A DNA stretch of 64,000 nucleotides from Cellulomonas pakistanensis. Lineage in GTDB: Bacteria; Actinomycetota; Actinomycetes; Actinomycetales; Cellulomonadaceae. Every line of letters starts with the position of its first letter. Position 1 is the stretch's first letter. The translations under genes were made by a program, and so were the position numbers. The notes under the pieces were generated by a model, which did not search any database, was not told the DNA's origin, and saw only the letters and a list, made by a program, of their open reading frames with translations. The stretch spans positions 96,276-160,275 of the forward strand of contig NZ_BONO01000005.1 in NCBI RefSeq assembly GCF_016862755.1. Reading direction: 5' to 3'. Of the stretch, positions 1 to 64,000 are shown in pieces.

Positions 1-405
1 CGCACCGGCGTCGCGGGCGCGCTCGACCAGCTCGGTCTGCGAGAACGCGGTGAGCAGCACGACGGGCGCGAGGTGCGCCTTCGCGATCCGCTCGGCCGCG
101 GAGATGCCGTCGAGCACCGGCATCTTGACGTCCATGACGACGACGTCCGGCTTGAGCTCGGTCGCCAGGGCCACCGCCTGCTCGCCGTCGCCGGCCTCGC
201 CGACCACGTCGAAGCCCGCCTCGCGGAGCGTCTCGACGACGTCCATGCGGATCAGGGCCTCGTCCTCGGCCACCACGGCGCGGCGGGCCGGCTTGGCCGA
301 CGCCTCGGGCGCCTGCTCGGCCGTCCGGGCCTGGGGGATCTCGAGGTCGAGGGTGGGGTCGGCGGCGTTCTCGTCGCCGCTCGGCGTCGCGTCCTGGGTG
401 CTCAC
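1..405 (-). CDS. pdtaR: PdtaR-type response regulator, C-terminus outside window
   Basis: The visible 135 residues are an N-terminal tail of about 40 residues rich in Ala, Glu and Asp, followed by a CheY-like receiver domain. The acidic pocket is AEDEALIRMD (residues 46-55), the phosphoacceptor is Asp92 in VVVMDVKMP, and the switch threonine lies in VLLTAFSQ. The receiver closely resembles mycobacterial PdtaR (Rv1626), which carries a C-terminal ANTAR RNA-binding domain. That domain would lie off the left edge, so it is inferred and not seen. PdtaR proteins are phosphorylated by a partner histidine kinase and act at the RNA level. The GTG at 405 is chosen because a TAGAAT hexamer lies 8 nt upstream and there is no Shine-Dalgarno sequence, which suggests a leaderless mRNA. 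Confidence 0.85.
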   Translation of the reverse strand, partial: MSTQDATPSGDENAADPTLDLEIPQARTAEQAPEASAKPARRAVVAEDEALIRMDVVETLREAGFDVVGEAGDGEQAVALATELKPDVVVMDVKMPVLDGISAAERIAKAHLAPVVLLTAFSQTELVERARDAGA

Positions 406-413
406 GAGGAGAG

Positions 414-419
414 ATTCTA
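414..419 (-). promoter_or_regulatory. -10 box of pdtaR
   Basis: TAGAAT on the minus strand lies 8 nt before the GTG start. This is the leaderless arrangement seen repeatedly in this window. I see no clear -35. Confidence 0.55.
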
Positions 420-506
420 GGACCTCGGGCGCTTCCGGCGCGTCCTCGGACCTGTGAACCTGCGCACGCCGACCACTCGGTAGCGAATGACGCGCGGACC
501 CGGCGC

Positions 507-552
507 GCCCCCGGCTCGCCTCAGGCCGTGCCCCCGGCTCGCCTCAGGCCAC
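507..552. repeat. 23-bp direct duplication across a stop codon
   Basis: Two copies of a 21-bp core (507-527 and 530-550) are spaced 23 bp apart. The second copy contains the TGA stop of the GGDEF-EAL gene (544-546). The duplication therefore repeats the extreme 3' end of that gene and leaves a stop-containing remnant downstream. It looks like a recent tandem duplication. Confidence 0.8.
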
Positions 553-2874
553 GCCCTCCACCGCGAGCGGGGCGTGCGGCCGGCCCGCCGTGGACCGGTC
601 CCGCAGCCAGCGCGCGAACGCCTCCGCCGGCATCGGCCGTGCGTGCAGGTACCCCTGCACCCGGTCGCAGCCGAGCTCGCGGAGCAGCTCCTCGGTCTCC
701 CGGTCCTCGACGCCCTCCGCGACCAGCCGCAGGCCCAGGTGGTGCGCGAGCTCCACCGTCCCCGCCACGATCGCGCGCGTGCGCGGGTCCGCGAGCGCCC
801 GGGCGGTGAACGAGCGGTCGAGCTTGAGCTCCTCGGCGGGCAGGTCGTTGAGGTACGCCAGCGACGAGTACCCGGTGCCGTAGTCGTCGATGCTCAGGCC
901 GATGCCCAGGTTCGCCAGGCGGTGGGTCATCTCGACCGCGCGGTCCGGGTCGTGCATGAGCGACGTCTCGGTGATCTCCAGGACGAGCCGGTCCGCCGGC
1001 AGGCCGGAGCGCGCCAGCGCCCCCTCCACGACGCCCACCAGCCCGGGCTCCTCCAGGCACGAGGTCGAGAGGTTCACCGCGACCCGTACGGGCTGCCCCT
1101 CGGTGTCCCACGCGGCCGCGGCGCGGGCGGCCTGCTCGAGCACCTCGGCGGTCAGCCGGCCCATGAGCCCGTGCTCCTCGGCGAGCCCGAGGAAGACCGC
1201 CGGCGGGAGGACGCCGCGCTCGGGGTGCTCCCAGCGCACCAGCGCCTCCGCCGCCACGACCCGTCCGTCGTCGAGGTCGACCTGCGGCTGCAGGTGCACC
1301 GCGATCCGGCCGTGCCCGGCCCGCCGGTCCCCGCCCGCGGCCCGCCGGTCCCCGCCCGCGGCGTGCCGGTCGGCGCCGGGGGCGCGCCGGTCGTCGCCGA
1401 GGGCGTGCCGCAGCGCGTCGACCAGCCGGCGCTCCTCGTGCGCCCGCGCGTCCGACTCGCGGTCGTAGAGCCGGACGCCCCCGCCGGCCTGCTTGGCGTC
1501 GTACATCGCCGCGTCCGCGCGGCGCAGCAGGCCGGCGGCGTCGCGAGCCCCGACGGCCGTCGTGGCGACGCCGATGCTGGCCTCCAGCCGCACGACGCGG
1601 CCCTCGACCCCGATCGGCCGCGTGAGCTCGCGCAGCAGGTCGCGCGCGATCGCGACCGCCGTCTCGGCGTCCGCGTCGTCCAGCGCCACCGCGAACTCGT
1701 CGCCGCCGAGCCGGGCCACGACGCCGCGCCCGCCCACCGCGCCCTGCAGCCGCGCGGCGGCGGACCGGATCACCCCGTCGCCGACCGCGTGGCCGAACCG
1801 GTCGTTGACCTCCTTGAACCGGTCCAGGTCGACGACGAGGAGCGCGCCACGCGGCCGGGAGGCGAGGGCGCCCGCCTGCTCCACGAGCGCCCGCCGGTTG
1901 GCCACGCCGGTCAGCGGGTCGGTGCGGGCCTCCTGCCGCACGGCCGCGAGCTGGGCGAGGTCGGTGACGAGCCGCAGCACCCGCGCGCCGCCGCCCACCG
2001 CGGCGACCGCCGCGAGCACCGACGACACGGGCTGGTCGCCGGGCACGAGCGCGTCGACGACCAGGATCCCGACCCCGGCGCCCATCACGACGACGGCGCC
2101 CGACGTGGTGTCCTCCGACGCGGCCTCCCGGGGCGGCAGGGCGCGCGCCCGCCCGACCCGGAGCACCGCGAGCAGCAGCACGAGCGCGGCCCAGCCGGCG
2201 ACCACGACCGACCGCGGCGCGGTGGTGGGGCCGACGAGCAGCGCCGCGGCCTCGACCGACGCCACCGCCGCCAGCCCGGCCGCGAACGCCCAGGCACGCA
2301 GGTCGCGCCGCAGCCCGGCGATCGTGACGATCGTGCCCGCGGTGCCGAGCGCGACGAGCAGGGCCGCGAGGCGCACCAGCCCGAGCTGCGCCGCCCACCA
2401 CGCCTCGCTGCCCGGGTCGGCGCGCACCAGCAGGTTGCCGAGCGCCAGCAGGGCCGCCGCGGCGCTCACCCCGTTGAGCCAGTCCCCCGGGTCGGACAGC
2501 TCGGTGCGGATCCGGTTCCAGTGCACCAGGCCGTGGTAGAGCGCGGCGGCCGTGAGCGCGGCGCCCGCGGTGAACGCGACCCCGCGCGGGCCACCCGTGG
2601 CGGCGACGACCGCCTCGCCGCCGAGCCCGGCCGCGAGGCCCCACGCCGCCACGCCGATCCACCGCCAGGTGACGTGGTCGCCGTCGCGGTGCCGCGCGGC
2701 GCCGCCGAGCAGCCCGCCGGCGAGCGCCGCGCCGGCCGAGGCCGCGGCGGTGAGGGTGACCGACGCGGTGCCGCGGAGCACGAGCGCGGCGGCGGCGAGC
2801 GCGGCCGAGACGCCGAGCAGGACCGCGGTGCGCGTCCGCCGGCGGGTCACGCGCGGGGGTGAGGTGGTCGTCAT
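544..2874 (-). CDS. Membrane GGDEF-EAL cyclic-di-GMP enzyme
   Basis: This is a 776-residue protein. Residues 1 to about 310 hold several hydrophobic helices of a membrane sensor region. A GGDEF domain follows (about 316-475, GGDEF intact in RLGGDEFAVAL), then an EAL domain (about 520-765). The EAL catalytic residues look complete: AEALVRW, VNLST, LEITETS, IDDYGTGYSSL, LKLDRSF and VAEGVED. No RxxD inhibitory site precedes GGDEF. Both synthesis and breakdown of c-di-GMP are possible on sequence, and the intact EAL set makes phosphodiesterase activity likely. The two domains are joined by a 7-residue tandem repeat linker. The start is ATG 2874, with GGAAGG about 6 nt upstream. It stands alone, and the signal sensed is unknown. 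Confidence 0.9.
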   Translation of the reverse strand: MTTTSPPRVTRRRTRTAVLLGVSAALAAAALVLRGTASVTLTAAASAGAALAGGLLGGAARHRDGDHVTWRWIGVAAWGLAAGLGGEAVVAATGGPRGVAFTAGAALTAAALYHGLVHWNRIRTELSDPGDWLNGVSAAAALLALGNLLVRADPGSEAWWAAQLGLVRLAALLVALGTAGTIVTIAGLRRDLRAWAFAAGLAAVASVEAAALLVGPTTAPRSVVVAGWAALVLLLAVLRVGRARALPPREAASEDTTSGAVVVMGAGVGILVVDALVPGDQPVSSVLAAVAAVGGGARVLRLVTDLAQLAAVRQEARTDPLTGVANRRALVEQAGALASRPRGALLVVDLDRFKEVNDRFGHAVGDGVIRSAAARLQGAVGGRGVVARLGGDEFAVALDDADAETAVAIARDLLRELTRPIGVEGRVVRLEASIGVATTAVGARDAAGLLRRADAAMYDAKQAGGGVRLYDRESDARAHEERRLVDALRHALGDDRRAPGADRHAAGGDRRAAGGDRRAGHGRIAVHLQPQVDLDDGRVVAAEALVRWEHPERGVLPPAVFLGLAEEHGLMGRLTAEVLEQAARAAAAWDTEGQPVRVAVNLSTSCLEEPGLVGVVEGALARSGLPADRLVLEITETSLMHDPDRAVEMTHRLANLGIGLSIDDYGTGYSSLAYLNDLPAEELKLDRSFTARALADPRTRAIVAGTVELAHHLGLRLVAEGVEDRETEELLRELGCDRVQGYLHARPMPAEAFARWLRDRSTAGRPHAPLAVEGVA
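1321..1404 (-). repeat. 21-bp tandem repeat in the GGDEF-EAL linker
   Basis: There are four in-frame 21-bp units (1321-1341, 1342-1362, 1363-1383, 1384-1404). The first two are identical and the other two diverged. Each encodes seven residues of the pattern AxGxDRR/H. The unit keeps the reading frame, so copy number could change the linker length without breaking the protein. Confidence 0.85.
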
Positions 2875-3062
2875 CGGCCTTCCAGGGCAGGGGGCCGTCG
2901 CGACCACCGCGCTACGCCGGGCCGTGATCTTCGCCGGGGCGCGGTCGTCGGTCGCCCAGGGGGGCACCGTCGTCCGGATGCACCGCTGATCCTGCGCCCG
3001 GTCGGCTCGGGAGCGCTCCTCGGGACCGGGTGAATCGCCTGGTGAGGGTCGTCGCGCGCGCG

Positions 3063-3851
3063 TCAGGACGGGGCGGGCACCCGTTCGGCCCAGTCGGCCA
3101 GCAGCGCCGCGAGCACGTCCGGCCGCTCGTGCGGCAGCGCGTGCCCCGCCCCGTCCACGACCGCGAGCGTCGCCCGGGGGTACCGGTCGAGCAGCCCGAC
3201 CGCCCCGGCGTACCCGACCGTCGAGTCCCGCCGCCCGGCGACGACGAGCACCGGGCCCTCGTACGGCGGCGCATCCCGGTCGTCGAGCCCGGCGATCTCC
3301 CAGCGCTCCCCGATCCGCGCGTTCGCCTCCGCGTCCGCGAGCGCCGCCCCGGGCTCGACGAACCGGCGGTGGCGGTCCAGCATCGCCGGCGTCTGCACGA
3401 CGAAGTAGCCGCGGAACTCGTCGTCGCCGAGGGCATCGTCCCGGACGACCGGCGCGTGCGCGGGCAGGGGGTGGCCGCCGGCGACCAGCGGGCAGACGAG
3501 CGCGAGCCCGGCGACGAGGTCGGGCCGCCGCGCCGCGACCCCCCGCGCGTCGTGCGCGCCCGCCGAGTGGCCGACCAGGAGCACCGGCTCCCCGCCCCCG
3601 ACCGCCTCGACGAATCCGGTCAGCACGGCGACGACGTCGTCCTCGGAGCGGAGCGCGGGCGGCGCCGGGGTGCGCCCGTGGCCGGGCACGTCCGGGTACA
3701 CCCGCCGCAGGCCGCCCACCGCGGCGAGCCCGGCGTCGAGGCAGGCCTCCGGCTCCCGGTGGTCGACGCCCGCGCCGTGCAGGACGACCACCGGCCGGCC
3801 GGTCCCGTGCGCGACGTGGTGGACGGCGACGCCGTCGACGGTGAGCTGCAC
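3063..3851 (-). CDS. Alpha/beta hydrolase
   Basis: This is a 262-residue single-domain alpha/beta hydrolase. It has the oxyanion-hole motif VVLHGAG near residue 25, the nucleophile elbow GHSAG, an acidic residue in GRRDS and a catalytic His in GAGHALPH. No signal peptide is seen, so it is probably cytosolic. The substrate cannot be read from the sequence; esterase, peptidase-like or haloperoxidase-like roles are all open. The GTG start at 3851 has a GGGGGA Shine-Dalgarno sequence and follows the stop of the upstream PQQ-like gene by 9 nt, so the two genes are probably cotranscribed. Confidence 0.85.
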   Translation of the reverse strand: MQLTVDGVAVHHVAHGTGRPVVVLHGAGVDHREPEACLDAGLAAVGGLRRVYPDVPGHGRTPAPPALRSEDDVVAVLTGFVEAVGGGEPVLLVGHSAGAHDARGVAARRPDLVAGLALVCPLVAGGHPLPAHAPVVRDDALGDDEFRGYFVVQTPAMLDRHRRFVEPGAALADAEANARIGERWEIAGLDDRDAPPYEGPVLVVAGRRDSTVGYAGAVGLLDRYPRATLAVVDGAGHALPHERPDVLAALLADWAERVPAPS

Positions 3852-3860
3852 GGGTCCCCC

Positions 3861-5276
3861 TCAGCGGAGCAGGACCACCGCGTCGTCGTCCTGCCCGTAC
3901 AGCGTGCCACTGGAGGTCCAGACCGACTCGACGCCGTCCGGCAGGGGCGTGCGCCAGGCGGGCCGCCCGGAGCCGAGGTCGTACGCCGCCAGCCGCGGGT
4001 CGCCCGAGGCGGGGTCCCGCTCGACCCGCAGCAGCTGCCGCCCGTCGGTCATGAGCCGGAAGCCGTCCAGCGGGTCGCCCTCCGCGGTCCAGAGCTCGTC
4101 GCCCGTGCGCACGTCGACCGCCCACAGCGACGTGCTGCTGCTGCCGTAGAGGACGCCGTCCAGCAGGAGCCGGTTGGTGCGGCTCATCCCGTCCGAGGGG
4201 CGCTCCCAGAGCGGCTCGCCGGAGGTCGCGTCCACGCCCCGGGTCAGGCCGACGAGCGAGCCGTCGGCCACGTCGACCACCAGCACGTCGGGCGCGGAGC
4301 CGTCGTCCGGTCCCGCGAGGGCCGGCTGCCCGTCGGCGACGCCCGACCCGGTCCCGTCCTCGCCCAGCAGCAGGGTCCGGCTCGAGCCCTGGACGTCGAC
4401 CAGCCGGCCCCCGCGGACGACCGCGACGCCCGCGCCCCCGGCGCGCACCTCCCCCGTGCCCGGGTCGACCGCCCACGTCGCGCTCTCCGCGGTGACGAGC
4501 AGGTGCCCGCCCTCGCGGCGGAGCCACCCGGTGCCGTACGCGAGGGCGGCGCGCCCGGGCACCTGGGCCGTCCAGCGCTCCTCCCCGGTGCGCGCGTCCT
4601 GCCCGACGACGCGCACCCCGGCGTCGCCCGACGTGGCGACCGCGAGGACGTCTTCCACCGCCGCGGCGGTCGCGCCGGGGGTCAGCGCGCGCTCGCCCCG
4701 GATCGTGCCGTCGACGACGTCCACCTCGACGAGCCGGGTCGCCGCGGGGGTGCCGTCGAGCGCGCGGCTGTCCGTGACCACGCACCACAGGGTGCGCGCC
4801 GGGCCGTCGACGGCGGTGCCGCACGACCCGTCCCGGGTCGTCAGGCCGCGGGCCTCGGGCGCGACCTCCACGCGCCACTGCTCCACGCCCCGCTGCGGGT
4901 CCACGCCGACGACGCTCGCGGCCGGCCCGGGGCCCTCGAGCAGCAGCCCGGCCACGAACCCGGTCTCCGTGCGGTAGCCGTTCGACAGCACGGCGGACAG
5001 CTCGACCGACTCGACCGGGACGACGTCGAGGTCCGCGTCCACCGTCGACCCGATCACGCCGGGCGTCGCCCGCAGCCGCTCCGCCACGTCCTCGGCCCGG
5101 GCGTCGGCGGCGAGCTGCCACGCGACCACCGCGACGCCCGCCGCGGCGAGCGCGGCCGGGACCGGCCACCACCGCCGGAGCAGCGCCCGGGCCCGCGCAC
5201 GCCGCGCCCGCTCGGGTTCCGCGGCCCGGGCCGGTGCCGCAGGCCCCGCGGCGTCGTCGAGCTGCACCTCGGTCAT
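3861..5276 (-). CDS. Membrane-anchored PQQ-like beta-propeller protein
   Basis: The product is about 471 residues. A basic N-terminal segment is followed by one hydrophobic helix (about 40-60, PVPAALAAAGVAVVAW), then a long extracytoplasmic region with repeated blades of the type VDxxTGxxxW (for example VGQDARTGEERW, AVDVRTGDELW and GLTRGVDATSGEPLW). This is the PQQ-like/WD-like propeller fold seen in BamB and in many uncharacterised actinobacterial proteins. No catalytic residues can be assigned, so a scaffold or binding role is inferred. A GGGGGCGGGA Shine-Dalgarno sequence supports ATG 5276. A second ATG at 5291 in the same frame lies 6 nt after a TAGGCT hexamer and could be a leaderless start five codons earlier. 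Confidence 0.75.
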   Translation of the reverse strand: MTEVQLDDAAGPAAPARAAEPERARRARARALLRRWWPVPAALAAAGVAVVAWQLAADARAEDVAERLRATPGVIGSTVDADLDVVPVESVELSAVLSNGYRTETGFVAGLLLEGPGPAASVVGVDPQRGVEQWRVEVAPEARGLTTRDGSCGTAVDGPARTLWCVVTDSRALDGTPAATRLVEVDVVDGTIRGERALTPGATAAAVEDVLAVATSGDAGVRVVGQDARTGEERWTAQVPGRAALAYGTGWLRREGGHLLVTAESATWAVDPGTGEVRAGGAGVAVVRGGRLVDVQGSSRTLLLGEDGTGSGVADGQPALAGPDDGSAPDVLVVDVADGSLVGLTRGVDATSGEPLWERPSDGMSRTNRLLLDGVLYGSSSTSLWAVDVRTGDELWTAEGDPLDGFRLMTDGRQLLRVERDPASGDPRLAAYDLGSGRPAWRTPLPDGVESVWTSSGTLYGQDDDAVVLLR

Positions 5277-5297
5277 GCGTCCCGCCCCCATGCGCGC

Positions 5298-5303
5298 AGC
5301 CTA
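5298..5303 (-). promoter_or_regulatory. -10 box of the PQQ-like gene
   Basis: TAGGCT on the minus strand lies 6 nt upstream of the ATG at 5291. It probably drives the two-gene unit running down to the hydrolase. Confidence 0.45.
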
Positions 5304-5385
5304 GGGTCCGGGCCGCCGGCCCCGGGGCGGTTCCGCGGCGCGCGGGCCGGGGCGCCCGCGGGGAGCGGCCGGGCCGGCGGGCCGG

Positions 5386-5976
5386 TCAGCCGCCCCGGCC
5401 GGCCACCACGTCGACGTTGAAGGCGCGCAACCGCACCCCGCCCGGCTCGACCTCGAGGACGGTGAGGCTCGGGGCCGCGGCGGGCACGAGCATGCTGCTC
5501 GGCAGCCCGAGGCCGGTGCCGAGGACGGCGCGGATGACGCCGCCGTGCGTGACCACCAGCACCGGACCGGAGCACGCCGCGGCGTCCGCCACCGCCGCCC
5601 GGACCCGGGTGCGCGTCTCCGCCGCCGGCTCCCCGCCCGGCGGCGTCAGCTCGCCGGCGCGCCAGCGGGCGTAGTCCGGGCCGAGCTGGTCGGCGGTGCG
5701 GCCCTCCCACTCCCCCAGCGAGTGCTCCGTCCACCGCTCGTCGACGCGCGTCTCCGGGGCGTCGGGCAGCGCCGCGGCCAGCAGGCGGGCGGTGGACCGG
5801 GCGCGCAGCAGCGGGGAGGCGATCACGGTGCGCGGGGCCCAGTCGGCGACGACCGGCGCGAGCGCCGCCACGTCGGCGCGGCCCGCCTGCGACAGGTCGA
5901 TGTCGGTGCGCCCCTGCAGCCGGCGCTCGTGCGTCCACGCGGTGGCCCCGTGCCGCACCAGGAGCAGCGTCGTCAC
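5386..5976 (-). CDS. Histidine phosphatase superfamily protein
   Basis: This 196-residue protein has the RHG signature near the N-terminus (LLLVRHGATAW), a conserved Arg in ASPLLRARSTA, an acidic residue in DERWTEHSLGEWEG and the second catalytic His in VVTHGGVI. It belongs to the phosphoglycerate-mutase-like/CobC phosphatase group, which acts through a phosphohistidine intermediate. The GTG start overlaps the stop of the ABC ATPase gene by 4 nt (GTGA), so it is translated as the last gene of the RpiR-importer operon. That position suggests it dephosphorylates the imported compound or a product of it. The substrate is inference only. Confidence 0.85.
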   Translation of the reverse strand: MTTLLLVRHGATAWTHERRLQGRTDIDLSQAGRADVAALAPVVADWAPRTVIASPLLRARSTARLLAAALPDAPETRVDERWTEHSLGEWEGRTADQLGPDYARWRAGELTPPGGEPAAETRTRVRAAVADAAACSGPVLVVTHGGVIRAVLGTGLGLPSSMLVPAAAPSLTVLEVEPGGVRLRAFNVDVVAGRGG

Positions 5977-7043
5977 AGCAGCGCCCCGTCCGTGCCGTAC
6001 AGCGCCGCCGGCGCGGCGGGGACGCGCAGCCGCGTCGTGCGGCCGGGCGCCTCCCGCCGGTCCGCGATCACCGTCACGCGGTCCCCGCCGCGCGCGTCGT
6101 CGGCGCCGCCGAGCAGCCCGGTGACGAGGTGCGCGCCGCCGGCCGGGGTGCTCTCGAGCACCTCGAACGCGAGCTGCCCCCCGGGGTCGATCACCAGGTC
6201 CTGGGGCCGGTACATCGCGTGCGCCGCGTCCGCGCCGCTCGGCACCGGGGCGAGGTCGACGGCGTCCCGCACGAGCCGGCCGCCGACCGTCCGGCCGCCG
6301 ACGAGCACGGCGGGCGGGCTGCCGAGGAACCCCGCGACGAACGCGGTCGCCGGGCGCTCCAGCAGCTCTTCCGGCGGGCCGAGCTGCTCCAGCCGGCCGT
6401 CGCGCAGCACCGCGATGTGGGTCGCGAGCGCCAGCGCCTCCACCTGGTCGTGCGTGACGTACACGGTCGTCGCGCCCGTCTCCCGGTGCACCCGGCCGAG
6501 CAGCGCGCGCGTCTCGGTGCGCAGCCGCGCGTCCAGGTTCGACAGCGGCTCGTCGAACAGCACGACGTCCGGCCGGGGCGCGATGGTCCGGGCGATCGCC
6601 ACCCGCTGCTGCTGCCCGCCGGACAGCTGCGCGGGGCTGCGGTCCGCGAGCGCCGCGATCTCCAGGTCGGCCAGCACCTCCGCGACCCGGTCCCGGCGCG
6701 CGTCGCGGGACCAGCCGGCGACGGCGAGCGGCCACCCGACGTTCTGCCGGACCGTCATGTGCGGCCACAGCGCGTAGCTCTGGAACACCATGCCGAGGCC
6801 CCGGCGCTCGGCGGGCACGTCGACGCCGACCGCCGGGTCGACGACGACGCGGTCGCCGACCCGGATCCGCCCGGCGGTCACGTCCTCGAGCCCGGCGAGC
6901 ATGCGGAGCGTGGTGCTCTTGCCGCACCCGGACGGCCCGAGCAGGACGAGGAACGAGCCGGCCGGCACCGCCAGCGAGAGGTCGTCCACGACGGTCGTCG
7001 CGCCGAATCGCTTGGTGAGCCGGTCGAGCGTGAGCGCGGTCAT
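5973..7043 (-). CDS. ABC importer ATP-binding protein (FbpC/PotA-like)
   Basis: This 356-residue ATPase has Walker A GPSGCGKST (about 35-43), the Q-loop in VFQSYALW, the signature LSGGQQQRV, Walker B VVLFDEP, and the H-loop in VYVTHDQ. A C-terminal TOBE-like region of about 120 residues follows. This is the layout of energising subunits for iron(III), polyamine, thiamine and phosphonate importers. It overlaps the permease gene upstream (ATGA) and the phosphatase gene downstream (GTGA), so the four proteins are translationally coupled. The substrate cannot be decided from this subunit. Confidence 0.9.
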   Translation of the reverse strand: MTALTLDRLTKRFGATTVVDDLSLAVPAGSFLVLLGPSGCGKSTTLRMLAGLEDVTAGRIRVGDRVVVDPAVGVDVPAERRGLGMVFQSYALWPHMTVRQNVGWPLAVAGWSRDARRDRVAEVLADLEIAALADRSPAQLSGGQQQRVAIARTIAPRPDVVLFDEPLSNLDARLRTETRALLGRVHRETGATTVYVTHDQVEALALATHIAVLRDGRLEQLGPPEELLERPATAFVAGFLGSPPAVLVGGRTVGGRLVRDAVDLAPVPSGADAAHAMYRPQDLVIDPGGQLAFEVLESTPAGGAHLVTGLLGGADDARGGDRVTVIADRREAPGRTTRLRVPAAPAALYGTDGALL

Positions 7044-8776
7044 CGGGTGGTCTCCAGGTCAGGGCGCCGCTCGAGGCGGCGGGCGAGCAGGGTCGCCACG
7101 ACCGCGACCGCGGCGATGACGAGCGTGATGGCGTTGGCGTGCTGGGTGAAGCCCTCGGAGGCGTACCGGAACGTCAGCATCGACAGCAGCGGGGTGGCCG
7201 GGGTGACGAGCAGGACCACGACGGACAGGTCGCGCACCATCGTCACGAACACGAGGACGCCGCCGTTCGCCAGCCCCCGGGACACCAGCGGCAGCGTGAT
7301 CCGGCCGAACCGCCGCGCGCCGCCCGCCCCGGTCAGGACGGCGGCCTCGTCCAGCTCGGTCGACACCTGCCCGAACGCGGCGCGCGCGGTCTGCAGGGCG
7401 AACGGCAGGCTGGCCGCGATCCCGGCGAGCACCAGGATGGCGAACGTCCCGTAGAGCGACGGCAGCGGGCCCGACCCGGTGCCGAACTGGGCGATGAACG
7501 CGGCGCCGAGCGCGACGCCGGGGACGAGGAACGGGACGTACCCGAGGGTCGAGACGGTCGCGTGCAGCGCCCGGGCCCGCGGCAGCGCCCGCAGCGCGAG
7601 GCTCGCCAGCGTGGCCAGGACGACGGCGCCGACCGCCACGGCGAGGCCGAGCGCGATCGTGCCGCCCAGCGCGTCGAGGACGACGGGGTCGCGCAGCACC
7701 CCGCGGGTGCCCTGGGCGACCGAGGGGTCGGACGCGCCGACCCAGTAGTGCCAGGTCAGGCCGCCGTCCAGGCTGCCGGTCCGGCGCAGCACGGTGCTGA
7801 CCGCGAGGACGACCCCCGGGACCACGGCCGTGGCGACGACGATCCCCCACGCCAGCGCCGCGAGCGGCCAGCGCGCGGGCCCGAGCCGCAGCCGCTGCGC
7901 GCGCGTCGCCTTGCCCGTGATCGTCGAGTAGGAGCGGCCGCGCGTCATCCGCTGGCCGGCCAGCAGCACCAGGCCGGCGACGGCGACGAGCACCAGGGAC
8001 AGCACGTACCCCCGCGCGGCGTCGCCGGTGGAGATGGCCCCGTAGAGGCGGGTGCTCAGGGTCTGGAACCGCACGGGCAGCCCGAGCAGCGCCGGCACCG
8101 CGAAGTTCGACACCCCTTCGGCGAACGCGAGCAGGAAGCCGGACAGCAGCGCCGGGCCGACCGACGGCAGCACCACGCGGGTCGCCACCTGCCAGCGCGA
8201 CGCCCCGGTCAGCCGGGCCGCCGCCACGACGTCGCCGCCGACGTTGGTCAGCGCGGCGGCGACCACGACGAAGCTCAGCGAGTAGTAGTGCGCGACCAGC
8301 GTCAGCACCACGGAGACCGGTCCCCAGGCCAGCCAGTCCGGCACCGCGACGCCCAGGGCCGCGAGCAGCCCGGGCTCGCCGCCGATCCGGTCGTTCCGGA
8401 ACACCGTCTCCCACGCGAGCGCGATCGCGAAGCTCGGCAGGGCGAACGGGATCGCCGCGAGCGCACCGACCGCCCGGCGCCCCGGCGCGTCCGTCATCAC
8501 GACGACCCACGCCAGGTACGCGCCGACGAGCGTCGCGAGCAGCCCCGTGCCGAGCCCGACCAGCAGCGACCCGCCGAGCGGCTGCCAGAGCAGCGCGCCC
8601 GACAGCGGGCTGGCCACCACGTCGGCCCAGGCGCCGTCCGCGTCCGGCCCGACGGTCGCGCCGGCCAGGCCCGCGAGCGGGAGCAGGACGAGCACGACGA
8701 GGACCGCGACAACGGCGGCGGCCAGCCACGAGACGGGCCGGCGCGCCACCGCGGTCGCTCGCTGCGGAAGGGTCAC
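7040..8776 (-). CDS. ABC importer permease, fused double-domain type
   Basis: This is a 578-residue integral membrane protein with about 12 predicted helices and two copies of the binding-protein-dependent permease fold, as in FbpB/AfuB-type iron(III) permeases and some phosphonate permeases. EAA-type cytoplasmic loops can be seen near AARLTGASRWQVATRVVLP and in the second half near AVLTGAGGARRFGRITLP. One fused polypeptide replaces the usual permease pair. The GTG start at 8776 overlaps the stop of the binding-protein gene by 4 nt, and the 3' end overlaps the ATPase start. Confidence 0.9.
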   Translation of the reverse strand: MTLPQRATAVARRPVSWLAAAVVAVLVVLVLLPLAGLAGATVGPDADGAWADVVASPLSGALLWQPLGGSLLVGLGTGLLATLVGAYLAWVVVMTDAPGRRAVGALAAIPFALPSFAIALAWETVFRNDRIGGEPGLLAALGVAVPDWLAWGPVSVVLTLVAHYYSLSFVVVAAALTNVGGDVVAAARLTGASRWQVATRVVLPSVGPALLSGFLLAFAEGVSNFAVPALLGLPVRFQTLSTRLYGAISTGDAARGYVLSLVLVAVAGLVLLAGQRMTRGRSYSTITGKATRAQRLRLGPARWPLAALAWGIVVATAVVPGVVLAVSTVLRRTGSLDGGLTWHYWVGASDPSVAQGTRGVLRDPVVLDALGGTIALGLAVAVGAVVLATLASLALRALPRARALHATVSTLGYVPFLVPGVALGAAFIAQFGTGSGPLPSLYGTFAILVLAGIAASLPFALQTARAAFGQVSTELDEAAVLTGAGGARRFGRITLPLVSRGLANGGVLVFVTMVRDLSVVVLLVTPATPLLSMLTFRYASEGFTQHANAITLVIAAVAVVATLLARRLERRPDLETTR

Positions 8777-9969
8777 TGGACGGTCAGCAGGAAGTCGGCG
8801 ACGTCCCCGCGCCGCTCGGCGGACGCCTCGGGGTCGATCGGCCACGCCCCGAGCTCGTCCAGGCCGACCGCGCCCTCGGGCGCGACCACGTCGGTCCGCG
8901 TCGGGTAGTCGCCCGCCACGTAGAACGGTTCGTAGGCCGCGCCGCCCGTCTCGGAGTCGTCGCCCATCATGAAGTCGACGAGCAGCCGCGCGGCGGCCGG
9001 GTTCTCCGCGCCGGCGGTCACGCCGAGGTACGCCGGGAACACGATGCCCGGGGACGGCGCGACGCCGTGCGCCACCTGCAGCGCCCAGCCCTCGTCCTCG
9101 TTGTCGCGGCGGTCCGAGTACGACGTGAAGCCCACGGGCGGCTCGGCCTGGCCGGTCGCGCCGACGGCGGCGTTCACCGTGTCGGTGTCGTCGACCAGCA
9201 CGGCGTCGTTGGCGTACAGGTCGGCGAGGAACTGCAGCCCCGCGTCCTGGACGCCCTCGTCGAGCACCAGCTCCTCGCCGGCGTGCTCCTCGTACGCCGC
9301 GGCCATCTCGTCGGCGCGCAGCGACATCTCGGTCGCCAGGTCCAGGTAGTCGCCCCGGACGTTCGGGTCGACCAGGACCACCTTGCCGGCCCACGCCGGC
9401 TCGGTGAGCTCCCACAGGTTCGCGACCGGCGAGCCGTCCGGGTACGCCTCCTCGTTGTACATCAGCACCTTCGTCGACAGCCGGTTGGCGACCAGCGGGG
9501 ACCGGTGCTCCTCGGGGAGCGCGTCCGCGACGCGCGGCGGGACGTACGGCGTCAGCACGCCGTCGGCCAGCAGCTCGGTGACGACGACCGGCGCGTCCGA
9601 CACGTACGCGACGTCGGCGGTCGCGCTGCCGGCGGCGTGCTCGCTCGCGAGCCGGGTGATCAGCTCGGTCGACGAGATGTCGCTGGCGACGACGTCGATG
9701 CCCGGGTACTCGGCCTCGAACGCCTCCTCCACCGTGGCGATGCGGCTGGTGAACGCGTACACGGCCACCTCGCCCTCGGCCTCGGCGCGCTCGACGAGCT
9801 CCTCGTGGGTCAGCGCGTCCCAGTCGACCTGCTCGTCGGCGCCGGCCGCCGCGTCGCCGGACCCGCAGGCCGTCAGCGCGAGCAGGAGGGGCACGGCGGC
9901 GAGCGCGGCGGGGCGGGCGCGGCGGGTGCCGCGGGCGCGACGGGCGCGGTGCGGGGGCACAGCAGGCAT
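8773..9969 (-). CDS. ABC importer substrate-binding lipoprotein
   Basis: This 398-residue protein starts with an Arg-rich region and a hydrophobic stretch ending in the lipobox LTAC, so it should be lipid-anchored outside the membrane. The mature part begins with AEGEVAVYAFTSRIATVEEAF, typical of the periplasmic-binding family used for ferric iron, phosphonates and related small anions. No tyrosine cluster typical of ferric-binding FbpA is obvious. The operon contains an RpiR/MurR regulator and a phosphatase, so a phosphorylated ligand is a reasonable guess, but this is inference. It is the first transport gene of the operon. Confidence 0.85.
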   Translation of the reverse strand: MPAVPPHRARRARGTRRARPAALAAVPLLLALTACGSGDAAAGADEQVDWDALTHEELVERAEAEGEVAVYAFTSRIATVEEAFEAEYPGIDVVASDISSTELITRLASEHAAGSATADVAYVSDAPVVVTELLADGVLTPYVPPRVADALPEEHRSPLVANRLSTKVLMYNEEAYPDGSPVANLWELTEPAWAGKVVLVDPNVRGDYLDLATEMSLRADEMAAAYEEHAGEELVLDEGVQDAGLQFLADLYANDAVLVDDTDTVNAAVGATGQAEPPVGFTSYSDRRDNEDEGWALQVAHGVAPSPGIVFPAYLGVTAGAENPAAARLLVDFMMGDDSETGGAAYEPFYVAGDYPTRTDVVAPEGAVGLDELGAWPIDPEASAERRGDVADFLLTVQ

Positions 9970-10066
9970 GGCGGGGTCCTGTTCTGTCGGGTGGCGCCGG
10001 GTGGTGGGGGTCGTGCGGGGTGGTGAAGGGGTGGTGCGGGGGTGGCGTGCGGGACGCGCCGCGGCG

Positions 10067-10897
10067 TCAGGAGTCGAACCGCTCCAGGAGCCGTCCGAGC
10101 CGGTCGAGGGAGCCCAGGGCGCGCTCGGGCGCGCGGCGGGCGAGGGTGAGCACGAGGGCGTTCGCGATCGCCATCGGCACGGTCAGCGAGAGGAAGGCGT
10201 CGTCCCGCCCGCGCGGCGCGGCGAGCACCGTGTCCGGCTGCGGGGACAGCGACAGCAGGGTGTCGGTGAGCAGGGCCGAGTGGGCGCCGCGCTCGGCCGC
10301 CGCCTCGAGCAGGGTCGGCAGCGGGCGAGGGACGCGCCGGAACGCGCAGGCGAGCAGCACGTCGCCCGCGCCGAGCGACGCCAGGTGCTCCGCGAGGTCG
10401 CGGTCGGAGCCGACCAGGGCCACCGCGTGCACACCGGAGCGCCGCAGGCGTCGCACGAGCAGCTCGACCAGGACCGTCGCGTTGCCGTGCCCGAACACGT
10501 GCACCCGCCCGGCGTCCGCGATCCGGTCGGCGAGGTCGTCGAGCTCGCTCTGCGTGACGTGCCGCGTCACCTCGCCGAGCGCGGCCACCTCGTCCTCGAC
10601 CAGGCCCCGCAGGACGTCGTCGGGGTGCCGCTCGAGCCGGCCGCGGACGCGCTGCGACGGGCCGTCGCCGGCGAGGTAGTCCCCGCGCAGCGCGTCGCGC
10701 AGCCGGGGGTAGCCGTCGTAGCCGAGGCGCTGCGCCATGCGCGTCGCCGCCGACTGGTGCAGCCCGAGAGGCTCCGTCAGGTCGGCGGCGGACCAGAACG
10801 CGGCCTCGGCCGGCCGGGCCTGGAGCACGGCGACGAGGCGGCGGTCGGTCGCGGTGAGCCGGTCGCCGTGGTTCTTCGCCAGGTCGGTGATGAGCAC
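10067..10897 (-). CDS. RpiR/MurR-family transcriptional regulator
   Basis: This 276-residue protein has an N-terminal RpiR-type helix-turn-helix (about 1-75, TRMAQRLGYDGYPRLRDAL) and a C-terminal SIS sugar-isomerase-like domain (about 105-250, VFGHGNATVLVELL). SIS domains in this family bind phosphorylated sugars or related phospho-compounds. The gene lies 97 bp upstream of the binding-protein gene on the same strand and probably controls that importer and itself. GTG 10897 is chosen because a TAGCGT hexamer sits 7 nt upstream without a Shine-Dalgarno sequence. A perfect inverted repeat at 10921-10941 is the likely operator. Confidence 0.88.
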   Translation of the reverse strand: MLITDLAKNHGDRLTATDRRLVAVLQARPAEAAFWSAADLTEPLGLHQSAATRMAQRLGYDGYPRLRDALRGDYLAGDGPSQRVRGRLERHPDDVLRGLVEDEVAALGEVTRHVTQSELDDLADRIADAGRVHVFGHGNATVLVELLVRRLRRSGVHAVALVGSDRDLAEHLASLGAGDVLLACAFRRVPRPLPTLLEAAAERGAHSALLTDTLLSLSPQPDTVLAAPRGRDDAFLSLTVPMAIANALVLTLARRAPERALGSLDRLGRLLERFDS

Positions 10898-10904
10898 GAC
10901 CGGG

Positions 10905-10910
10905 ACGCTA
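10905..10910 (-). promoter_or_regulatory. -10 box of the rpiR-like gene
   Basis: TAGCGT on the minus strand lies 7 nt upstream of the GTG start, which suggests a leaderless transcript for the regulator and importer operon. Confidence 0.6.
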
Positions 10911-10920
10911 GGTGCAACCG

Positions 10921-10941
10921 CACTTGCATCGAGCGCAAGTG
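10921..10941. promoter_or_regulatory. Inverted repeat, probable RpiR-family operator
   Basis: A perfect 7-7-7 inverted repeat (CACTTGC, seven-base spacer, GCAAGTG) sits 10 bp upstream of the -10 box of the regulator gene, in the -35 region. A bound repressor there would block its own promoter. Confidence 0.6.
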
Positions 10942-11040
10942 GCGCACGTTCACGTGCCGTTCACCGACCCGCCGTGCCGGGGTCAGCCGAGGTGCGCCGG
11001 AGGGTCGCCCGGAGGCGCCGAGGGCCGTCCCGGAACGACG

Positions 11041-11071
11041 CAGCGCCCCGGCACGGGGTGCCGGGGCGCTG
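11041..11071. terminator. Hairpin terminator after tRNA-Gly
   Basis: Two perfect 13-bp arms (11041-11053 and 11059-11071) flank a 5-nt loop, 9 bp past the 3' end of the minus-strand tRNA gene. There is no T-run, which is usual for very GC-rich genomes. Confidence 0.7.
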
Positions 11072-11079
11072 CGATCCGG

Positions 11080-11151
11080 AGCGGACGACGGGATTCGAAC
11101 CCGCGACCCTCACCTTGGCAAGGTGATGCTCTACCACTGAGCCACGTCCGC
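11080..11151 (-). tRNA. tRNA-Gly (anticodon GCC)
   Basis: The cloverleaf is complete: 7-bp acceptor GCGGACG/CGTCCGC, D-arm with AGTGGTAGAGC, 5-bp anticodon stem around the loop TTGCCAA (anticodon GCC), and T-arm with GGTTCGAATCC. The discriminator is T, and the CCA end is not encoded. Confidence 0.95.
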
Positions 11152-11252
11152 ACGGCCTCGTCCTCGACCCGTTCCCGGGCCGCGAGGCGAGATAGGACAG
11201 TACAGGGCGCGCAGCCGGATCGCGAAACCGCGCCGCGCCGCGCGGCCGCGCG

Positions 11253-11801
11253 TCAGGCGGTGGCGCCGCGGTCGGCGAGCACGGACAGCCGCTCGACGAG
11301 CCGGTCGGCCGACGCGGGCTCGACCGCCACCTCGACCGTGCCGCGGGAGCCGGCGAGCTCGACGACCTCCAGGCCCGGCAGGACGCGCAGGCCCGACCGC
11401 GGCGTGCGGCGTCCGGCCCGGCGCACCCCGGTGAGCGCGAGCCGGACCGCGGGCCGCGGCGGCGGGCGCATGCCGAGCGCGAACCGCACCAGCATGACGC
11501 GGTCCTCGTCGAGGTCGAGCCGCCCCGCGACCCAGCGCGGGCCCACACCCGGGTCGCCACCGGTCGACCGCACCGACACCTCGAACCGGCCCCGACGCGC
11601 GCCGGCGGCGGTCCGGCGCGTGTCGAGGGCACGCGCGAGCGGGGTGCCGACGCCGACGCCGATCGCCGTCCCGGCACCGATCAGCCAGGCGGACGTGAGG
11701 TCCTCCTCGTGCAGCACCCACCGGCCGACCGCGGCGGCGGCCAGGGCCCCGAGCACGCCGGCGAGCAGGGCCACCAGGACGGTCGTGCGCAGAGGGGTCA
11801 C
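11253..11801 (-). CDS. Small membrane-anchored protein, DUF2550-like
   Basis: This 182-residue protein has two N-terminal hydrophobic segments (about 6-25 and 35-52), then a cytoplasmic or extracytoplasmic domain of about 120 residues. The pattern GRFEVSVR, WVAGRLDLDEDRVMLVRF, RPPPRPAVRLALTGVRR and VEVAVEP resembles DUF2550 proteins, whose function is unknown. The match is from memory of the family pattern, so the family name is tentative. GTG 11801 is chosen because it is the first start before the hydrophobic segment and a TATGAT hexamer lies just upstream. It sits alone between two tRNA genes. Confidence 0.6.
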   Translation of the reverse strand: MTPLRTTVLVALLAGVLGALAAAAVGRWVLHEEDLTSAWLIGAGTAIGVGVGTPLARALDTRRTAAGARRGRFEVSVRSTGGDPGVGPRWVAGRLDLDEDRVMLVRFALGMRPPPRPAVRLALTGVRRAGRRTPRSGLRVLPGLEVVELAGSRGTVEVAVEPASADRLVERLSVLADRGATA

Positions 11802-11891
11802 CCGATCATAATGGCGGCCCGGGCCCGTCGCCGGGGCCGGAACGGGCAGGCGGTCCTGCCGCTCGCCACGTCGCACGAGCGGGTGGCGCGG

Positions 11892-11964
11892 TGCCCCGAG
11901 TGGGATTCGAACCCACACTGGATCGGGTTTGAGCCGATTGCCTCTGCCGTTGGGCTACCGGGGC
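11892..11964 (-). tRNA. tRNA with anticodon CAA (Leu codon UUG), class I fold
   Basis: The gene folds as a 73-nt cloverleaf: acceptor stem GCCCCGG/TCGGGGC with one G-T pair, D-loop with GG, anticodon stem ATCGG/CCGAT around loop CTCAAAC (anticodon CAA, U33 present), T-arm GTGGG TTCGAAT CCCAC, discriminator A. The anticodon reads leucine UUG, but the variable region is only 5 nt (CCAGT), whereas bacterial tRNA-Leu normally has a long variable arm. A C13-A22 mismatch lies in the D-stem. It may be a true leucine tRNA of unusual shape, a tRNA of another identity, or a decaying gene. Confidence 0.75.
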
Positions 11965-12233
11965 GCCGCACCAGGCTACCGGCGCGGACGCCGCGCCCGG
12001 ACCGACCACCCAACGGGCCCCACGCCGCCGCCACTCAACCGCGCCCGGGTGCTGCACTGGGCCGGTCCGGCGGTCGGAGGGGTCCGCGGGACGCGGCGGC
12101 GGGGCTCCGGGGCAGCACACCCGCGCCCCGCCGCCGGACCGGTGCCGCACCGACGGTGCGCACCGACGGTGCGCGCCGTCGGCCGAGGACGGCGACCCGG
12201 TCGCCCCGCTCCCGATGTCCCGCCGCGGCGTGC
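11965..12233. other. Intergenic gap with tandem palindromes
   Basis: No coding region is convincing here. The gap lies between the tRNA gene and the 3' end of the chemoreceptor-like gene. Its only clear structure is the pair of overlapping palindromes at 12145-12172. Confidence 0.6.
12145..12172. repeat. Two overlapping 15-bp palindromes, 13-bp period
   Basis: CGCACCGACGGTGCG occurs at 12145-12159 and again at 12158-12172. Each copy is a 6-bp-arm hairpin with loop GAC. The pair lies about 60 bp past the stop of the chemoreceptor-like gene and may act as its terminator. Confidence 0.6.
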
Positions 12234-13247
12234 TCAGCCCCGCTGCACCAGCGCGCCGTACCAGCCGAGGCCCTCGTACGTCTCGTACCCGGGGGTCGCC
12301 GCGAACCCCACGGTGCGGTCGTCCTCGTCGTAGGCGCCGGTCGTCCGGTCGCCGGTGCGCAGGTGGACGCGCTCCGTGAGCACGCCCGCGCGGTCGGACG
12401 CCGCGAGCACCAGCCCGGAGCGGTCGAGGATCAGCACCCGGGTGCTCTCGCGCTCGTCGGGCGCGAGCCGGACCCCGTCGACGATCGCCTGCGCCTGCCG
12501 CTCCCAGTCGAAGAACACCCCGAGCGCGCCCACGGGCCGGCCGTTCGCGCGTCCGCCCTCGCGGACCGCCGTCGCGTACGTCGCGGTGAGCGCCCCGAGC
12601 TCCCGGTGCGGCGCGACGTCCAGCGCGGCGTAGTCGTCGCCCGTGCGGGTGACCATCGCGGCGCGGAACCAGGGCTCGTCGCCGACGTCCGTGCCCAGCG
12701 CCCGGCCGCCGCGGTCGCCGCCGGCGCGGGCGACCACGCGACCGTCGGCGTCGGCGAGCCAGAGGTCGAGGTACACGGTGTAGCTGCGCAGGATGGTGCC
12801 GAGCCGCTCCGCCGCGTGCTGCGCCGCGGCGCCCTCGCCGGTGGTCAGCGCCTCGACCAGCGCGGCGTCGGTCGCCCACCACCGGACGTCGCACGACCGC
12901 TCGTACAGGTTGCGGTCCATCAGCTCGATGACGTTGAGCGCGAGGTCCGCGAGCCGCTGGCCGCGCACCCGGCCGACGAGCTCGTGCCCCAGCACGGTCA
13001 GCTCGTCGATCCGCGGCCGCAGCTCGGACGACAGCTCCTCGGACAGCGCCCGGGCGCGGTCGGCGATCTCCCCGACCTCGCGCGCGACGACGGCGAACCC
13101 GGCGCCGGCCTCGCCGACGCGCGCGGACTCGATCAGCGCGTTCAGCGCGAGCATCTTGGTGCTGCGGGCGACCTGCTCGATCCCCTGCAGCTTCTCACCG
13201 GTGACCCGGCCGACCTCGTCGGCCAGGCGCACGACCCGTTGCGGCAC
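12234..13247 (-). CDS. Soluble methyl-accepting-chemotaxis-like protein with C-terminal Cache domain
   Basis: This 337-residue protein has no membrane segment. Residues about 1-90 carry a short MCP signalling-like helical region: KMLALNALIESARVGEAGAGFAVVAREVGEIADRA matches the conserved hairpin tip of chemoreceptors (LNA-IEAARAGE-GFAVVA-EV). The rest (about 125-330) resembles a Cache/PAS-like sensor domain: YTVYLDLWLADADGRVVAR, GDEPWFRAA, GALGVFFDWERQAQAIVDG. The usual receptor order is sensor first and signalling domain last, so this order is reversed. No chemotaxis genes lie in the window. GTG 13247 has AAGGGGA upstream. A cytosolic sensor feeding a chemotaxis-like or other pathway is inferred. 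Confidence 0.75.
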   Translation of the reverse strand: MPQRVVRLADEVGRVTGEKLQGIEQVARSTKMLALNALIESARVGEAGAGFAVVAREVGEIADRARALSEELSSELRPRIDELTVLGHELVGRVRGQRLADLALNVIELMDRNLYERSCDVRWWATDAALVEALTTGEGAAAQHAAERLGTILRSYTVYLDLWLADADGRVVARAGGDRGGRALGTDVGDEPWFRAAMVTRTGDDYAALDVAPHRELGALTATYATAVREGGRANGRPVGALGVFFDWERQAQAIVDGVRLAPDERESTRVLILDRSGLVLAASDRAGVLTERVHLRTGDRTTGAYDEDDRTVGFAATPGYETYEGLGWYGALVQRG

Positions 13248-13368
13248 GACACGTCCCCTTCGATGGGCAATCGCTTCCCCCCGCCGCCGGACCTATCGGC
13301 CGGACGACCGCGCTGCTGAGCGGGTCGGTGGGGCGAATTGCGCGGGTGGTCGGCGGGCGCCGGCGGCG

Positions 13369-13374
13369 TAAGGT
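13369..13374 (+). promoter_or_regulatory. -10 box of the PrmC-related gene
   Basis: TAAGGT lies 7 nt before the GTG at 13382, a leaderless arrangement. Confidence 0.55.
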
Positions 13375-13381
13375 GCCCGCC

Positions 13382-14248
13382 GTGCCCGTCACCCTGGAAC
13401 CCGCCGCGCTGGCCACCCTCGTCGGCCGGCTGCGCGCCGCGGGCTGCGTGTTCGCCGAGGACGAGGCGGCGCTGCTCGCCGCCGAGGCCGGCGATCCCGC
13501 CGCGCTCGACCGGATGACCGAGCGGCGGGTCGGCGGCGAGCCGCTCGAGCAGGTCGTCGGGTGGGCGGAGTTCCGCGGGCTGCGGGTCGGCGTGGCGCCC
13601 GGGGTGTTCGTGCCGCGCGCGCGGACGGGGCTGCTGGTCCGCGAGGCGGTGCGGGCGCTGGGCGGTGCCGGTGCCGGTGCCGGTGCGGGTGCCGGTGCCG
13701 GTGCCGGTGCCGGTGCGGGTGCCGGTGCCGGTGCGACCGTCGTCGACCTGTGCTGCGGCACCGGCGCCGTCGGGCTGGCGATCGCCGCGGAGCGCCCGGG
13801 CGTCGCCCTGTGGGCCGTCGACCTCGACCCGGCGGCGGTGGCGTGCGCGCGCCGGAACGCCGCGGCCCTCGGCCCCGCCGGCGCGACCGTGTTGCTCGGC
13901 GACCTCGACGCGCCCCTGCCCGACGACCTGGCGGGCCGGGTCGACGTGCTCGTGGCCAACGCCCCCTACGTGCCGACCGCCGAGATCGCGCACATGCCGC
14001 CCGAGGCCCGCGACCACGAGCCGCGCGCGGCGCTGGACGGCGGCGCGGACGGCGTGGACCTGCACCGACGGGTGGCCGCGGCCGCGCCTCGCTGGCTCGC
14101 GCCCGGCGGGCACCTCCTGATCGAGACGAGCGTGCGGCAGGCCGGCGCGACCGCCGCGGCGTGCGAGGGCCAGGGGCTCGCGGTGCGGGTGGTGCACGAC
14201 GACGACCTGGACGGCACGGTCGTCGTCGCGTCCCGCCGTGCCGCGTAG
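13382..14248 (+). CDS. PrmC/HemK-related SAM methyltransferase with Gly-Ala insert
   Basis: This 288-residue protein resembles the putative protein N5-glutamine methyltransferases related to PrmC. An N-terminal helical part (MTERRVGGEPLEQVVGWAEF) is followed by the SAM-binding motif I VVDLCCGTGAVGLA, an acidic residue in AVDLDP, and the active-site motif NAPYVPT. Canonical PrmC has NPPY, so the Pro-to-Ala change makes classic release-factor methylation uncertain. Immediately before motif I lies a pure (Gly-Ala)12 tract encoded by twelve tandem hexanucleotides. GTG 13382 is chosen over GTG 13373 because of the TAAGGT box 7 nt upstream. It stands alone, and the target protein is unknown. Confidence 0.8.
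   Translation: MPVTLEPAALATLVGRLRAAGCVFAEDEAALLAAEAGDPAALDRMTERRVGGEPLEQVVGWAEFRGLRVGVAPGVFVPRARTGLLVREAVRALGGAGAGAGAGAGAGAGAGAGAGAGATVVDLCCGTGAVGLAIAAERPGVALWAVDLDPAAVACARRNAAALGPAGATVLLGDLDAPLPDDLAGRVDVLVANAPYVPTAEIAHMPPEARDHEPRAALDGGADGVDLHRRVAAAAPRWLAPGGHLLIETSVRQAGATAAACEGQGLAVRVVHDDDLDGTVVVASRRAA
13664..13735 (+). repeat. Twelve-copy hexanucleotide tandem repeat (GGTGCC/GGTGCG)
   Basis: Nine GGTGCC and three GGTGCG units run without interruption for 72 bp inside the methyltransferase gene and encode (Gly-Ala)12. The unit is a multiple of three, so slippage changes the length of the protein and not its frame. Confidence 0.95.
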
Positions 14249-14318
14249 CGCGGGCCGCCGGCGCGCCTAGGGTGGACGGCACGGGCGCAAGGGGCGCCCC
14301 TGACGCGAGGAGGTCGCG

Positions 14319-14951
14319 GTGGGCCGGGCGCTGATCGTGGTGGACGTGCAGAACGACTTCTGCGAGGGCGGTGCCCTGGCGGTGGCGGGCGGCGCGGCCG
14401 TCGCCGAGCAGGTGAGCGACCTCCTGTCCCGCGCCGGCGACGCCTACGACGTGGTGGTCGCCACCGCCGACTGGCACGAGCCGCTCCCCCACGACAACGC
14501 CGGGCACTTCGCCGTCGGCGCCGACCCGGACTACGTCGCCACCTGGCCCGAGCACTGCGTGCGGGACACCGCCGGCGCGGCGTACCACCCGGCGCTGCGG
14601 CTGCCCGAGGGCACCGTGCACGTGCGCAAGGGCCAGGGGCGGCAGGACTACTCGGGGTTCGAGGGCGTGGTGACGCCGGCCGAGTCCGCGGCGGGGGCCG
14701 GCGCGCTCGCCGACGCCGCGCCCGCGGGCCTGGCGGACACGCTCCGGGCGCAGGCGGTCGACGGCGTGGACGTCGTCGGGCTCGCGACCGACCACTGCGT
14801 GACGGCGACGGCGCTCGACGCGCTGGACGCCGGGTTCGACGTGCGGGTGCTCACGGACCTGACCGCGGGCGTCGGCGTGCGGACGACCATCGACGCGCTG
14901 ACCCGGCTCGCCGCGCGCGGGGTCACGCTGACGACGTCCGACGCGCGCTGA
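14319..14951 (+). CDS. pncA: Nicotinamidase
   Basis: This 210-residue isochorismatase-superfamily amidase converts nicotinamide to nicotinate in NAD recycling. The catalytic triad is visible: Asp in ALIVVDVQNDF (residue about 9), Lys in VHVRKGQ, and Cys in ATDHCVTATA. The metal-binding DWHEP element near residue 50 is present. The same enzyme type activates pyrazinamide in mycobacteria. The GTG start has a strong GAGGAGG Shine-Dalgarno sequence about 6 nt upstream. The gene appears to be monocistronic and is followed by an intergenic repeat element. Confidence 0.92.
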   Translation: MGRALIVVDVQNDFCEGGALAVAGGAAVAEQVSDLLSRAGDAYDVVVATADWHEPLPHDNAGHFAVGADPDYVATWPEHCVRDTAGAAYHPALRLPEGTVHVRKGQGRQDYSGFEGVVTPAESAAGAGALADAAPAGLADTLRAQAVDGVDVVGLATDHCVTATALDALDAGFDVRVLTDLTAGVGVRTTIDALTRLAARGVTLTTSDAR

Positions 14952-14984
14952 CCGTGCGCGGCGCCCGTCCCTGGCCGCCACGTT

Positions 14985-15058
14985 CGCCGAGATAGGACAT
15001 CCACGCCGAGATAGGGCTCTCGACCGTCCTACGTCGCCGCGAAGGACCTATCTCGGCG
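14985..15058. repeat. Intergenic element with direct and inverted CGCCGAGATAGG words
   Basis: CGCCGAGATAGG occurs at 14985-14996 and 15004-15015, and its exact reverse complement at 15047-15058. Either direct copy can pair with the inverted one to form a hairpin. The element sits between the convergent pncA and SPFH genes and may terminate both. The related string CGAGATAGGACA (14988-14999) is also found at 11188-11199, next to tRNA-Gly. Confidence 0.8.
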
Positions 15059-15173
15059 CGCGCGGACGTCGCCCCTCCGCCCGGCGGGCGCGGCGACGCC
15101 CGCCGCACCTCGCGGGTGCGACGGGCGTCGCCGGGGGCGGCCGCGCGCCGGCGTCAGCGGGCGCGGCGTGCGG

Positions 15174-16430
15174 TCACGGCGCGGGCGGCGCCACGGGGCC
15201 CGCGCCGGGGGCCGGCGGCTCCGGATCCACCGGCGGCACGGGCGGCACCCCGCCGCCCCCGCCCTGGTCCGGCCCCGTCCGCTGCTCGCGCCGCGTCCCG
15301 CCGGGCTGCGGCCGCTGCCCGGCCTCGGCGACCGGGTCGAACGGCCGGCCGCTGAACGTGCCGGCGCTGGTGGCGTCGGCGGTGGCGGCCTCGGACTCGC
15401 GCCGGGCCTCGGCCAGCGCCTCCTTCGGGTCGGTCAGCGCGACCGGCGGCAGGTCGTCGGGGCCGAGCGGGGACTCGCCCCGGGCCCTGCCGCCCGTGCC
15501 GGCGCCGTCGCCCTCGGCCGCGCCGCCACCCGCGCCGCCGAACGCGCCCGCGAAGCCCTGCGTGAACTGGCCCAGCATCCCGGTCAGCTCGGACGGCACG
15601 ATCCACACCTTGTTCGCGGGGGTGGCGGCGAGCTTCGGCAGCGCCTGCAGGTACTGGTAGGCCAGCAGCTTGGGGTCGGCGTCGCCGCGGTGGACGGCGT
15701 CGAACACCTGGAGGATCGCGCGGGACTCGCCCTCGGCGGTGAGGATCGCGGACTGCGCGGCACCCTCGGCGCGGAGGATCGCGGCCTGCTTCTCGCCCTC
15801 GGCGGTGAGGATCTGCGACTGCTTCACGCCCTCGGCGGTGAGGATCGCGGCGCGGCGGTCGCGCTCGGCGCGCATCTGCTGCTCCATCGCGCCCTGCACG
15901 GACGCGGGCGGGTCGATGCTCTTGAGCTCGACGCGGTTGACGCGGATGCCCCACTTGCCCGTCGCCTCGTCGAGCACGCCGCGGAGCTGGCCGTTGATCT
16001 GGTCGCGGCTGGTCAGCGTCTGCTCGAGGTCCATCGAGCCGATGACGTTGCGGAGCGTGGTCACCGTGAGCTGCTCGATGCCGGTGATGTAGTTCGCGAT
16101 CTCGTACACCGCGGACTTGGGCTCGGTCACCTGGAAGTAGATGACGGTGTCGATGCTCACGACGAGGTTGTCGGAGGTGATCACGGGCTGCGGCGGGAAG
16201 GACACCACCTGCTCGCGCAGGTCGACGCCGGCCCGGACGCGGTCGATGAACGGGATGATGAGGTGCAGGCCGGCGTCCATGGTCCGGTGGTACCGGCCCA
16301 GCCGCTCGACGAGCAGCGCGACGGTCTGCGGGACGACCCGCACCGCCCGCGCCAGGGTCACGACGACGAAGATGACGAGGATGCCGAGGAGCACCCACCC
16401 CACGATCGTGCCGATGCTCGGGTCGTCCAC
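15174..16430 (-). CDS. SPFH/band-7 (stomatin/HflK-like) membrane protein
   Basis: This 418-residue protein has one N-terminal membrane helix (about 5-28), an SPFH domain (about 30-200: VVPQTVALLVERLGRYHRT, GLHLIIPFIDRV, VSIDTVIYFQVTEP), then a long helical region with repeated ILTAEGEKQ/AILRAEG units predicted to form a coiled coil. A Gly/Pro-rich tail of about 130 residues follows. Band-7 proteins form membrane microdomain scaffolds or protease regulators, and many pair with NfeD proteins, as here. GTG 16430 has an AGGAGA Shine-Dalgarno sequence. The nfeD-like gene lies 73 bp upstream on the same strand. Confidence 0.9.
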   Translation of the reverse strand: MDDPSIGTIVGWVLLGILVIFVVVTLARAVRVVPQTVALLVERLGRYHRTMDAGLHLIIPFIDRVRAGVDLREQVVSFPPQPVITSDNLVVSIDTVIYFQVTEPKSAVYEIANYITGIEQLTVTTLRNVIGSMDLEQTLTSRDQINGQLRGVLDEATGKWGIRVNRVELKSIDPPASVQGAMEQQMRAERDRRAAILTAEGVKQSQILTAEGEKQAAILRAEGAAQSAILTAEGESRAILQVFDAVHRGDADPKLLAYQYLQALPKLAATPANKVWIVPSELTGMLGQFTQGFAGAFGGAGGGAAEGDGAGTGGRARGESPLGPDDLPPVALTDPKEALAEARRESEAATADATSAGTFSGRPFDPVAEAGQRPQPGGTRREQRTGPDQGGGGGVPPVPPVDPEPPAPGAGPVAPPAP

Positions 16431-16503
16431 TGCGTCTCCTCCCAGCCGCGGCCCGGTGGGGCCGTCACGTGCGCGGCGGCGACCGGTCGGCCGCCGCCGT
16501 CCG

Positions 16504-16986
16504 TCAGATGCCCGCGGGGGCTCCGGGCGCGCCCGGGTCCTCGACGACCGGGCGGTCACCGGCGGACTCGACCACCGCGGTCGCGCCGTCGATCCGCGCC
16601 ACGCGGACCACCGCGCCGGTGTCGAACGAGGCGCCGACCACCAGGGCCCGCGCCGACCACACCTCGCCCGCGAGCTTCACGCGACCGCCGGTCGCGTCGG
16701 TCGGGGCGACGACGGTCGCCGCGCGGCCGACGAGCGCCGCCGAGTTGGTCTCGACCAGCTGGGTCCGCAGCCGCAGGCTGTGCAGCAGGAACGGCCGCAG
16801 CGCGAACAGCAGCAGCAGCGCGGCGAACGCGGCCACGATGATCTGCACCGCCAGCGGGGCCCCGAGGGCCGCGGCGCCGGCTCCGGCCAGCGCGCCGCCG
16901 GCCAGCATGAGGAAGATCAGGTCGAGCGAGAACATCTCGGCGACGCCCAGCAGGAGCGCCCCGCCCAGCCACCACAGCCAGTCCAT
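16504..16986 (-). CDS. NfeD-like membrane protein
   Basis: This 160-residue protein has three or four hydrophobic helices in its first 75 residues, with the characteristic Trp/Gly-rich start (MDWLWWLGGALLLGVAEMF), followed by a C-terminal OB-fold-like domain (about 80-145: LVGRAATVVAPTDATGGRVKLAGEVWSARA). This is the short NfeD form without the N-terminal ClpP-like protease domain. Short NfeD proteins are nearly always encoded beside an SPFH protein and are thought to act with it in the membrane. The gene is the first of the two-gene unit. Confidence 0.9.
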   Translation of the reverse strand: MDWLWWLGGALLLGVAEMFSLDLIFLMLAGGALAGAGAAALGAPLAVQIIVAAFAALLLLFALRPFLLHSLRLRTQLVETNSAALVGRAATVVAPTDATGGRVKLAGEVWSARALVVGASFDTGAVVRVARIDGATAVVESAGDRPVVEDPGAPGAPAGI

Positions 16987-17176
16987 CGTCGGCCCCTCCC
17001 AGCTGCGCCCGTCACCGGGCGCCGTCGTCCGTCGCGGCGGCCGGCGAGCGGCCGCTCACCACCGATCCTAGACGATCCCTTGACCGATCCGTGAGGGAAT
17101 CCGGGCACCTCTCGGCCACGGGGACGAACCGGACACGCACCTCCGGCCCGCCGCCGGTGACGCTACGCGTGCCGCG

Positions 17177-17962
17177 TCAGCGCCGCCCGCGCGCCGTCCA
17201 CCGGTCGCCGGACCGCTCGACCTCGAGCGGGGTGCCGAACGCGCCGGACAGGTTCTCCGACGTGAGCACCTCGGCCACCGGACCGGCCGCGTGCACCGTG
17301 CCGTCGGCGAGCAGCAGCAGGTGCGTGAAGCCCGGCGGGATCTCCTCGACGTGGTGCGTGACCAGCACCAGCGCCGGCGACCGGCGGTCGGCGGCGAGCT
17401 CGGCCAGCGCCGCGACCAGCTCCTCGCGCCCACCCAGGTCCAGGCCGGCGGCCGGCTCGTCGAGCAGCAGCAGCTCCGGGTCGCTCATCAGCGCGCGGGC
17501 GATCTGCACCCGCTTCCGCTCGCCCTCGCTCAGCGTGCCGTACCGCCGGTCCGCGAACCGCTCGACGCCGAACGCCGCCATGAGGTCCGCGGCCCGCGCC
17601 TCGTCGACCGACTCGTAGGCCTCGCGCCAGCGCCCGGTCACCCCGTACGCCGCCGTCAGCACCACGTCCTTGACGATCTCGCCGCCCGGGATCCGCTCCG
17701 CGAGCGCCGCGCTGGCCAGGCCGATCCGCGGGCGCAGCTCGAACACGTCGACCCGCCCGAGGCGCGAGCCCAGCAGGTCCGCCGTGCCGGACGTCGGGTG
17801 CATGCGGCCGGAGGCCACCTGGAGCACCGTCGTCTTGCCCGCGCCGTTGCGGCCCAGCACCACCCAGCGCTCGCCCTCGCGGACCGTCCAGGACAGCCCG
17901 TCGAGGATCGTCGTGGTGCCGCGGCGGATGGTCACGTCCTGCAGGTCGAGCACGTCGGTCAT
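17177..17962 (-). CDS. ABC transporter ATP-binding protein, orphan (YlmA-like)
   Basis: This 261-residue single ATPase domain has Walker A GRNGAGKT (about 38-45), an unusual signature LSEGERKRV in place of LSGGQ, Walker B LLLLDEPAAGLDL, and the H-loop in VLVTHHVEE. The LSEGE signature and the lack of any permease nearby resemble the YlmA/ModF-like orphan ATPases. The function is unknown. ATG 17962 lies 9 nt after a TAGGGT hexamer; a GTG two codons earlier (17968) is possible. It is divergent from the gene at 18018, with both -10 boxes inside 40 bp. Confidence 0.85.
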   Translation of the reverse strand: MTDVLDLQDVTIRRGTTTILDGLSWTVREGERWVVLGRNGAGKTTVLQVASGRMHPTSGTADLLGSRLGRVDVFELRPRIGLASAALAERIPGGEIVKDVVLTAAYGVTGRWREAYESVDEARAADLMAAFGVERFADRRYGTLSEGERKRVQIARALMSDPELLLLDEPAAGLDLGGREELVAALAELAADRRSPALVLVTHHVEEIPPGFTHLLLLADGTVHAAGPVAEVLTSENLSGAFGTPLEVERSGDRWTARGRR

Positions 17963-17971
17963 GGACACCAG

Positions 17972-17977
17972 ACCCTA
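17972..17977 (-). promoter_or_regulatory. -10 box of the orphan ABC ATPase gene
   Basis: TAGGGT lies 9 nt upstream of ATG 17962 with no Shine-Dalgarno sequence between. It is back to back with the divergent promoter at 18006-18011. Confidence 0.5.
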
Positions 17978-18005
17978 GCCGCCCGGAGCGCCCCCGACGT
18001 GGACG

Positions 18006-18011
18006 TACGTT
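18006..18011 (+). promoter_or_regulatory. -10 box of the divergent unknown gene
   Basis: TACGTT lies 6 nt before the GTG at 18018, a leaderless arrangement. Confidence 0.5.
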
Positions 18012-18017
18012 GGTGGC

Positions 18018-18842
18018 GTGGACCGCACCGCCCTCGCCCTCCCCCGCTCCGTCCGCCTCGCCCTGTGGCTCGACCGGGCGGGCGCGGGCGCCGACCCCGT
18101 CCAGCGCACCCTGGCGGCCGTGCAGGGCGACGACGAGCCGCACCGCGTCGCCGTGCCGGACGCCGACGTGCCCGGGCTGGACGACGGCGCGCGCGGCTCG
18201 GTCACGCTCGCCGACCTGGTCGCCGCCTGGGCCAGCGGGCCGCGGGTCGTCGCCGCCGTGCTCCCGGCACCCGGCGACCCCGCGGGCGCGCCGGCCCGGG
18301 TGGCAGGGGCCGCGCAGGCCGCCGGCGAGGCCGTGCTGGTCAGCACGCCCGACGGCGACTACGCCGCGGTGCCGCGCGTCGAGGTGTTCGGCAGCGTGTA
18401 CGAGGCCGGCCACCTGGTGACGTGGGAGGTGCGCGCGGTCGCCCCGTGGCGGACCGCCCTGGTCGGGCACGTCGGCACGCTCGCGGAGGCGGAGCGCGAG
18501 CTCACCACCGCGCTGACCCGGGCCACCGAGGCGCTGACCGCGCTGGACGTCGCGCGCTGGCGCCCGGACGCGGCCGAGCGGATCGCCGCGCTGCGGGACA
18601 CCCCGGACGCCCGCGGGGTCCTCCCGCCGGGGCTCGACCCGCGCCGGGTGCGGGTCATCGGGTCGGCGCTTCGGCTGCGCGCGATCGTCGACCTCGCGAC
18701 CGCCGACGACGGCGCCGCGGTCAACCTGTGGCAGGCCGACCAGCGCACGACGGCGCTGCGGGACGTCGACCGGGCCGCGCGCCGCGCGCTGGCGGTCGCG
18801 ACGCACCCGGCCCACGACGCGCCGGACCCCCGCCGGGCCTGA
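18018..18842 (+). CDS. Conserved-looking protein of unknown function
   Basis: I do not recognise this 274-residue protein. It is soluble, with no signal peptide or membrane helix, and rich in Ala, Asp and Arg. Visible stretches include LADLVAAWASGPRVVAAVLPAPGD, WEVRAVAPWRTALVGHVGTLAEAERELTTAL and a basic helical C-terminus. There are no Cys pairs or nucleotide-binding motifs. Codon usage matches the neighbours, and the frame is open throughout with a good leaderless -10 box 6 nt upstream, so the gene looks real. It is transcribed away from the orphan ABC ATPase, sharing the 55-bp gap, and ends 36 bp before the convergent glgM. Confidence 0.75.
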   Translation: MDRTALALPRSVRLALWLDRAGAGADPVQRTLAAVQGDDEPHRVAVPDADVPGLDDGARGSVTLADLVAAWASGPRVVAAVLPAPGDPAGAPARVAGAAQAAGEAVLVSTPDGDYAAVPRVEVFGSVYEAGHLVTWEVRAVAPWRTALVGHVGTLAEAERELTTALTRATEALTALDVARWRPDAAERIAALRDTPDARGVLPPGLDPRRVRVIGSALRLRAIVDLATADDGAAVNLWQADQRTTALRDVDRAARRALAVATHPAHDAPDPRRA

Positions 18843-18877
18843 CGGCCCCCGGCCCTGCCCGCCCCGCGGGCGCCCCG

Positions 18878-20107
18878 TCAGCGCAGGACGGAGCGGTACA
18901 CCTCGAGCGTGCGGTCGGCGATCGCGTCCCAGGAGAAGTGGTCCTCGACCCGCCGCCGCGCCGCGACGCCCCAGGCGCGGGCGCGCTCGGCGTCGGACAC
19001 GGCCTCCGCGAGCGCCGCCCCCAGGTCGGCGACGAACCGGTCCGGGTCGACGGGCGTCCCGGTGCCGTCCTGCACCTGCTCGATCGGCACCAGCCAGCCG
19101 GTCGTCCCCGCGTCGACGACCTCGGGGATCCCGCCGGTCGCGGTGCCGACGACGGGCAGCCCGACGGCCATCGCCTCGAGGTTGACGATGCCCAGCGGCT
19201 CGTACACCGACGGGCAGGCGAATACGGTGCCGGTCGCGAGCACAGCCACGAGCTCGTCGCGCGGCAGCATCCGGTCGATCCACACCACGCCGTCGCGCCT
19301 CGCGCGCAGCTGCTCGACCAGGCCGGTCACCTCGGCGAGGATCTCGGGGGTGTCCGGCGCGCCGGCGCAGAGCACGAGCTGCACCTCGGGGGGCAGCTGC
19401 TCGGCGGCGCGCAGCAGGTACGGCAGGCCCTTCTGCCGGGTGATCCGCCCGACGAACACGACCGCCGGCCGGTCCGGGTCGATCCCAATGACCCGCGCGA
19501 CGTCGCGCGCCGCGGCCCACTCGTCGTCCGTCTCCGGGCGGCGCCAGCCCGCGAGGTCGATGCCGTTGTGCACGACCCGGACCTTCTCCGGGTCGATGCC
19601 CGGGTAGCAGCGCAGGATGTCCGCGCGCATGCCCGCGCTCACGGCGATCACCGCGGCGGCCGACTCGAACGCGGTCTTCTCCGCCCAGGACGACAGCGCG
19701 TAGCCGCCGCCGAGCTGCTCCGCCTTCCAGGGGCGCAGCGGCTCGAGGCTGTGCGCGGACACCACGTGCGGGACGCCGTGCAGCAGCGACGCCAGGTGGC
19801 CGGCGAGGTTCGCGTACCAGGTGTGCGAGTGCACGAGGTCGGTCGCCGGGCCGTCGCCGTGCCCGTGCCGGCCCACGCCGTCGACGATCGCCAGGTCGAC
19901 CCCGAAGGTGGCCAGCGCGGGGTTCGCGTCCCCGAGCGCGCCGGGCACGTCGTAACCGGTGACGCCGGGCTCGTCGCGGGGCCCGTCGAAGCAGTGCACG
20001 CGCACGTCGACGCTGCGCTGCAGCACCGCGGCGAGCTCCGCCACGTGGACCCCCGCGCCTCCGTAGACGTGCGGCGGGTACTCCCGGGTCAGCAGGTCGA
20101 CTCTCAC
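18878..20107 (-). CDS. glgM: Glycogen synthase / alpha-maltose-1-phosphate synthase
   Basis: This 409-residue GT-B glycosyltransferase of family GT4 is the actinobacterial glycogen synthase type. Its counterpart in mycobacteria (GlgM) makes maltose-1-phosphate from ADP-glucose and glucose-1-phosphate. Seen here are the N-terminal [16 protein letters not shown], the VHSHTWYA and VHNGIDL segments, the donor-site [10 protein letters not shown], and the C-terminal [13 protein letters not shown]. Start GTG 20107 gives [12 protein letters not shown] and lies 7 nt after TAGCGT; a GTG three codons earlier is less likely. It is divergent from glgC, which supplies its ADP-glucose. The name glgA is also used for this gene. 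Confidence 0.9.
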
Positions 20108-20114
20108 GCGCGAC

Positions 20115-20120
20115 ACGCTA
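20115..20120 (-). promoter_or_regulatory. -10 box of glgM
   Basis: TAGCGT lies 7 nt before GTG 20107. Together with the glgC box (20166-20171) it defines a compact divergent promoter region of about 70 bp. Confidence 0.6.
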
Positions 20121-20165
20121 GCGCGTGCCGGGCAGTTCGCCTCGCCGAGTGGCAGGTCGTGGCAC

Positions 20166-20171
20166 TACGGT
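20166..20171 (+). promoter_or_regulatory. -10 box of glgC
   Basis: TACGGT lies 6 nt before ATG 20178. A GGGG at 20173-20176 is too close to the ATG to be a good Shine-Dalgarno sequence. Confidence 0.55.
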
Positions 20172-20177
20172 CGGGGC

Positions 20178-21419
20178 ATGGCAGCGCCGCGCATCCTGGC
20201 AATCGTCCTCGCAGGTGGAGAGGGCAAGCGGCTCATGCCGCTGACCGCCGCCCGCGCCAAGCCGGCCGTGCCGTTCGGGGGCATCTACCGCCTCGTCGAC
20301 TTCGCCCTGTCGAACCTCGTCAACTCGCGGTACCTGCACATCATCGTGCTGACCCAGTACAAGTCGCACAGCCTCGACCGGCACGTCTCGAAGACCTGGC
20401 GCATGTCCACCCTGCTGGGCAACTACGTCTCCCCCGTCCCCGCGCAGCAGCGGGTCGGCAAGCACTGGTACCTCGGCAGCGCCGACGCGATCTACCAGTG
20501 CCTCAACATCCTGGACGACGAGCGGCCCGACATCGTCGTCGTGGTCGGCGCCGACCACGTGTACCGCATGGACTTCTCGCAGATGGTCGACCAGCACATC
20601 GCGACCGGCGCCGAGATGACCGTGGCCGGCATCCGGCAGCCGATCGCGATGGCCGACCAGTTCGGCGTCATCGAGACCGCGCCGGACGACCCGACGAAGA
20701 TCACCGCGTTCCGGGAGAAGCCGTCCGACCCGGTCGGGCTGCCCGACTCCCCCGGCGAGATCCTCGCGTCGATGGGCAACTACGTCGTCAACACCGACGC
20801 GCTCATCCGCGCGGTCACCGAGGACGCCGAGAACCCGAACAGCCGGCACGACATGGGCGGCGACCTGGTCCCCGCGTTCGTCGAGCGCGGCACGGCGTCG
20901 GTCTACGACTTCATCCACAACGACGTGCCGGGGTCGACCGACCGGGACCGCCAGTACTGGCGCGACGTCGGGACGCTCGACTCGTACTACGACGCGAACC
21001 AGGACCTCATCTCGATCGAGCCGGTGTTCAACCTCTACAACGACGCCTGGCCGCTCTACACCGGGTACACCGGGCTGCCGCCGGCCAAGTTCGTGCACGC
21101 CGGCGCGGGGCGCCTGGGCCACGCGGCCGACTCCATCGTGTCGCCCGGCGTGATCGTGTCCGGCGCGACGGTGTCGGGGTCCGTGCTGTCGCCGGGCGTC
21201 TACCTGCACTCCTGGGCACAGGTGACCGACTCGGTGCTGATGGACGGCGTCATCGTCAACCGGTACGCCCAGGTGCACCGCGCGATCCTCGACAAGAACG
21301 TCGTCGTGCACGAGCGGGCCCGGGTCGGCATCGACCGGGAGCAGGACCTCGAGCGCGGGTTCACCGTGACGGAGTCCGGTATCACGGTCGTGCCGAAGGG
21401 CGCCGTCGTCGAGCTGTGA
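20178..21419 (+). CDS. glgC: Glucose-1-phosphate adenylyltransferase
   Basis: This 413-residue protein makes ADP-glucose from ATP and glucose-1-phosphate, the committed step of glycogen synthesis. The nucleotidyltransferase domain begins [30 protein letters not shown] (residues 6-35) and includes [17 protein letters not shown] and a [15 protein letters not shown] element. The C-terminal left-handed beta-helix follows (about 290-400: [23 protein letters not shown]). Length and motifs are normal for the family. The ATG lies 6 nt after TACGGT. It pairs functionally with the divergent glgM. Confidence 0.96.
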
Positions 21420-21456
21420 GCGTGGACACGCCCCGCACCGCCGGGGCGCGTCCCGC

Positions 21457-21462
21457 TAGCCT
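21457..21462 (+). promoter_or_regulatory. -10 box of serB
   Basis: TAGCCT lies 6 nt before GTG 21469, a leaderless arrangement only 50 bp after the glgC stop. Confidence 0.55.
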
Positions 21463-21468
21463 GCCCGG

Positions 21469-22113
21469 GTGAGCCAGCCGCGACCGACCCGCCTCGTCGT
21501 CATGGACGTCGACTCCACGCTCATCACCCAGGAGGTGGTCGAGCTGCTGGCCGACCACGCCGGGTCGCGGGCCGAGGTCGCCGAGATCACCGAGCGCGCG
21601 ATGCGCGGCGAGCTCGACTTCACGGAGTCGCTGCGCGCGCGGGTCGCGACGCTGGCCGGGCTGCCGGTGTCGGTGTTCGACACGGTGCTCGCCGAGGTCG
21701 TCGTCACGCCCGGTGCGGCCGAGCTGCTGGCCGAGCTGGACCGGCGCGGGTGGCCGGTCGGGCTGGTGTCGGGCGGGTTCGTCGAGGTCGTCGGGCCGCT
21801 CGCCGCCCGGCTCGGCATCCCGCGGTTCCACGCGAACGCGCTCGAGGTCGAGCACGGGGCGCTGACCGGGCGCGTCGCCGGCGAGGTGGTGGACCGCGCC
21901 GTGAAGGCCCGCACGCTGCGCGAGTACGCCGCCGAGTCCGGGGTGCCGCTGGAGCGCACGATCGCGATCGGCGACGGGGCGAACGACCTCGACATGCTGG
22001 CGACCGCGGGCTTCGGCATCGCGTTCAACGCGAAGCCGGTGGTGTGCGAGCAGGCCGACGCGGTCGTGCGCGACCGGCTGGACGCGGTGCTGGACCTGCC
22101 GCCGTTCGCCTGA
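21469..22113 (+). CDS. serB: Phosphoserine phosphatase
   Basis: This 214-residue HAD-superfamily phosphatase carries out the last step of serine synthesis from 3-phosphoglycerate. HAD motif I is VVMDVDSTLI (nucleophile Asp13), motif II is GLVSGGF, the conserved Lys lies in DRAVKARTLREY, and motif III is IAIGDGANDLDML. It is the short form without the N-terminal ACT domains found in mycobacterial SerB2, so the feedback control of that form is absent. GTG 21469 follows TAGCCT by 6 nt. It is convergent with the sixA-like gene across a repeat element. Confidence 0.93.
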   Translation: MSQPRPTRLVVMDVDSTLITQEVVELLADHAGSRAEVAEITERAMRGELDFTESLRARVATLAGLPVSVFDTVLAEVVVTPGAAELLAELDRRGWPVGLVSGGFVEVVGPLAARLGIPRFHANALEVEHGALTGRVAGEVVDRAVKARTLREYAAESGVPLERTIAIGDGANDLDMLATAGFGIAFNAKPVVCEQADAVVRDRLDAVLDLPPFA

Positions 22114-22130
22114 GGCGACCCGGCCCCGGG

Positions 22131-22203
22131 GCGCGAGGTCGTCAGAAGACGACGAGGTCGTCAGTCACGAATGACGACCTCGCGCGGATGTGACGACCTC
22201 GCC
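22131..22203. repeat. Palindromic REP-like element, GAGGTCGTCA word, copy 1
   Basis: GCGCGAGGTCGTCA (22131-22144) is the exact reverse complement of 22172-22185, an inner copy of GAGGTCGTCA lies near 22154, and a further inverted copy ends near 22203. It can form nested hairpins between convergent serB and sixA-like genes. The same word and architecture occur at 30127-30195, inside the end of bioM. Confidence 0.8.
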
Positions 22204-22224
22204 GAGCCGAGACCCGGTCACGGG

Positions 22225-22752
22225 TCAGGCCGGGTCGACGACCCGGAGCAGGCGGGCGCCGTCCGGCTCCAGGTCCGCCCACGCCGTCGGCACCTCGAGC
22301 ACCGAGTACGACGCGGTCGACACCCCGACCCGCACCCGCGCGAGCGCCGCGTCGTCCGACCCCGGGCCGGCGAGCGCGGCGGCAGTCTGCGAGACGGTCG
22401 GCTCGTGGCCGACGACCAGGACGGTGCCGGCAGACTCGTCGAGCGCGCGCAGCAGGCCGAGCAGCTGCCGGATGCCGGCGGCGTACAGCTCGTCGGACAG
22501 GCGCGCGGTCTCGGCCGGCAGCTCGAGGCCGGCGCGCACCAGGTCCCAGGTCTGCCGGGTGCGCAGCGCCGACGACACCAGCGCGAGGTCCGGGACCAGG
22601 CCCGCCGCCCGCAGCCCGACGCCGACCTCGGCCGCCTGCTTCCGCCCGGTCAGGGCGAGGGGGCGGAGCTGGTCGTCGAGGGAGCCCGGGTGCTCCGCCT
22701 TCGCGTGGCGGAGCAGGACGAGCTGGTGCGCGGAGCCGTGGGTCACGCGCAC
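22225..22752 (-). CDS. SixA-like histidine phosphatase
   Basis: This 175-residue protein belongs to the histidine phosphatase superfamily, SixA group. It has LVLLRHAKAEHP with the catalytic RH, SSALRTRQTW with the second Arg, and the distal His in VLVVGHEPTVSQ. SixA proteins in proteobacteria dephosphorylate phosphohistidine domains; in actinobacteria the substrate is unknown. Start choice is between GTG 22752 and GTG 22746, with no clear Shine-Dalgarno sequence for either. It lies 13 bp downstream of fabI on the same strand and may be read through from the fabG-fabI unit. Confidence 0.85.
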   Translation of the reverse strand: MRVTHGSAHQLVLLRHAKAEHPGSLDDQLRPLALTGRKQAAEVGVGLRAAGLVPDLALVSSALRTRQTWDLVRAGLELPAETARLSDELYAAGIRQLLGLLRALDESAGTVLVVGHEPTVSQTAAALAGPGSDDAALARVRVGVSTASYSVLEVPTAWADLEPDGARLLRVVDPA

Positions 22753-22765
22753 CAGCGTCCCACGA

Positions 22766-23533
22766 CTACTGGCCCATGGCGTGCACGCCGCCGTCGACGT
22801 GCACCATCTCCCCGGTCGTCTTCGGGAACCAGTCCGACAGCAGCGCCGCGACCGCGCGGGCGGTCGGCTCCGGGTCGTGCACGTCCCAGCCGAGCGGCGC
22901 GCGGCCGTCCCAGCCGCCCTCCATCGACTCGAAGCCCGGGATCGACTTCGCGGCCGTGGTGCGGATCGGGCCGGCGGACACCACGTTGACGCGGATGCCC
23001 TGCGGGCCGAGGTCGCGGGCCAGGTAGCGGGAGGTCGACTCGAAGGCCGCCTTGGCGACGCCCATCCAGTCGTAGACCGGCCAGGCGAACCGCGCGTCGA
23101 AGGTGAGGCCGACGATCGAGCCGCCGTTCGTGAGCAGTGGCTGCGTCGCGGTGGCCAGCGACTTCAGCGAGAAGGCGGACACCTCGAGCGCGGTGGCCAC
23201 GTCGGCCCACTCGGCGGCGAGGAAGTTGCCGCCCATGACGGACTGCGGCGCGAAGCCGATCGAGTGCACGACGCCGTCGAGGTGGTCGACGTGCTCGCGC
23301 ACGCGCTCCGGCAGGGCGGCCAGGTCGTCGGCGTCGGTGACGTCGAGCTGCACGACCGGCGCCTCCTTCGGCAGCCGGCGGGCGATCGCCTGGGTCAGGC
23401 GGAACTGGCGGCCGAACGAGCTCAGCACGACCTCCGCACCCTCCTCCTGCGCGAGGCGGGCGACGTGGAAGGCGATGGAGCCGTCGGTGAGGACGCCGGT
23501 GACGAGGAGCTTCTTGCCGTCGAGCAGGCCCAT
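22766..23533 (-). CDS. fabI: Enoyl-ACP reductase (FabI/InhA type)
   Basis: This 255-residue short-chain dehydrogenase completes each cycle of fatty acid elongation using NADH. It starts MGLLDGKKLLVTGVLTDGSIAFHVA, close to InhA. The catalytic Tyr and Lys form YDWMGVAK (Tyr-x6-Lys), and GFAPQ and GPIRTTAAKSIPGF match the InhA/FabI substrate loop. It is the target class of isoniazid adducts and triclosan. The gene lies 35 bp after fabG, as in the mycobacterial mabA-inhA operon, though the Shine-Dalgarno sequence is weak. Confidence 0.95.
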   Translation of the reverse strand: MGLLDGKKLLVTGVLTDGSIAFHVARLAQEEGAEVVLSSFGRQFRLTQAIARRLPKEAPVVQLDVTDADDLAALPERVREHVDHLDGVVHSIGFAPQSVMGGNFLAAEWADVATALEVSAFSLKSLATATQPLLTNGGSIVGLTFDARFAWPVYDWMGVAKAAFESTSRYLARDLGPQGIRVNVVSAGPIRTTAAKSIPGFESMEGGWDGRAPLGWDVHDPEPTARAVAALLSDWFPKTTGEMVHVDGGVHAMGQ

Positions 23534-23568
23534 GGTGTGTCCGATCGTTCGTTGCGGAAGGAGGGAGG

Positions 23569-24303
23569 TCAGTGGCCCATGCCGAGGCCGCCGTCGACCG
23601 GCAGCACGGCGCCGGAGATGTACCCGGCGGCGGGCGAGGCGAGGAACTCGACGGCGGCGGCGATCTCGTCGACCGCGCCGAACCGGCCCGCGGGGATGGA
23701 CGACAGGTAGGCGTCCTGGCGGTCCTGCGGCAGCTCCGCGGTCATCTGGGTCTCGATGAACCCGGGGGCGACGACGTTCGCGGTGATGCCGCGGCCGCCG
23801 AGCTCGCGGGTGACGGAGCGGGCCATGCCGACCAGGCCGGCCTTCGTCGCGGTGTAGTTGACCTGGCCGGCGTTGCCGTACAGGCCGACGACCGAGCCGA
23901 TCATGACGATGCGCCCGCGGCGCAGCCGGATCATGCCCTTGGAGGCGCGGCGCACGCAGCGGAACACGCCCGTCAGGTTCACGTCGAGCACCTGCTGGAA
24001 GTCGTCGTCGCTCATCCGCATGAGCAGGCCGTCGCGGGTCACGCCGGCGTTCGCCACCAGGACCTCGACCGGGCCGTGCTGGGCCTCGACCTCGGCGAAC
24101 GCGGCGTCGACCGACGCGGTGTCCGTGACGTCGCCGGTCAGCGCCAGCACGCCGTCCGGGGCGCCGCCGCTGCGGACGATCGTCGCGACCTTGTCGCCGT
24201 TGGCGACGAACCGCTCGGCGATGGCGCGGCCGATGCCGCGGTTGGCCCCGGTCACGAGCACGCTGCGCGGCTCCGGGCTGGTGGGCTGGGGGTTCTCCGA
24301 CAC
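23569..24303 (-). CDS. fabG: 3-oxoacyl-ACP reductase (FabG/MabA type)
   Basis: This 244-residue classical short-chain dehydrogenase reduces 3-oxoacyl-ACP with NADPH in fatty acid synthesis. The cofactor motif is VTGANRGIGRAIAE (about 17-30), NAG is in LVANAGVTRDG, the catalytic Ser lies in IVMIGSVVG, and Tyr/Lys in NYTATKAG. The C-terminus has the usual VDGGLGMGH. GTG 24303 is chosen because TAGCGT lies 8 nt upstream; longer in-frame starts exist but add a poorly conserved leader. It is first in the fabG-fabI unit. Confidence 0.95.
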   Translation of the reverse strand: MSENPQPTSPEPRSVLVTGANRGIGRAIAERFVANGDKVATIVRSGGAPDGVLALTGDVTDTASVDAAFAEVEAQHGPVEVLVANAGVTRDGLLMRMSDDDFQQVLDVNLTGVFRCVRRASKGMIRLRRGRIVMIGSVVGLYGNAGQVNYTATKAGLVGMARSVTRELGGRGITANVVAPGFIETQMTAELPQDRQDAYLSSIPAGRFGAVDEIAAAVEFLASPAAGYISGAVLPVDGGLGMGH

Positions 24304-24311
24304 GGGAGTCG

Positions 24312-24317
24312 ACGCTA
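24312..24317 (-). promoter_or_regulatory. -10 box of fabG-fabI
   Basis: TAGCGT lies 8 nt before GTG 24303, consistent with a leaderless transcript. Confidence 0.5.
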
Positions 24318-24402
24318 GCCGACGCCCCGCGGGCCGCGGGGCACCGCCGCGGCACAGGATGGCGGGCCGGTGTTGTCCGGTTCGCACAATCGCCGGCGGC
24401 CC

Positions 24403-24456
24403 GGGTGGAGCGTCCTGCCCGACACACCGGTGCGTGTCGGGCAGGACGCTCCACCC
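24403..24456. terminator. Long perfect hairpin after the acetyltransferase gene
   Basis: Two 23-bp perfect arms (24403-24425 and 24434-24456) flank an 8-nt loop, 17 bp beyond the acetyltransferase stop. The inner 10 bp (TGCCCGACAC) is close to the stems at 26666 and 50957; the outer half differs. Confidence 0.75.
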
Positions 24457-24472
24457 CGCCCCAGGCGGGCGG

Positions 24473-24934
24473 TCAGAGGGGCCGGCGCATCCGGTAGTTC
24501 GTCAGCTCGACCCCGCGGCGCACGGGGTGCTGCTCGGCGACGACCTCGAAGCCGTGGGCCTCGAAGAACGGGCGGGCGGTGACGCTCGCGTGCGTGGTGA
24601 GCTCGGCCGCCCCGTCGGCGACGGCGGTCTCCACGGCCCAGGCCAGCAGGGCCCGGGCGACCCCCTGCCGGGCCGCGTCCGGGTCGACGAACAGCATGTC
24701 GACGTACCCGGCCGGGTCGACGTCGGTGAAGCCGACGACCGCGCCGTCCCGCTCGGCGACGCGGGTGCGGGCGGCGGCGCGGCGGGCCGCCCACGCGGCG
24801 GCGTCGAGGTCGTCGGGCGCCCAGGCCTCGACCTGCTCGGGGGTGTAGTCACGCGCTGCCGTCACGCGGACCGCGCGGCGGAACACGTCGAGGGTCGGGC
24901 CGGCGTCGTCGGGGCGGTAGGGGCGCAGGTGCAT
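24473..24934 (-). CDS. GNAT-family N-acetyltransferase
   Basis: This 153-residue GNAT protein has the acceptor-side MHLRPYRPDDAGPTLDVFRRAV, motif D/A VGFTDVDPAGYVDMLFVDPDAARQGVARALL with the acetyl-CoA pyrophosphate loop R/Q-x-x-G-x-A, and FFEAHGFEVVAEQ near the C-terminus. It resembles the YafP/elongation-adjacent generic acetyltransferases, and no substrate can be assigned. ATG 24934 follows TACCGT by 6 nt, so a longer upstream start at 24976 is not used here. A strong hairpin follows the stop. Confidence 0.85.
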   Translation of the reverse strand: MHLRPYRPDDAGPTLDVFRRAVRVTAARDYTPEQVEAWAPDDLDAAAWAARRAAARTRVAERDGAVVGFTDVDPAGYVDMLFVDPDAARQGVARALLAWAVETAVADGAAELTTHASVTARPFFEAHGFEVVAEQHPVRRGVELTNYRMRRPL

Positions 24935-24940
24935 CGCCCG

Positions 24941-24946
24941 ACGGTA
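24941..24946 (-). promoter_or_regulatory. -10 box of the acetyltransferase gene
   Basis: TACCGT lies 6 nt before ATG 24934, a leaderless arrangement. Confidence 0.5.
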
Positions 24947-25021
24947 GCGGGCGGCCCGCCGGGTGCTCGGCGTCACGGCCGCACCGCGCCCCCGGACGGG
25001 ACCGAAGTCCCCCGCGGCGCC

Positions 25022-25027
25022 TAGAAT
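25022..25027 (+). promoter_or_regulatory. -10 box of the DUF3099-cysteine protein-SURF1 unit
   Basis: TAGAAT lies 5 nt before GTG 25033. It is close to the consensus, and three coupled genes follow. Confidence 0.55.
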
Positions 25028-25032
25028 CAGGT

Positions 25033-25500
25033 GTGAGCAGGCGGAACCCCGAACCGGCGCAGAGCATCACCAGCGCCCCCGAGCCCCTGGGCGCCGACCA
25101 GGCGCGCCGGGCCCGCCGCTACCTGATCCAGATGGGGATCCGGGTGGTGTGCTTCGTGGTCGCCGTCCTGACCTGGACGCGCGTGCCGGGGTGGGTCAGC
25201 CTCGTGCTGATCGTCGGGGCGGTCGTCCTGCCGTACATCGCCGTGCTGTTCGCCAACGCCGGCCGCGAGCGCCGCGACGTCGGCCCGGTCGGGTACGTCC
25301 CGCACCAGCTGGACGCGGCGCCGCCGACTCGCCCGGTCGCCGCCGCCCCGCCGGGGTCGCGCGCCGCCGGCGACGACGACCAGCGGGGCGAAGGCACTTG
25401 GACGGACGAGCCGTGGGGCGACGACCCCGACCCCGACGCGCCGGACCGGCCGACCCCGCCCGGCGCGCCCGGCGACGACACCCCCGGAGGCACCCGATGA
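25033..25500 (+). CDS. DUF3099 membrane protein
   Basis: This 155-residue protein has two adjacent membrane helices (about 36-52 and 54-75) after a short N-terminal segment QSITSAPEPLGADQARRARRY, the hallmark of DUF3099. A charged Pro/Asp-rich tail of about 75 residues follows the helices. The function of the family is unknown; it is common in actinobacteria. The GTG start follows TAGAAT by 5 nt, and the stop overlaps the next start (ATGA). Linkage to SURF1 suggests, weakly, a role near respiratory membrane assembly. Confidence 0.85.
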   Translation: MSRRNPEPAQSITSAPEPLGADQARRARRYLIQMGIRVVCFVVAVLTWTRVPGWVSLVLIVGAVVLPYIAVLFANAGRERRDVGPVGYVPHQLDAAPPTRPVAAAPPGSRAAGDDDQRGEGTWTDEPWGDDPDPDAPDRPTPPGAPGDDTPGGTR

Positions 25501-25781
25501 CCGCGCCCACGCCCGACCCCGTCGGCGAGGACCTCGTCTGCAGCGCCCGCGGGTGCCGGTCGGACGCGTCCTGGGGCGTGCTCTGGAACAACCCCCGGCT
25601 GCACACGCCCGAGCGCCGCAAGGTGTGGCTGGCGTGCGACGAGCACCGCGAGCACCTCGAGGAGTACCTGCGGGTGCGGGCGTTCTACCAGGACACGGTC
25701 CCGGTCGCCGACCTGCCGCGGATGGAGCTCGGCGAGCGACCCGGGCTGCCCGGGCTCGGCGGCCTGCCGGGGCTGCGGTGA
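25497..25781 (+). CDS. Small Cys/His protein of unknown function
   Basis: This 94-residue protein is soluble. It has C15-x4-C20 (VCSARGC) and later C47-x2-H50 (WLACDEHREHLEEYL), a spacing that could form one zinc site. It ends in a Gly/Leu/Pro-rich tail. The start ATG overlaps the DUF3099 stop and its own stop overlaps the SURF1 GTG start, so it is locked between the two by translational coupling. I do not recognise a named family. A zinc-binding structural or regulatory protein is inferred. Confidence 0.8.
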   Translation: MTAPTPDPVGEDLVCSARGCRSDASWGVLWNNPRLHTPERRKVWLACDEHREHLEEYLRVRAFYQDTVPVADLPRMELGERPGLPGLGGLPGLR

Positions 25782-26644
25782 GGCTGCTGCGCGGCAACCC
25801 GGCCGCCCGGCGCGCGATCGGCCTGGTGCTGCTCGCGGTGGTCGTCTCGGTGGCGTGCGTGTTCCTCGGCCGCTGGCAGTGGCACCGGCACGTGAACCGG
25901 GACGCGGCGATCCGGCTGGTCGAGCAGAACTACTCCGCAGAGCCGGTCCCGCTCGCGGAGCTGCTGCCCGCGCCGGGCGCGGCGCTCGACCCCGGCGACG
26001 TCTGGCGCCAGGCGACGGTCACCGGCGTCTACGACGCCGAGGCGACCGTGCTGCTGCGCAACCGCCCGGTGAACAGCCAGCCGGGCTTCCACGTGATCAC
26101 GCCGCTGGAGCTCGAGGACGGGTCCGTGCTGGTCGTCGACCGCGGCTGGGTCGCCTGGGACGACGACGCGAGCGGCGAGCTGGACGTCCCCGCCCCGCCG
26201 CCGGGCGAGGTCGCCGTCACCGTGCACCTGCGCCCCGACGAGCCCGCCGACCGCCGGTCCGCGCCCGCCGGCCAGGTGCAGGCGATCAACGTCGGGCAGG
26301 TGCTCGCCGCGGGCGGGTCGTCCGCGGCGTCGTTCGGCGGCTACGGCGGGCTCGTCGAGGAGACGCCCGCGCCCGCCGTCGCGCTCGGCGGCCTGCCGGC
26401 GCCCAGCACCGACCCCGGGTCGCACCTGTCGTACGCGTTCCAGTGGTGGACGTTCTCGGCGGGGTCGCTCGTCGCGTTCGCCTGGCTGGCCCGGCGCGAG
26501 CTGCTGGAGGGCGCCGCCGAGGCGGCGGACCCGGGCGACGGGGACGCCCCGCGCCCGCCGCGGCCCGCGACGCCCCCGTCGCGCCGCCGGCGCACCTCCG
26601 ACGAGGAGACCGAGGACGCGCTGATCGACTCGCAGCTCGGCTGA
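25778..26644 (+). CDS. SURF1-family cytochrome oxidase assembly protein
   Basis: This 288-residue protein has the SURF1 layout: an N-terminal helix (about 11-32, AIGLVLLAVVVSVACVFLGRWQWHRH with the conserved GRWQW), an extracytoplasmic domain with VLLRNRPVNSQPGFHVITPL and VLVVDRGWV, and a C-terminal helix containing HLSYAFQWWTFS. A polar tail of about 50 residues follows. SURF1 helps insert heme a into the aa3 oxidase. The heme A synthase gene lies about 14 kb away at 41051. The GTG start overlaps the upstream stop. A long hairpin follows. Confidence 0.92.
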   Translation: MRLLRGNPAARRAIGLVLLAVVVSVACVFLGRWQWHRHVNRDAAIRLVEQNYSAEPVPLAELLPAPGAALDPGDVWRQATVTGVYDAEATVLLRNRPVNSQPGFHVITPLELEDGSVLVVDRGWVAWDDDASGELDVPAPPPGEVAVTVHLRPDEPADRRSAPAGQVQAINVGQVLAAGGSSAASFGGYGGLVEETPAPAVALGGLPAPSTDPGSHLSYAFQWWTFSAGSLVAFAWLARRELLEGAAEAADPGDGDAPRPPRPATPPSRRRRTSDEETEDALIDSQLG

Positions 26645-26665
26645 CGCCGGGCGACTCGGCCGACA

Positions 26666-26717
26666 AGTGGAAGATCCGGCCCGACACGCCGAAGCGTGTC
26701 GGGCCGGATCTTCCACT
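26666..26717. terminator. Bidirectional hairpin, shared stem copy 1
   Basis: Perfect 24-bp arms (26666-26689 and 26694-26717) with a 4-nt loop CGAA lie between the convergent SURF1 and ABC-F genes. The outer 22 bp of the stem are identical to the hairpin at 50957-51008. Confidence 0.85.
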
Positions 26718-26745
26718 CGGGGGGTGCGCGCGCGCCGCGCGGACG

Positions 26746-28344
26746 TCAGGCCAGCGTGACCAGGTCCAGGTAGGACGGGTTCCACAGGTCCTCGTCGCCG
26801 TCCGGCAGCAGCACGACCCGCTCCGGGTTCAGCGCCTCGACGGCCCCCTCGTCGTGGCTCACCAGCACCACGGCCCCGGTGTACCCGCGCAGCGCGGCGA
26901 GGATCTCCTCGCGGCTGGCCGGGTCGAGGTTGTTGGTGGGCTCGTCGAGCAGCAGCACGTTCGCCGCCGACACGACCAGCGAGGCGAGCGCCAGGCGGGT
27001 CTTCTCGCCGCCGGACAGCACCTTGGCGGGCTTGTCGGCGTCGTCGCCCGAGAACAGGAACGAGCCGAGCACCGACCGCACCTGGGTGTCCGTGAGGTCC
27101 GGCGCCGACGACCGCAGGTTCTCGACGACCGTGCGGTCCATGTCGAGCGTCTCGTGCTCCTGGGCGTAGTACCCGAGCTTGAGGCCGTGGCCCGGCTTCA
27201 CCTCGCCGGTGTCCGACTCCTGCAGGCCGGCGAGCATCCGCAGCAGCGTGGTCTTGCCGGCGCCGTTGAGACCCAGCACGACGACGCGCGAGCCGCGGTC
27301 GATCGCCAGGTCGACGCCCGCGAACACCTCCTGCGAGCCGTACGACTTCGACAGGTCGGACGCGGTGAGCGGCGTGCGGCCGCACGGGGCGGGCTCGGGG
27401 AACCGCAGCTTGGCGACCTTGTCGGACGCGCGGACCTCGTCGAGCCCGGACAGCATCCGCTCGGCGCGGCGCGCCATGTTCTGCGCGGCGACCGCCTTGG
27501 TGGCCTTGGCGCGCATCTTGTCGGCCTGGGCGAGCAGGGCGCCGGCCTTCTTCTCGGCGTTGGCCCGCTCCCGCCGGCGGCGCTTCTCGTCCGTCTCGCG
27601 CTGCAGCACGTAGCCGTCCCAGCCGAGGTTGTACTGGTCGAGCTCGCCGCGGTTCGCGTCCAGGTGGAACACCTTGTTCACGGTGGCGCGCAGCAGGTCG
27701 ACGTCGTGGCTGATGACCACGAAGCCGCCCGGGTACGTCTTGAGGTAGTCCCGCAGCCAGGCGATCGAGTCGGCGTCGAGGTGGTTCGTCGGCTCGTCGA
27801 GCAGCAGCGTGTCGTTGCCGGAGAACAGGATGCGCGCGAGCTCGACGCGGCGGCGCTGGCCGCCGGACAGGGTGCTGAGCGGCTGGCCGAGCACGCGGTC
27901 GTCCAGGCCGAGGTTGGCCGTGATCCGGTGCGCCTCGCTCTCGGCCGCGTACCCGCCGCCGGCGGTGAACCGGGCCTCGAGCTTCGGGTACCGCTCCATG
28001 GCGGCCTCGCGCGTCGCGTCGTCCGTCGAGGCCATGAGGCCCTCGGTCTCGCGCATCTGCTCGATGATCCGGTCCAGGCCGCGCGCGGACAGCACGCGCG
28101 ACATTGCCAGGTCGGACAGGTCGCCGGAGCGCGGGTCCTGCGGCAGGTAGCCGATGTCGCCGCTGCGGCTGATCTGCCCGGCCGTCGGCTGCGTCTCCCC
28201 CGCCAGCGTCTTGGTCAGCGTGGTCTTGCCGGCGCCGTTCCGGCCGACGAGGCCGATCCGGTCGCCCGCGGCGACGCGGAACGTCGCCTCGGACAGCAGC
28301 ACGCGCGCGCCCACGCGCAGCTCGACACCCTGGACGGTGATCAC
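26746..28344 (-). CDS. ABC-F family ATPase
   Basis: This 532-residue protein has two ABC domains and no membrane part. Domain 1: Walker A GRNGAGKT (about 34-41), signature LSGGQRRRV, Walker B TLLLDEPTNHLD. Domain 2: Walker A GLNGAGKT, signature LSGGEKTRL, Walker B VLLLDEPTNNLD. A charged helical linker of about 80 residues rich in Arg, Lys and Glu joins them. ABC-F proteins act on the ribosome, either tuning translation or protecting against antibiotics that bind the peptidyl centre. The subgroup cannot be fixed here; a housekeeping translation factor is more likely than resistance. The start is GTG 28344. Confidence 0.92.
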   Translation of the reverse strand: MITVQGVELRVGARVLLSEATFRVAAGDRIGLVGRNGAGKTTLTKTLAGETQPTAGQISRSGDIGYLPQDPRSGDLSDLAMSRVLSARGLDRIIEQMRETEGLMASTDDATREAAMERYPKLEARFTAGGGYAAESEAHRITANLGLDDRVLGQPLSTLSGGQRRRVELARILFSGNDTLLLDEPTNHLDADSIAWLRDYLKTYPGGFVVISHDVDLLRATVNKVFHLDANRGELDQYNLGWDGYVLQRETDEKRRRRERANAEKKAGALLAQADKMRAKATKAVAAQNMARRAERMLSGLDEVRASDKVAKLRFPEPAPCGRTPLTASDLSKSYGSQEVFAGVDLAIDRGSRVVVLGLNGAGKTTLLRMLAGLQESDTGEVKPGHGLKLGYYAQEHETLDMDRTVVENLRSSAPDLTDTQVRSVLGSFLFSGDDADKPAKVLSGGEKTRLALASLVVSAANVLLLDEPTNNLDPASREEILAALRGYTGAVVLVSHDEGAVEALNPERVVLLPDGDEDLWNPSYLDLVTLA

Positions 28345-28425
28345 TCGGTCTTCCCTGCTCCCTGTCGCCGTGCACGCGGGTCGATGCCGCGCGCCCCGTC
28401 GTCGCGGGCCGGCACAAACGCACCC

Positions 28426-28431
28426 ATCCTA
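28426..28431 (-). promoter_or_regulatory. Candidate -10 box of the ABC-F gene
   Basis: TAGGAT on the minus strand lies about 80 bp upstream of GTG 28344, giving an untranslated leader of roughly 75 nt. ABC-F genes often have regulatory leaders, but I see no convincing leader peptide. Confidence 0.4.
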
Positions 28432-28496
28432 CGAGTCCCAGCGCCCGCACCGGGACGGGAATTCCGTGCGCTCGCCCACTCCCGCCGCGTGCGTCC

Positions 28497-28572
28497 CGCC
28501 GAGGTCGGCACTCCGCTGCCGGTCTCGGCAGCCCGAGATGCCGAGCTCGGCACGCACCTGCCGAAGTCGGCA
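28497..28572. promoter_or_regulatory. Array of four evenly spaced 14-bp palindromes
   Basis: In the 397-bp non-coding gap between the ABC-F and bioY starts lie four sites fitting TGCCGNNNNCGGCA: 28497-28510 (first base C), 28517-28530, 28539-28552 (a perfect palindrome) and 28559-28572. Start-to-start spacing is 20, 22 and 20 bp, about two helical turns. A degenerate fifth site is at 28604-28617 (two mismatches to the fourth). This layout suggests cooperative binding of a dimeric regulator on one DNA face. The rest of the gap shows only the two -10 candidates. Confidence 0.65.
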
Positions 28573-28673
28573 GGGCTGCGCGCGGGCGCGGTGGACGCCG
28601 AGGTGCGGAAGTCGACAGGGGCGCTCGCCGAGCGTTGGCCAGCCCGGCAGGGTCCGCCGGGCGCGCGGCGCAC

Positions 28674-28679
28674 TAGCGT
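28674..28679 (+). promoter_or_regulatory. Candidate -10 box of bioY-bioM-bioN
   Basis: TAGCGT lies about 62 bp upstream of the bioY ATG, giving an untranslated leader of about 55 nt, unlike the leaderless genes nearby. Confidence 0.45.
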
Positions 28680-28741
28680 GGCGTCCGGCGACCGCCCCCG
28701 CGCGCGCCGCTCCCCCAGCCGCCCGTACCCCGCGAGGTCCG

Positions 28742-29410
28742 ATGTCCGAGCACCGCCCCGACGCCGCCCCCGCGGCCGACGCCGCCGTCGCCCCGTCGCC
28801 CGCAGCCGCGCACGTCGCGCCGGGCGCGTCCGCCCCGGCCCCCGTCGCCCGCGCCTCGGTCGCCACCGACGTCGCCCTGGTCGCCACGTTCGCCGCGTTC
28901 GTCGCCGTGTGCGCCGTCCTGCCCGCGATCCCGACCGGCGGCGCGGTGCCGATCACCCTGCAGACGTTCGGCGTCGTGCTGACCGGCCTGGTGCTCGGGC
29001 CGCGCCGCGGCGCTCTCGCGCTGCTGCTGTACGTCGCGGTGGGGCTGGCCGGGGTACCCGTGTTCTCGGGCGCGGTCGGCGGCCTCGGCGTGCTGGCGTC
29101 GCCGTCGGCCGGCTACCTGCTGGCGTTCCCCGCCGCGGCCGCGATCGCCGGCGGGTTCGGCCTGCTGGCCCGCCGCGCGCCCGGCCGGTGGCGGGTGCCC
29201 GCGCTGTTCGGCGCCGCGACCGCCGCCTCGCTGCTGGTCGTGCACCCGCTGGGCATCGCGGTCTTGGGCTGGCGCCTGGGGCTGTCCGCGTCCGAGGCCG
29301 TCGCCGCCGGAGCCGTGTTCCTGCCCGGCGACGTGATCAAGAACGCGCTCGCCGCCGTGGTCGCCGCCGCCGCGCTGCGCGCCTTCCCGGACCTGCTGCG
29401 CGGCCGGTGA
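28742..29410 (+). CDS. bioY: Biotin transporter substrate-binding subunit BioY
   Basis: This 222-residue ECF-type S component binds biotin in the membrane. An Ala/Pro-rich N-terminal tail of about 38 residues precedes about six helices. The family pattern is visible in VPITLQTFGVVLTGLVLGPRRGALALLLYVAVGLAGVPVFSG, in SAGYLLAFPAAAAIAG, and in the C-terminal LPGDVIKNALAAVVA. GAGGT lies just before the ATG as a Shine-Dalgarno sequence. The stop overlaps the bioM GTG start. The four-site palindrome array lies 170-245 bp upstream. I see no biotin synthesis genes in the window. Confidence 0.92.
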   Translation: MSEHRPDAAPAADAAVAPSPAAAHVAPGASAPAPVARASVATDVALVATFAAFVAVCAVLPAIPTGGAVPITLQTFGVVLTGLVLGPRRGALALLLYVAVGLAGVPVFSGAVGGLGVLASPSAGYLLAFPAAAAIAGGFGLLARRAPGRWRVPALFGAATAASLLVVHPLGIAVLGWRLGLSASEAVAAGAVFLPGDVIKNALAAVVAAAALRAFPDLLRGR

Positions 29411-30198
29411 TCGAGCTCGACGGCGCCGTCGTCACCGCGTACGCCCCGGGCGAGACCCGCCGGGGCGCCGAGCGGGTCGTGACCCTGCTCGGCCCGGTGA
29501 CCGCCACGCTGACCGAGCGCCGGGTCGCCGTCGTCGGCGCGAACGGCTCGGGCAAGTCGACGCTCGCCCGCCTGCTGAACGGGCTCACGCTGCCGTCGGC
29601 GGGCGCCGTGCGGGTCGACGGCCTGGACACCGCGCGCGACGGGGCGGCCGTGCGGCGCCGGGTCGGGTTCCTGTTCACCGACCCCGACGCGCAGGTCGTC
29701 ATGCCGACCCCCGTGGAGGACGTCGCGCTGTCGCTGCGCCGGCTCGGCGTCCCGGCCCGGGAGCGCGACGCGCGCGCCCGCGAGGCCCTCGCGCGCGTCG
29801 GCCTGGAGTCGCGCGCCGACCTGCCCGTGCGCGCGCTGTCCGGCGGCCAGCGGCAGCTGCTCGCGCTCGCCGCCGTGCTCGCCACCGAGCCGGCGGTGCT
29901 GGTCTGCGACGAGCCGACGACGCTGCTCGACCTGCGCTGGCGCCGCGTCGTCGACGCCCTGCTCGCCGACCTGCCGCAGCAGGTGGTCCAGGTGACGCAC
30001 GACCTCGACGCCGCCGCGCGCGCCGACCGCGTGCTGGTGGTCGACGGCGGCCTCGTCGTCCACGACGGCGCTCCCGGCCCGGCGCTCGAGGCCTACCGCG
30101 CGCTGATGGCCGTCGACGACGCTGCCGAGGTCGTCACTCCCGCGCGAGGTCGTCACACAGGTGTGACGACCTCGCGCGCAGAGGACGACCTCGCGTGA
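29407..30198 (+). CDS. bioM: Biotin ECF transporter ATPase BioM
   Basis: This 263-residue ATPase powers the ECF biotin importer. It has Walker A GANGSGKST (about 43-51), the Q-loop region FLFTDPDAQVV with the ECF-type form, signature LSGGQRQLL, Walker B VLVCDEPTTLLDL, and the switch His in VVQVTHDLD. The last roughly 25 residues (from EVVTPARG) are encoded by a palindromic REP-like element, so the C-terminal tail appears to be an acquired extension. The gene is coupled by GTGA overlaps to bioY before it and bioN after it. Confidence 0.92.
   Translation: MIELDGAVVTAYAPGETRRGAERVVTLLGPVTATLTERRVAVVGANGSGKSTLARLLNGLTLPSAGAVRVDGLDTARDGAAVRRRVGFLFTDPDAQVVMPTPVEDVALSLRRLGVPARERDARAREALARVGLESRADLPVRALSGGQRQLLALAAVLATEPAVLVCDEPTTLLDLRWRRVVDALLADLPQQVVQVTHDLDAAARADRVLVVDGGLVVHDGAPGPALEAYRALMAVDDAAEVVTPARGRHTGVTTSRAEDDLA
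30127..30195. repeat. REP-like GAGGTCGTCA element, copy 2, inside bioM
   Basis: A perfect 18-bp-arm hairpin (30141-30158 and 30161-30178) is flanked by an outer GAGGTCGTCA half-site near 30128 and an inverted half near 30182. It shares its word and layout with 22131-22203. It is read through in frame as the C-terminal tail of BioM and ends at the bioN start. Confidence 0.85.
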
Positions 30199-30797
30199 CG
30201 CTGCTCGGTGCGCACCGCACCGCCCGCACGCCGCTGGACCGCGTGCCGGTCGGCGCGAAGCTCGCGGGCCTGGCGCTGCTCGGCATCGCGGTCGTGGCGA
30301 CCCGGGGCGTACCGGCGTCGCTGGCGCTGCTCGGGCTCGCGGTCGTGACGGCCGCCGTCGCCGCGCTGCCGCCCCGGCCCACGGCGCGCGGGATGCTGCC
30401 CGTGCTCGTCACGGCGGTGCTCGCCGGGGCGTACCAGGCCTGGGCGCGCGGCTGGGGACCCGCGGTCGAGGTGGTCGCCGACCTGCTGACCCTGGTCCTG
30501 GCCGCGGCCGTCGTCACCGCCACGACCCCCGCCGACCGGCTGCTCGACGCCCTCGCCCGCGCCGCGCGCCCGCTGCGCCGGGTCGGTGTCCCGCCGGACC
30601 TGGTGGCCCTCGCGGTGGCGCTGGTGCTCCGGACCGTGCCGGAGATCGCCCGCACCGTGCACGAGGTCCGGGACGCCGCCCGCGCGCGCGGTGCCGAGCG
30701 GGACCCGCGGGTGTGGCTGACGCCGGCGGTGCTGCGGCTCGTCGGCCGGGCGCGGGACCTCGGCGAGGCGCTGGCCGCGCGCGGCATCGTCGACTGA
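30195..30797 (+). CDS. bioN: Biotin ECF transporter transmembrane subunit BioN
   Basis: This 200-residue EcfT-type protein couples BioM to BioY. It has about four or five hydrophobic helices. The EcfT signature region shows RAARPLRRVGVPPDLVALAVALVLRTVPEIARTVHEVRDAARARGAE, including the second Ala-Arg-Gly coupling motif. The short length is normal for BioN. Its GTG start overlaps the bioM stop by 4 nt, immediately after the REP-like element, so ribosomes must pass the hairpin to reach it. Confidence 0.9.
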   Translation: MTLLGAHRTARTPLDRVPVGAKLAGLALLGIAVVATRGVPASLALLGLAVVTAAVAALPPRPTARGMLPVLVTAVLAGAYQAWARGWGPAVEVVADLLTLVLAAAVVTATTPADRLLDALARAARPLRRVGVPPDLVALAVALVLRTVPEIARTVHEVRDAARARGAERDPRVWLTPAVLRLVGRARDLGEALAARGIVD

Positions 30798-30858
30798 CGC
30801 CCGCCGCCGCCCCCGCCTCGCCCCCCGCTCTCGCCTCGCCCTGCCCACTTCCCGCCGA

Positions 30859-30910
30859 GATTGCAGCAGATGCGGGGTTCCCGGCGCTGAAGCGCGCATC
30901 TTCTGCAAGC
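30859..30910. terminator. Imperfect hairpin after bioN
   Basis: 16-bp arms (30859-30874 and 30895-30910, GATTGCAGCAGATGCG against CGCATCTTCTGCAAGC) flank a 20-nt loop. The arms are AT-richer than their surroundings. It is the likely end of the bio operon in the 234-bp gap before the metallopeptidase gene. Confidence 0.55.
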
Positions 30911-31018
30911 TCGACGCAGCGGGCGGCGGCGCAGCGGAGCGGCGCCGGAGCAGCCCGCGTCGGGGCGCCGCGCGGCGCTGCTGCTCGCGCTCGGCGGGCG
31001 GGGCGTCGCGCCCCGGGC

Positions 31019-31024
31019 TAGCGT
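31019..31024 (+). promoter_or_regulatory. -10 box of the metallopeptidase gene
   Basis: TAGCGT lies 7 nt before ATG 31032, a leaderless arrangement. Confidence 0.6.
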
Positions 31025-31031
31025 CCCCGGC

Positions 31032-31925
31032 ATGACGTTCCAGGACGGCGGCCGGTTCGAGGGCGGGCGCGTGCAGTCCCGCAGCGGTGGTGGGCGCGGG
31101 CGCGGCATCGCGGTCGGCGGCGGGCTCGGCACGCTGGTGCTCGTGGTGGTCGTGACGCTGCTCGGCGGCAACCCCGCGCAGCTGCTCGGCGGCGGCGACG
31201 GCGGCGGTGCCGGGGCCCCGGAGCAGGTCGCGCAGATCGGCGAGTGCACCGCGGCGCAGGCCAACGCCGAGCGGGAGTGCCGGCTGTCGGCGACCGTCCA
31301 GGCGCTCGACGCCTACTGGGAGCGCACGCTCCCGGACCTGAGCAGCGACCCGGACGTCGAGCCCGCCGTCGTGTCCTTCCAGGACGCCACCGAGACCGGC
31401 TGCGGCGCCGCGTCGTCGTCGACGGGGCCGTTCTACTGCCCGCCGGACCGGACGATCTACCTGGACCTGTCGTTCTACGACCTGCTGGCGTCGCAGTACG
31501 GCGCGCAGGGCGGGCCGCTCGCCGAGATGTACGTGGTCGCGCACGAGTACGGGCACCACATCCAGCAGCTGACCGGCGTGTTCGACCGCGCGGACCGGTC
31601 CGGCACCGGCGACGACTCCGACTCGGTGCGGGTCGAGCTCCAGGCCGACTGCTACGCCGGGATGTGGGCGGGCGACGCGGCGACGACGGTCGACCCGGAC
31701 ACCGGCGTGACGTTCCTGGAGCCGATCACCCAGGACGAGCTCGCCCAGGCGCTGTCCGCCGCGGCCGCGGTCGGCGACGACCACATCCAGCAGCAGTCCT
31801 CGGGCGGGGTGGACCCGGACACCTGGACGCACGGCTCGAGCGAGCAGCGCCAGCGCTGGTTCACCACCGGGTACGACGGCGGCACGGTCGAGTCCTGCGA
31901 CACCTTCGCCGCGGCGTCGCTCTGA
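31032..31925 (+). CDS. YpfJ-family neutral zinc metallopeptidase
   Basis: This 297-residue protein has a Gly/Arg-rich cytoplasmic N-terminus, one membrane helix (about 29-47), a Gly-rich linker and an extracytoplasmic catalytic domain. The zinc site is HEYGHHIQQL near residue 177, with a downstream acidic ligand candidate in RVELQADCYAGMWA. The four cysteines in ECTAAQANAERECR, TGCGAA and FYCPPDRT may pair. This matches the putative neutral zinc metallopeptidase family (YpfJ), whose substrates are unknown. The ATG lies 7 nt after TAGCGT. It is convergent with sufT across a hairpin. Confidence 0.92.
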   Translation: MTFQDGGRFEGGRVQSRSGGGRGRGIAVGGGLGTLVLVVVVTLLGGNPAQLLGGGDGGGAGAPEQVAQIGECTAAQANAERECRLSATVQALDAYWERTLPDLSSDPDVEPAVVSFQDATETGCGAASSSTGPFYCPPDRTIYLDLSFYDLLASQYGAQGGPLAEMYVVAHEYGHHIQQLTGVFDRADRSGTGDDSDSVRVELQADCYAGMWAGDAATTVDPDTGVTFLEPITQDELAQALSAAAAVGDDHIQQQSSGGVDPDTWTHGSSEQRQRWFTTGYDGGTVESCDTFAAASL

Positions 31926-31937
31926 CCCCGGACGCAG

Positions 31938-31972
31938 GGACGCCGGGACAGGATGACCCTGTCCCGGCGTCC
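31938..31972. terminator. Bidirectional terminator between metallopeptidase and suf operon
   Basis: Perfect 15-bp arms (31938-31952 and 31958-31972) with a 5-nt loop lie 13 bp after one stop and 15 bp after the other. Confidence 0.85.
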
Positions 31973-31986
31973 TGACGACCCAGGGC

Positions 31987-32343
31987 TCAGATGTTGAAGC
32001 CCAGCGCCCGCATCATCTGGCGGCCGTCGTCGGTGATCTTCTCCGGGCCCCACGGCGGCATCCAGACCCAGTTGATCCGCACCGAGTCGACGAGCCCCTC
32101 CAGGGAGGTGCCGGCCTGGTCCTCGATGACGTCCGTCAGCGGGCACGCCGCCGAGGTCAGCGTCATGTCGATGACGACGTTGCGGCCCTGCTCGATCGCG
32201 ATGCCGTAGACCAGCCCGAGGTCGACGACGTTGACGCCGAGCTCCGGGTCGATGACGTCGCGCAGCGCCTCCTCGACGTCGGCGACGTTCACGGGCGCCG
32301 GCGAGGCGCCCTCCTGCTGCGGGGACACGGTGGTGTCGCTCAT
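31987..32343 (-). CDS. sufT: Fe-S assembly factor SufT (MIP18/DUF59 family)
   Basis: This 118-residue protein carries the DUF59 pattern: VEEALRDVIDPELGVNVVDLGLVYGI, then VVIDMTLTSAACPLTDVI with the conserved Cys, and WVWMPPWGPEKITDDGRQMMRALGF. SufT helps in maturation of iron-sulfur proteins. It is the last gene of the suf operon. Its ATG overlaps the sufU stop (ATGA). Confidence 0.92.
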   Translation of the reverse strand: MSDTTVSPQQEGASPAPVNVADVEEALRDVIDPELGVNVVDLGLVYGIAIEQGRNVVIDMTLTSAACPLTDVIEDQAGTSLEGLVDSVRINWVWMPPWGPEKITDDGRQMMRALGFNI

Positions 32344-32840
32344 CGCCCGTCCTCTCCGGTGGTGGTCGTCGCGGCGGCCTGCGCCACCGCGTCCTTCATG
32401 GCGGCCCAGCCGAGCAGGGCGCACTTGATGCGGGCCGGGTAGCGGGCGACGCCGACGAACGCGACGGCGTCCTCCATCTCCTCGGCCAGCCCGTCGCCCT
32501 CGAACTTCTCCGGCAGCACGCCGCGGGAGTCCATGAGCTCGCGGAAGTCGTCGGACAGGGCGAGCGCGTGCTCGACGGACCCGCCGGCGACGGCCTGGGA
32601 CATGACCGAGGCGGACGCCTGCGAGATCGAGCAGCCCTGGCCCGTCCAGGTGAGCTCGCCGATGACCGGCCCGCCCGCCGCGCCGGCGTCCAGGCGCACG
32701 CGCAGCGTCACCTCGTCCCCGCAGGTGGGGTTCACGTGGTGGACCTCGACGTCGTACGCCTCCTGCGCGCCCCGGTGGGCGGGGTGCTTGGCGTGGTCGA
32801 GGATCAGCTGCTGGTACAGCTGCTCCATGCCGGTGCTCAT
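32340..32840 (-). CDS. sufU: Fe-S scaffold/sulfur-relay protein SufU
   Basis: This 166-residue zinc-containing SufU accepts sulfur from SufS. Ligand and acceptor cysteines lie in HHVNPTCGDEVTL, TWTGQGCSISQASAS and RYPARIKCALLGW, the pattern of Gram-positive SufU. The N-terminus MEQLYQQLILDHAKHPAHRG matches the family. Start ATG 32840 is used; an internal ATG at codon 5 is possible. It lies 44 bp after sufS and overlaps sufT. Confidence 0.93.
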   Translation of the reverse strand: MSTGMEQLYQQLILDHAKHPAHRGAQEAYDVEVHHVNPTCGDEVTLRVRLDAGAAGGPVIGELTWTGQGCSISQASASVMSQAVAGGSVEHALALSDDFRELMDSRGVLPEKFEGDGLAEEMEDAVAFVGVARYPARIKCALLGWAAMKDAVAQAAATTTTGEDGR

Positions 32841-32884
32841 GCGGTGCAGCTCTCGTTCTCTCGTTTCAACCCAGTATCCGTCGG

Positions 32885-34309
<1,425 letters not shown>

Positions 34310-34317
34310 TCAGCCCG

Positions 34318-35082
34318 TCAGGCGGAGGCGCCGGAGGTCAGGAACCGGTCGTAGCCCTCGTTCTCGAGGCGCTCGGCGAGCTCGGGCCCGCCCTCCTCGG
34401 CGATCCGGCCGTCGACGAACACGTGCACGAAGTCCGGCTGGATGTACCGGAGGATGCGCGTGTAGTGCGTGATGAGCAGGACACCGACGTCGGTCGACTC
34501 CTTGGCGCGGTTCACGCCCTCGGAGACGATGCGCAGCGCGTCGACGTCGAGGCCGGAGTCGGTCTCGTCGAGGATCGCGAACTGGGGACGCAGCAGCTCC
34601 ATCTGCAGGATCTCGTGGCGCTTCTTCTCGCCGCCGGAGAAGCCCTCGTTGACCGAGCGCTCGGCGAACGAGGCGTCCATGCGCAGGCGCTCCATGGCGC
34701 CGTTGACGTCCTTGATCCAGGTGCGGAGCGCGGGCGCCTCGCCGTCGATCGCGGTCTTGGCGGTGCGCAGGAAGTTCGACACCGAGACGCCGGGCACCTC
34801 GACCGGGTACTGCATGGCGAGGAACAGGCCCGCGCGGGCGCGCTCGTCCGCCGACATGGCGACGATGTCCTCGCCGTCCAGCGTGACGGTGCCGGAGGTG
34901 ATCTCGTACTTCGGGTGGCCGGCGAGCGAGTAGGCCAGCGTGGACTTGCCGGAGCCGTTCGGGCCCATGATGGCGTGGGTCTCGCCGCTGTTGATGGTCA
35001 GGTCGACGCCGCGGAGGATCGGCTTCGGACCCTCCTTCGTCTCGACGCTGACGTGCAGGTCGCGGATCTCCAGGGTGGGCAT
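34318..35082 (-). CDS. sufC: Fe-S assembly ATPase SufC
   Basis: This 254-residue ABC-type ATPase of the SufBCD scaffold has Walker A GPNGSGKST (about 38-46), the Q-loop in FLAMQYPVEVPGVS, signature FSGGEKKRHE, Walker B FAILDETDSGLD, and the H-loop in VLLITHYTRIL. The SufC-typical ETDSGLD form is present. The start has AGGAG 8 nt upstream. It lies 21 bp after the Rieske ferredoxin gene. Confidence 0.96.
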   Translation of the reverse strand: MPTLEIRDLHVSVETKEGPKPILRGVDLTINSGETHAIMGPNGSGKSTLAYSLAGHPKYEITSGTVTLDGEDIVAMSADERARAGLFLAMQYPVEVPGVSVSNFLRTAKTAIDGEAPALRTWIKDVNGAMERLRMDASFAERSVNEGFSGGEKKRHEILQMELLRPQFAILDETDSGLDVDALRIVSEGVNRAKESTDVGVLLITHYTRILRYIQPDFVHVFVDGRIAEEGGPELAERLENEGYDRFLTSGASA

Positions 35083-35103
35083 GCGGGTTCTCCTCGGGAA
35101 AGC

Positions 35104-35436
35104 TCAGGCAGCGCCGTCGACGTCGACGAGCACGCGCTCGCCGTCGACGGTCAGGGGGTAGACGGGGACGGGGCGGACGGCCGGGGGGCCCAGCGGCTCG
35201 CCGGTGCGCAGGTCGAACCGCGACCCGTGCAGCCAGCACTCCACCGTGCAGCCCTCGACCTCGCCGTCGGACAGCGACACCGCGCCGTGCGAGCAGATGT
35301 CGCTGATGGCGTGCAGCGCGCCGTCCTCGTCGCGGACGACCGCGACCTCGACGGGACCGTTCTCGCCCTCGAGCTCGACACGGAGCGTGCCGGCCTCGGG
35401 GACGTCGGACGTCAGGCAGGCGAGCTGTGCGGTCAT
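35104..35436 (-). CDS. Rieske-type ferredoxin of the suf operon
   Basis: This 110-residue soluble Rieske 2Fe-2S protein has the two ligand motifs CSHG (in AISDICSHGAVSLS) and CWLHG (in TVECWLHGSRFDL), that is CxH and CxxH. It is annotated in actinobacteria as a non-heme iron oxygenase ferredoxin subunit and is regularly found between sufD and sufC. Electron supply during cluster assembly is inferred from position. The ATG overlaps the sufD stop by 4 nt. Confidence 0.93.
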   Translation of the reverse strand: MTAQLACLTSDVPEAGTLRVELEGENGPVEVAVVRDEDGALHAISDICSHGAVSLSDGEVEGCTVECWLHGSRFDLRTGEPLGPPAVRPVPVYPLTVDGERVLVDVDGAA

Positions 35437-36776
35437 GCGGGCTCGTCCGCGCTGGCGACGGAGGCCGGCTCGGCCAGGATCGCGCGCTCGGCATCCGTCT
35501 CGGGCGTGATGTCGCTGGCCAGGTCACCGCCGGCGACGGCCGTCGCGCCCTGGAACTCCGTCATCGACTGCGCCAGCTCGGCCTCGATCGCGGTGATGAG
35601 CCGCTCCTCGACCTCCGGCACGCCGATCTGGTGGATCAGCTCGGCGAAGAAGCCGCGGACCACCAGGCGGCGGGCGTCCGTCTCCGGGATGCCGCGCGAG
35701 CGCAGGTAGAACAGCTGCTCGTCGTCGAACCGGCCGGTGGCGCTGGCGTGGCCCGCGCCCTCGATCAGGCCCGTCTCGATCTCGAGGTTCGGCACCGAGT
35801 CCGCGCGCGCGCCGTCCGTGAGGACCAGGTTGCGGTTGAGCTCGTAGGTGTCCGTGCCCTCGGCCTCCTTGCGGATCAGCACGTCGCCGACCCACACGGT
35901 GTGCGCGCCCTCGCCCTGCAGCGCGCCCTTGTACGTCACGCGGCTCTTGCAGTTCGGGACCGCGTGGTCGACGAACAGCCGCTGCTCCTGGTGCTGGCCG
36001 GCGTCGGCGTAGTACACGCCGAGCATCTCGACCGAGCCGCCCTCGCCGACGAACTCCGCGTCCGGGGTGATCCGGACGACGTCGCCGCCCAGGGTGACGA
36101 CGATGTGCTTGACGGTCGCGTCGCGGCCGAGCCGCACGCGGTGCGCCGCGTTGTGCACGGCGCCCTCCGACCAGTCCTGCACGGAGACCACGGTGAGGTG
36201 CGCGCCGTCCTCCGCCACGACCTCGACGGTCTCGGTGAGCTGCGCCGACCCGACGTGGTCGATGAGGACCGTGGCCTGCGACAGCGGCTGGGCGTGCACG
36301 AGCAGGTGCGAGCCGGTCGGCTCGAGGGTGCCCTCGACGCCCTCGACCCGCACGGAGGTCACCGTCGACGCGACGGCCTCCCGCGGGATCGTCACGACCG
36401 TGGCGCGCGGGAACGACGCCCACGCGACGGCCGCGGCGCGGTCGCCGGGCTTGCCGGCCTGGCCGAGGCGGGCGTCGTCGCGGTCCACGATCTCGACCTC
36501 GACCTCGGGCGCGTTCACGACCGTGGTGAGGACGCCGTGGCCCGTGAGCCGGCCCGTCCCGGGGGCGAACAGCGGGGCCAGCCGGTCGACCGGCGAGAAC
36601 CGCCACTCCTCCTCGCGCCCGGTCGGCACCGCGAAGTCCGCGACCTCGAACGAGGTGGCGCGGGCCGCGCGGGACGACTCGGGGACGGTGCCGACGCCGT
36701 GGCTGTGCGCCTCGTCGGCCGTCGCGCGGGAGTGGTCGGTGGAGAGACCGGGGGTCTCGGGTGTGGTGGTCGACAT
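35433..36776 (-). CDS. sufD: Fe-S assembly scaffold protein SufD
   Basis: This 447-residue beta-helix scaffold subunit has a charged N-terminus containing TGREEEWRFSPVDRL, a middle beta-helix (VVSVQDWSEGAVHNAAHRVRLG), and the conserved C-terminal half VWVGDVLIRKEAEGTDTYELNRNLVLTDGA, then GHASATGRFDDEQLFYLRSRGIPE with the His used at the SufB-SufD interface. ATG 36776 shares one base with the sufB stop (TGATG). It forms the SufBC2D complex with its operon partners. Confidence 0.95.
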   Translation of the reverse strand: MSTTTPETPGLSTDHSRATADEAHSHGVGTVPESSRAARATSFEVADFAVPTGREEEWRFSPVDRLAPLFAPGTGRLTGHGVLTTVVNAPEVEVEIVDRDDARLGQAGKPGDRAAAVAWASFPRATVVTIPREAVASTVTSVRVEGVEGTLEPTGSHLLVHAQPLSQATVLIDHVGSAQLTETVEVVAEDGAHLTVVSVQDWSEGAVHNAAHRVRLGRDATVKHIVVTLGGDVVRITPDAEFVGEGGSVEMLGVYYADAGQHQEQRLFVDHAVPNCKSRVTYKGALQGEGAHTVWVGDVLIRKEAEGTDTYELNRNLVLTDGARADSVPNLEIETGLIEGAGHASATGRFDDEQLFYLRSRGIPETDARRLVVRGFFAELIHQIGVPEVEERLITAIEAELAQSMTEFQGATAVAGGDLASDITPETDAERAILAEPASVASADEPA

Positions 36777-38224
36777 CAGCCGACGGCCCCTTCCATCTGC
36801 AGCTCGATCAGGCGGTTCAGCTCGAGGGCGTACTCCATGGGGAGCTCGCGCGCGATGGGCTCGACGAACCCGCGCACGATCATCGCCATGGCCTCGGTCT
36901 CGGTCATGCCGCGGGACATCAGGTAGAACAGCTGGTCCTCGCTGACGCGGGACACCGTGGCCTCGTGGCCCATCGACACGTCGTCCTCGCGGACGTCGAC
37001 GTACGGGTAGGTGTCCGAGCGCGAGATCTGGTCGACCAGCAGGGCGTCGCACAGCACGTTGGACGCCGAGTGCGACGCGCCCTCGAGCACCTGCACCAGG
37101 CCGCGGTAGGAGGTCCGGCCGCCGCCGCGAGCCACCGACTTCGACACGATCGACGACGAGGTGTGCGGCGCGGCGTGCACCATCTTGCAGCCGGCGTCCT
37201 GGTGCTGGCCCTCGCCCGCGAAGGCGATGGACAGCGTCTCGCCGCGGGCGTGCTCGCCCAGCAGGTAGATCGCCGGGTACTTCATGGTGACCTTGGAGCC
37301 GATGTTGCCGTCGACCCACTCCATCGTCGCGCCCTCTGCCGCGGTCGCCCGCTTGGTCACGAGGTTGTAGACGTTGTTCGACCAGTTCTGGATGGTCGTG
37401 TAGCGCACGCGGGCGTTCTTCTTCACGACGATCTCGACGACCGCGGAGTGCAGCGAGTCGGACTGGTAGATCGGCGCGGTGCAGCCCTCGACGTAGTGCA
37501 CGTACGAGCCCTCGTCCGCGATGATCAGCGTCCGCTCGAACTGGCCCATGTTCTCGGTGTTGATCCGGAAGTAGGCCTGCAGCGGGATCTCGACGTGCAC
37601 GCCCGGCGGCACGTAGACGAACGAGCCGCCCGACCACACGGCGGTGTTCAGCGACGCGAACTTGTTGTCGCCCGGCGGGATGACCGAGCCGAAGTACTGC
37701 TCGAACAGCTCCGGGTACTCCCGCAGGCCGGTGTCGGTGTCGACGAAGATGACGCCCTGCGCCTCCAGGTCCTCGCGGATCTGGTGGTAGACGACCTCGG
37801 ACTCGTACTGCGCGGCGACGCCGGCGACGAGGCGCTGCTTCTCGGCCTCCGGGATGCCCAGGCGGTCGTAGGTGTTCTTGATGTCCTCGGGGAGCTCCTC
37901 CCAGGACGTCGCCTGCTTCTCCGTCGACCGCACGAAGTACTTGATGTTGTCGAAGTCGATGCCCGACAGGTCCGCGCCCCACCAGGGCATCGGCTTCTTG
38001 TCGAACAGGCGCAGCGCCTTCAGGCGGGTCTTCAGCATCCACTCGGGCTCGTTCTTGAGCGCCGAGATGTTGCGCACGACGTCCTCCGACAGGCCGCGCT
38101 GCGCCGTGGCGCCCGCGTCGTCGGCGTCGTGCCAGCCATAGCCGTAGGTGCCGATCGAGGCGATGGCCTCGTCCTGGCTCATCGGCTCGGCCGCAACCGG
38201 GCGGCCGGGGTCCGTCGTCGTCAT
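36776..38224 (-). CDS. sufB: Fe-S assembly scaffold protein SufB
   Basis: This 482-residue protein is highly conserved. It includes [61 protein letters not shown], and the C-terminal [24 protein letters not shown] with the conserved Cys that carries sulfur or cluster, then [21 protein letters not shown]. No intein is present, unlike in mycobacterial SufB. Start ATG 38224 has GGAAGGA; an upstream in-frame GTG at 38248 has no Shine-Dalgarno sequence. Confidence 0.97.
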
Positions 38225-38272
38225 CTCATCGTCCTTCCGCGGGTGCACGGGGGGGGTTCGGGGGGCTCTGGG

Positions 38273-39046
38273 TCAGTCGGTCGGTGTCGCGGTCGGCCGG
38301 CGCACCGGCACGATCGGGATGTTGGTGGTGCAGACGTGGCCGCCGCGGGCCAGCGTCGCAAGGCGCTGCACGTGCACGCCGAGCATGCGGGAGAAGGCGT
38401 GCGCCTCGGCCTCGCACAGCTCCGGGAACTCGCGCGCGACGTCCTGCACGGGGCAGTGGCCCTGGCAGAGCTGGACGGCGTGGCCGCCGGGCACCGGGCG
38501 CGCCGTGGCGGCGAACCCGTCGACCGCCAGGCCGTCGGCGAGCACCTGCGCGCGGCGGGCCGGGTCGTCGCCCGCCTCCGCCAGCGCGTCGGCGTGCCGG
38601 ACCTCGAGGTCGTGCACCCGCTTCTCGGCGAAGCTGCGCACGGCGTCCGCGCCGCCGATCTCGGCCACGAAGCGCAGGGCCTGGGACGCGAGCTCGGAGT
38701 ACTGCTGGCTCAACGCCGCCTGCCCGGCGGCGGTCACGACGTAGCGCTTGGCCGGGCGCCCGCGGCGCGCGGGGCCCACCGCGCCGCCGTCGTGCACGGC
38801 GATCTGCTGCTCGCCCTCCAGCACCGCGAGGTGCCGGCGGACCGCGGCGGCCGTCAGGACCAGCTCGGCGGCCAGCTCGGCCGCGGACACCGGGCCGTCG
38901 GCCGTGATGAGGTCGAGCACCCGGCGCCGGGTGCCGGCCTCGGACTCGTGCTCGGCGGGGCGAGTCCGCCCGGTCGCGTCGGTGGCCGGGGTCGTCGGGC
39001 AGTCGGCCTCCGGCGCGGCGGCGGTGCCCGGCGTGGTCGCACTCAT
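38273..39046 (-). CDS. sufR: Fe-S cluster repressor SufR
   Basis: This 257-residue regulator has a winged helix-turn-helix (about 40-105: AGTRRRVLDLITADGPVSAAELAAELVLTAAAVRRHLAVLE), the RRGRPAKRY wing, and a C-terminal cluster-binding region with cysteines in CQGHCPVQDVAREFPELCEAE. SufR proteins carry a 4Fe-4S cluster and repress suf genes when iron-sulfur supply is adequate. ATG 39046 has a strong GGAGGT Shine-Dalgarno sequence. Its operator lies 100 bp upstream. It is the first gene of the suf operon. Confidence 0.95.
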   Translation of the reverse strand: MSATTPGTAAAPEADCPTTPATDATGRTRPAEHESEAGTRRRVLDLITADGPVSAAELAAELVLTAAAVRRHLAVLEGEQQIAVHDGGAVGPARRGRPAKRYVVTAAGQAALSQQYSELASQALRFVAEIGGADAVRSFAEKRVHDLEVRHADALAEAGDDPARRAQVLADGLAVDGFAATARPVPGGHAVQLCQGHCPVQDVAREFPELCEAEAHAFSRMLGVHVQRLATLARGGHVCTTNIPIVPVRRPTATPTD

Positions 39047-39146
39047 GTGGCACACCTCCGGTTCGCTGCTGCGTGGCTGGTCGCGGGGTGGTCGTGCGCG
39101 TGCTCCCCGCGCCGGCCCCGCGGAGCCCCGACGGGGGCTCCCGATA

Positions 39147-39168
39147 TCGGCAACATCCTTGTTGCCGA
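39147..39168. promoter_or_regulatory. SufR operator
   Basis: TCGGCAACA and TGTTGCCGA form perfect 9-bp arms around TCCT. The core CAAC-N6-GTTG (39151-39164) is the operator described for SufR in cyanobacteria and Streptomyces. It overlaps the proposed -10 of the suf promoter. Confidence 0.88.
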
Positions 39169-39183
39169 AATAAGTCCTGGCAA
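39155..39183 (-). promoter_or_regulatory. suf operon promoter
   Basis: On the minus strand TTGCCA (39183-39178), a 17-bp spacer, and AAGGAT (39160-39155) form a plausible -35/-10 pair. The -10 is inside the SufR operator, so binding would block RNA polymerase. Confidence 0.6.
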
Positions 39184-39225
39184 GCAAGGCGACCCTCACC
39201 ACACCCGGCCCGACCCGCCGCCCCC

Positions 39226-39231
39226 TACACT
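39226..39231 (+). promoter_or_regulatory. -10 box of the ABC exporter pair
   Basis: TACACT lies 6 nt before GTG 39238, a leaderless arrangement, divergent from the suf promoter. Confidence 0.55.
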
Positions 39232-39237
39232 CGCGGG

Positions 39238-40188
39238 GTGCTCGGCCAGTCCTCCTCCCTGCCCGCCGTCGAGGTGCGCGGGCTCGTCAAGCGGTACGAC
39301 GGCCGCGCCGTCGTCGACGGGCTCGACCTGCACGCGTCCCCCGGGCGGGTGACCGCGGTGCTCGGGCCGAACGGCGCGGGCAAGACCACCACCGTGGAGT
39401 GCTGCGAGGGCCTGCGCACCCCGGACGCCGGCACCGTGCGCGTGCTCGGCCTCGACCCCGTCGCCGACGCCGGGTCGCTGCGCCCGCGGGTGGGCGTGAT
39501 GCTGCAGGACGCCGGCCTGCCCACCGGCGTGCCCGCGCTGGGCGTGCTGCGGCACGTCGCGCAGATGTACGCCCGGCCCCGCGACGTCGGGGAGCTCGCC
39601 GAGCGGCTCGGGCTGACCCCGTTCGCCCGCACCACCGTGCGCCGGCTGTCCGGCGGGCAGCGGCAGCGGCTCGCGCTCGCCACCGCGGTCGTCGGGCGGC
39701 CGGACGTCGTGTTCCTGGACGAGCCGTCGGCCGGCATGGACCCGCAGGCCCGGCGCGCCGTCTGGTCGCTGGTCGAGGAGCTGCGCGCCGACGGCGTCGC
39801 CGTCCTGCTCACCACGCACCTCATGGACGAGGCCGAGGCGCTGGCGGACGAGGTCGCGGTGGTCGACCACGGCCGGGTCATCGCGCACGGCACCGTGCCG
39901 GCGCTGCTGGCCGGGGCCGACTCGTCGACGCTGACCTTCCGCGCGGAGCCCAGCCTGGACCTCGCCGCGCTGGGCGCCGCGCTGACGCCCGCCGGGGCCG
40001 CGGCGCGCGCCGCGGTCACCGAGACCGGGCCGGGCGCGTACGCCGTCGACTCCCCCGCCACGCCCGCGCTGGTCGCGGCGCTGGCCGCCTGGTGCGCCGA
40101 CCGCGACGTGCTGCTCGCGCGGGTCGACGTCGGGCGCCGCACCCTCGAGGACGTGTTCCTCGACCTGACCGGACGGAACCTGCGATGA
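39238..40188 (+). CDS. ABC exporter ATP-binding protein
   Basis: This 316-residue ATPase has Walker A GPNGAGKTT (about 42-50), the Q-loop in GVMLQDAGLP, signature LSGGQRQRL, Walker B VVFLDEPSAGMD, the H-loop in LTTHLMDEAEAL, and a C-terminal extension ending TLEDVFLDLTGRNLR, typical of ABC-2 exporters (CcmA/DrrA type). It pairs with the overlapping permease gene. The start is GTG 39238, chosen for the TACACT box 6 nt upstream. The position between sufR and ctaA is shared by many actinobacteria, but the substrate is unknown. Confidence 0.9.
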   Translation: MLGQSSSLPAVEVRGLVKRYDGRAVVDGLDLHASPGRVTAVLGPNGAGKTTTVECCEGLRTPDAGTVRVLGLDPVADAGSLRPRVGVMLQDAGLPTGVPALGVLRHVAQMYARPRDVGELAERLGLTPFARTTVRRLSGGQRQRLALATAVVGRPDVVFLDEPSAGMDPQARRAVWSLVEELRADGVAVLLTTHLMDEAEALADEVAVVDHGRVIAHGTVPALLAGADSSTLTFRAEPSLDLAALGAALTPAGAAARAAVTETGPGAYAVDSPATPALVAALAAWCADRDVLLARVDVGRRTLEDVFLDLTGRNLR

Positions 40189-40964
40189 CCGCGCCCGCCA
40201 CCGCCGTCGGCGCCGACCGCGCCGCCCCCGCCGGGCGCCGGGTGCTCGCCCAGGCCCGGTTCGAGACGCTGGCCGTCCTGCGCAACGGCGAGCAGCTGCT
40301 CGTCACGCTGATCATCCCCGGGGTGGCGCTGATCGCCCTCGGCCGGGGGTCGTTCGTCGACGTCGGCGTGGGCGACGCCGAGCGGATCGACGTCGTGACG
40401 CCCGGGATCCTCGGTCTGGCGGTCATGGCCGGCTCGCTGACCTCGCAGGCGATCGCCACGGCGTTCGACCGGCGCAACGGCGTGCTGCGGCTGCTGGCGA
40501 CGACGCCGCTCGGCCGCGGCGGGCTGCTCGCGGGCAAGGCGCTGGCGGTGCTCGCGGTCGCGGCGCTGCAGGTGGTCGTCGTCGGGGCCACGGGGCTCGT
40601 GCTCGGCTGGCGGCCGGGGCCTGCCGGCCTCCCCGGGGCGGTCCTCGCGCTGCTGCTCGGGGTCGCGGCGTTCACCGCGCTCGCGCTGCTGCTGGCCGGG
40701 ACGCTGCGCGCCGAGGCGGTGCTGGCCGTGGCGAACCTCCTGCTCGTGGTCCTCGCCGTGGTCGGCGGCGTCGTGCTGCCGGTGGCGGACCTGCCCGGCG
40801 CCTGGGCGTCGGTGGCCGAGTGGCTGCCGCCGGGCGCGCTCGGCGAGGCGCTGCGCGGGGCGCTGGTCGACGGGGCGTTCCCGGCGGCGCACCTGGCGGC
40901 GCTGGCGGCGTGGGCGCTGGTGCTCGGCGCGGCCGTCCGGCGCTGGTTCCGCTGGTCGTCCTGA
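40185..40964 (+). CDS. ABC-2 type exporter permease
   Basis: This 259-residue membrane protein has about six helices in the ABC-2 arrangement: an N-terminal cytoplasmic helix ARFETLAVLRNGEQLL, then PGVALIALG, AVMAGSLTSQAIATAFDRRNGVLRLLATTPLGRGGLL, which is the conserved ABC-2 stretch, and hydrophobic segments to the C-terminus. The ATG overlaps the ATPase stop (ATGA), so the two are translated together. The transported compound is unknown. Confidence 0.88.
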   Translation: MTAPATAVGADRAAPAGRRVLAQARFETLAVLRNGEQLLVTLIIPGVALIALGRGSFVDVGVGDAERIDVVTPGILGLAVMAGSLTSQAIATAFDRRNGVLRLLATTPLGRGGLLAGKALAVLAVAALQVVVVGATGLVLGWRPGPAGLPGAVLALLLGVAAFTALALLLAGTLRAEAVLAVANLLLVVLAVVGGVVLPVADLPGAWASVAEWLPPGALGEALRGALVDGAFPAAHLAALAAWALVLGAAVRRWFRWSS

Positions 40965-40980
40965 CGCCGGCCACGGGCCT

Positions 40981-41014
40981 CCTCCGCGCGTGAGCAAGGC
41001 CATGTGCGCGGAGG
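40981..41014. terminator. Weak hairpin after the ABC exporter genes
   Basis: CCTCCGCGC (40981-40989) pairs with GCGCGGAGG (41006-41014) around a 16-nt loop, 17 bp beyond the permease stop. Confidence 0.4.
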
Positions 41015-41037
41015 CACGAGGGCGCGCCGGCGGACCG

Positions 41038-41043
41038 TAGGCT
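41038..41043 (+). promoter_or_regulatory. -10 box of ctaA
   Basis: TAGGCT lies 7 nt before GTG 41051, a leaderless arrangement. Confidence 0.6.
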
Positions 41044-41050
41044 GGTCGCC

Positions 41051-41977
41051 GTGAGCTCCGACGTCGCCGCCGCCCCCGCACGCCCCGCGCCCAGCCGGTC
41101 CGAGGCCTGGCGCGCGCGGTTCGCCTACCCGGTCCTGGTGGCGAACCTGATCGGGCAGATCGGCATCGTCGTGACCGGCGGCGCGGTCCGGCTCACCGGC
41201 TCCGGCCTCGGCTGCTCCACCTGGCCGCAGTGCGAGCCGGGGCAGTTCGCGCCCGTCCTGCACGAGGCGATGACCTACCACCCGGTCGTCGAGTTCGGAA
41301 ACCGCACGCTGACCGGCGTGCTCGGCGTCCTCGCGGTCGCCACGGCCCTGGTGGTCTGGTTCGACCGCGACCGGTCGCGCTCGTACCGCTGGCTCGGGTT
41401 CGCCCCGCTCGCCGGGGTCGTGCTGCAGGCGCTCATCGGCGGCGTCGTGGTGCTGCTGCACCTGCACCCGGCGTGGGTGAGCCTGCACTTCCTCGTGTCG
41501 ATGGCGCTGGTCGCCGTGTCGACGCTGCTGGTGCACCGCAGCCGCGAGGGCGACGGGCCGCGGATCCCGGTCGTCGGGCCGTGGTCCCGGCGGCTCGCGC
41601 CGGTGCTCGGCGCGCTGCTCGTCGTCGTGCTCGCGCTCGGCGTCATCACCACGGGCGCCGGCCCGCACTCGGGCGACGAGGAGGTCGGCTACCGGATCGC
41701 CGTCGACCCGTACCTGATGGCCCGCGTGCACGCCGCGTCCGTGTGGCTGTTCGTCGCCGCGCTCGCCGTGCTGCTCTGGCTGAACCGGCGCGGGCCGCGC
41801 CTGCTGCGCCGCCGCGGCTGGGTGCTGGTCGGGCTCGTCGCGCTGCAGGGCGCGATCGGGTACGTCCAGGTCGCCACCGACCTGCCGATCCTGCTCGTCA
41901 TGCTGCACATGCTCGGCGCGGCGCTGCTCGCGGCCGGGGCCACCCGCTACCTGCTGACCTTCCGCACCCGCGCCTGA
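41051..41977 (+). CDS. ctaA: Heme A synthase
   Basis: This 308-residue integral membrane protein has eight predicted helices in two four-helix halves. It oxidises the methyl group of heme O to make heme A for the aa3 oxidase. Conserved elements are TGGAVRLTGSGLGCSTWPQC, with the paired Cys of the first external loop, EFGNRTLTGVLG, LHPAWVSLHFLVSM, GAGPHSGDEE, VHAASVW and LHMLGA, which supply heme-ligand histidines. GTG 41051 follows TAGGCT by 7 nt. It works in the same pathway as the SURF1 protein at 25778. Confidence 0.94.
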   Translation: MSSDVAAAPARPAPSRSEAWRARFAYPVLVANLIGQIGIVVTGGAVRLTGSGLGCSTWPQCEPGQFAPVLHEAMTYHPVVEFGNRTLTGVLGVLAVATALVVWFDRDRSRSYRWLGFAPLAGVVLQALIGGVVVLLHLHPAWVSLHFLVSMALVAVSTLLVHRSREGDGPRIPVVGPWSRRLAPVLGALLVVVLALGVITTGAGPHSGDEEVGYRIAVDPYLMARVHAASVWLFVAALAVLLWLNRRGPRLLRRRGWVLVGLVALQGAIGYVQVATDLPILLVMLHMLGAALLAAGATRYLLTFRTRA

Positions 41978-42057
41978 CGGGCGCGTCCGGCGGCGGCCGG
42001 TCGCACCCGGCCGCGCCCCGGTCGCCGGACGCCCCGCCCCGTGCTGTGCTGCGGGGC

Positions 42058-42897
42058 GTGGACGCCTACACGCGCGACGGCCTGACGTTCGACGTCCGGG
42101 ACCACGTCCCGGAGGAGCCCGCGCCCGGCGGCCCGGTCGCGGTGCTGCTGCACGGATTCCCGCAGGACGGCTCGGCGTACGACGACGTGGCCGCGCTGCT
42201 CACCGCCCGCGGCGTCCGCGCGCTCGCGCCGGACCAGCGCGGCTACTCCCCCGGCGCCCGCCCGGCGGGGCGCCGGCCGTACGCCGTGCCCGAGCTCGTG
42301 GCGGACGTGCTCGCGCTGCTGGACGCCGCGGGCGTCGCGCGGGCGCACGTCGTCGGGCACGACTGGGGCGGCAGCGTCGCGTGGGCGTTCGCGCACCGGC
42401 ACCCGGGCCGGACCGCGTCGCTGACCGCCCTGGGCACGCCGCACCCCGCCGCGCTGCGGCACGGCCTGCGCCGCGGCGCGCAGGCGCTGCGCTCGTCGTA
42501 CGTGCTGGGGTTCCAGGTCCCGTGGCTGCCCGAGCGCGCGCTGCTCGCCGGGGGCGGCGCCGGGCTGCGGCGCTCGCTGACCGGGTCGGGCCTCGAACCC
42601 GCGCGCGCGGACCGCTCCGTGGCGCGGATGCGGGAGCCCGGCGCGCTGGGCGCCGCCCTCGCCTGGTACCGCGCGCTGCCGACCGGCCGCGGCGACGGCA
42701 CCGGCACCGTGCGGGTGCCGACCACCTACCTCAGCGGGCGGCGGGACCCGTTCTTCGCCGCGGCGTCGGTGGCCGCGACCCGCGACCACGTCGACGCCCC
42801 GTACGCGCACGAGGACCTGGACGCGGACCACTGGCTGCCCGAGCACCGGGCCGGCGACGTCGCCACGGCGGTGCTCGCGCACGTCGACGCCGGCTGA
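42058..42897 (+). CDS. Alpha/beta hydrolase, epoxide-hydrolase-like
   Basis: This 279-residue protein has the HGFPQDGSAYDDV oxyanion region, LAPDQRGYSPG, the nucleophile elbow GHDWGG (Asp nucleophile, as in epoxide and haloalkane hydrolases), the acid in GRRDPFF and the catalytic His in LDADHWLPEH. The Asp nucleophile and the GYSPG loop favour an epoxide-hydrolase-like chemistry. GTG 42058 is used; GTG 42046, four codons earlier, is possible. No promoter or Shine-Dalgarno sequence is clear. It is convergent with the DeoR gene, with 4 bp between the stops. Confidence 0.85.
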   Translation: MDAYTRDGLTFDVRDHVPEEPAPGGPVAVLLHGFPQDGSAYDDVAALLTARGVRALAPDQRGYSPGARPAGRRPYAVPELVADVLALLDAAGVARAHVVGHDWGGSVAWAFAHRHPGRTASLTALGTPHPAALRHGLRRGAQALRSSYVLGFQVPWLPERALLAGGGAGLRRSLTGSGLEPARADRSVARMREPGALGAALAWYRALPTGRGDGTGTVRVPTTYLSGRRDPFFAAASVAATRDHVDAPYAHEDLDADHWLPEHRAGDVATAVLAHVDAG

Positions 42898-42901
42898 GGC
42901 C

Positions 42902-43660
42902 TCAGCCCGCCGCGACCAGCGGCACCCCGGCGTCCGCGAGCGCCCGCGCCGCCGGGTCGCCGGGGTCGACGTCGGTCACCACGCCCGCGACCTCGTCCAG
43001 CGGCAGCACCCGGAACGGCGACGCCGCGCCGATCTTCTCGGCGCTCGCGAGGACGTAGGTGTCCCCGGCGCGCCGGGCGAGGGCCCGCTTCGTGGCGGCC
43101 TCCTCGGCGTCGCCGGTCGTGAGCCCCGCCTCCGCGTGCACGCCGGTGACCCCGAGCAGGAACACGTCCGCCCACACCCCGGCGGCGGCCTCGGCCAGCA
43201 GCGCGCCGGACGTGACGACGGAGTGCTTGAACAGCCGGCCCCCGAGCACGAGCACCTCGACGGTCGGGTGCTCGGCCAGCGCGGCGGCGACCGTCGGGCT
43301 GTGCGTGACGACCGTCGCCCGCAGGTCGGCGGGCAGCGCGCGGGCGACGGCGAGCGCCGTGGTGCCGCCGTCGAGGATCGCCGTGGTGCCGGGCCGGACC
43401 AGCTCGGCCGCCCGGCGGGCGACGCGGTCCTTGTTCTCGACGGCGACCGAGCGGCGGCCCGCGTAGTCGGCGACGGCGGGCGACACCGGCAGCGCGCCGC
43501 CGTAGACCCGCTGGCAGAGCCCCGCCGCCGCCATCTCGCGCAGGTCCCGCCGCACGGTGTCCTCGGACAGGCCGAGCCGCTCGGCCGCGTCCTTGGCGAC
43601 CACGCGCCCCTCCGTGCGCAGCACGTGCAGCAGCTCGTCCCGTCGCTGTGCCGGCAGCAT
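42902..43660 (-). CDS. DeoR-family transcriptional regulator
   Basis: This 252-residue protein has an N-terminal DeoR helix-turn-helix (MLPAQRRDELLHVLRTEGRVVAKDAAERLGLSEDTVRRDLREMAAAGLCQRVYGGAL) and a C-terminal DeoRC sensor domain: AAELVRPGTTAILDGGTTALAVARAL, with a sugar-phosphate-type site, then VLVLGGRLFKHS and TLLGVTGVH-like segments. DeoR proteins usually repress sugar or nucleoside catabolic genes and respond to phosphosugars. ATG 43660 has GAGGAG. It is divergent from the DUF4406-like gene, its probable target. Confidence 0.92.
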   Translation of the reverse strand: MLPAQRRDELLHVLRTEGRVVAKDAAERLGLSEDTVRRDLREMAAAGLCQRVYGGALPVSPAVADYAGRRSVAVENKDRVARRAAELVRPGTTAILDGGTTALAVARALPADLRATVVTHSPTVAAALAEHPTVEVLVLGGRLFKHSVVTSGALLAEAAAGVWADVFLLGVTGVHAEAGLTTGDAEEAATKRALARRAGDTYVLASAEKIGAASPFRVLPLDEVAGVVTDVDPGDPAARALADAGVPLVAAG

Positions 43661-43708
43661 CCGCGTCTCCTCGTCGTCGGCTTGGCTGTTCTTGTTATTG
43701 CCTAGTCT

Positions 43709-43731
43709 TGCACGGTTCTGCACGTTATGGT
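43709..43731. promoter_or_regulatory. Direct repeats and -10 box in the DeoR/DUF4406-like gap
   Basis: TGCACG repeats at 43709-43714 and 43719-43724 (10-bp period, candidate DeoR sites) lie directly before TATGGT (43726-43731), which is 7 nt from ATG 43739. The 78-bp gap is notably AT-richer than its surroundings. Confidence 0.5.
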
Positions 43732-43738
43732 CGGAGCC

Positions 43739-44104
43739 ATGACTGCGCAGCTGATCCTCATCGCCGGCCCCTACCAGTCCGGGACCGATGGCGACCCCGC
43801 CGCCATGGCCGCCAACCTCCGCCGCCTCGAGGAGGCCGCCTGGCCGGTCTTCGAGCGCGGGCACGTCCCCATGATCGGCGAGTGGGTCGCGCTGCCCGTC
43901 CTCGCGAGCATGGGCGCCGACGGCCCGACCGACCCGCGGGCCCAGGACGTCCTCTACCCCACCGCCGAGCGGCTGCTCGAGCACTGCGACGCCGTGCTGC
44001 GGCTGCCGGGCGCGTCCGCGGGGGCGGACAACGACGTCGCGATCGCGCGGCGCCGGGGCATCCCGGTCTACACGTCGGTCGACGAGATCCCGCCCGCGGC
44101 CTGA
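43739..44104 (+). CDS. DUF4406 / nucleoside deoxyribosyltransferase-like protein
   Basis: This 121-residue single-domain protein starts LILIAGPYQSGTDGDPAAMAANLRRLEEAAWPVFERGHVPMIGEWVALP and continues DVLYPTAERLLEHCDAVLRLPGASAGADNDVAIARRRGIPVYTSVDEI. The AGPY start, an Asn after it, and the GADxDxxxAxxxGxPVY end match DUF4406 and the wider nucleoside 2-deoxyribosyltransferase fold. Activity on a nucleoside or phosphoribosyl compound is inferred from fold and the DeoR partner. The ATG follows TATGGT by 7 nt. Confidence 0.75.
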   Translation: MTAQLILIAGPYQSGTDGDPAAMAANLRRLEEAAWPVFERGHVPMIGEWVALPVLASMGADGPTDPRAQDVLYPTAERLLEHCDAVLRLPGASAGADNDVAIARRRGIPVYTSVDEIPPAA

Positions 44105-44206
44105 CGCCGGGCCGGGACGCGGCCCCGCCGGCAGCCCGCCCGCCGGCCGGTCGCCCGCTGGCCGCCCGCCATGCGGACGGCCGGCGGGACCGCCGCCACC
44201 AGGACG

Positions 44207-44212
44207 TACGCT
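44207..44212 (+). promoter_or_regulatory. -10 box of the leader peptide and RhtA-like exporter
   Basis: TACGCT lies 6 nt before ATG 44219 of a short reading frame. No closer promoter for the exporter gene is seen. Confidence 0.45.
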
Positions 44213-44218
44213 CGCGCC

Positions 44219-44272
44219 ATGGATCCGATGAGCAACCGGGGCTGCGCCCCGCGCCGGGGGCCCGGGGCCTGA
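44219..44272 (+). CDS. Possible 17-residue leader peptide
   Basis: A leaderless-type ATG opens a reading frame of 17 codons (MDPMSNRGCAPRRGPGA) ending in TGA, 92 bp upstream of an RhtA-like exporter. Its codons sit in a run of alternative hairpins, so ribosome position on it could decide which hairpin forms. It has two Met, four Arg and one Cys codon but no run of a single amino acid, so the signal sensed is unclear. No protein evidence is available, and it may simply be untranslated leader. Confidence 0.4.
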   Translation: MDPMSNRGCAPRRGPGA

Positions 44273-44305
44273 CCCCGGCACGCCCGACGCTCGCGTCGGC
44301 GTGCC
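44237..44305 (+). promoter_or_regulatory. Candidate attenuator: overlapping alternative hairpins
   Basis: Four stems can be drawn: 44237-44242 with 44246-44251; 44246-44251 with 44263-44268; 44262-44267 with 44273-44278; and 44277-44290 with 44293-44305 (one bulge, the strongest, terminator-like). Stems 1 and 2 exclude each other, as do 2 and 3, and 3 overlaps the base of 4. The last stem ends about 60 nt before the exporter start. Confidence 0.45.
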
Positions 44306-44364
44306 GCGCAGGCACCCCGACCACCGCCCGCCGCACCGGCGGGCCGTCCCGCTGAGGACTCCCC

Positions 44365-45243
44365 ATGCTCTCGTTCCCCCTCGGCGCGCGCCCGCGCGCC
44401 CTGACCGCCGCCGCCCTCGTCCTGGTCGGCTCCGCGTCCGTCCAGCTGTCCGCCGCGCTCGCGTCGTCCGCCTTCGGCTCGCTCGGCACCCTGGCCGTCT
44501 CGGGCTTCCGCATGACCGCCGCGGCGCTCGTGCTGCTCGCGCTCACCCGGCCCGCCCTGCGCGGGCGCGGTCGGGCCGCGTGGGCCGGCATCCTGCTCTA
44601 CGGGGCGGCGATGGCCGCCATGAACGTGCTGTTCTACGCGGCGCTCGACCGCATCCCGCTCGGCGTCGCCGTGACGCTCGAGTTCTGCGGGCCGCTCGCG
44701 GTCGCGGCGGTGGCGTCCGCCGGGCGGGCGCGGCTCCTGCCGTTCGTCGCGCTGGCCGGAGTGGTGCTCGTCGTCGGCACGCCGGCGGGCGGGCTGGACC
44801 CGCTCGGCGTCGCGCTGGCCCTGGGCGCCGCGGCGGCGTTCGGCGGGTACACCGTGCTCGCCGGGCGCGTCGGCGCGGAGTCCGGCGGGCTGGGCGACCT
44901 CGCCCTGTCGGTGGCCGTCGGCGCGCTGCTGCTGTCCCCGTTCCAGGCCACGCAGGCCGGCGCGCTCGAGGCGGGCCACCTTGCGCCGCTGGTGCTGTCC
45001 GGCCTGGTCGGCGTCGCGCTGGCGTTCTCGCTCGACTTCCAGGCCGTGCGGCTGGCGGGCACCCGCGTGGTCGGCACGCTGTTCGCGGTCGACCCGGCGA
45101 TGGGCGCGCTCGTCGGCGCGGTGGCGCTCGGCGACCGGCTGCCGCCCGCGGCGCTGGGCGGCATCGCGCTGGTCGTGCTCGCCGGCGCGGGCGCGGTCTG
45201 GTCCGCCGGGCGCCGCGCCCCGGCCGCACCCCCGCTGGACTGA
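44365..45243 (+). CDS. EamA/DMT exporter, RhtA-like
   Basis: This 292-residue drug/metabolite-superfamily protein has ten predicted helices in two EamA repeats. The segment AALDRIPLGVAVTLEFCGPLAVA and DPLGVALALGAAAAFGGYTVLAGR match RhtA, the threonine/homoserine exporter of E. coli, better than generic DMT pumps. Amino-acid export is therefore plausible but unproven. GAGGAC lies 8 nt before the ATG. The 260-bp upstream gap carries a possible leader peptide and attenuator. A long hairpin follows the stop. Confidence 0.85.
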   Translation: MLSFPLGARPRALTAAALVLVGSASVQLSAALASSAFGSLGTLAVSGFRMTAAALVLLALTRPALRGRGRAAWAGILLYGAAMAAMNVLFYAALDRIPLGVAVTLEFCGPLAVAAVASAGRARLLPFVALAGVVLVVGTPAGGLDPLGVALALGAAAAFGGYTVLAGRVGAESGGLGDLALSVAVGALLLSPFQATQAGALEAGHLAPLVLSGLVGVALAFSLDFQAVRLAGTRVVGTLFAVDPAMGALVGAVALGDRLPPAALGGIALVVLAGAGAVWSAGRRAPAAPPLD

Positions 45244-45251
45244 CCCCGCGC

Positions 45252-45314
45252 GGGTGCACGAGACACGTCCGCGGTGCCCGCAGCGAGGGAACCGCGGGCA
45301 TGTCTCGTGCACCC
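45252..45314. terminator. Long cruciform-like hairpin after the exporter gene
   Basis: GGGTGCACGAGACA (45252-45265) is matched by its exact complement at 45301-45314, enclosing an inner GTGCCCGC/GCGGGCA pairing. It lies 8 bp after the stop. Confidence 0.75.
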
Positions 45315-45384
45315 CGCCGGGCGGGGCGGGGCGTCGGGGCGCCGGGGCGAGGGCCGTGGGTCTCGCGGGGCGACGGCGTTGCTC

Positions 45385-45510
45385 CATCCGGGTAGACCTG
45401 GCGCGCCGCCGGATGGCGCTTGCCGTGGCGCTGACCTGCGGCGCGACCCGCCGCCGGCCGGAGGGGCGCCCGACGCCGCCGGATGATTGAGGATTCATCT
45501 ACCCATCCGG
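45385..45510. promoter_or_regulatory. Four CATCCGG half-sites upstream of the LuxR-type gene
   Basis: CATCCGG at 45385-45391 faces CCGGATG at 45409-45415, and CCGGATG at 45479-45485 faces CATCCGG at 45504-45510. They lie in the 354-bp non-coding gap before the small HTH gene. Binding by that HTH protein is a guess. Apart from the preceding hairpin, nothing else is seen in the gap. Confidence 0.4.
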
Positions 45511-45597
45511 ATCGTTGTCGGTGCCGAACGTACGGGTGAACGTCCGCTGCAGCAGCGCGGTGGACGACCACCCGTCGCCACGCCACCGGAGCCCCCC

Positions 45598-45837
45598 ATG
45601 ACCGCCCTCGCCACCCCCGACCGAGCCGTGACCGAGCTGTTCGGCGAGCCCCTCAGCCCCCGCGAGCGCATCGTCCTCGCCGAGCTCGCCGAGGACGTCA
45701 CGCTCGACGACATCGCCCGCAAGCTGTTCGTCTCCCGGAACACGGTCAAGACGCAGGTGCGGTCGATCTACCGCAAGATCGGCGCCTCGACCCGCGCCGA
45801 GGCCGCCGCCTGGGCGGAGGCCGCCGGGCTCCGCTGA
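45598..45837 (+). CDS. Single-domain LuxR/GerE-type HTH protein
   Basis: This 79-residue protein consists almost entirely of a LuxR-type helix-turn-helix: GEPLSPRERIVLAELAEDVTLDDIARKLFVSRNTVKTQVRSIYRKIGASTRAEAAAWAEAAG. The invariant Glu of the scaffold helix, the recognition helix SRNTVKTQVRSIYRK and the last helix are all present. There is no receiver, PAS or autoinducer domain. GerE-like single-domain members usually act as regulators by themselves. CGGAG precedes the ATG. It is not obviously in an operon; the DrrA-like gene begins 120 bp downstream. Confidence 0.88.
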   Translation: MTALATPDRAVTELFGEPLSPRERIVLAELAEDVTLDDIARKLFVSRNTVKTQVRSIYRKIGASTRAEAAAWAEAAGLR

Positions 45838-45925
45838 CGCCCGGCGGCGCGCGCCCACGCGCGCCGCGACGCGCTTCATCGGTATCGCCCCGCAGGTCGC
45901 GGCCGCTCGGCCGAAAACCCCGTCG

Positions 45926-45945
45926 GATGTGTCATACGTCACATC
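45926..45945. promoter_or_regulatory. 20-bp palindromic operator candidate of the DrrAB-like genes
   Basis: GATGTG (45926-45931) and CACATC (45940-45945) flank TCATACGT, directly upstream of the -10 box. The size suits a TetR- or MarR-type dimer, though no such regulator gene lies in this window. Confidence 0.55.
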
Positions 45946-45951
45946 TAGGCT
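45946..45951 (+). promoter_or_regulatory. -10 box of the DrrAB-like genes
   Basis: TAGGCT lies 6 nt before ATG 45958, a leaderless arrangement. Confidence 0.6.
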
Positions 45952-45957
45952 CGCCCC

Positions 45958-46932
45958 ATGGAACAGGCGATCGAGGCCCGCGGGCTCGTCAAGCGCTACA
46001 AGGGCGTCACCGCCCTGGACGGCGTCGACCTCACCGTGCCGACGGGCACGGTGCTCGGTCTGCTCGGCCCCAACGGGGCGGGCAAGACCACCATCGTCCG
46101 CGTCCTGTCGACGCTGCTGCGGCCCGACGGCGGCAGCGCGCGCGTCATGGGCGTGGACGTCCTCGGCCGGCCGGCGGACGTCCGCCGGCGCATCGGCCTG
46201 TCCGGCCAGTACGCCGCCGTGGACGAGTACCTGTCCGGGTACGAGAACCTCGACATGATCGGCCGGCTCTACCACCTCGGGGCCCGGCGGTCCCGGGAGC
46301 GGGCGCGCGAGCTGCTCGCGGCCTTCCGGCTGGAGGACGCGGCGGACCGGCCGACCAAGACCTACTCGGGCGGCATGCGGCGCCGGCTGGACCTGGCCGG
46401 CGCGCTGGTCGCCGACCCGCCCGTGATCTTCCTGGACGAGCCGACGACCGGCCTCGACCCGCGCGGGCGCACCGAGATGTGGGACGTCATCCAGACGCTG
46501 GTCGCCGGCGGCACCACGCTGCTGCTGACGACGCAGTACCTGGAGGAGGCCGACGTCCTCGCCGACGAGATCGTCGTCATCGACCACGGCCGGATCATCG
46601 CCCAGGGCACCGCAGACCAGCTCAAGCGGCAGGTCGGCGGCGAGCGCCTGGAGCTCACCGTCGCCGACGTCGCGTTCCTGGCGCACGTCGAGGAGGTGCT
46701 CGCGCCGCTCGGCGTCGGGCGGCCCGCGGTGGACGACGGGCGGCGGTCGTTCGTCATGCCGGTGTCCGGCGGGCCCGAGGTGCTCAGCGAGGCGCTGCGC
46801 CGGCTGGACGAGCGCCAGGTCCGCCTCGAGGACGTCGGCCTGCGGCGCCCCACGCTCGACGACGTGTTCCTCGCGCTCACCGGCAAGGCCACCGAGTCCG
46901 ACGGGGCGACCGACCCGAAGGGGGGTGCGTGA
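45958..46932 (+). CDS. DrrA-like ABC exporter ATPase
   Basis: This 324-residue ATPase has Walker A GPNGAGKTT (about 39-47), the Q-loop in IGLSGQYAAVDEYLSGYENL (the DrrA form), signature YSGGMRRRLDL, Walker B VIFLDEPTTGLDP, H-loop LLTTQYLEEAD with Gln in place of the usual His, and a C-terminal regulatory part ending RPTLDDVFLALTGK. The His-to-Gln change is typical of DrrA and related antibiotic exporters. It is translationally coupled to the permease. The export substrate is unknown; a drug, lipid or secondary metabolite is typical. Confidence 0.92.
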   Translation: MEQAIEARGLVKRYKGVTALDGVDLTVPTGTVLGLLGPNGAGKTTIVRVLSTLLRPDGGSARVMGVDVLGRPADVRRRIGLSGQYAAVDEYLSGYENLDMIGRLYHLGARRSRERARELLAAFRLEDAADRPTKTYSGGMRRRLDLAGALVADPPVIFLDEPTTGLDPRGRTEMWDVIQTLVAGGTTLLLTTQYLEEADVLADEIVVIDHGRIIAQGTADQLKRQVGGERLELTVADVAFLAHVEEVLAPLGVGRPAVDDGRRSFVMPVSGGPEVLSEALRRLDERQVRLEDVGLRRPTLDDVFLALTGKATESDGATDPKGGA

Positions 46933-47738
46933 TGCCGGTCCCGAACGTGATCGCCGACGCGTCCGTCGTCGCGAAGCGGAACATCATCAAGATCAAGCGG
47001 GTGCCCGACCTGCTGGTCTTCACCACGCTCTCCCCCATCATGTTCGTCCTGCTGTTCTCCTACGTGTTCGGCGGGGCGATCGACCAAGAAGGCGGCGGGC
47101 AGGCCTACCGGGAGTTCCTCATCGCGGGGATCTTCGCCCAGACGGTGATCTTCGGGGCCACCGTCACCGGCGCCGCGCTGGCCGAGGACCTGAAGAAGGG
47201 CATCCTCGACCGGTTCCGGTCGCTGCCGATGGCGCCGTCCGCCGTGCTGACCGGGCGGACGTTCTCCGACGTGGTGAACAACGTCATCGTGCTCGTCGTC
47301 ATGGGCCTGACCGGGCTGGTGGTCGGCTGGCGGATCCGGTCGTCGGTGCTCGACGCGCTGGCGGGCTTCGCGCTGCTGCTCGTGTTCGCCTACGCGATCA
47401 GCTGGATCATGGCGTGGATCGGGATGCTGGTCCCCAGCCCCGAGGTGGTGAACAACGCGTCGTTCATCGTGATCTTCCCGCTGACGTTCGTCGCGAACAC
47501 GTTCGTCCCGCTCGACACCCTGCCCGCCCCGCTGCAGACGTTCGCCGAGTGGAACCCCGTGTCGGCGGTGACGCAGGCGGCGCGGGAGCTGTTCGGCAAC
47601 ATCCCGCCCGGGGTGCCCGAGCCGACCGCGTGGCCGCTGCAGAACCCGGAGCTCTACACGCTGATCTGGTCGGCGCTGTTCCTCGTCGTGTTCGTGCCGC
47701 TCGCCAACGCGCAGTACCGGGTGTCGACGAGCCGCTGA
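46932..47738 (+). CDS. DrrB-like ABC exporter permease
   Basis: This 268-residue membrane protein has six helices of the ABC-2 type: KRVPDLLVFTTLSPIMFVLLFSYVFGGAI, FLIAGIFAQTVIFG, the conserved EDLKKGILDRFRSLPMAPSAVLTGR cytoplasmic loop, and PEVVNNASFIVIFPLTFVANTFVPLDTLPAPLQTFAEWNPVSAVT, a DrrB hallmark. The ATG shares one base with the ATPase stop (TGATG). It forms the exporter with the preceding gene. A perfect hairpin follows the stop. Confidence 0.92.
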   Translation: MPVPNVIADASVVAKRNIIKIKRVPDLLVFTTLSPIMFVLLFSYVFGGAIDQEGGGQAYREFLIAGIFAQTVIFGATVTGAALAEDLKKGILDRFRSLPMAPSAVLTGRTFSDVVNNVIVLVVMGLTGLVVGWRIRSSVLDALAGFALLLVFAYAISWIMAWIGMLVPSPEVVNNASFIVIFPLTFVANTFVPLDTLPAPLQTFAEWNPVSAVTQAARELFGNIPPGVPEPTAWPLQNPELYTLIWSALFLVVFVPLANAQYRVSTSR

Positions 47739-47744
47739 GCCCAC

Positions 47745-47774
47745 GGGAGGACCCGGCGCGCTCCAGGTCCTCCC
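47745..47774. terminator. Terminator after the DrrAB-like genes
   Basis: GGGAGGACC (47745-47753) pairs perfectly with 47766-47774 around a 12-nt loop, 6 bp after the permease stop. Confidence 0.7.
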
Positions 47775-47816
47775 GCAGGTGGACGCCGACGTCCCGCCGC
47801 GCTGGCACCGTGGTGC

Positions 47817-47843
47817 GGGGTCGCCGGGCAGGCCGGCGACCCC
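47817..47843. other. Hairpin upstream of the VanZ gene
   Basis: Perfect 11-bp arms (47817-47827 and 47833-47843) flank a 5-nt loop, 27 bp before the VanZ start. It may be a second terminator of the exporter unit or part of the VanZ leader. Confidence 0.5.
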
Positions 47844-47869
47844 GCCCTCCCGAGAGAAGCAGATCGCGC

Positions 47870-48469
47870 GTGTTCGACCAGGTCCCCGTCCTCCCCGTCG
47901 TCGTCCCCGCGGCCGCGGCCGCCCTCGCGGTGCTGCTGACGGTCCTGCTCCGCCGGGGGCGGCTCACCGCGCCCCGGGCCGCCGTCGCCGTCGCCCTCTG
48001 CGTCTACGGGGCGGGGATCGTGGCGAACACGGTGTTCCCGATCTTCCTGGACAAGCCCGCCGCCGACGTGCCGTGGCACGCCCACCTCGCGCTCGCACCG
48101 CTCGTCGGCTACGAGGCGGCCGACGCGCTCAAGAACGTCGCCGTGTTCGTGCCGCTCGGGGTGCTGACCGCGCTGCTGGGCGCCCGGGCGTCGGGGCGGC
48201 GCGCGGTGCTGGTGGCGGTCTCCGTCAGCCTCGGGATCGAGGTCAGCCAGCTGGTCGCCGCCCACCTCCTGGGCGGCGGGCACCTCGCCGACGTGAACGA
48301 CCTGCTGTTCAACGTCCTCGGCGGCGCGCTCGGGTACGGCCTGCTCCGCGCCGGTACGCGGGTCCCCCGGGTCGCGGCCGTCGTCGACCGATTCCGCTGG
48401 ACCGGCCCGGCACCCGACGGCGCCCGCGCCGCGGGTCCGGCCGTCGTGGGCGCCGCGTATCGCGGCTGA
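47870..48469 (+). CDS. VanZ-family membrane protein
   Basis: This 199-residue protein has four or five hydrophobic helices and the VanZ pattern ADVPWHAHLALAPLVGYEAADALKNVAVFVPLGVLTAL, then SLGIEVSQLVAAHLLGGGHLADVNDLLFNVLGGALGYGLL. VanZ proteins are linked to teicoplanin tolerance in some enterococci, but most members have unknown roles in the envelope. GTG 47870 is the first start before the hydrophobic part; the Shine-Dalgarno sequence is poor. It is convergent with the Nudix gene. Confidence 0.85.
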   Translation: MFDQVPVLPVVVPAAAAALAVLLTVLLRRGRLTAPRAAVAVALCVYGAGIVANTVFPIFLDKPAADVPWHAHLALAPLVGYEAADALKNVAVFVPLGVLTALLGARASGRRAVLVAVSVSLGIEVSQLVAAHLLGGGHLADVNDLLFNVLGGALGYGLLRAGTRVPRVAAVVDRFRWTGPAPDGARAAGPAVVGAAYRG

Positions 48470-48561
48470 CCGCGCGGGCAGGCACCACCGCGACCCCGTG
48501 CGGGCGGGTGCGCGGGGCGCCGGGCCACGGGTCGTGCCCGCCCGCCCGGCGCCGCACCACG

Positions 48562-49169
48562 TCAGTCGACCGGGCGGAGCGTGCGCCAGCCGCGGTCGCG
48601 CGACGCGGCGGCCGCGAGGATGCCCACCGAGGCGCTGGGGCTGCGCAGCCGGCCGGCCAGGACGGCCTCGACGGCCTCGTCCAGGGGCAGCCACAGCGGC
48701 ACCATGCCGGCCTCCTCGTCCTCCCGGGTGAACCGGTCGGCCTCGGGCACCTCGGACAGCCCGCGGGCCAGGTACACGAGGATGTGCTCGTTCGACCCGC
48801 CCGGGGAGTTCGCGAACTCCGCGAGCAGGTGCCAGGTGTCGGCCCGGAGGTCGGCCTCCTCGCCCAGCTCGCGCGCCGCGGTGACGTGCGGCAGCTCGCC
48901 GTCGACGTCGCGCAGCCCGGCCGGGGGCTCCCACAGCTCGGCGCGCACCGGGTGCCGGTACTGCTGCAGCAGCAGCACGCGGTCGTCCTCGTCGAGCGCG
49001 ATGACCGCGACGGCGCCCGGGTGGTCGACGAACTCCCGGACCACCTGCGAGTCGCCCAGGTCCACGGTCTCGGACACGAGGTCCCAGATCTTCCCGTGGT
49101 GCAGGTCGGTGTGCTCGAGGACGGGGCGCTCGGCGGGCCGGTCGGCCGGCCCGCCGGGCGCGTCCGTCG

Positions 49170-49173
<4 letters not shown>
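48562..49173 (-). CDS. Nudix hydrolase, ADP-ribose pyrophosphatase type
   Basis: This 203-residue Nudix protein resembles ADP-ribose pyrophosphatases, such as mycobacterial Rv1700. The Nudix box is [25 protein letters not shown]-x5-E-x7-RELxEEADL, with Ala in place of the usual Gly near its end. The upstream element [20 protein letters not shown] is typical of ADP-ribose hydrolases. The GTG start overlaps the pyrG stop (GTGA). The pyrG-Nudix order is the same as in Mycobacterium tuberculosis. Confidence 0.9.
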
Positions 49174-50858
<1,685 letters not shown>

Positions 50859-50866
50859 GGGCTTCC

Positions 50867-50872
50867 ACTGTA
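50867..50872 (-). promoter_or_regulatory. -10 box of pyrG
   Basis: TACAGT lies 8 nt before GTG 50858, a leaderless arrangement. No C-tract leader for reiterative-transcription control of pyrG is seen. Confidence 0.5.
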
Positions 50873-50956
50873 CCCGAGTCGGCGCGGGTCCGTGCGCCCC
50901 GCGCCGGGTGACCCCCACCACGGCGCGCGCTCGCGAGCCTCGGGAGGTTCGGCACG

Positions 50957-51008
50957 AGTGGAAGATCCGGCCCGACACACCCCGGCGTGTCGGGCCGGAT
51001 CTTCCACT
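50957..51008. terminator. Long hairpin, shared stem copy 2
   Basis: Perfect 22-bp arms (50957-50978 and 50987-51008) with an 8-nt loop lie 11 bp after the glycosyltransferase stop. The stem is the same 22 bp as in 26666-26717; only the loop differs. Confidence 0.85.
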
Positions 51009-51019
51009 CGACCCGGCGG

Positions 51020-52105
51020 TCAGGCCGTGTAGGCCGCGGCCAGCTGGGTCAGCACGTCCGCCTCCGTCGGGAGGGTCGCCGCACGGGCCCGGGCCGCGTC
51101 GCGGAGCGCCGCCCGGCGCGCGTCGTCGCCCAGCACCGCCGTCAGCGCGGCCGCGAACGCCTCCGCGTCGCCGACGGGGACCAGCACCGCCGCGTCGCCG
51201 GTGACCTCGCGGGTGCCGCCGGCGTCCGTGACGACGAGGGCCGCGCCCAGCGCCAGCGCCTCCTGCACGGCGAGCGGCTGCCCCTCCCACACGGCCGTCG
51301 ACGCGACCACGTCGGCCGCCGCCAGCAGGTCGGCCACGTCCTCGCGGCGGCCCAGCAGGTCGACCGGCGCGCCCGCGGCGTCCGCCCGGGCCCGCAGGTC
51401 GGCGAGCAGCGGCCCGTCCCCGGCGACGACCCAGCGCAGCGCCGGCCGGGTGCGCCCCGCGGCGGCCGCGGCGGCCACGAGGGTGTCGAGGCCCTTCTGC
51501 GGGGCCAGCCGCGCCACGGTGACGACCAGGTCCTCCCCCGGCGCGACGCCGAGGGCCGCCCGCACGGCGTCCCGGTCCCGGCCCGGCGCCCGGCGCGCGG
51601 GGGCGGGCACGAGGGCGCGCTCGGCGCGGCGGGCTCCCTGGGCGCGGGCGAGGTCGACCAGGTCGCCCGACACCCCGAGCACGACGTCGGCGCCCCGCGC
51701 GACGACCCGGCCGAGCCCCGCGGACACCGTCCGGATCGCCCGGCCGCCGACCGGCAGGTTGTGCAGCGTCACCACGACGCGCGGCCGACCGCGCCGGGGC
51801 GCGCCCCGGACCGCCAGCACCGCGAGGGCGCCCGCGCGCAGGCCGTGGGCGTGCACGGCGTCGGCGTCCCGCGCGAGCGCCGCGAGCCGGGCCACGGCCC
51901 GCGCGTCGGAGGCGTGCGGGCGGTCGGCGATCTCGACGGCCGCGAACCCGACGGCCGGGTCCGCGGCGACGGCCGGCTCCAGCGCGGCCGGGCCGGCGAC
52001 GAGCACCCGGTCCCCCGCCGCGGCCAGCGCCGCCGACACCTGCGCCACGTGCCGGGCGACGCCGCCCGCGCTCGAGCCCAGCACCTGCAGCACGCGTCGG
52101 GTCAT
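51020..52105 (-). CDS. GT4-like glycosyltransferase
   Basis: This 361-residue GT-B glycosyltransferase has an N-terminal [38 protein letters not shown], and a C-terminal donor domain with [31 protein letters not shown] and the EX7E-type motif [20 protein letters not shown] role in a cell-surface glycan or glycolipid is inferred from its coupling to murJ (ATGA overlap) and to an MraY-like gene further upstream. The acceptor and donor are unknown. A strong hairpin ends the operon here. Confidence 0.88.
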
Positions 52106-53973
52106 CGGCCCGCCTCCCGGGGGTCGTCCGGCCCGGGGGCCGGGGTGCCGGCGCCGGGCGCCGGGGTGGTGGTGGTCGGGGTCGCGGCCGCCGGCGCCGC
52201 GGTCGCGGCGGCGGTCGTGGCGGTCGCGGTGGTCGTCGGCGTCGCCGGCTCCGGGTCGGTGCCCGGCACGAGCGCGTCGGCCGCCGCACCCGCGTCGGCC
52301 GCCCCGGCCCCAGGCTCCGCGGCGGCGACCGTCGTCGCGCCCGCCGACCCGCCCCGTCGCAGCAGCCCCGTCACCGTCGACCGGTCGAGCACCGCCACCG
52401 CGCCCACGACGAGCACGACGACGACCGCCGCCCCGCCCGCCGCCGCGGCGACCGCGCCGGGGATCCCGTCGGTCAGCGCCTGCACCGCGTCCACGACCCA
52501 GCGGCCCGCGACCGCGGCCACGGCACCGGCGCCCAGCAGCACGGCGAGCGTCCGGGCCAGCCCCGCGACCGCCGACGCGCCGGCCGCGGCCCGCAGGACC
52601 GCGAGCAGCGCCACCCCGGCGACGACCATGCCGGCCGTGTTGCCGAGCGCCAGCGCGTGTAGGGTCGCGGCGGCGTCCCGCGCGCCGGGCACGAGCACGA
52701 GGCACGCGACCCAGGACGCGGCCGCCACGACCACCCAGCCGGCGCTGGCGGCCAGGACGGCGAGCCGCCCGCGCTCGAGCGCGTACAGCGCCCGGGAAAC
52801 GTGGAAGACGAGCGCGAAGCCGAGCAGGCCCGGCGCGACGAGCGTGAGCGCGTCGGCGACGGACGCGATCAGCGCCGTGTTGCCGCGGCCGATCGCCTCG
52901 AACACCGCCGTCGCGGCGGGCGCCACGGCCGCGAGCATCGCCGCCCCGGCCGCGCCGGCGACGAGCACGCCACGGGTCGTCACCGCGGCGAGCGGGGCGT
53001 AGCCCGCGCGGCCCTCGCGCTGCGCGGCCGCGGCGAGGCGCGGGAACGTGCTGGTCGCGAGCGGCACCGCGAGCACGGCGTACGGCAGCAGGTAGGTGGG
53101 CTGCACCATCGTCTGCCACGCCGACAGCGCACCGTCGCCGCCGTAGGTCTGCGCGAGCGTGATGGTCACGAGGACCGCGAGCTGCTGCGCGACGAGCGCG
53201 CCGACGCCGGCCAGCGCCAGACCCCGCGCCCGGGCGGCGACGCCGTCGGGGAACCGCAGCGCGAGCCGCAGCCGCACGCCGGAGCGCCACACCGGCACGA
53301 CCTGGCACAGGCCCATGGCCGCGACGCCGGCCGTCGTGCCCCATGCCAGCAGGGCCGCGGCGCCGTCCGGCAGCACGTCGGCCTCGCCGGCCCCGCCCGC
53401 GACGCCCGCGTCGGCGAGCAGCCAGCCGTAGCCGGCGTACGTGCCGATGACGACGAGGCTCGACAGCACCGGGGCGAACGCCGGCCAGAAGAACCGCCGC
53501 TGCGCCTGGAGGACGCCGGACAGCACGACGGCGAGCCCGTACAGGGGCAGCTGCACGGCGAACACGCGGATGAAGAACGCGACGAGGTCGCGCTCCGCGG
53601 CGCTGTCGACCCGCGACAGCGCGGACAGCGGCTCCGCGGCCAGCGCCAGCGCCGCGCCGAGGACCACGAGCACGCCGAGCGTCCAGCCGAGCATCCCCGA
53701 CGCGATCCGGGACACGTCGTCGCGCATCCCGCGGGCCAGCGGCCCGGCGATCACCGGGATCAGGGCGCCGGCGAGCGCCCCGCCCGCGGCCACCTCGAAC
53801 AGCACGTTGGGCAGGGTGTTCGCCCAGTTGTAGGCGTCGCCGACGTCGGTCAGGCCGACGGCGTTGTTGAAGACCAGGTTCCGCGCGAACCCCAGCAGCC
53901 GGCTGACGACCGTCACGGCTGAGATCAGGGCCGCGGCGCCCGCCAGACCGGACAGGACGGCCCGGCGGCTCAC
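52102..53973 (-). CDS. murJ: Lipid II flippase MurJ
   Basis: This 623-residue MVF/MurJ-family flippase moves lipid II across the membrane for peptidoglycan synthesis. It has about 14 helices, beginning [24 protein letters not shown] and including [21 protein letters not shown], the FRRFFAEGA-equivalent region, and [29 protein letters not shown]-terminal tail of about 70 residues rich in Thr, Ala and Pro replaces the pseudokinase domain of mycobacterial MurJ. The GTG start overlaps the stop of the MraY-like gene. It may be a second MurJ paralogue; others could lie outside the window. Confidence 0.88.
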
Positions 53974-54950
53974 CGCCCGGGCACCCCGCCCGCGGCGTCG
54001 CCGGCGCCCGGCGACCCGGCGCCCGGCGACCCGGCGCCCGCCGACCCGGCGCTCGAAGTCCCCGCTCCCGGCGAGCCCGGCACGTGCGCCGGCCGCCGGC
54101 CCCACGCGTCGAGCTCGCGCAGCACCGGCGTGCGCGCGATCACCTGGGTGAACGACACCTTCTCCGACGCGACGGTCAGCGCGACCACGCCGGCGAGCAG
54201 CCCGAGCCGCACCGGCCGGGGGCAGCCCTGGACGGCGACCGTGCCGAGCACCGCGCCGACCGCGTTGGCCCCCGAGTCACCGAGCATGTCCCGCTCCGCG
54301 AGGTCGTCGGGCAGCTCGGCGGCGGCGGCGCCCAGCACCGCGGCCGCCGCACCCCCACCGCGCCCGCCCAGCAGGCCCGCCGGGGCGGCCGCGATCGCCG
54401 CGGCCTTCAGCGCGCGCCCCGGGCGCAGGTCGAGCAGGTTGACCAGGTTGGCGCTGGCGGCGATCAGCGCGCCGTCGACGGCCACGTCCGCGAGCCGGGT
54501 CGCGATCGCCGCGCCGCGGCCCGCGGGCAGCCGGTCGTGCGGGCGGCTCAGCGCGGCGGCGAGCAGCGCGCCCGCGCCGATGCCCAGCACCTTGAGGCCG
54601 CCGGTGGTCACCTCGCCGCGGGCGAGCGCACCCAGGTGGCCGCGCAGGCCCTTGCGCACGGTGCCCTCGCGGTCCTCGGTCAGGTCGTCGACCAGGCCGA
54701 AGCCGGTGGCGCTCGTCGTGGCCACGGCCAGGGCGGCGCCGTCGCGCACGGACGGCGCGCCGACCAGCCCGCCGGCCAGCACGCCGGCGGCGACCGCCGG
54801 GCCACCCAGCAGGCTCACGGGCTCGCCGCGGTGGTTGGTGCGCTCCCAGAGGCGCGCGCCGCCCGGCGGCTCGTCGTCGAGCAGGCCGCGGACGACGCTC
54901 GTGCCCAGCCGCGCCGCGACGGCGGCGGCGATCCGGCGGCCGACGCTCAC
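53970..54950 (-). CDS. MraY/WecA-like phosphoglycosyl transferase, divergent
   Basis: This 326-residue integral membrane protein resembles the polyprenyl-phosphate phosphosugar transferase superfamily. It shows ERTNHRGEPVSLLGGPAVAAG, the acidic FGLVDDLTEDREG, the Asn/Asp-rich NLVNLLDLRPGRALK, and DMLGDSGANAVGAVLG. The DD and D/N motifs are kept, but the usual N-x-x-D-G loop reads NLLDLRPG, and the His-rich loop of MraY is absent. It is not MraY of the main cell-wall cluster. A lipid-linked sugar precursor role beside murJ and a glycosyltransferase is inferred. It ends in a 15-bp repeat-encoded Gly/Ser/Pro/Ala tail. Confidence 0.75.
   Translation of the reverse strand: MSVGRRIAAAVAARLGTSVVRGLLDDEPPGGARLWERTNHRGEPVSLLGGPAVAAGVLAGGLVGAPSVRDGAALAVATTSATGFGLVDDLTEDREGTVRKGLRGHLGALARGEVTTGGLKVLGIGAGALLAAALSRPHDRLPAGRGAAIATRLADVAVDGALIAASANLVNLLDLRPGRALKAAAIAAAPAGLLGGRGGGAAAAVLGAAAAELPDDLAERDMLGDSGANAVGAVLGTVAVQGCPRPVRLGLLAGVVALTVASEKVSFTQVIARTPVLRELDAWGRRPAHVPGSPGAGTSSAGSAGAGSPGAGSPGAGDAAGGVPGR
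54001..54045 (-). repeat. 15-bp tandem repeat in the MraY-like gene
   Basis: Three units of CCGGCGCCCGGCGAC (third with one change, a diverged fourth following) encode a PGAGS-type repeat in the C-terminal tail. Confidence 0.85.
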
Positions 54951-56002
54951 CCCTGCGCCCCGGCGTCGCCCTCGCCGGCCCCGGCGTCGGCACCCGCGTC
55001 GCCCGTCGCGACCGGCGTGCGGTCCGGCGGGGTCAGCGTGGTCGCGGTCGGCACCGTCGTGAGGTCCTCGCCGCGGCCGTAGTGGCCGTTCGTGCCGCCG
55101 ATCCGCGCGTTCAGGGCCAGCGGCACGGACACCCGGCCCGCGGCGGTGTCGCCGTCGCTGACGGTGGTCAGCGCCTCGGCGGCGGAGTCGTCCCCGAGGA
55201 TCGTCGCGACCAGCGTGCCGTCGGTGACCGGGCCGTCGACGACGACCGCGCCCTCGGACCGGGTCTGCGCGACGCGGGCCAGCGCGATCTGCGAGGACAG
55301 CACCGCCTGCGCCTCCTCCTCGTCCGGCGCGGTCTCGGTGGCGACCGCGTCGGGCGCGACGGTCGGGGCGACCAGCACCACGGCGTCCGCGGGCTGGGTC
55401 ACCTCGCCCTCGAACGCGACGAGCGGCTCGTCGCCGGACGTCATGAACTCGAGCAGCGTCGCCGCGTCCGAGCTGAGGGCGTCGGGGTTCGCGGGGTCCG
55501 CGCCGGTGAGCCCCTGCACCAGCGCCTCGGACAGCGAGGTGTCGGCGGAGGCGTCGTCGGCGGGCTGCGGGTCGAGGTAGCTGGCGATGTTGCCGACGAG
55601 CGCCTGGCGGAACGACCGCCGGTCGGTGGACGACCACGCCTCGTTCAGGACCACGTCCGCGCTGACGGTCGCGCCCGCGTCGGTCAGCTGGCTCTCGACG
55701 GCGGCGAGCGCGTCGCCGTCGACCGTGCCGAGCTGGATGACCGCGACGCGGCGGTCGGCGAGCGTGCCGTCGACGAGCTCGGCGCCGGCGGCCTCGGCGA
55801 ACGCCTCGCTCGCGGCGAGGTCGGAGCCCGCCGCGTCCAGGTCGGCGCGCAGCTGGTCCCGCTCGCTGCGCAGCTGGTCCACCTGCCCCGTGAGCGTGTT
55901 GCCGATCGTCTGCTCGAGCGGGCCCGCGCCGAGGGCGATGCCCACCGCGAGCGCGAGGAACACCGAGATCAGCGAGACGAGGTGGTACCGGAAGTCGATC
56001 AC
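54947..56002 (-). CDS. mctB: MctB-like outer-membrane/copper-transport family protein
   Basis: This 351-residue protein begins MIDFRYHLVSLISVFLALAVGIALGAGPLEQTI, with one membrane helix, a coiled-coil stretch (about 38-70) and a long extracytoplasmic domain. This matches the MctB family (Rv1698). In mycobacteria MctB has been tied to copper export and channel formation, but the same gene next to steA in bacteria without a mycomembrane suggests a wider role in division or envelope. The tail is rich in Thr, Pro, Asp and Gly. GTG 56002 is preceded by a weak Shine-Dalgarno sequence. It overlaps the MraY-like start. Confidence 0.85.
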   Translation of the reverse strand: MIDFRYHLVSLISVFLALAVGIALGAGPLEQTIGNTLTGQVDQLRSERDQLRADLDAAGSDLAASEAFAEAAGAELVDGTLADRRVAVIQLGTVDGDALAAVESQLTDAGATVSADVVLNEAWSSTDRRSFRQALVGNIASYLDPQPADDASADTSLSEALVQGLTGADPANPDALSSDAATLLEFMTSGDEPLVAFEGEVTQPADAVVLVAPTVAPDAVATETAPDEEEAQAVLSSQIALARVAQTRSEGAVVVDGPVTDGTLVATILGDDSAAEALTTVSDGDTAAGRVSVPLALNARIGGTNGHYGRGEDLTTVPTATTLTPPDRTPVATGDAGADAGAGEGDAGAQG

Positions 56003-56075
56003 AGCGGGAGCTCTCGATCAGGTGCCGGCGCGTGCGCGGCACGGGAGGGAACGGGTTGGGGCGTGCAGCCGGGCG

Positions 56076-57266
56076 TCATGACGACCCGCCGAACAGCGAC
56101 CCGAACCAGTAGACGACGTCGTCCCAGCGCGCCGCGGCGAGACCGATGAGGGTCTGGCCCGCGGTGGTCGACGCCAGGGCGACGCCCAGCGCGAGCAGGC
56201 CGGCGAGCACGAGGAGCGTCAGCTGGAGGTTGGAGATGCGGTTCCGGTACAGCCGGGACACGCCCTTGGCGTCGACCAGCTTGCTGCCGACCCGCAGCCG
56301 GGTGAGGAACGTCGACGCCATGCCCGCGCGGCCCTTGTCCAGGAACTCGACCAGCGTGGCGTGCGTGCCGACGGCCACGATGAGCTCGGCGCCCTTGTCG
56401 TCGGCCAGCAGCATCGCGACGTCCTCGCTGGTGCCGGTCGCCGGGAACACGATGTGCGGCACGCCGAGCTGGTCGACGCGGGCCAGGCCCGGCGCGCGGC
56501 CGTCGCGGTAGGCGTGCACGACGATCTCGGCGCCGCAGCGCAGCGCGCGGTCGGACACGGAGTCCATGTCGCCGACGATCATGTCCGGCGTCCAGCCGGC
56601 CTCGAGGATCGCGTCCGCGCCGCCGTCCACGCCGACGAGCACCGGGCGGTACTCGCGGATGTACGGCCGCAGCGTGACGAGGTCCTCCTTGTAGTGGTAC
56701 CCGCGCACCACGATGAGCACCTGCCGGCCCTCGATCTCGGTGGTGATGTCCGGGACGCCCACGCCGTCGAGCAGCAGGTCGCGCTCCCGGCGCAGGTAGT
56801 CCATGGTGTTGGCGGCGAACGACTCGAGCTGGACCGACAGGCCCTCGCGCGCGGCCGCCTGGTCCGTGGCCACGGTCTGCTCGGTCTGCACCGTGCCCTC
56901 GGCGACGAGGGTGTCGCCGTCGTACACGGAGCCCTTCTCGACGCGCAGCGTCCGGCCCTCGCGCAGGGTCATGACGTCGGGGCCGAGGTCGTCGACGAGC
57001 GGGATGCCGGCGGACACCAGGATGTCCGGGCCGAGGTTCGGGTAGCGGCCCGACGTCGAGCGCGCGGCGTTGAGCACCGCGGCGGGCTTGCAGGCGGCGA
57101 GCGCCTCGGCCGACACCCGGTCGATGTCGACGTGGTCGATCACGGCGATCTCGCCCGGGCGCAGGCGCTTGGTCAGCGCCTTCGTCCGAGGGTCGACCCG
57201 GGCGGGGCCGACGAGCTCGCCCCCGGGCGTCGTGGCGGAGCGCTTACGCGAGGGCAGGAGTTTCAT
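56076..57266 (-). CDS. steA: SteA-like cytokinetic/cell-division protein
   Basis: This 396-residue protein matches SteA, a conserved actinobacterial protein with a thiamin-pyrophosphokinase-like fold. It has RTKALTKRLRPGEIAVIDHVDIDRVSAEAL, LNAARSTSGRYPNLGPDILVSAGIPLVDDLG, IVVRGYHYKEDL and VGVDGGADAILEAGWTPDMIVGDMDSVSD, then one C-terminal membrane helix (about 350-370) and a short tail. SteA of Corynebacterium acts in septal cell-wall separation with its membrane partner. The mctB-like gene directly downstream is the usual neighbour. It begins 6 nt after the recN stop. Confidence 0.9.
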   Translation of the reverse strand: MKLLPSRKRSATTPGGELVGPARVDPRTKALTKRLRPGEIAVIDHVDIDRVSAEALAACKPAAVLNAARSTSGRYPNLGPDILVSAGIPLVDDLGPDVMTLREGRTLRVEKGSVYDGDTLVAEGTVQTEQTVATDQAAAREGLSVQLESFAANTMDYLRRERDLLLDGVGVPDITTEIEGRQVLIVVRGYHYKEDLVTLRPYIREYRPVLVGVDGGADAILEAGWTPDMIVGDMDSVSDRALRCGAEIVVHAYRDGRAPGLARVDQLGVPHIVFPATGTSEDVAMLLADDKGAELIVAVGTHATLVEFLDKGRAGMASTFLTRLRVGSKLVDAKGVSRLYRNRISNLQLTLLVLAGLLALGVALASTTAGQTLIGLAAARWDDVVYWFGSLFGGSS

Positions 57267-57272
57267 CGCCGT

Positions 57273-59003
57273 TCATGGTGCCAGATCCGCCAGCTCCAGG
57301 AGCTCGGCTGCGTGTGCGCGCGCCGTGTCGGACTCCTCCTGGCCGGAGAGCATCCGCGCGAGCTCGCGCACCCGGTCCTCCCCCGTCACCTCGCCGACGC
57401 CGGACGCGGTGATCGCGCCGTCGCGGGACTTGGTGACCACGAGGTGCCGGTCGGCGAACGCGGCGACCTGCGCCAGGTGCGTCACCACCAGGACCTGCGA
57501 ACCCCGTGCCAGCGCGGCCAGACGGCGCCCGACCTCGGTCGCGGCACGCCCGCCGACCCCGGCGTCGACCTCGTCGAAGACGAACGTCCCGGGGGTGTGC
57601 TCCCCCCGGTCGGGCGACGTCGCGAGGGCCACCTCGAGGGCCAGCATCACCCGGGACAGCTCGCCGCCGGAGGCCCCCTTGCCCAGCGGGCGGGCCGGCG
57701 CGCCCGCGTGCGGGACCAGGAGCATCTCCACGACATCTCCACCGTGCGGGCCGAGCTCGGGCGCGTCGTCGACCCGCACGGTGAGGCTGGCCCCGCCCAT
57801 CGCGAGCCCGGCCAGCTCCGCGGAGACGGTCGCGGCGAGCCGCTCGGCGGCCTCGCGCCGTGCCGCGCCGACCCGGCCGGCCAGGTCGGCGAGCCGAGCG
57901 TCGAGGGCGTCCCGCTCGGCCGTGAGCTCCGCGACCTTCTCGTCGCCGTCGCCGATGTCGAGCAGCCGGCGGCCGCTCTCCTCGGCCCAGCGCAGCACCG
58001 CGGCGACGTCCTCGCCGTACGACCGGGTCAGCGACGCGAGCTCCGCGCGCCGGGTCTGCGCGGCGTCGAGCCGCAGCGGGTCGGCCTGCAGGTCCTGCAG
58101 GTACGAGGACAGCTCGGTGGCGGCGTCCGCGAGCAGGTAGCCGGCCTCGGCGACCCGGCCGCGCAGCTCGGCGAGCCGCGCGTCGTGCTCGCCCGCCGCG
58201 TCCAGCAGCCGCCGGGCGTGCTCGACGAGCGCGGCGGCGTTCGCGCCCGCGTCGGGGGCGTCCTCGTCGCCGAGCAGGGCGGCGTGCGCCCCCGTGGCGG
58301 CGGCGCGCAGGTCCTCGGCGTGCTCCAGCCGGACGATCTCCTGCGCGAGGTCGTCGTCCTCCCCCGGCTGCGGGTCGACCCGCTCGACCTCGGCCAGGCC
58401 CAGGCGCAGCAGCTCGGCCTCGCGGGCGAGGTCCTGCCGGCGGGCGGTCAGGTCGTCGATGGTCGCCTGCAGGCGGCCGCGCTCCGCCCAGGCCTGCCGG
58501 TACTCGGCCAGCAGGGCGCCGTGCGCCGCCCCCGCGAACGCGTCGAGCGCCTCGCGCTGGTGCTGCGGCGACCGCAGCCGGGCCTGGTCCTGCTGCCCGT
58601 GCACCGTGATGAGCTGCTCCGCGAGCTCGCCGAGCACCGCCTGCGGCACCGAGCGGCCGCCCAGGTGCGCGCGGGACCGCCCGGGGCTGCCGTCGGTCGA
58701 CGCGGACACCGTGCGGACCAGCAGCAGGCCGCCGTCGTCGTCGACCGCCGCGCCCGCCTCCTCCGCCCGCGCGAGCACCGGCGAGCCGTCCGGCACGACG
58801 ACCCGGCCCTCGACCACCGCGGTCGAGGCGCCGGTCCGCACCGTCGCCGGGTCGGCCTTGCCACCGAGCAGCAGGTTCAGCCCGGTCAGCACCATCGTCT
58901 TGCCGGCGCCGGTCTCGCCCGTCAGGACGGTCAGGCCCGGGTGCAGCCGGATCTGGGCGCCGGTGATGACGCCCAGGTCGCTGATCGTGATCTCCTCGAA
59001 CAC
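57273..59003 (-). CDS. recN: DNA repair protein RecN
   Basis: This 576-residue SMC-like ATPase of double-strand-break repair has Walker A GETGAGKTMVL near residue 30, a central coiled coil interrupted by the head-proximal hinge-like region, signature KGASGGELSRVMLALE, and Walker B TFVFDEVDAGVGGRAATEVGRRL followed by VLVVTHLAQVAAFAD. GTG 59003 lies downstream of GAGGGGGCGGA. I see no clear LexA box upstream, and the gene is inside an operon with nadK and steA. Confidence 0.94.
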   Translation of the reverse strand: MFEEITISDLGVITGAQIRLHPGLTVLTGETGAGKTMVLTGLNLLLGGKADPATVRTGASTAVVEGRVVVPDGSPVLARAEEAGAAVDDDGGLLLVRTVSASTDGSPGRSRAHLGGRSVPQAVLGELAEQLITVHGQQDQARLRSPQHQREALDAFAGAAHGALLAEYRQAWAERGRLQATIDDLTARRQDLAREAELLRLGLAEVERVDPQPGEDDDLAQEIVRLEHAEDLRAAATGAHAALLGDEDAPDAGANAAALVEHARRLLDAAGEHDARLAELRGRVAEAGYLLADAATELSSYLQDLQADPLRLDAAQTRRAELASLTRSYGEDVAAVLRWAEESGRRLLDIGDGDEKVAELTAERDALDARLADLAGRVGAARREAAERLAATVSAELAGLAMGGASLTVRVDDAPELGPHGGDVVEMLLVPHAGAPARPLGKGASGGELSRVMLALEVALATSPDRGEHTPGTFVFDEVDAGVGGRAATEVGRRLAALARGSQVLVVTHLAQVAAFADRHLVVTKSRDGAITASGVGEVTGEDRVRELARMLSGQEESDTARAHAAELLELADLAP

Positions 59004-59019
59004 GGCCGCGTCCGCCCCC

Positions 59020-59934
59020 TCAGTCCTCGTCGGCCGGCGCGCGGGTGGCGCCGATCCCCCGGTCGCGCGCCGGGGTCTCCGTCGCGCGCCCGCGCCAGCC
59101 GACCACGGGCAGCGCGAACTTGTTCACCAGCCGGTCCGTGAACGGCGCCGGCGTGAGCCGGGCCAGCCTGACCGGCACCGGCGACCGGCGCACCTCGACG
59201 CGCGAGCCGGCGGGCACCTCGATGCGGCGGCGGCCGTCGCAGACCAGCACCGCCGGGGACGGCGACCGGGTCAGCACCTCGACCGCGATCACGCTGCGCG
59301 GCCCCACGACCAGCGGGCGTGCGAACAGCGCGTGCGCGGACAGCGGCACCACGATGAGGCTGTCGACCTCGGGCCACACGACCGGGCCGCCCGCGGAGAA
59401 CGCGTGCGCGGTGGATCCCGTGGACGTCGCCAGCACCACGCCGTCGCAGCCGAAGCTGGACAGCGGGCGGTCGTCGACCTCGAGCACGACCTCGACCATG
59501 CGCGCCGGCTCGGCCTTCTCCAGCGCGGCCTCGTTCAGCGCCCAGCCGGTCACCGGGTCCCGCCGGCCGGGCACCTGGACCTGCACCTGGAGCGTCGTGC
59601 GCTCCTCGACGGTGTAGTCGCCCGCCGCGATCCGGCGCACGGCCTCCTTGATGTCGTCCCGCTCGCTCTCCGCGAGGAACCCGACGTGCCCGAGGTTGAT
59701 GCCGAGCAGCGGGACGCCCGCGGCGCGCGCGAGCTCCGCGGCGCGCAGGATCGTGCCGTCGCCGCCGAGGATCATCGCCAGCTCGATGTCGTGGAACGCC
59801 ATGCCGGGGACGTCCTCGCCCGCGAGCACGGGCGTGAACCCGGCCGCGGACAGCGCCGCGGCGGCCTCCTCGGTCGCCGTCACCGCCTCCGGACGCCCGC
59901 TGTGCGTGACGACCAGGACCCGCCTGCTGCTCAT
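59020..59934 (-). CDS. nadK: NAD kinase
   Basis: This 304-residue enzyme phosphorylates NAD to NADP. It has VLVVTHSGRPEAV near the start, the catalytic GGDGT in LAMILGGDGTILRAAEL (about 54-70), GINLGHVGFLAE, the NE motif in GWALNEAALEK, and DGVVLATSTGSTAHAFSAGGP. The basic C-terminal tail of about 30 residues is longer than usual. The ATG overlaps the tlyA stop (ATGA). The tlyA-nadK-recN order is conserved widely. Confidence 0.95.
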   Translation of the reverse strand: MSSRRVLVVTHSGRPEAVTATEEAAAALSAAGFTPVLAGEDVPGMAFHDIELAMILGGDGTILRAAELARAAGVPLLGINLGHVGFLAESERDDIKEAVRRIAAGDYTVEERTTLQVQVQVPGRRDPVTGWALNEAALEKAEPARMVEVVLEVDDRPLSSFGCDGVVLATSTGSTAHAFSAGGPVVWPEVDSLIVVPLSAHALFARPLVVGPRSVIAVEVLTRSPSPAVLVCDGRRRIEVPAGSRVEVRRSPVPVRLARLTPAPFTDRLVNKFALPVVGWRGRATETPARDRGIGATRAPADED

Positions 59935-60764
59935 GCGCTCTCCTCCTGCTCCGTGACCACGGCCTCGACCCGGGCCACCAGCGCGGCGCCCGCCAGGGCG
60001 CCGCCGGCCCGACCCGCCCCGCGGCGCAGCCACAGGAAGTACTCCACGTTCCCGCTCGGACCGGGCAGCGGGCTGCGCGCCACGCCGCCGACCTCGAGCC
60101 CCTGCTCCTCCGCCGCCGCGGCGACCGCCAGCACCGCCTCGACCCGCTGCGCGGCGCTGCGCACCACGCCGCCCGAGCCCAGCCGCTCCCGGCCGACCTC
60201 GAACTGCGGTTTCACCATCAGCACGAGGTCCGCGGCCGGGGCCGCGACGGCCGCCAGCGCGGGCACGACCAGGGTGAGCGAGATGAACGACAGGTCCGCG
60301 ACGACGAGCCCCGGCGCCGGGTCCACGTCGCCCTGAGCGAGGTACCGGACGTTCACGCCCTCGCGGAGGTCGACCCGGGGGTCGGCGCGCAGCCGCTCGA
60401 CGAGCTGGTCGTGGCCGACGTCCACCGCGACCACGCGGCGCGCCCCGCGGCGCAGCAGCACGTCGGTGAACCCGCCGGTGCTCGCGCCCGCGTCCAGGCA
60501 CTCGCGGCCCTCGACCACGACACCCGGGAACGCGTCCAGGGCGCCGAGCAGCTTGTGCGCGCCGCGCGAGGCCCAGTCGTCGCCCGCCGTCCCGTCCGGG
60601 CCCGGCTCGACGCGCGCGTGCTGGCCGTCGCCGAGCGGGGCGGCGGCCCGCCGCACGGGCGCTCCGTCCACCGTCACCCGGCCGGCCGCGATGAGCTCGG
60701 CGGCGTGCTTCCGCGACCGGGCGAGCCCGTCGCGGACGAGGGCGGCGTCGACGCGCGTCGGCAC
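59931..60764 (-). CDS. tlyA: TlyA-family rRNA 2'-O-methyltransferase
   Basis: This 277-residue protein has an N-terminal S4 RNA-binding domain (MPTRVDAALVRDGLARSRKHAAELIAAGRVTVDGAPVRRA) and an FtsJ-like methyltransferase domain: RGAHKLLGALDAFPG, CLDAGASTGGFTDVLLRRGARRVVAVDVGHDQL, and VLMVKPQFEVGRERLG. TlyA methylates 16S and/or 23S rRNA in mycobacteria, where its loss gives capreomycin resistance. The GTG start lies 3 nt after the stop of a small gene. Confidence 0.94.
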   Translation of the reverse strand: MPTRVDAALVRDGLARSRKHAAELIAAGRVTVDGAPVRRAAAPLGDGQHARVEPGPDGTAGDDWASRGAHKLLGALDAFPGVVVEGRECLDAGASTGGFTDVLLRRGARRVVAVDVGHDQLVERLRADPRVDLREGVNVRYLAQGDVDPAPGLVVADLSFISLTLVVPALAAVAAPAADLVLMVKPQFEVGRERLGSGGVVRSAAQRVEAVLAVAAAAEEQGLEVGGVARSPLPGPSGNVEYFLWLRRGAGRAGGALAGAALVARVEAVVTEQEESA

Positions 60765-60767
60765 CCG

Positions 60768-60911
60768 CTAGCCCTCCGCGTCGGCGAGCCGGTCCTGCAG
60801 GGCCGCGTGCACGGCGTCGAACACGGCGAGCTGCTCGCGCAGGCTGAGCTCGGTGACCTCGGTCAGGCGGAGGACCGCCTGGTCCACCGCCTGGTCGCCC
60901 GTCGGCTCCAC
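60768..60911 (-). CDS. Small conserved-position protein (Rv1693-like slot)
   Basis: A 47-codon gene reading VEPTGDQAVDQAVLRL and on to LREQLAVFDAVHAALQDRLADAEG, ending TAG 3 nt before tlyA. A GGGGAGTGGAG Shine-Dalgarno-like stretch precedes its GTG. It is acidic and predicted to be all helix. In mycobacteria a similarly short unnamed protein (Rv1693) sits in the same slot between the HAD gene and tlyA, so this is likely real. The function is unknown. Confidence 0.7.
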   Translation of the reverse strand: MEPTGDQAVDQAVLRLTEVTELSLREQLAVFDAVHAALQDRLADAEG

Positions 60912-61037
60912 GGCTCCACTCCCCACTCCGCTCGTCGCGGCTGACCCAGCCCGCGCCGGTCGGCCTGTCGGCCCCGTCGCGTCCCCCTGGCTGGCTGATC
61001 GTCGTCCTGTCGCTGCACCCCTGCGCTGCCGGCCAGG

Positions 61038-62090
61038 TTACCGGCCGGCACCCACGCCCGCGGCGTCCTCGGGGGTGACACGCAGGTCGGGCACGCTCGT
61101 CTCGTCCAGGTCCGCCCCGGCGTCCACCGCGGCCCACGCCGCCGCGCACGCCACGCGGACCAGGTCGACGCCCTGCGGCGCGGCGCCGCCGAGCTCCAGC
61201 CGCCCGCCGGCCACCCGGGCCGCGGCGTCCCCGCAGGTCCACCAGCCCTCGGCCGCCGGCACCGGCTCCGGGTGCGGGACCAGCAGGCCGCCGAGGTCCG
61301 CCGCGATGTAGTGCGGCCGCAGCGCCGGCGGCGCCAGGACGTCGTCGCGCGCCGTGCTCACGCCCGTCAGGACGTGCAGCCCGGCGAACCCGCCCGAGCG
61401 CGCGCCCGCCAGGTCCGTGTCCAGGCGGTCGCCGACCACCAGCGCCTCGCGGGCGCCGTGCCGCTCGACCGCGATCTCGTACATCGTCGACGCGGGCTTG
61501 CCCGCGCTGTCCGGAACCACGCCGGTCGCCGCCTGCACGGCCCCGACCAGCGCGCCGTTGCCCGGCGCGAAGCCCCGGGCGGTCGGCAGGCTCTTGTCCA
61601 GGTTGCTCGCGACGAACCACGCGCCGCCCGCCACCGCGTACGCGGCCTCGGCCAGCTGCGGCCAGGCGAGCTCCGGGGAGAACCCCTGCGCCACCGCCTC
61701 CGGCCGGTCGTCCGCCGACGTGACGACCTCGAAGCCCTGCTGCCGCACGGCGGTCACGAGGCCGGCGCCGCCGACGACGAGCACCTTCGCGCCCGGCTGC
61801 AGGCGGGTCGCCAGCAGCGCCGCGCAGGCCTGGGCGGCGGTCAGCACGTCGCCCGGCTCCGTCGGGATGTCGAGCGACGTGAGCTGGCCGGCGACCGACT
61901 CCGGCTCGCGGGAGGCGTTGTTCGTGACGAACACGAGGCGCATCCCCGCCGCCCGCGCGCCCGCCAGGCCGGCCGCCGCGCCCTCGATGGGCTCGTGGCC
62001 GCGGTACGCGACGCCGTCGAGGTCGACGAGGGCCAGGTCGTAGCGCTCGGCCAGCGGGGTGGCGCTGCCGAGGAGCCGGGCGTCGGTCAC
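61038..62090 (-). CDS. HAD-IIA phosphatase, Rv1692-like
   Basis: This 350-residue HAD-superfamily phosphatase of the NagD/GlpQ-like class II has motif I ALVDLDGVAYRG (about 19-30), FVTNNASREP, the Lys-containing DSAGKPASTMYEIAVERHG, and motif III ALVVGDRLDTDLAGARSGGF. The syntenic mycobacterial enzyme Rv1692 hydrolyses glycerol-3-phosphate, a role in lipid recycling that may carry over. An extra C-terminal region of about 90 residues is unassigned. The GTG start overlaps the TPR gene stop (GTGA). A 7-bp hairpin spans its TAA stop near 61028-61049. Confidence 0.9.
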   Translation of the reverse strand: MTDARLLGSATPLAERYDLALVDLDGVAYRGHEPIEGAAAGLAGARAAGMRLVFVTNNASREPESVAGQLTSLDIPTEPGDVLTAAQACAALLATRLQPGAKVLVVGGAGLVTAVRQQGFEVVTSADDRPEAVAQGFSPELAWPQLAEAAYAVAGGAWFVASNLDKSLPTARGFAPGNGALVGAVQAATGVVPDSAGKPASTMYEIAVERHGAREALVVGDRLDTDLAGARSGGFAGLHVLTGVSTARDDVLAPPALRPHYIAADLGGLLVPHPEPVPAAEGWWTCGDAAARVAGGRLELGGAAPQGVDLVRVACAAAWAAVDAGADLDETSVPDLRVTPEDAAGVGAGR

Positions 62091-64000
62091 GCGTCCTCCT
62101 GCTCGCCCGCCGGGGCGGGGGTGGTGTCGGTGTCGTCGGGCTCGGCGTCGGTCGCGGGCTCGGCGTCGGTCGCGGGGTCGGTGCCCAGGTCGTCCGCGTC
62201 GGGCTCGGCGGCCGCGTCGGCCGTCTCCGGCTCGTCGTCCGCGTCGTCCGCCTCGGGCTCGGCGCCGGCGAGCTCGTCCGTCTCGTCGTCCGCGTCGTCG
62301 GTCTCGTCCGCGTCCGCGGCGGGCGTGTCGTCGTCGTGCCCGCCCTCGTCCTCGGCCAGGTCGAAGACGACCACGTCCTCGTCGTCCTCCGCACCCTGCA
62401 CCTGCGCGAGCAGGGCCGCGGGCACGGTTGCCTCGGCGTCGTCGGCCTCCTGGGTCCGGCCGGCCGCGCGCAGCGCCTCCGCCCGGGCCTGCACCACGCG
62501 CGCCGCGAGCAGCGTGCGGACGGGCCCGGAGCCGATCCCGGCGAGCGCGGCGATCGCCGCGTCCGGGTCACCCATGTCGAGGCGCGCCCCGCTGACGACC
62601 ATCGCGAGCTCGACCCGCGTCGTCGTGTCGAGGCCCTCGGCCTCCGGGGACGACGCCAGCGCGATAGCCCGCTCCGGCCGCCCGAGGCCGCGCTCGCAGT
62701 CGGCCATCACCGCGAGGTGCTCCGACGACCCGTTCAGCCGCCGCACGGTGCGCAGCTCGCGCAGCGCCTCGGCGAACCGACCCGTCCGGTACGCGGCCAG
62801 GCCGGCGGCCTCGCGCACCACGTCCACCCGCCCGCCGTGCCGCACCGCCGCCTGGGCGTGCTCGTAGGCGAGCTCCGGGTCCTCGTCGATCAGGCGCCCG
62901 GCCATCACCAGGTGCCGGCCGACGACGAAGGCGTTCTCCTTGCTCAGCGTGCGCAGGCGCGCCTTCACCTCGCGGTCGAGCATGCCGAACTCGACGTCCT
63001 CGGGGATCTCCGGGCCGTAGACGCGCACCGACTGCGGCGGCCGGCTCGCGCGGCGCTCGTCACCGTCCTGGCGCGGGCCGCGGTCGCCGCGCTCGAAGCC
63101 TCGGCCGCCGCGGTCCGGGCGGTCGCCGCGGTCGAACCCGCGCCCGCCCTCGCGGTCGCCGCGGTACCCGCCGCGGTCGCCCCGGTCGTCGCGTCGGTAC
63201 CCACCGCGCTCGCCGCCGCCCTGGGCGCCCTCGCGCCCGCGGTAGCCGCCGCGCTCCTCGCGCTGGTACCCGCCGCGGTCGCCCCGGTCGTCGCGTCGGT
63301 ACCCACCGCGCTCGTCGCCGCCCTGGGAGCCACCACGGTCGTCCCGGCGGAACCCGCCGCCCTGGCCACCCGCGGCACCCGCGCGCTCGTCCCGTCGGAA
63401 ACCCGGCCGCTCGCCGCGACCCTGGGTCGCGCCGCGGTCGTCGCGACGGAACCCACCGCGCTCACCGCCGCCGTGCTGGCCGCCACGGTCGTCACGGCGG
63501 AAGCCACCGCGCTCACCGCCGCCCTGGTACCCGCCACGGTCGCCGCGCGGCGCACCCTGGCGGTCGGCGCGGTATCCGCCGCGGTCGTCCCGCCGCTCGC
63601 CGCCCGCGCCCGCACGGTCGCCACGCCCGGACCCGGTGCGGTCCGAGCGGTACGCGCGCTCGCCGCCGTCGGCGTCACGCCGGGGACCGCCGGTACGAGC
63701 GCCGGACTGGCCGTAGCCGCCGGAGCGCTCGCCGCCCTCGGCGCCACGGCGGTAGGCGCCCTCGCGCCGGTCGCGGAAGCCACCCCGCTCGCCGCCCCGC
63801 GCCTCCCCGCGCGGGCCGCCCCGGTCGTCGCGAGCCGGACCGCGCTCCGAGCGGTACCCACCCGAGCGCTCGCCACCCTGCGGACGTTCGGAACGGTACC
63901 CACCAGAACGCTCGCCACTCTGGGGGCGCTCAGGACGGTACCCACCAGAACGCTCGCCACCCTGGGGACGGGCGGAGCGGTCACCACCGGAGCGCTCGCG
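62087..64000 (-). CDS. RGG-repeat/TPR/acidic-tail protein, N-terminus outside window
   Basis: The frame is open from the right edge to the TGA at 62087, giving at least 637 residues. Residues about 1-320 of the visible part are low complexity: repeats of the type GGERGGYRRDDRG with roughly 15 RGG tripeptides spaced by Tyr or Phe, nearly all Gly, Arg, Asp, Glu and aromatic. From VRVYGPEIPEDVEFGMLDREVKARLRTL (63028) starts a TPR-like helical core of about 200 residues that matches the Rv1691-type protein (AGRLIDEDPELAYEHAQAAV, REAAGLAAYRTGRF). The last roughly 100 residues are very rich in Asp and Glu. An internal GTG at 63028 could start a shorter protein without the RGG part. RNA binding or condensate formation is inferred. 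Confidence 0.8.
   Translation of the reverse strand, partial: RERSGGDRSARPQGGERSGGYRPERPQSGERSGGYRSERPQGGERSGGYRSERGPARDDRGGPRGEARGGERGGFRDRREGAYRRGAEGGERSGGYGQSGARTGGPRRDADGGERAYRSDRTGSGRGDRAGAGGERRDDRGGYRADRQGAPRGDRGGYQGGGERGGFRRDDRGGQHGGGERGGFRRDDRGATQGRGERPGFRRDERAGAAGGQGGGFRRDDRGGSQGGDERGGYRRDDRGDRGGYQREERGGYRGREGAQGGGERGGYRRDDRGDRGGYRGDREGGRGFDRGDRPDRGGRGFERGDRGPRQDGDERRASRPPQSVRVYGPEIPEDVEFGMLDREVKARLRTLSKENAFVVGRHLVMAGRLIDEDPELAYEHAQAAVRHGGRVDVVREAAGLAAYRTGRFAEALRELRTVRRLNGSSEHLAVMADCERGLGRPERAIALASSPEAEGLDTTTRVELAMVVSGARLDMGDPDAAIAALAGIGSGPVRTLLAARVVQARAEALRAAGRTQEADDAEATVPAALLAQVQGAEDDEDVVVFDLAEDEGGHDDDTPAADADETDDADDETDELAGAEPEADDADDEPETADAAAEPDADDLGTDPATDAEPATDAEPDDTDTTPAPAGEQEDA
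63029..64000 (-). repeat. Degenerate Gly-Arg repeat coding region
   Basis: At the DNA level short words such as GGTGGGTACCG, CGCGACGACCG and GGCGGCGAGCGC recur many times with irregular spacing. The array continues past the window edge, so its full length is unknown. Confidence 0.85.

Follow-up and report, generated by a model that had tools for sequence, protein, structure and literature searches.

Among the closest described counterparts of the protein analysed here is the mycobacterial pair Rv1691/MSMEG_3754, which shares with it a TPR annotation (as given in PMC7092591) and, in the account of PMC3072309, the gene order TPR, HAD, small ORF, tlyA, ppnK/nadK and recN. MSMEG_3754, given as the Rv1691 orthologue, counts among the high-confidence proteins that co-purified with RNA polymerase beta, and its own pull-down is reported not to have recovered DNA (PMC7092591); because the orthologue appears in a ClpC1 list as well (PMC10433963), it may be no more than a sticky protein. 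Mycobacterial rrnB is described as lying downstream of tyrS in PMC10218544, a word search of which gave no mention of TPR, and bacterial Arg-rich low-complexity regions are reported to be enriched for RNA-binding terms (PMC6821194). Beyond the papers cited here, no open-access paper was found on the RGG-armed form of this TPR protein or on the position of its gene relative to rRNA, most subscription papers falling outside the scope of the search.

The window, a 64,000-nucleotide stretch of the Cellulomonas pakistanensis genome, carries on its minus strand a frame that runs without a stop from its last base to a TGA at 62089-62087, as had been claimed in a preliminary description of this DNA; the frame, its parts and the neighbouring genes are collected in Table 1. 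That a single protein unites an RGG-Y/F arm with a TPR core and an acidic tail, as was also proposed there, is borne out by the open frame, the composition and the predicted fold, and no known family was found that describes the whole arm-core-tail protein. The gene had further been placed in front of tlyA; the two do belong to the same cluster, but the HAD gene and a 47-codon ORF intervene.

Table 1. Features of the armed TPR gene and its neighbourhood (positions in the window)
Feature	Position	Strand	Basis
RGG-arm TPR protein frame, 637 codons visible, 5' end missing	62087..64000	-	open reading frame; contig end
Arg/Gly/Asp/Tyr-rich mixed-charge arm, 324 aa visible	63029..64000	-	composition; complete relatives 353-654 aa (n=19)
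Conserved core, predicted all-helical TPR fold	62336..63028	-	homologue searches and predicted structure
Acidic tail, 82 aa, Asp+Glu 45%, Arg/Lys 0	62087..62335	-	composition
HAD-IIA type phosphatase gene; GTG overlaps TPR-gene TGA; fused with TPR protein in some relatives	61038..62090	-	
47-codon ORF between HAD gene and tlyA; corresponds to Rv1693 of the mycobacterial cluster in position alone	60768..60911	-	cluster as described in PMC3072309
tlyA, rRNA methyltransferase gene	59931..60764	-	naming in the preliminary description; gene order
nadK (ppnK)-like gene	59020..59934	-	start read from sequence; relatives' gene order
recN-like gene	57273..59003	-	relatives' gene order

Base 64000 of the window is base 160275 of contig C5, where that contig stops, so that the TPR gene is 5'-incomplete and its start falls in an assembly gap. 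An extension past 64000, recommended in the preliminary description, is therefore cut short in the genome itself, and was obtained from relatives, the frame running on to an in-frame ATG in the complete ones (n=19). The 5' end was not found elsewhere in the genome, a query with that of a close relative returning the known arm and scattered weak pieces, and a protein query found no second copy of the arm. The tyrS gene lies close to the end of contig C33, and an Rfam scan of the stretch of C33 taken around it found no rRNA. In relatives, an rRNA operon lies between tyrS and the TPR gene, and this synteny is most simply read as placing both an rRNA operon and the start of the TPR gene in the C33-C5 gap.

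In all 19 complete Cellulomonas-group loci, an in-frame ATG and its Shine-Dalgarno site (GAGGAG/GGGGAG) lie 353-654 codons before the core, a pattern that was drawn up after seeing these loci and whose 19/19 is hence descriptive. Because complete relatives share this far-upstream ATG and its Shine-Dalgarno site, GTG 63028, which the preliminary description had offered as an alternative start, is rejected; core-near starts are inconsistent in relatives and absent from many loci (for example L058 and L178-L182). A frameshift or stop beyond the edge with no start, named there as one case that would refute the proposal, is not seen in complete relatives, whose frame is intact up to the ATG, and a frameshift or assembly artefact is ruled out by complete-genome relatives together with the codon-position patterns given below.

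The visible arm, upstream of GTG 63028, contains 99 Gly (31%), 82 Arg (25%), 33 Asp and 26 Glu (together 18%), 13 Tyr and 7 Phe (together 6%), and is wholly devoid of Leu, Ile, Val, Met, Cys, Trp, Asn and Lys. RGG occurs 15 times, moderately above composition; since 5000 same-residue shuffles reach a mean of 7.6 and a maximum of 18, this count largely follows composition, and RGG density is variable among the arms of relatives, near zero in some. GG[YF], also found 15 times, is far above composition (mean 1.84, maximum 8 in 5000 shuffles). With clustered RGG/RG repeats and aromatic spacers (15 RGG and 15 GG[YF] per 324 aa), the arm falls in the RGG/GAR class, its disorder being presumed; with Arg rather than Lys, Asp/Glu near balance and a small positive net charge, it equally falls in the class of Arg-enriched mixed-charge regions.

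Called basic in the preliminary description, the arm is instead near charge balance, its 25% Arg facing 18% Asp+Glu for a net charge of +0.07 per residue. Across the 83 of 119 loci that have an arm of at least 150 aa and a start that could be found, net charge is +0.076 per residue with an SD of 0.014, against an SD of 0.068 expected under independent variation, and R+K follows D+E with r = 0.957. Allowing for relatedness leaves the link in place (r = 0.90 over 86 phylogenetic contrasts, from 87 of the 119 loci with an arm of at least 100 aa and a tail of 10-260 aa, one duplicate core having been removed). Lys averages 1.4% in the 83 arms, is zero in 38 of them and rises to 10.9% in some relatives. 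The arm is charge-tuned and mixed-charge, not simply basic, and a near-fixed ratio of Arg to Asp/Glu maintained despite sequence drift amounts to selection acting on overall charge in a bacterial region that is presumed to be disordered.

An open frame alone proves nothing here, because the GC-rich genome leaves one of the other two frames of the arm DNA stop-free too, with a different, Ala-rich composition. Sixteen pairs of relatives, chosen for alignable arms (at least 60% amino acid identity over at least 100 codons, a choice that favours conserved arms), differ at codon positions 1, 2 and 3 by 699, 652 and 2308 bases, with 1668 synonymous against 1130 nonsynonymous codon changes; in a codon-blind alignment of the same pairs, 206 of 258 gaps have a length divisible by three. 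These patterns show that the arm is made as protein and selected at that level. They also largely refute, through the third-position excess and the three-base gaps, the idea that the arm is a neutral low-complexity expansion, coding DNA grown by slippage in a GC-rich genome and devoid of a function of its own. Such growth would suit an arm whose length ranges from 353 to 654 aa in 19 close relatives and whose units recur in tandem, in a genome whose high GC keeps frames open, one other arm frame included; the absence of Lys from 38 of 83 arms, the near-constant net charge and the presence of arms in several families speak against it, and we regard it as very improbable.

The TPR core is present in 77 of 81 same-genus genomes. 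One of the four misses (G065) is an assembly break, since its HAD gene begins 180 bases from a contig end; the other three (G034, G071 and G075) show no close HAD match either. A sample of 396 genomes across the phylum has the core in 149; 37 of these others belong to the same order or class, all at E 1e-39 or better. Its nearest named relatives are mostly Cellulomonas among the matches listed. All 19 complete relatives are armed, and arms a few hundred aa in length are likewise seen in Streptomyces-like genomes and in Arthrobacter, Curtobacterium, Demequina, Nocardiopsis and Glutamicibacter, among others; the survey further took in 12 loci covered for 1.5 kb or less and one (L037) with masked or unreadable stretches. 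Mycobacteria-like genomes, with 46-49% core identity, have an Arg-rich lead of only about 40-80 aa. The core would be shared with mycobacteria, as had been said, though not quite "without this arm", and a search of genomes for the same architecture, suggested alongside, returned it from 19/19 complete relatives and several Actinomycetes families. The arm's composition had been called rare in bacteria; the long-arm form is nevertheless widespread in Actinomycetes, and R/G-rich stretches exist elsewhere in this genome as well.

The AlphaFold2 model of the core (pLDDT 92.1, pTM 0.85) is a predicted solenoid of helical pairs whose top Foldseek match is a consensus TPR; the fold search yields generic TPR, names no function and makes no specific relative stand out. 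At the sequence level, Pfam TPR models stay under their gathering score (TPR_16, 18.5-19.9 bits versus 32.7), the core profile reaches a best E of 0.081 against PDB sequences, NCBIfam gives a single weak match below cut-off and PADLOC none at E 0.01. The Pfam model PF23348 (RDM3_C), which matches the arms of relatives, was taken as a composition match, though P0048 clears its cut-off. The C-terminus is as strongly acidic as the preliminary description had it. Arm and tail charge vary together in the raw data (r = -0.42), a co-variation that is gone once relatedness is removed (+0.15, not significant, over 86 contrasts); mutual tuning of arm and tail was accordingly rejected, an outcome unfavourable to a finely adjusted switch between the two.

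What the core binds bears on the role of the whole protein. One candidate is the HAD-IIA enzyme encoded next door, which the TPR core would bind or position, with the arm setting localisation or solubility and any RNA contact being incidental. The start of the HAD gene overlaps the stop codon of the TPR gene, HAD is found downstream in 117 of 119 loci, and the two proteins are fused in 9 among the 120 homologues listed (by Pfam domains) and in loci L085 and L094, in both of which the arm is nearly gone. Most homologues are unfused, however, and a phosphatase partner does not account for an arm that is long and under selection, nor for the charge ratio of that arm, the rRNA address described next or the co-purification with RNA polymerase, so that we consider this account unlikely.

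BLAST comparison of the 119 loci reveals a recurrent order on one strand: tyrS, 16S-23S-5S, TPR gene, HAD, tlyA, nadK and recN, with tlyA, like HAD, downstream in 117. Where at least 6 kb of upstream sequence is at hand, 23S and 5S lie upstream on the same strand in 47 of 51 loci (complete Cellulomonas-group, 19/19; named loci, 12/15; phylum sample, 16/17), and the rRNA ends no more than 1 kb from the chosen start in 43 of the 51 and further away in five. Neither 23S nor 5S lies upstream in three of these 51 (L134, L161 and L186), so that, with the five more distant cases, rRNA adjacency is not required. Among the 68 loci with shorter upstream sequence, a piece of rRNA is seen in 30, and 62 break off within 2.5 kb of the core, which would be expected if a repeated rRNA operon had interrupted the assembly. 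Rfam confirmed 16S, 23S and 5S in 7/7 relatives scanned. An RNA link, drawn in the preliminary description from tlyA, is better founded through this adjacency in relatives than through tlyA alone.

The distance from the end of 5S to the ATG is 171-828 bases in the 19 Cellulomonas-group loci; four Streptomyces-like loci have a spacing of 97-130 bases, and three mycobacteria-like ones of 105-123. All 76 loci whose 5S falls within 6 kb show, in the 75 bases after it, a hairpin of -18 kcal/mol or lower, against 4/76 in simple shuffles; only 31 of the 76 have at least three T among the eight bases that follow, so that read-through past the hairpin is possible. A conserved promoter-like element stands 35-44 bases before the ATG in 19/19 loci (0.16 expected in shuffles), its pattern having been derived from the same sequences. 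From the hairpin and this element, the TPR gene likely has its own promoter behind an rRNA terminator, and co-transcription with rRNA is not favoured.

The rRNA adjacency may be inherited gene order, and, were it nothing else, the protein could be a general RNA polymerase or nascent-mRNA factor, Nus-like or polymerase-clustering. The co-purification of MSMEG_3754 with the beta subunit and the persistence of the core without a nearby rRNA operon in the three loci named above would fit such a factor. The RNA polymerase AP-MS set, however, comprises 275 proteins and is unspecific (as reported in PMC7092591), and in the phylum sample rRNA is a neighbour in 16 of 17 loci against 10 of 17 for tyrS, which may fall beyond the stretch in some; a general factor of this kind seems to us rather improbable.

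We tentatively favour, at just short of an even chance, a TPR protein that would bind RNA and serve as a scaffold on newly made rRNA, in rRNA synthesis or ribosome assembly. This reading is preferred because of the rRNA address, the presence of tlyA in the cluster, the polymerase co-purification, the selected arm with its steady charge ratio, the R/G stretches on RNA enzymes of the same genome and the reported tie of bacterial Arg-rich regions to RNA-binding terms. The Arg/Gly/Tyr arm would provide a weak, many-point hold on RNA, the TPR core would grip a partner protein, possibly the neighbouring HAD protein, and the acidic tail would compete for the arm, allowing RNA release or reversible self-association; as a net effect, pre-rRNA, RNA polymerase and maturation enzymes (TlyA, an RluB-like synthase and DEAD helicases) might be gathered during rRNA synthesis. 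With 18% Asp+Glu, the arm is on paper a weaker RNA binder than a pure RGG box. Besides the possible stickiness, the loci that lack rRNA adjacency and the lack of arm-tail co-variation given above, the scaffold has against it that the mycobacterial relatives, from which the polymerase data come, have only a short arm and that the HAD-phosphatase fusions point to another partner.

In the same genome, a survey in which 8 of 20 RNA-enzyme loci were read found that the three best DEAD-box helicase matches have R/G-rich C-tails, shorter than the TPR arm, and that the single rRNA pseudouridine synthase match has an R/G/Y-rich N-arm. Four further DEAD-family matches include one with an internal R/G-rich insert (L203, which we take to be Ski2-like), two with none (L202 and L204) and one with an R-rich stretch before its likely start (L201).

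A bolder and quite unlikely extension would make the protein the actinobacterial equivalent of a nucleolar organiser. Produced at the rRNA operon itself, this GAR-like arm protein would condense with nascent pre-rRNA and RNA polymerase, draw in RNA enzymes with R/G arms like its own (RluB-type synthase, DEAD helicases) and be set free by its acidic tail. In E. coli, RNA polymerase and rRNA operons have been reported to gather into a nucleolus-like body; a widespread arm-TPR protein encoded behind the rRNA operon in most relatives checked is a concrete candidate for what holds such clusters together.

Set beside known systems, the protein differs from Rv1691/MSMEG_3754 in its extensions, mycobacteria-like relatives having the short Arg-rich lead and a 17-aa tail stretch as opposed to hundreds of residues here. 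None of the TPR solenoids, consensus TPR and MamA among them, is set apart as a specific relative, and Pfam TPR models remain under their cut-offs. The R/G tails of the DEAD-box helicases and RluB-type pseudouridine synthase of the same genome have a similar R/G/Y composition and sit on RNA enzymes, but they are shorter and have less Asp/Glu balance, whereas the TPR arm makes up the larger part of its protein and is accompanied by an acidic tail. Fibrillarin and its nucleolar GAR/RGG arm offer a likeness in the form of a long N-terminal Arg/Gly arm with aromatic spacers on an rRNA-linked protein (as described in PMC9957100); here, in contrast, Arg is balanced by Asp+Glu and the protein is bacterial and has no methyltransferase domain, and no homology is claimed. 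Arg-enriched mixed-charge domains, as characterised in PMC9324279, likewise combine Arg and Asp near balance with a small positive net charge; unlike them, the arm is bacterial, contains much Gly and regular Tyr/Phe, and belongs to a protein with a TPR core and an acidic tail. Taken on its charge data, the arm resembles an Arg-enriched mixed-charge domain crossed with an RGG/GAR box.

All 19 complete loci from Cellulomonas-group relatives (L042-L060) carry a conserved GATGAGACCATG-like element 35-44 bases 5' of the ATG that opens the Arg/Gly-rich arm of the TPR protein, with almost constant spacing; this upstream element is promoter-like. The arm itself takes a distinct form in one of these relatives (L052), where it consists almost entirely of tandem units of the RPSGDRPSYGDRS type and retains a net charge of +0.06 per residue despite the scarcity of RGG.

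Elsewhere, the TPR protein is joined in a single chain to a HAD-IIA phosphatase, the type encoded by the gene just downstream in the window (homologues P0081, P0114 and P0116; loci L085 and L094), and in the L085 and L094 fusions the arm is almost absent. One genome of the phylum sample (G294) contains the TPR core twice, with equal scores, and one of these copies (L187) sits downstream of an rRNA operon. In three members of the genus set (G075, G071 and G034), the TPR core is unmatched and the HAD neighbor has no close match, which may reflect loss or an assembly gap.

Stretches rich in Arg and Gly are also found on RNA enzymes of the same Cellulomonas pakistanensis genome: an rRNA pseudouridine synthase (L217) has an N-terminal arm of >100 residues rich in Gly, Arg and Tyr, and DEAD-family helicases (L198, L199, L200 and L203) bear R/G-rich tails or inserts.

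Location of the small ORF, the pseudouridine synthase and the duplicated TPR core
Feature	Coordinates	Strand	Context
47-codon ORF	window 60768-60911	minus	between HAD gene and tlyA
rRNA pseudouridine synthase (L217)	C2:17596-18069 + flanks		own genome
TPR core, G294	C1:2619045-2619620		phylum sample
TPR core, G294	C1:960228-960803		phylum sample

Within the window, the 47-codon ORF occupies the position of Rv1693, the small gene between HAD and tlyA in the mycobacterial Rv1691-recN cluster.
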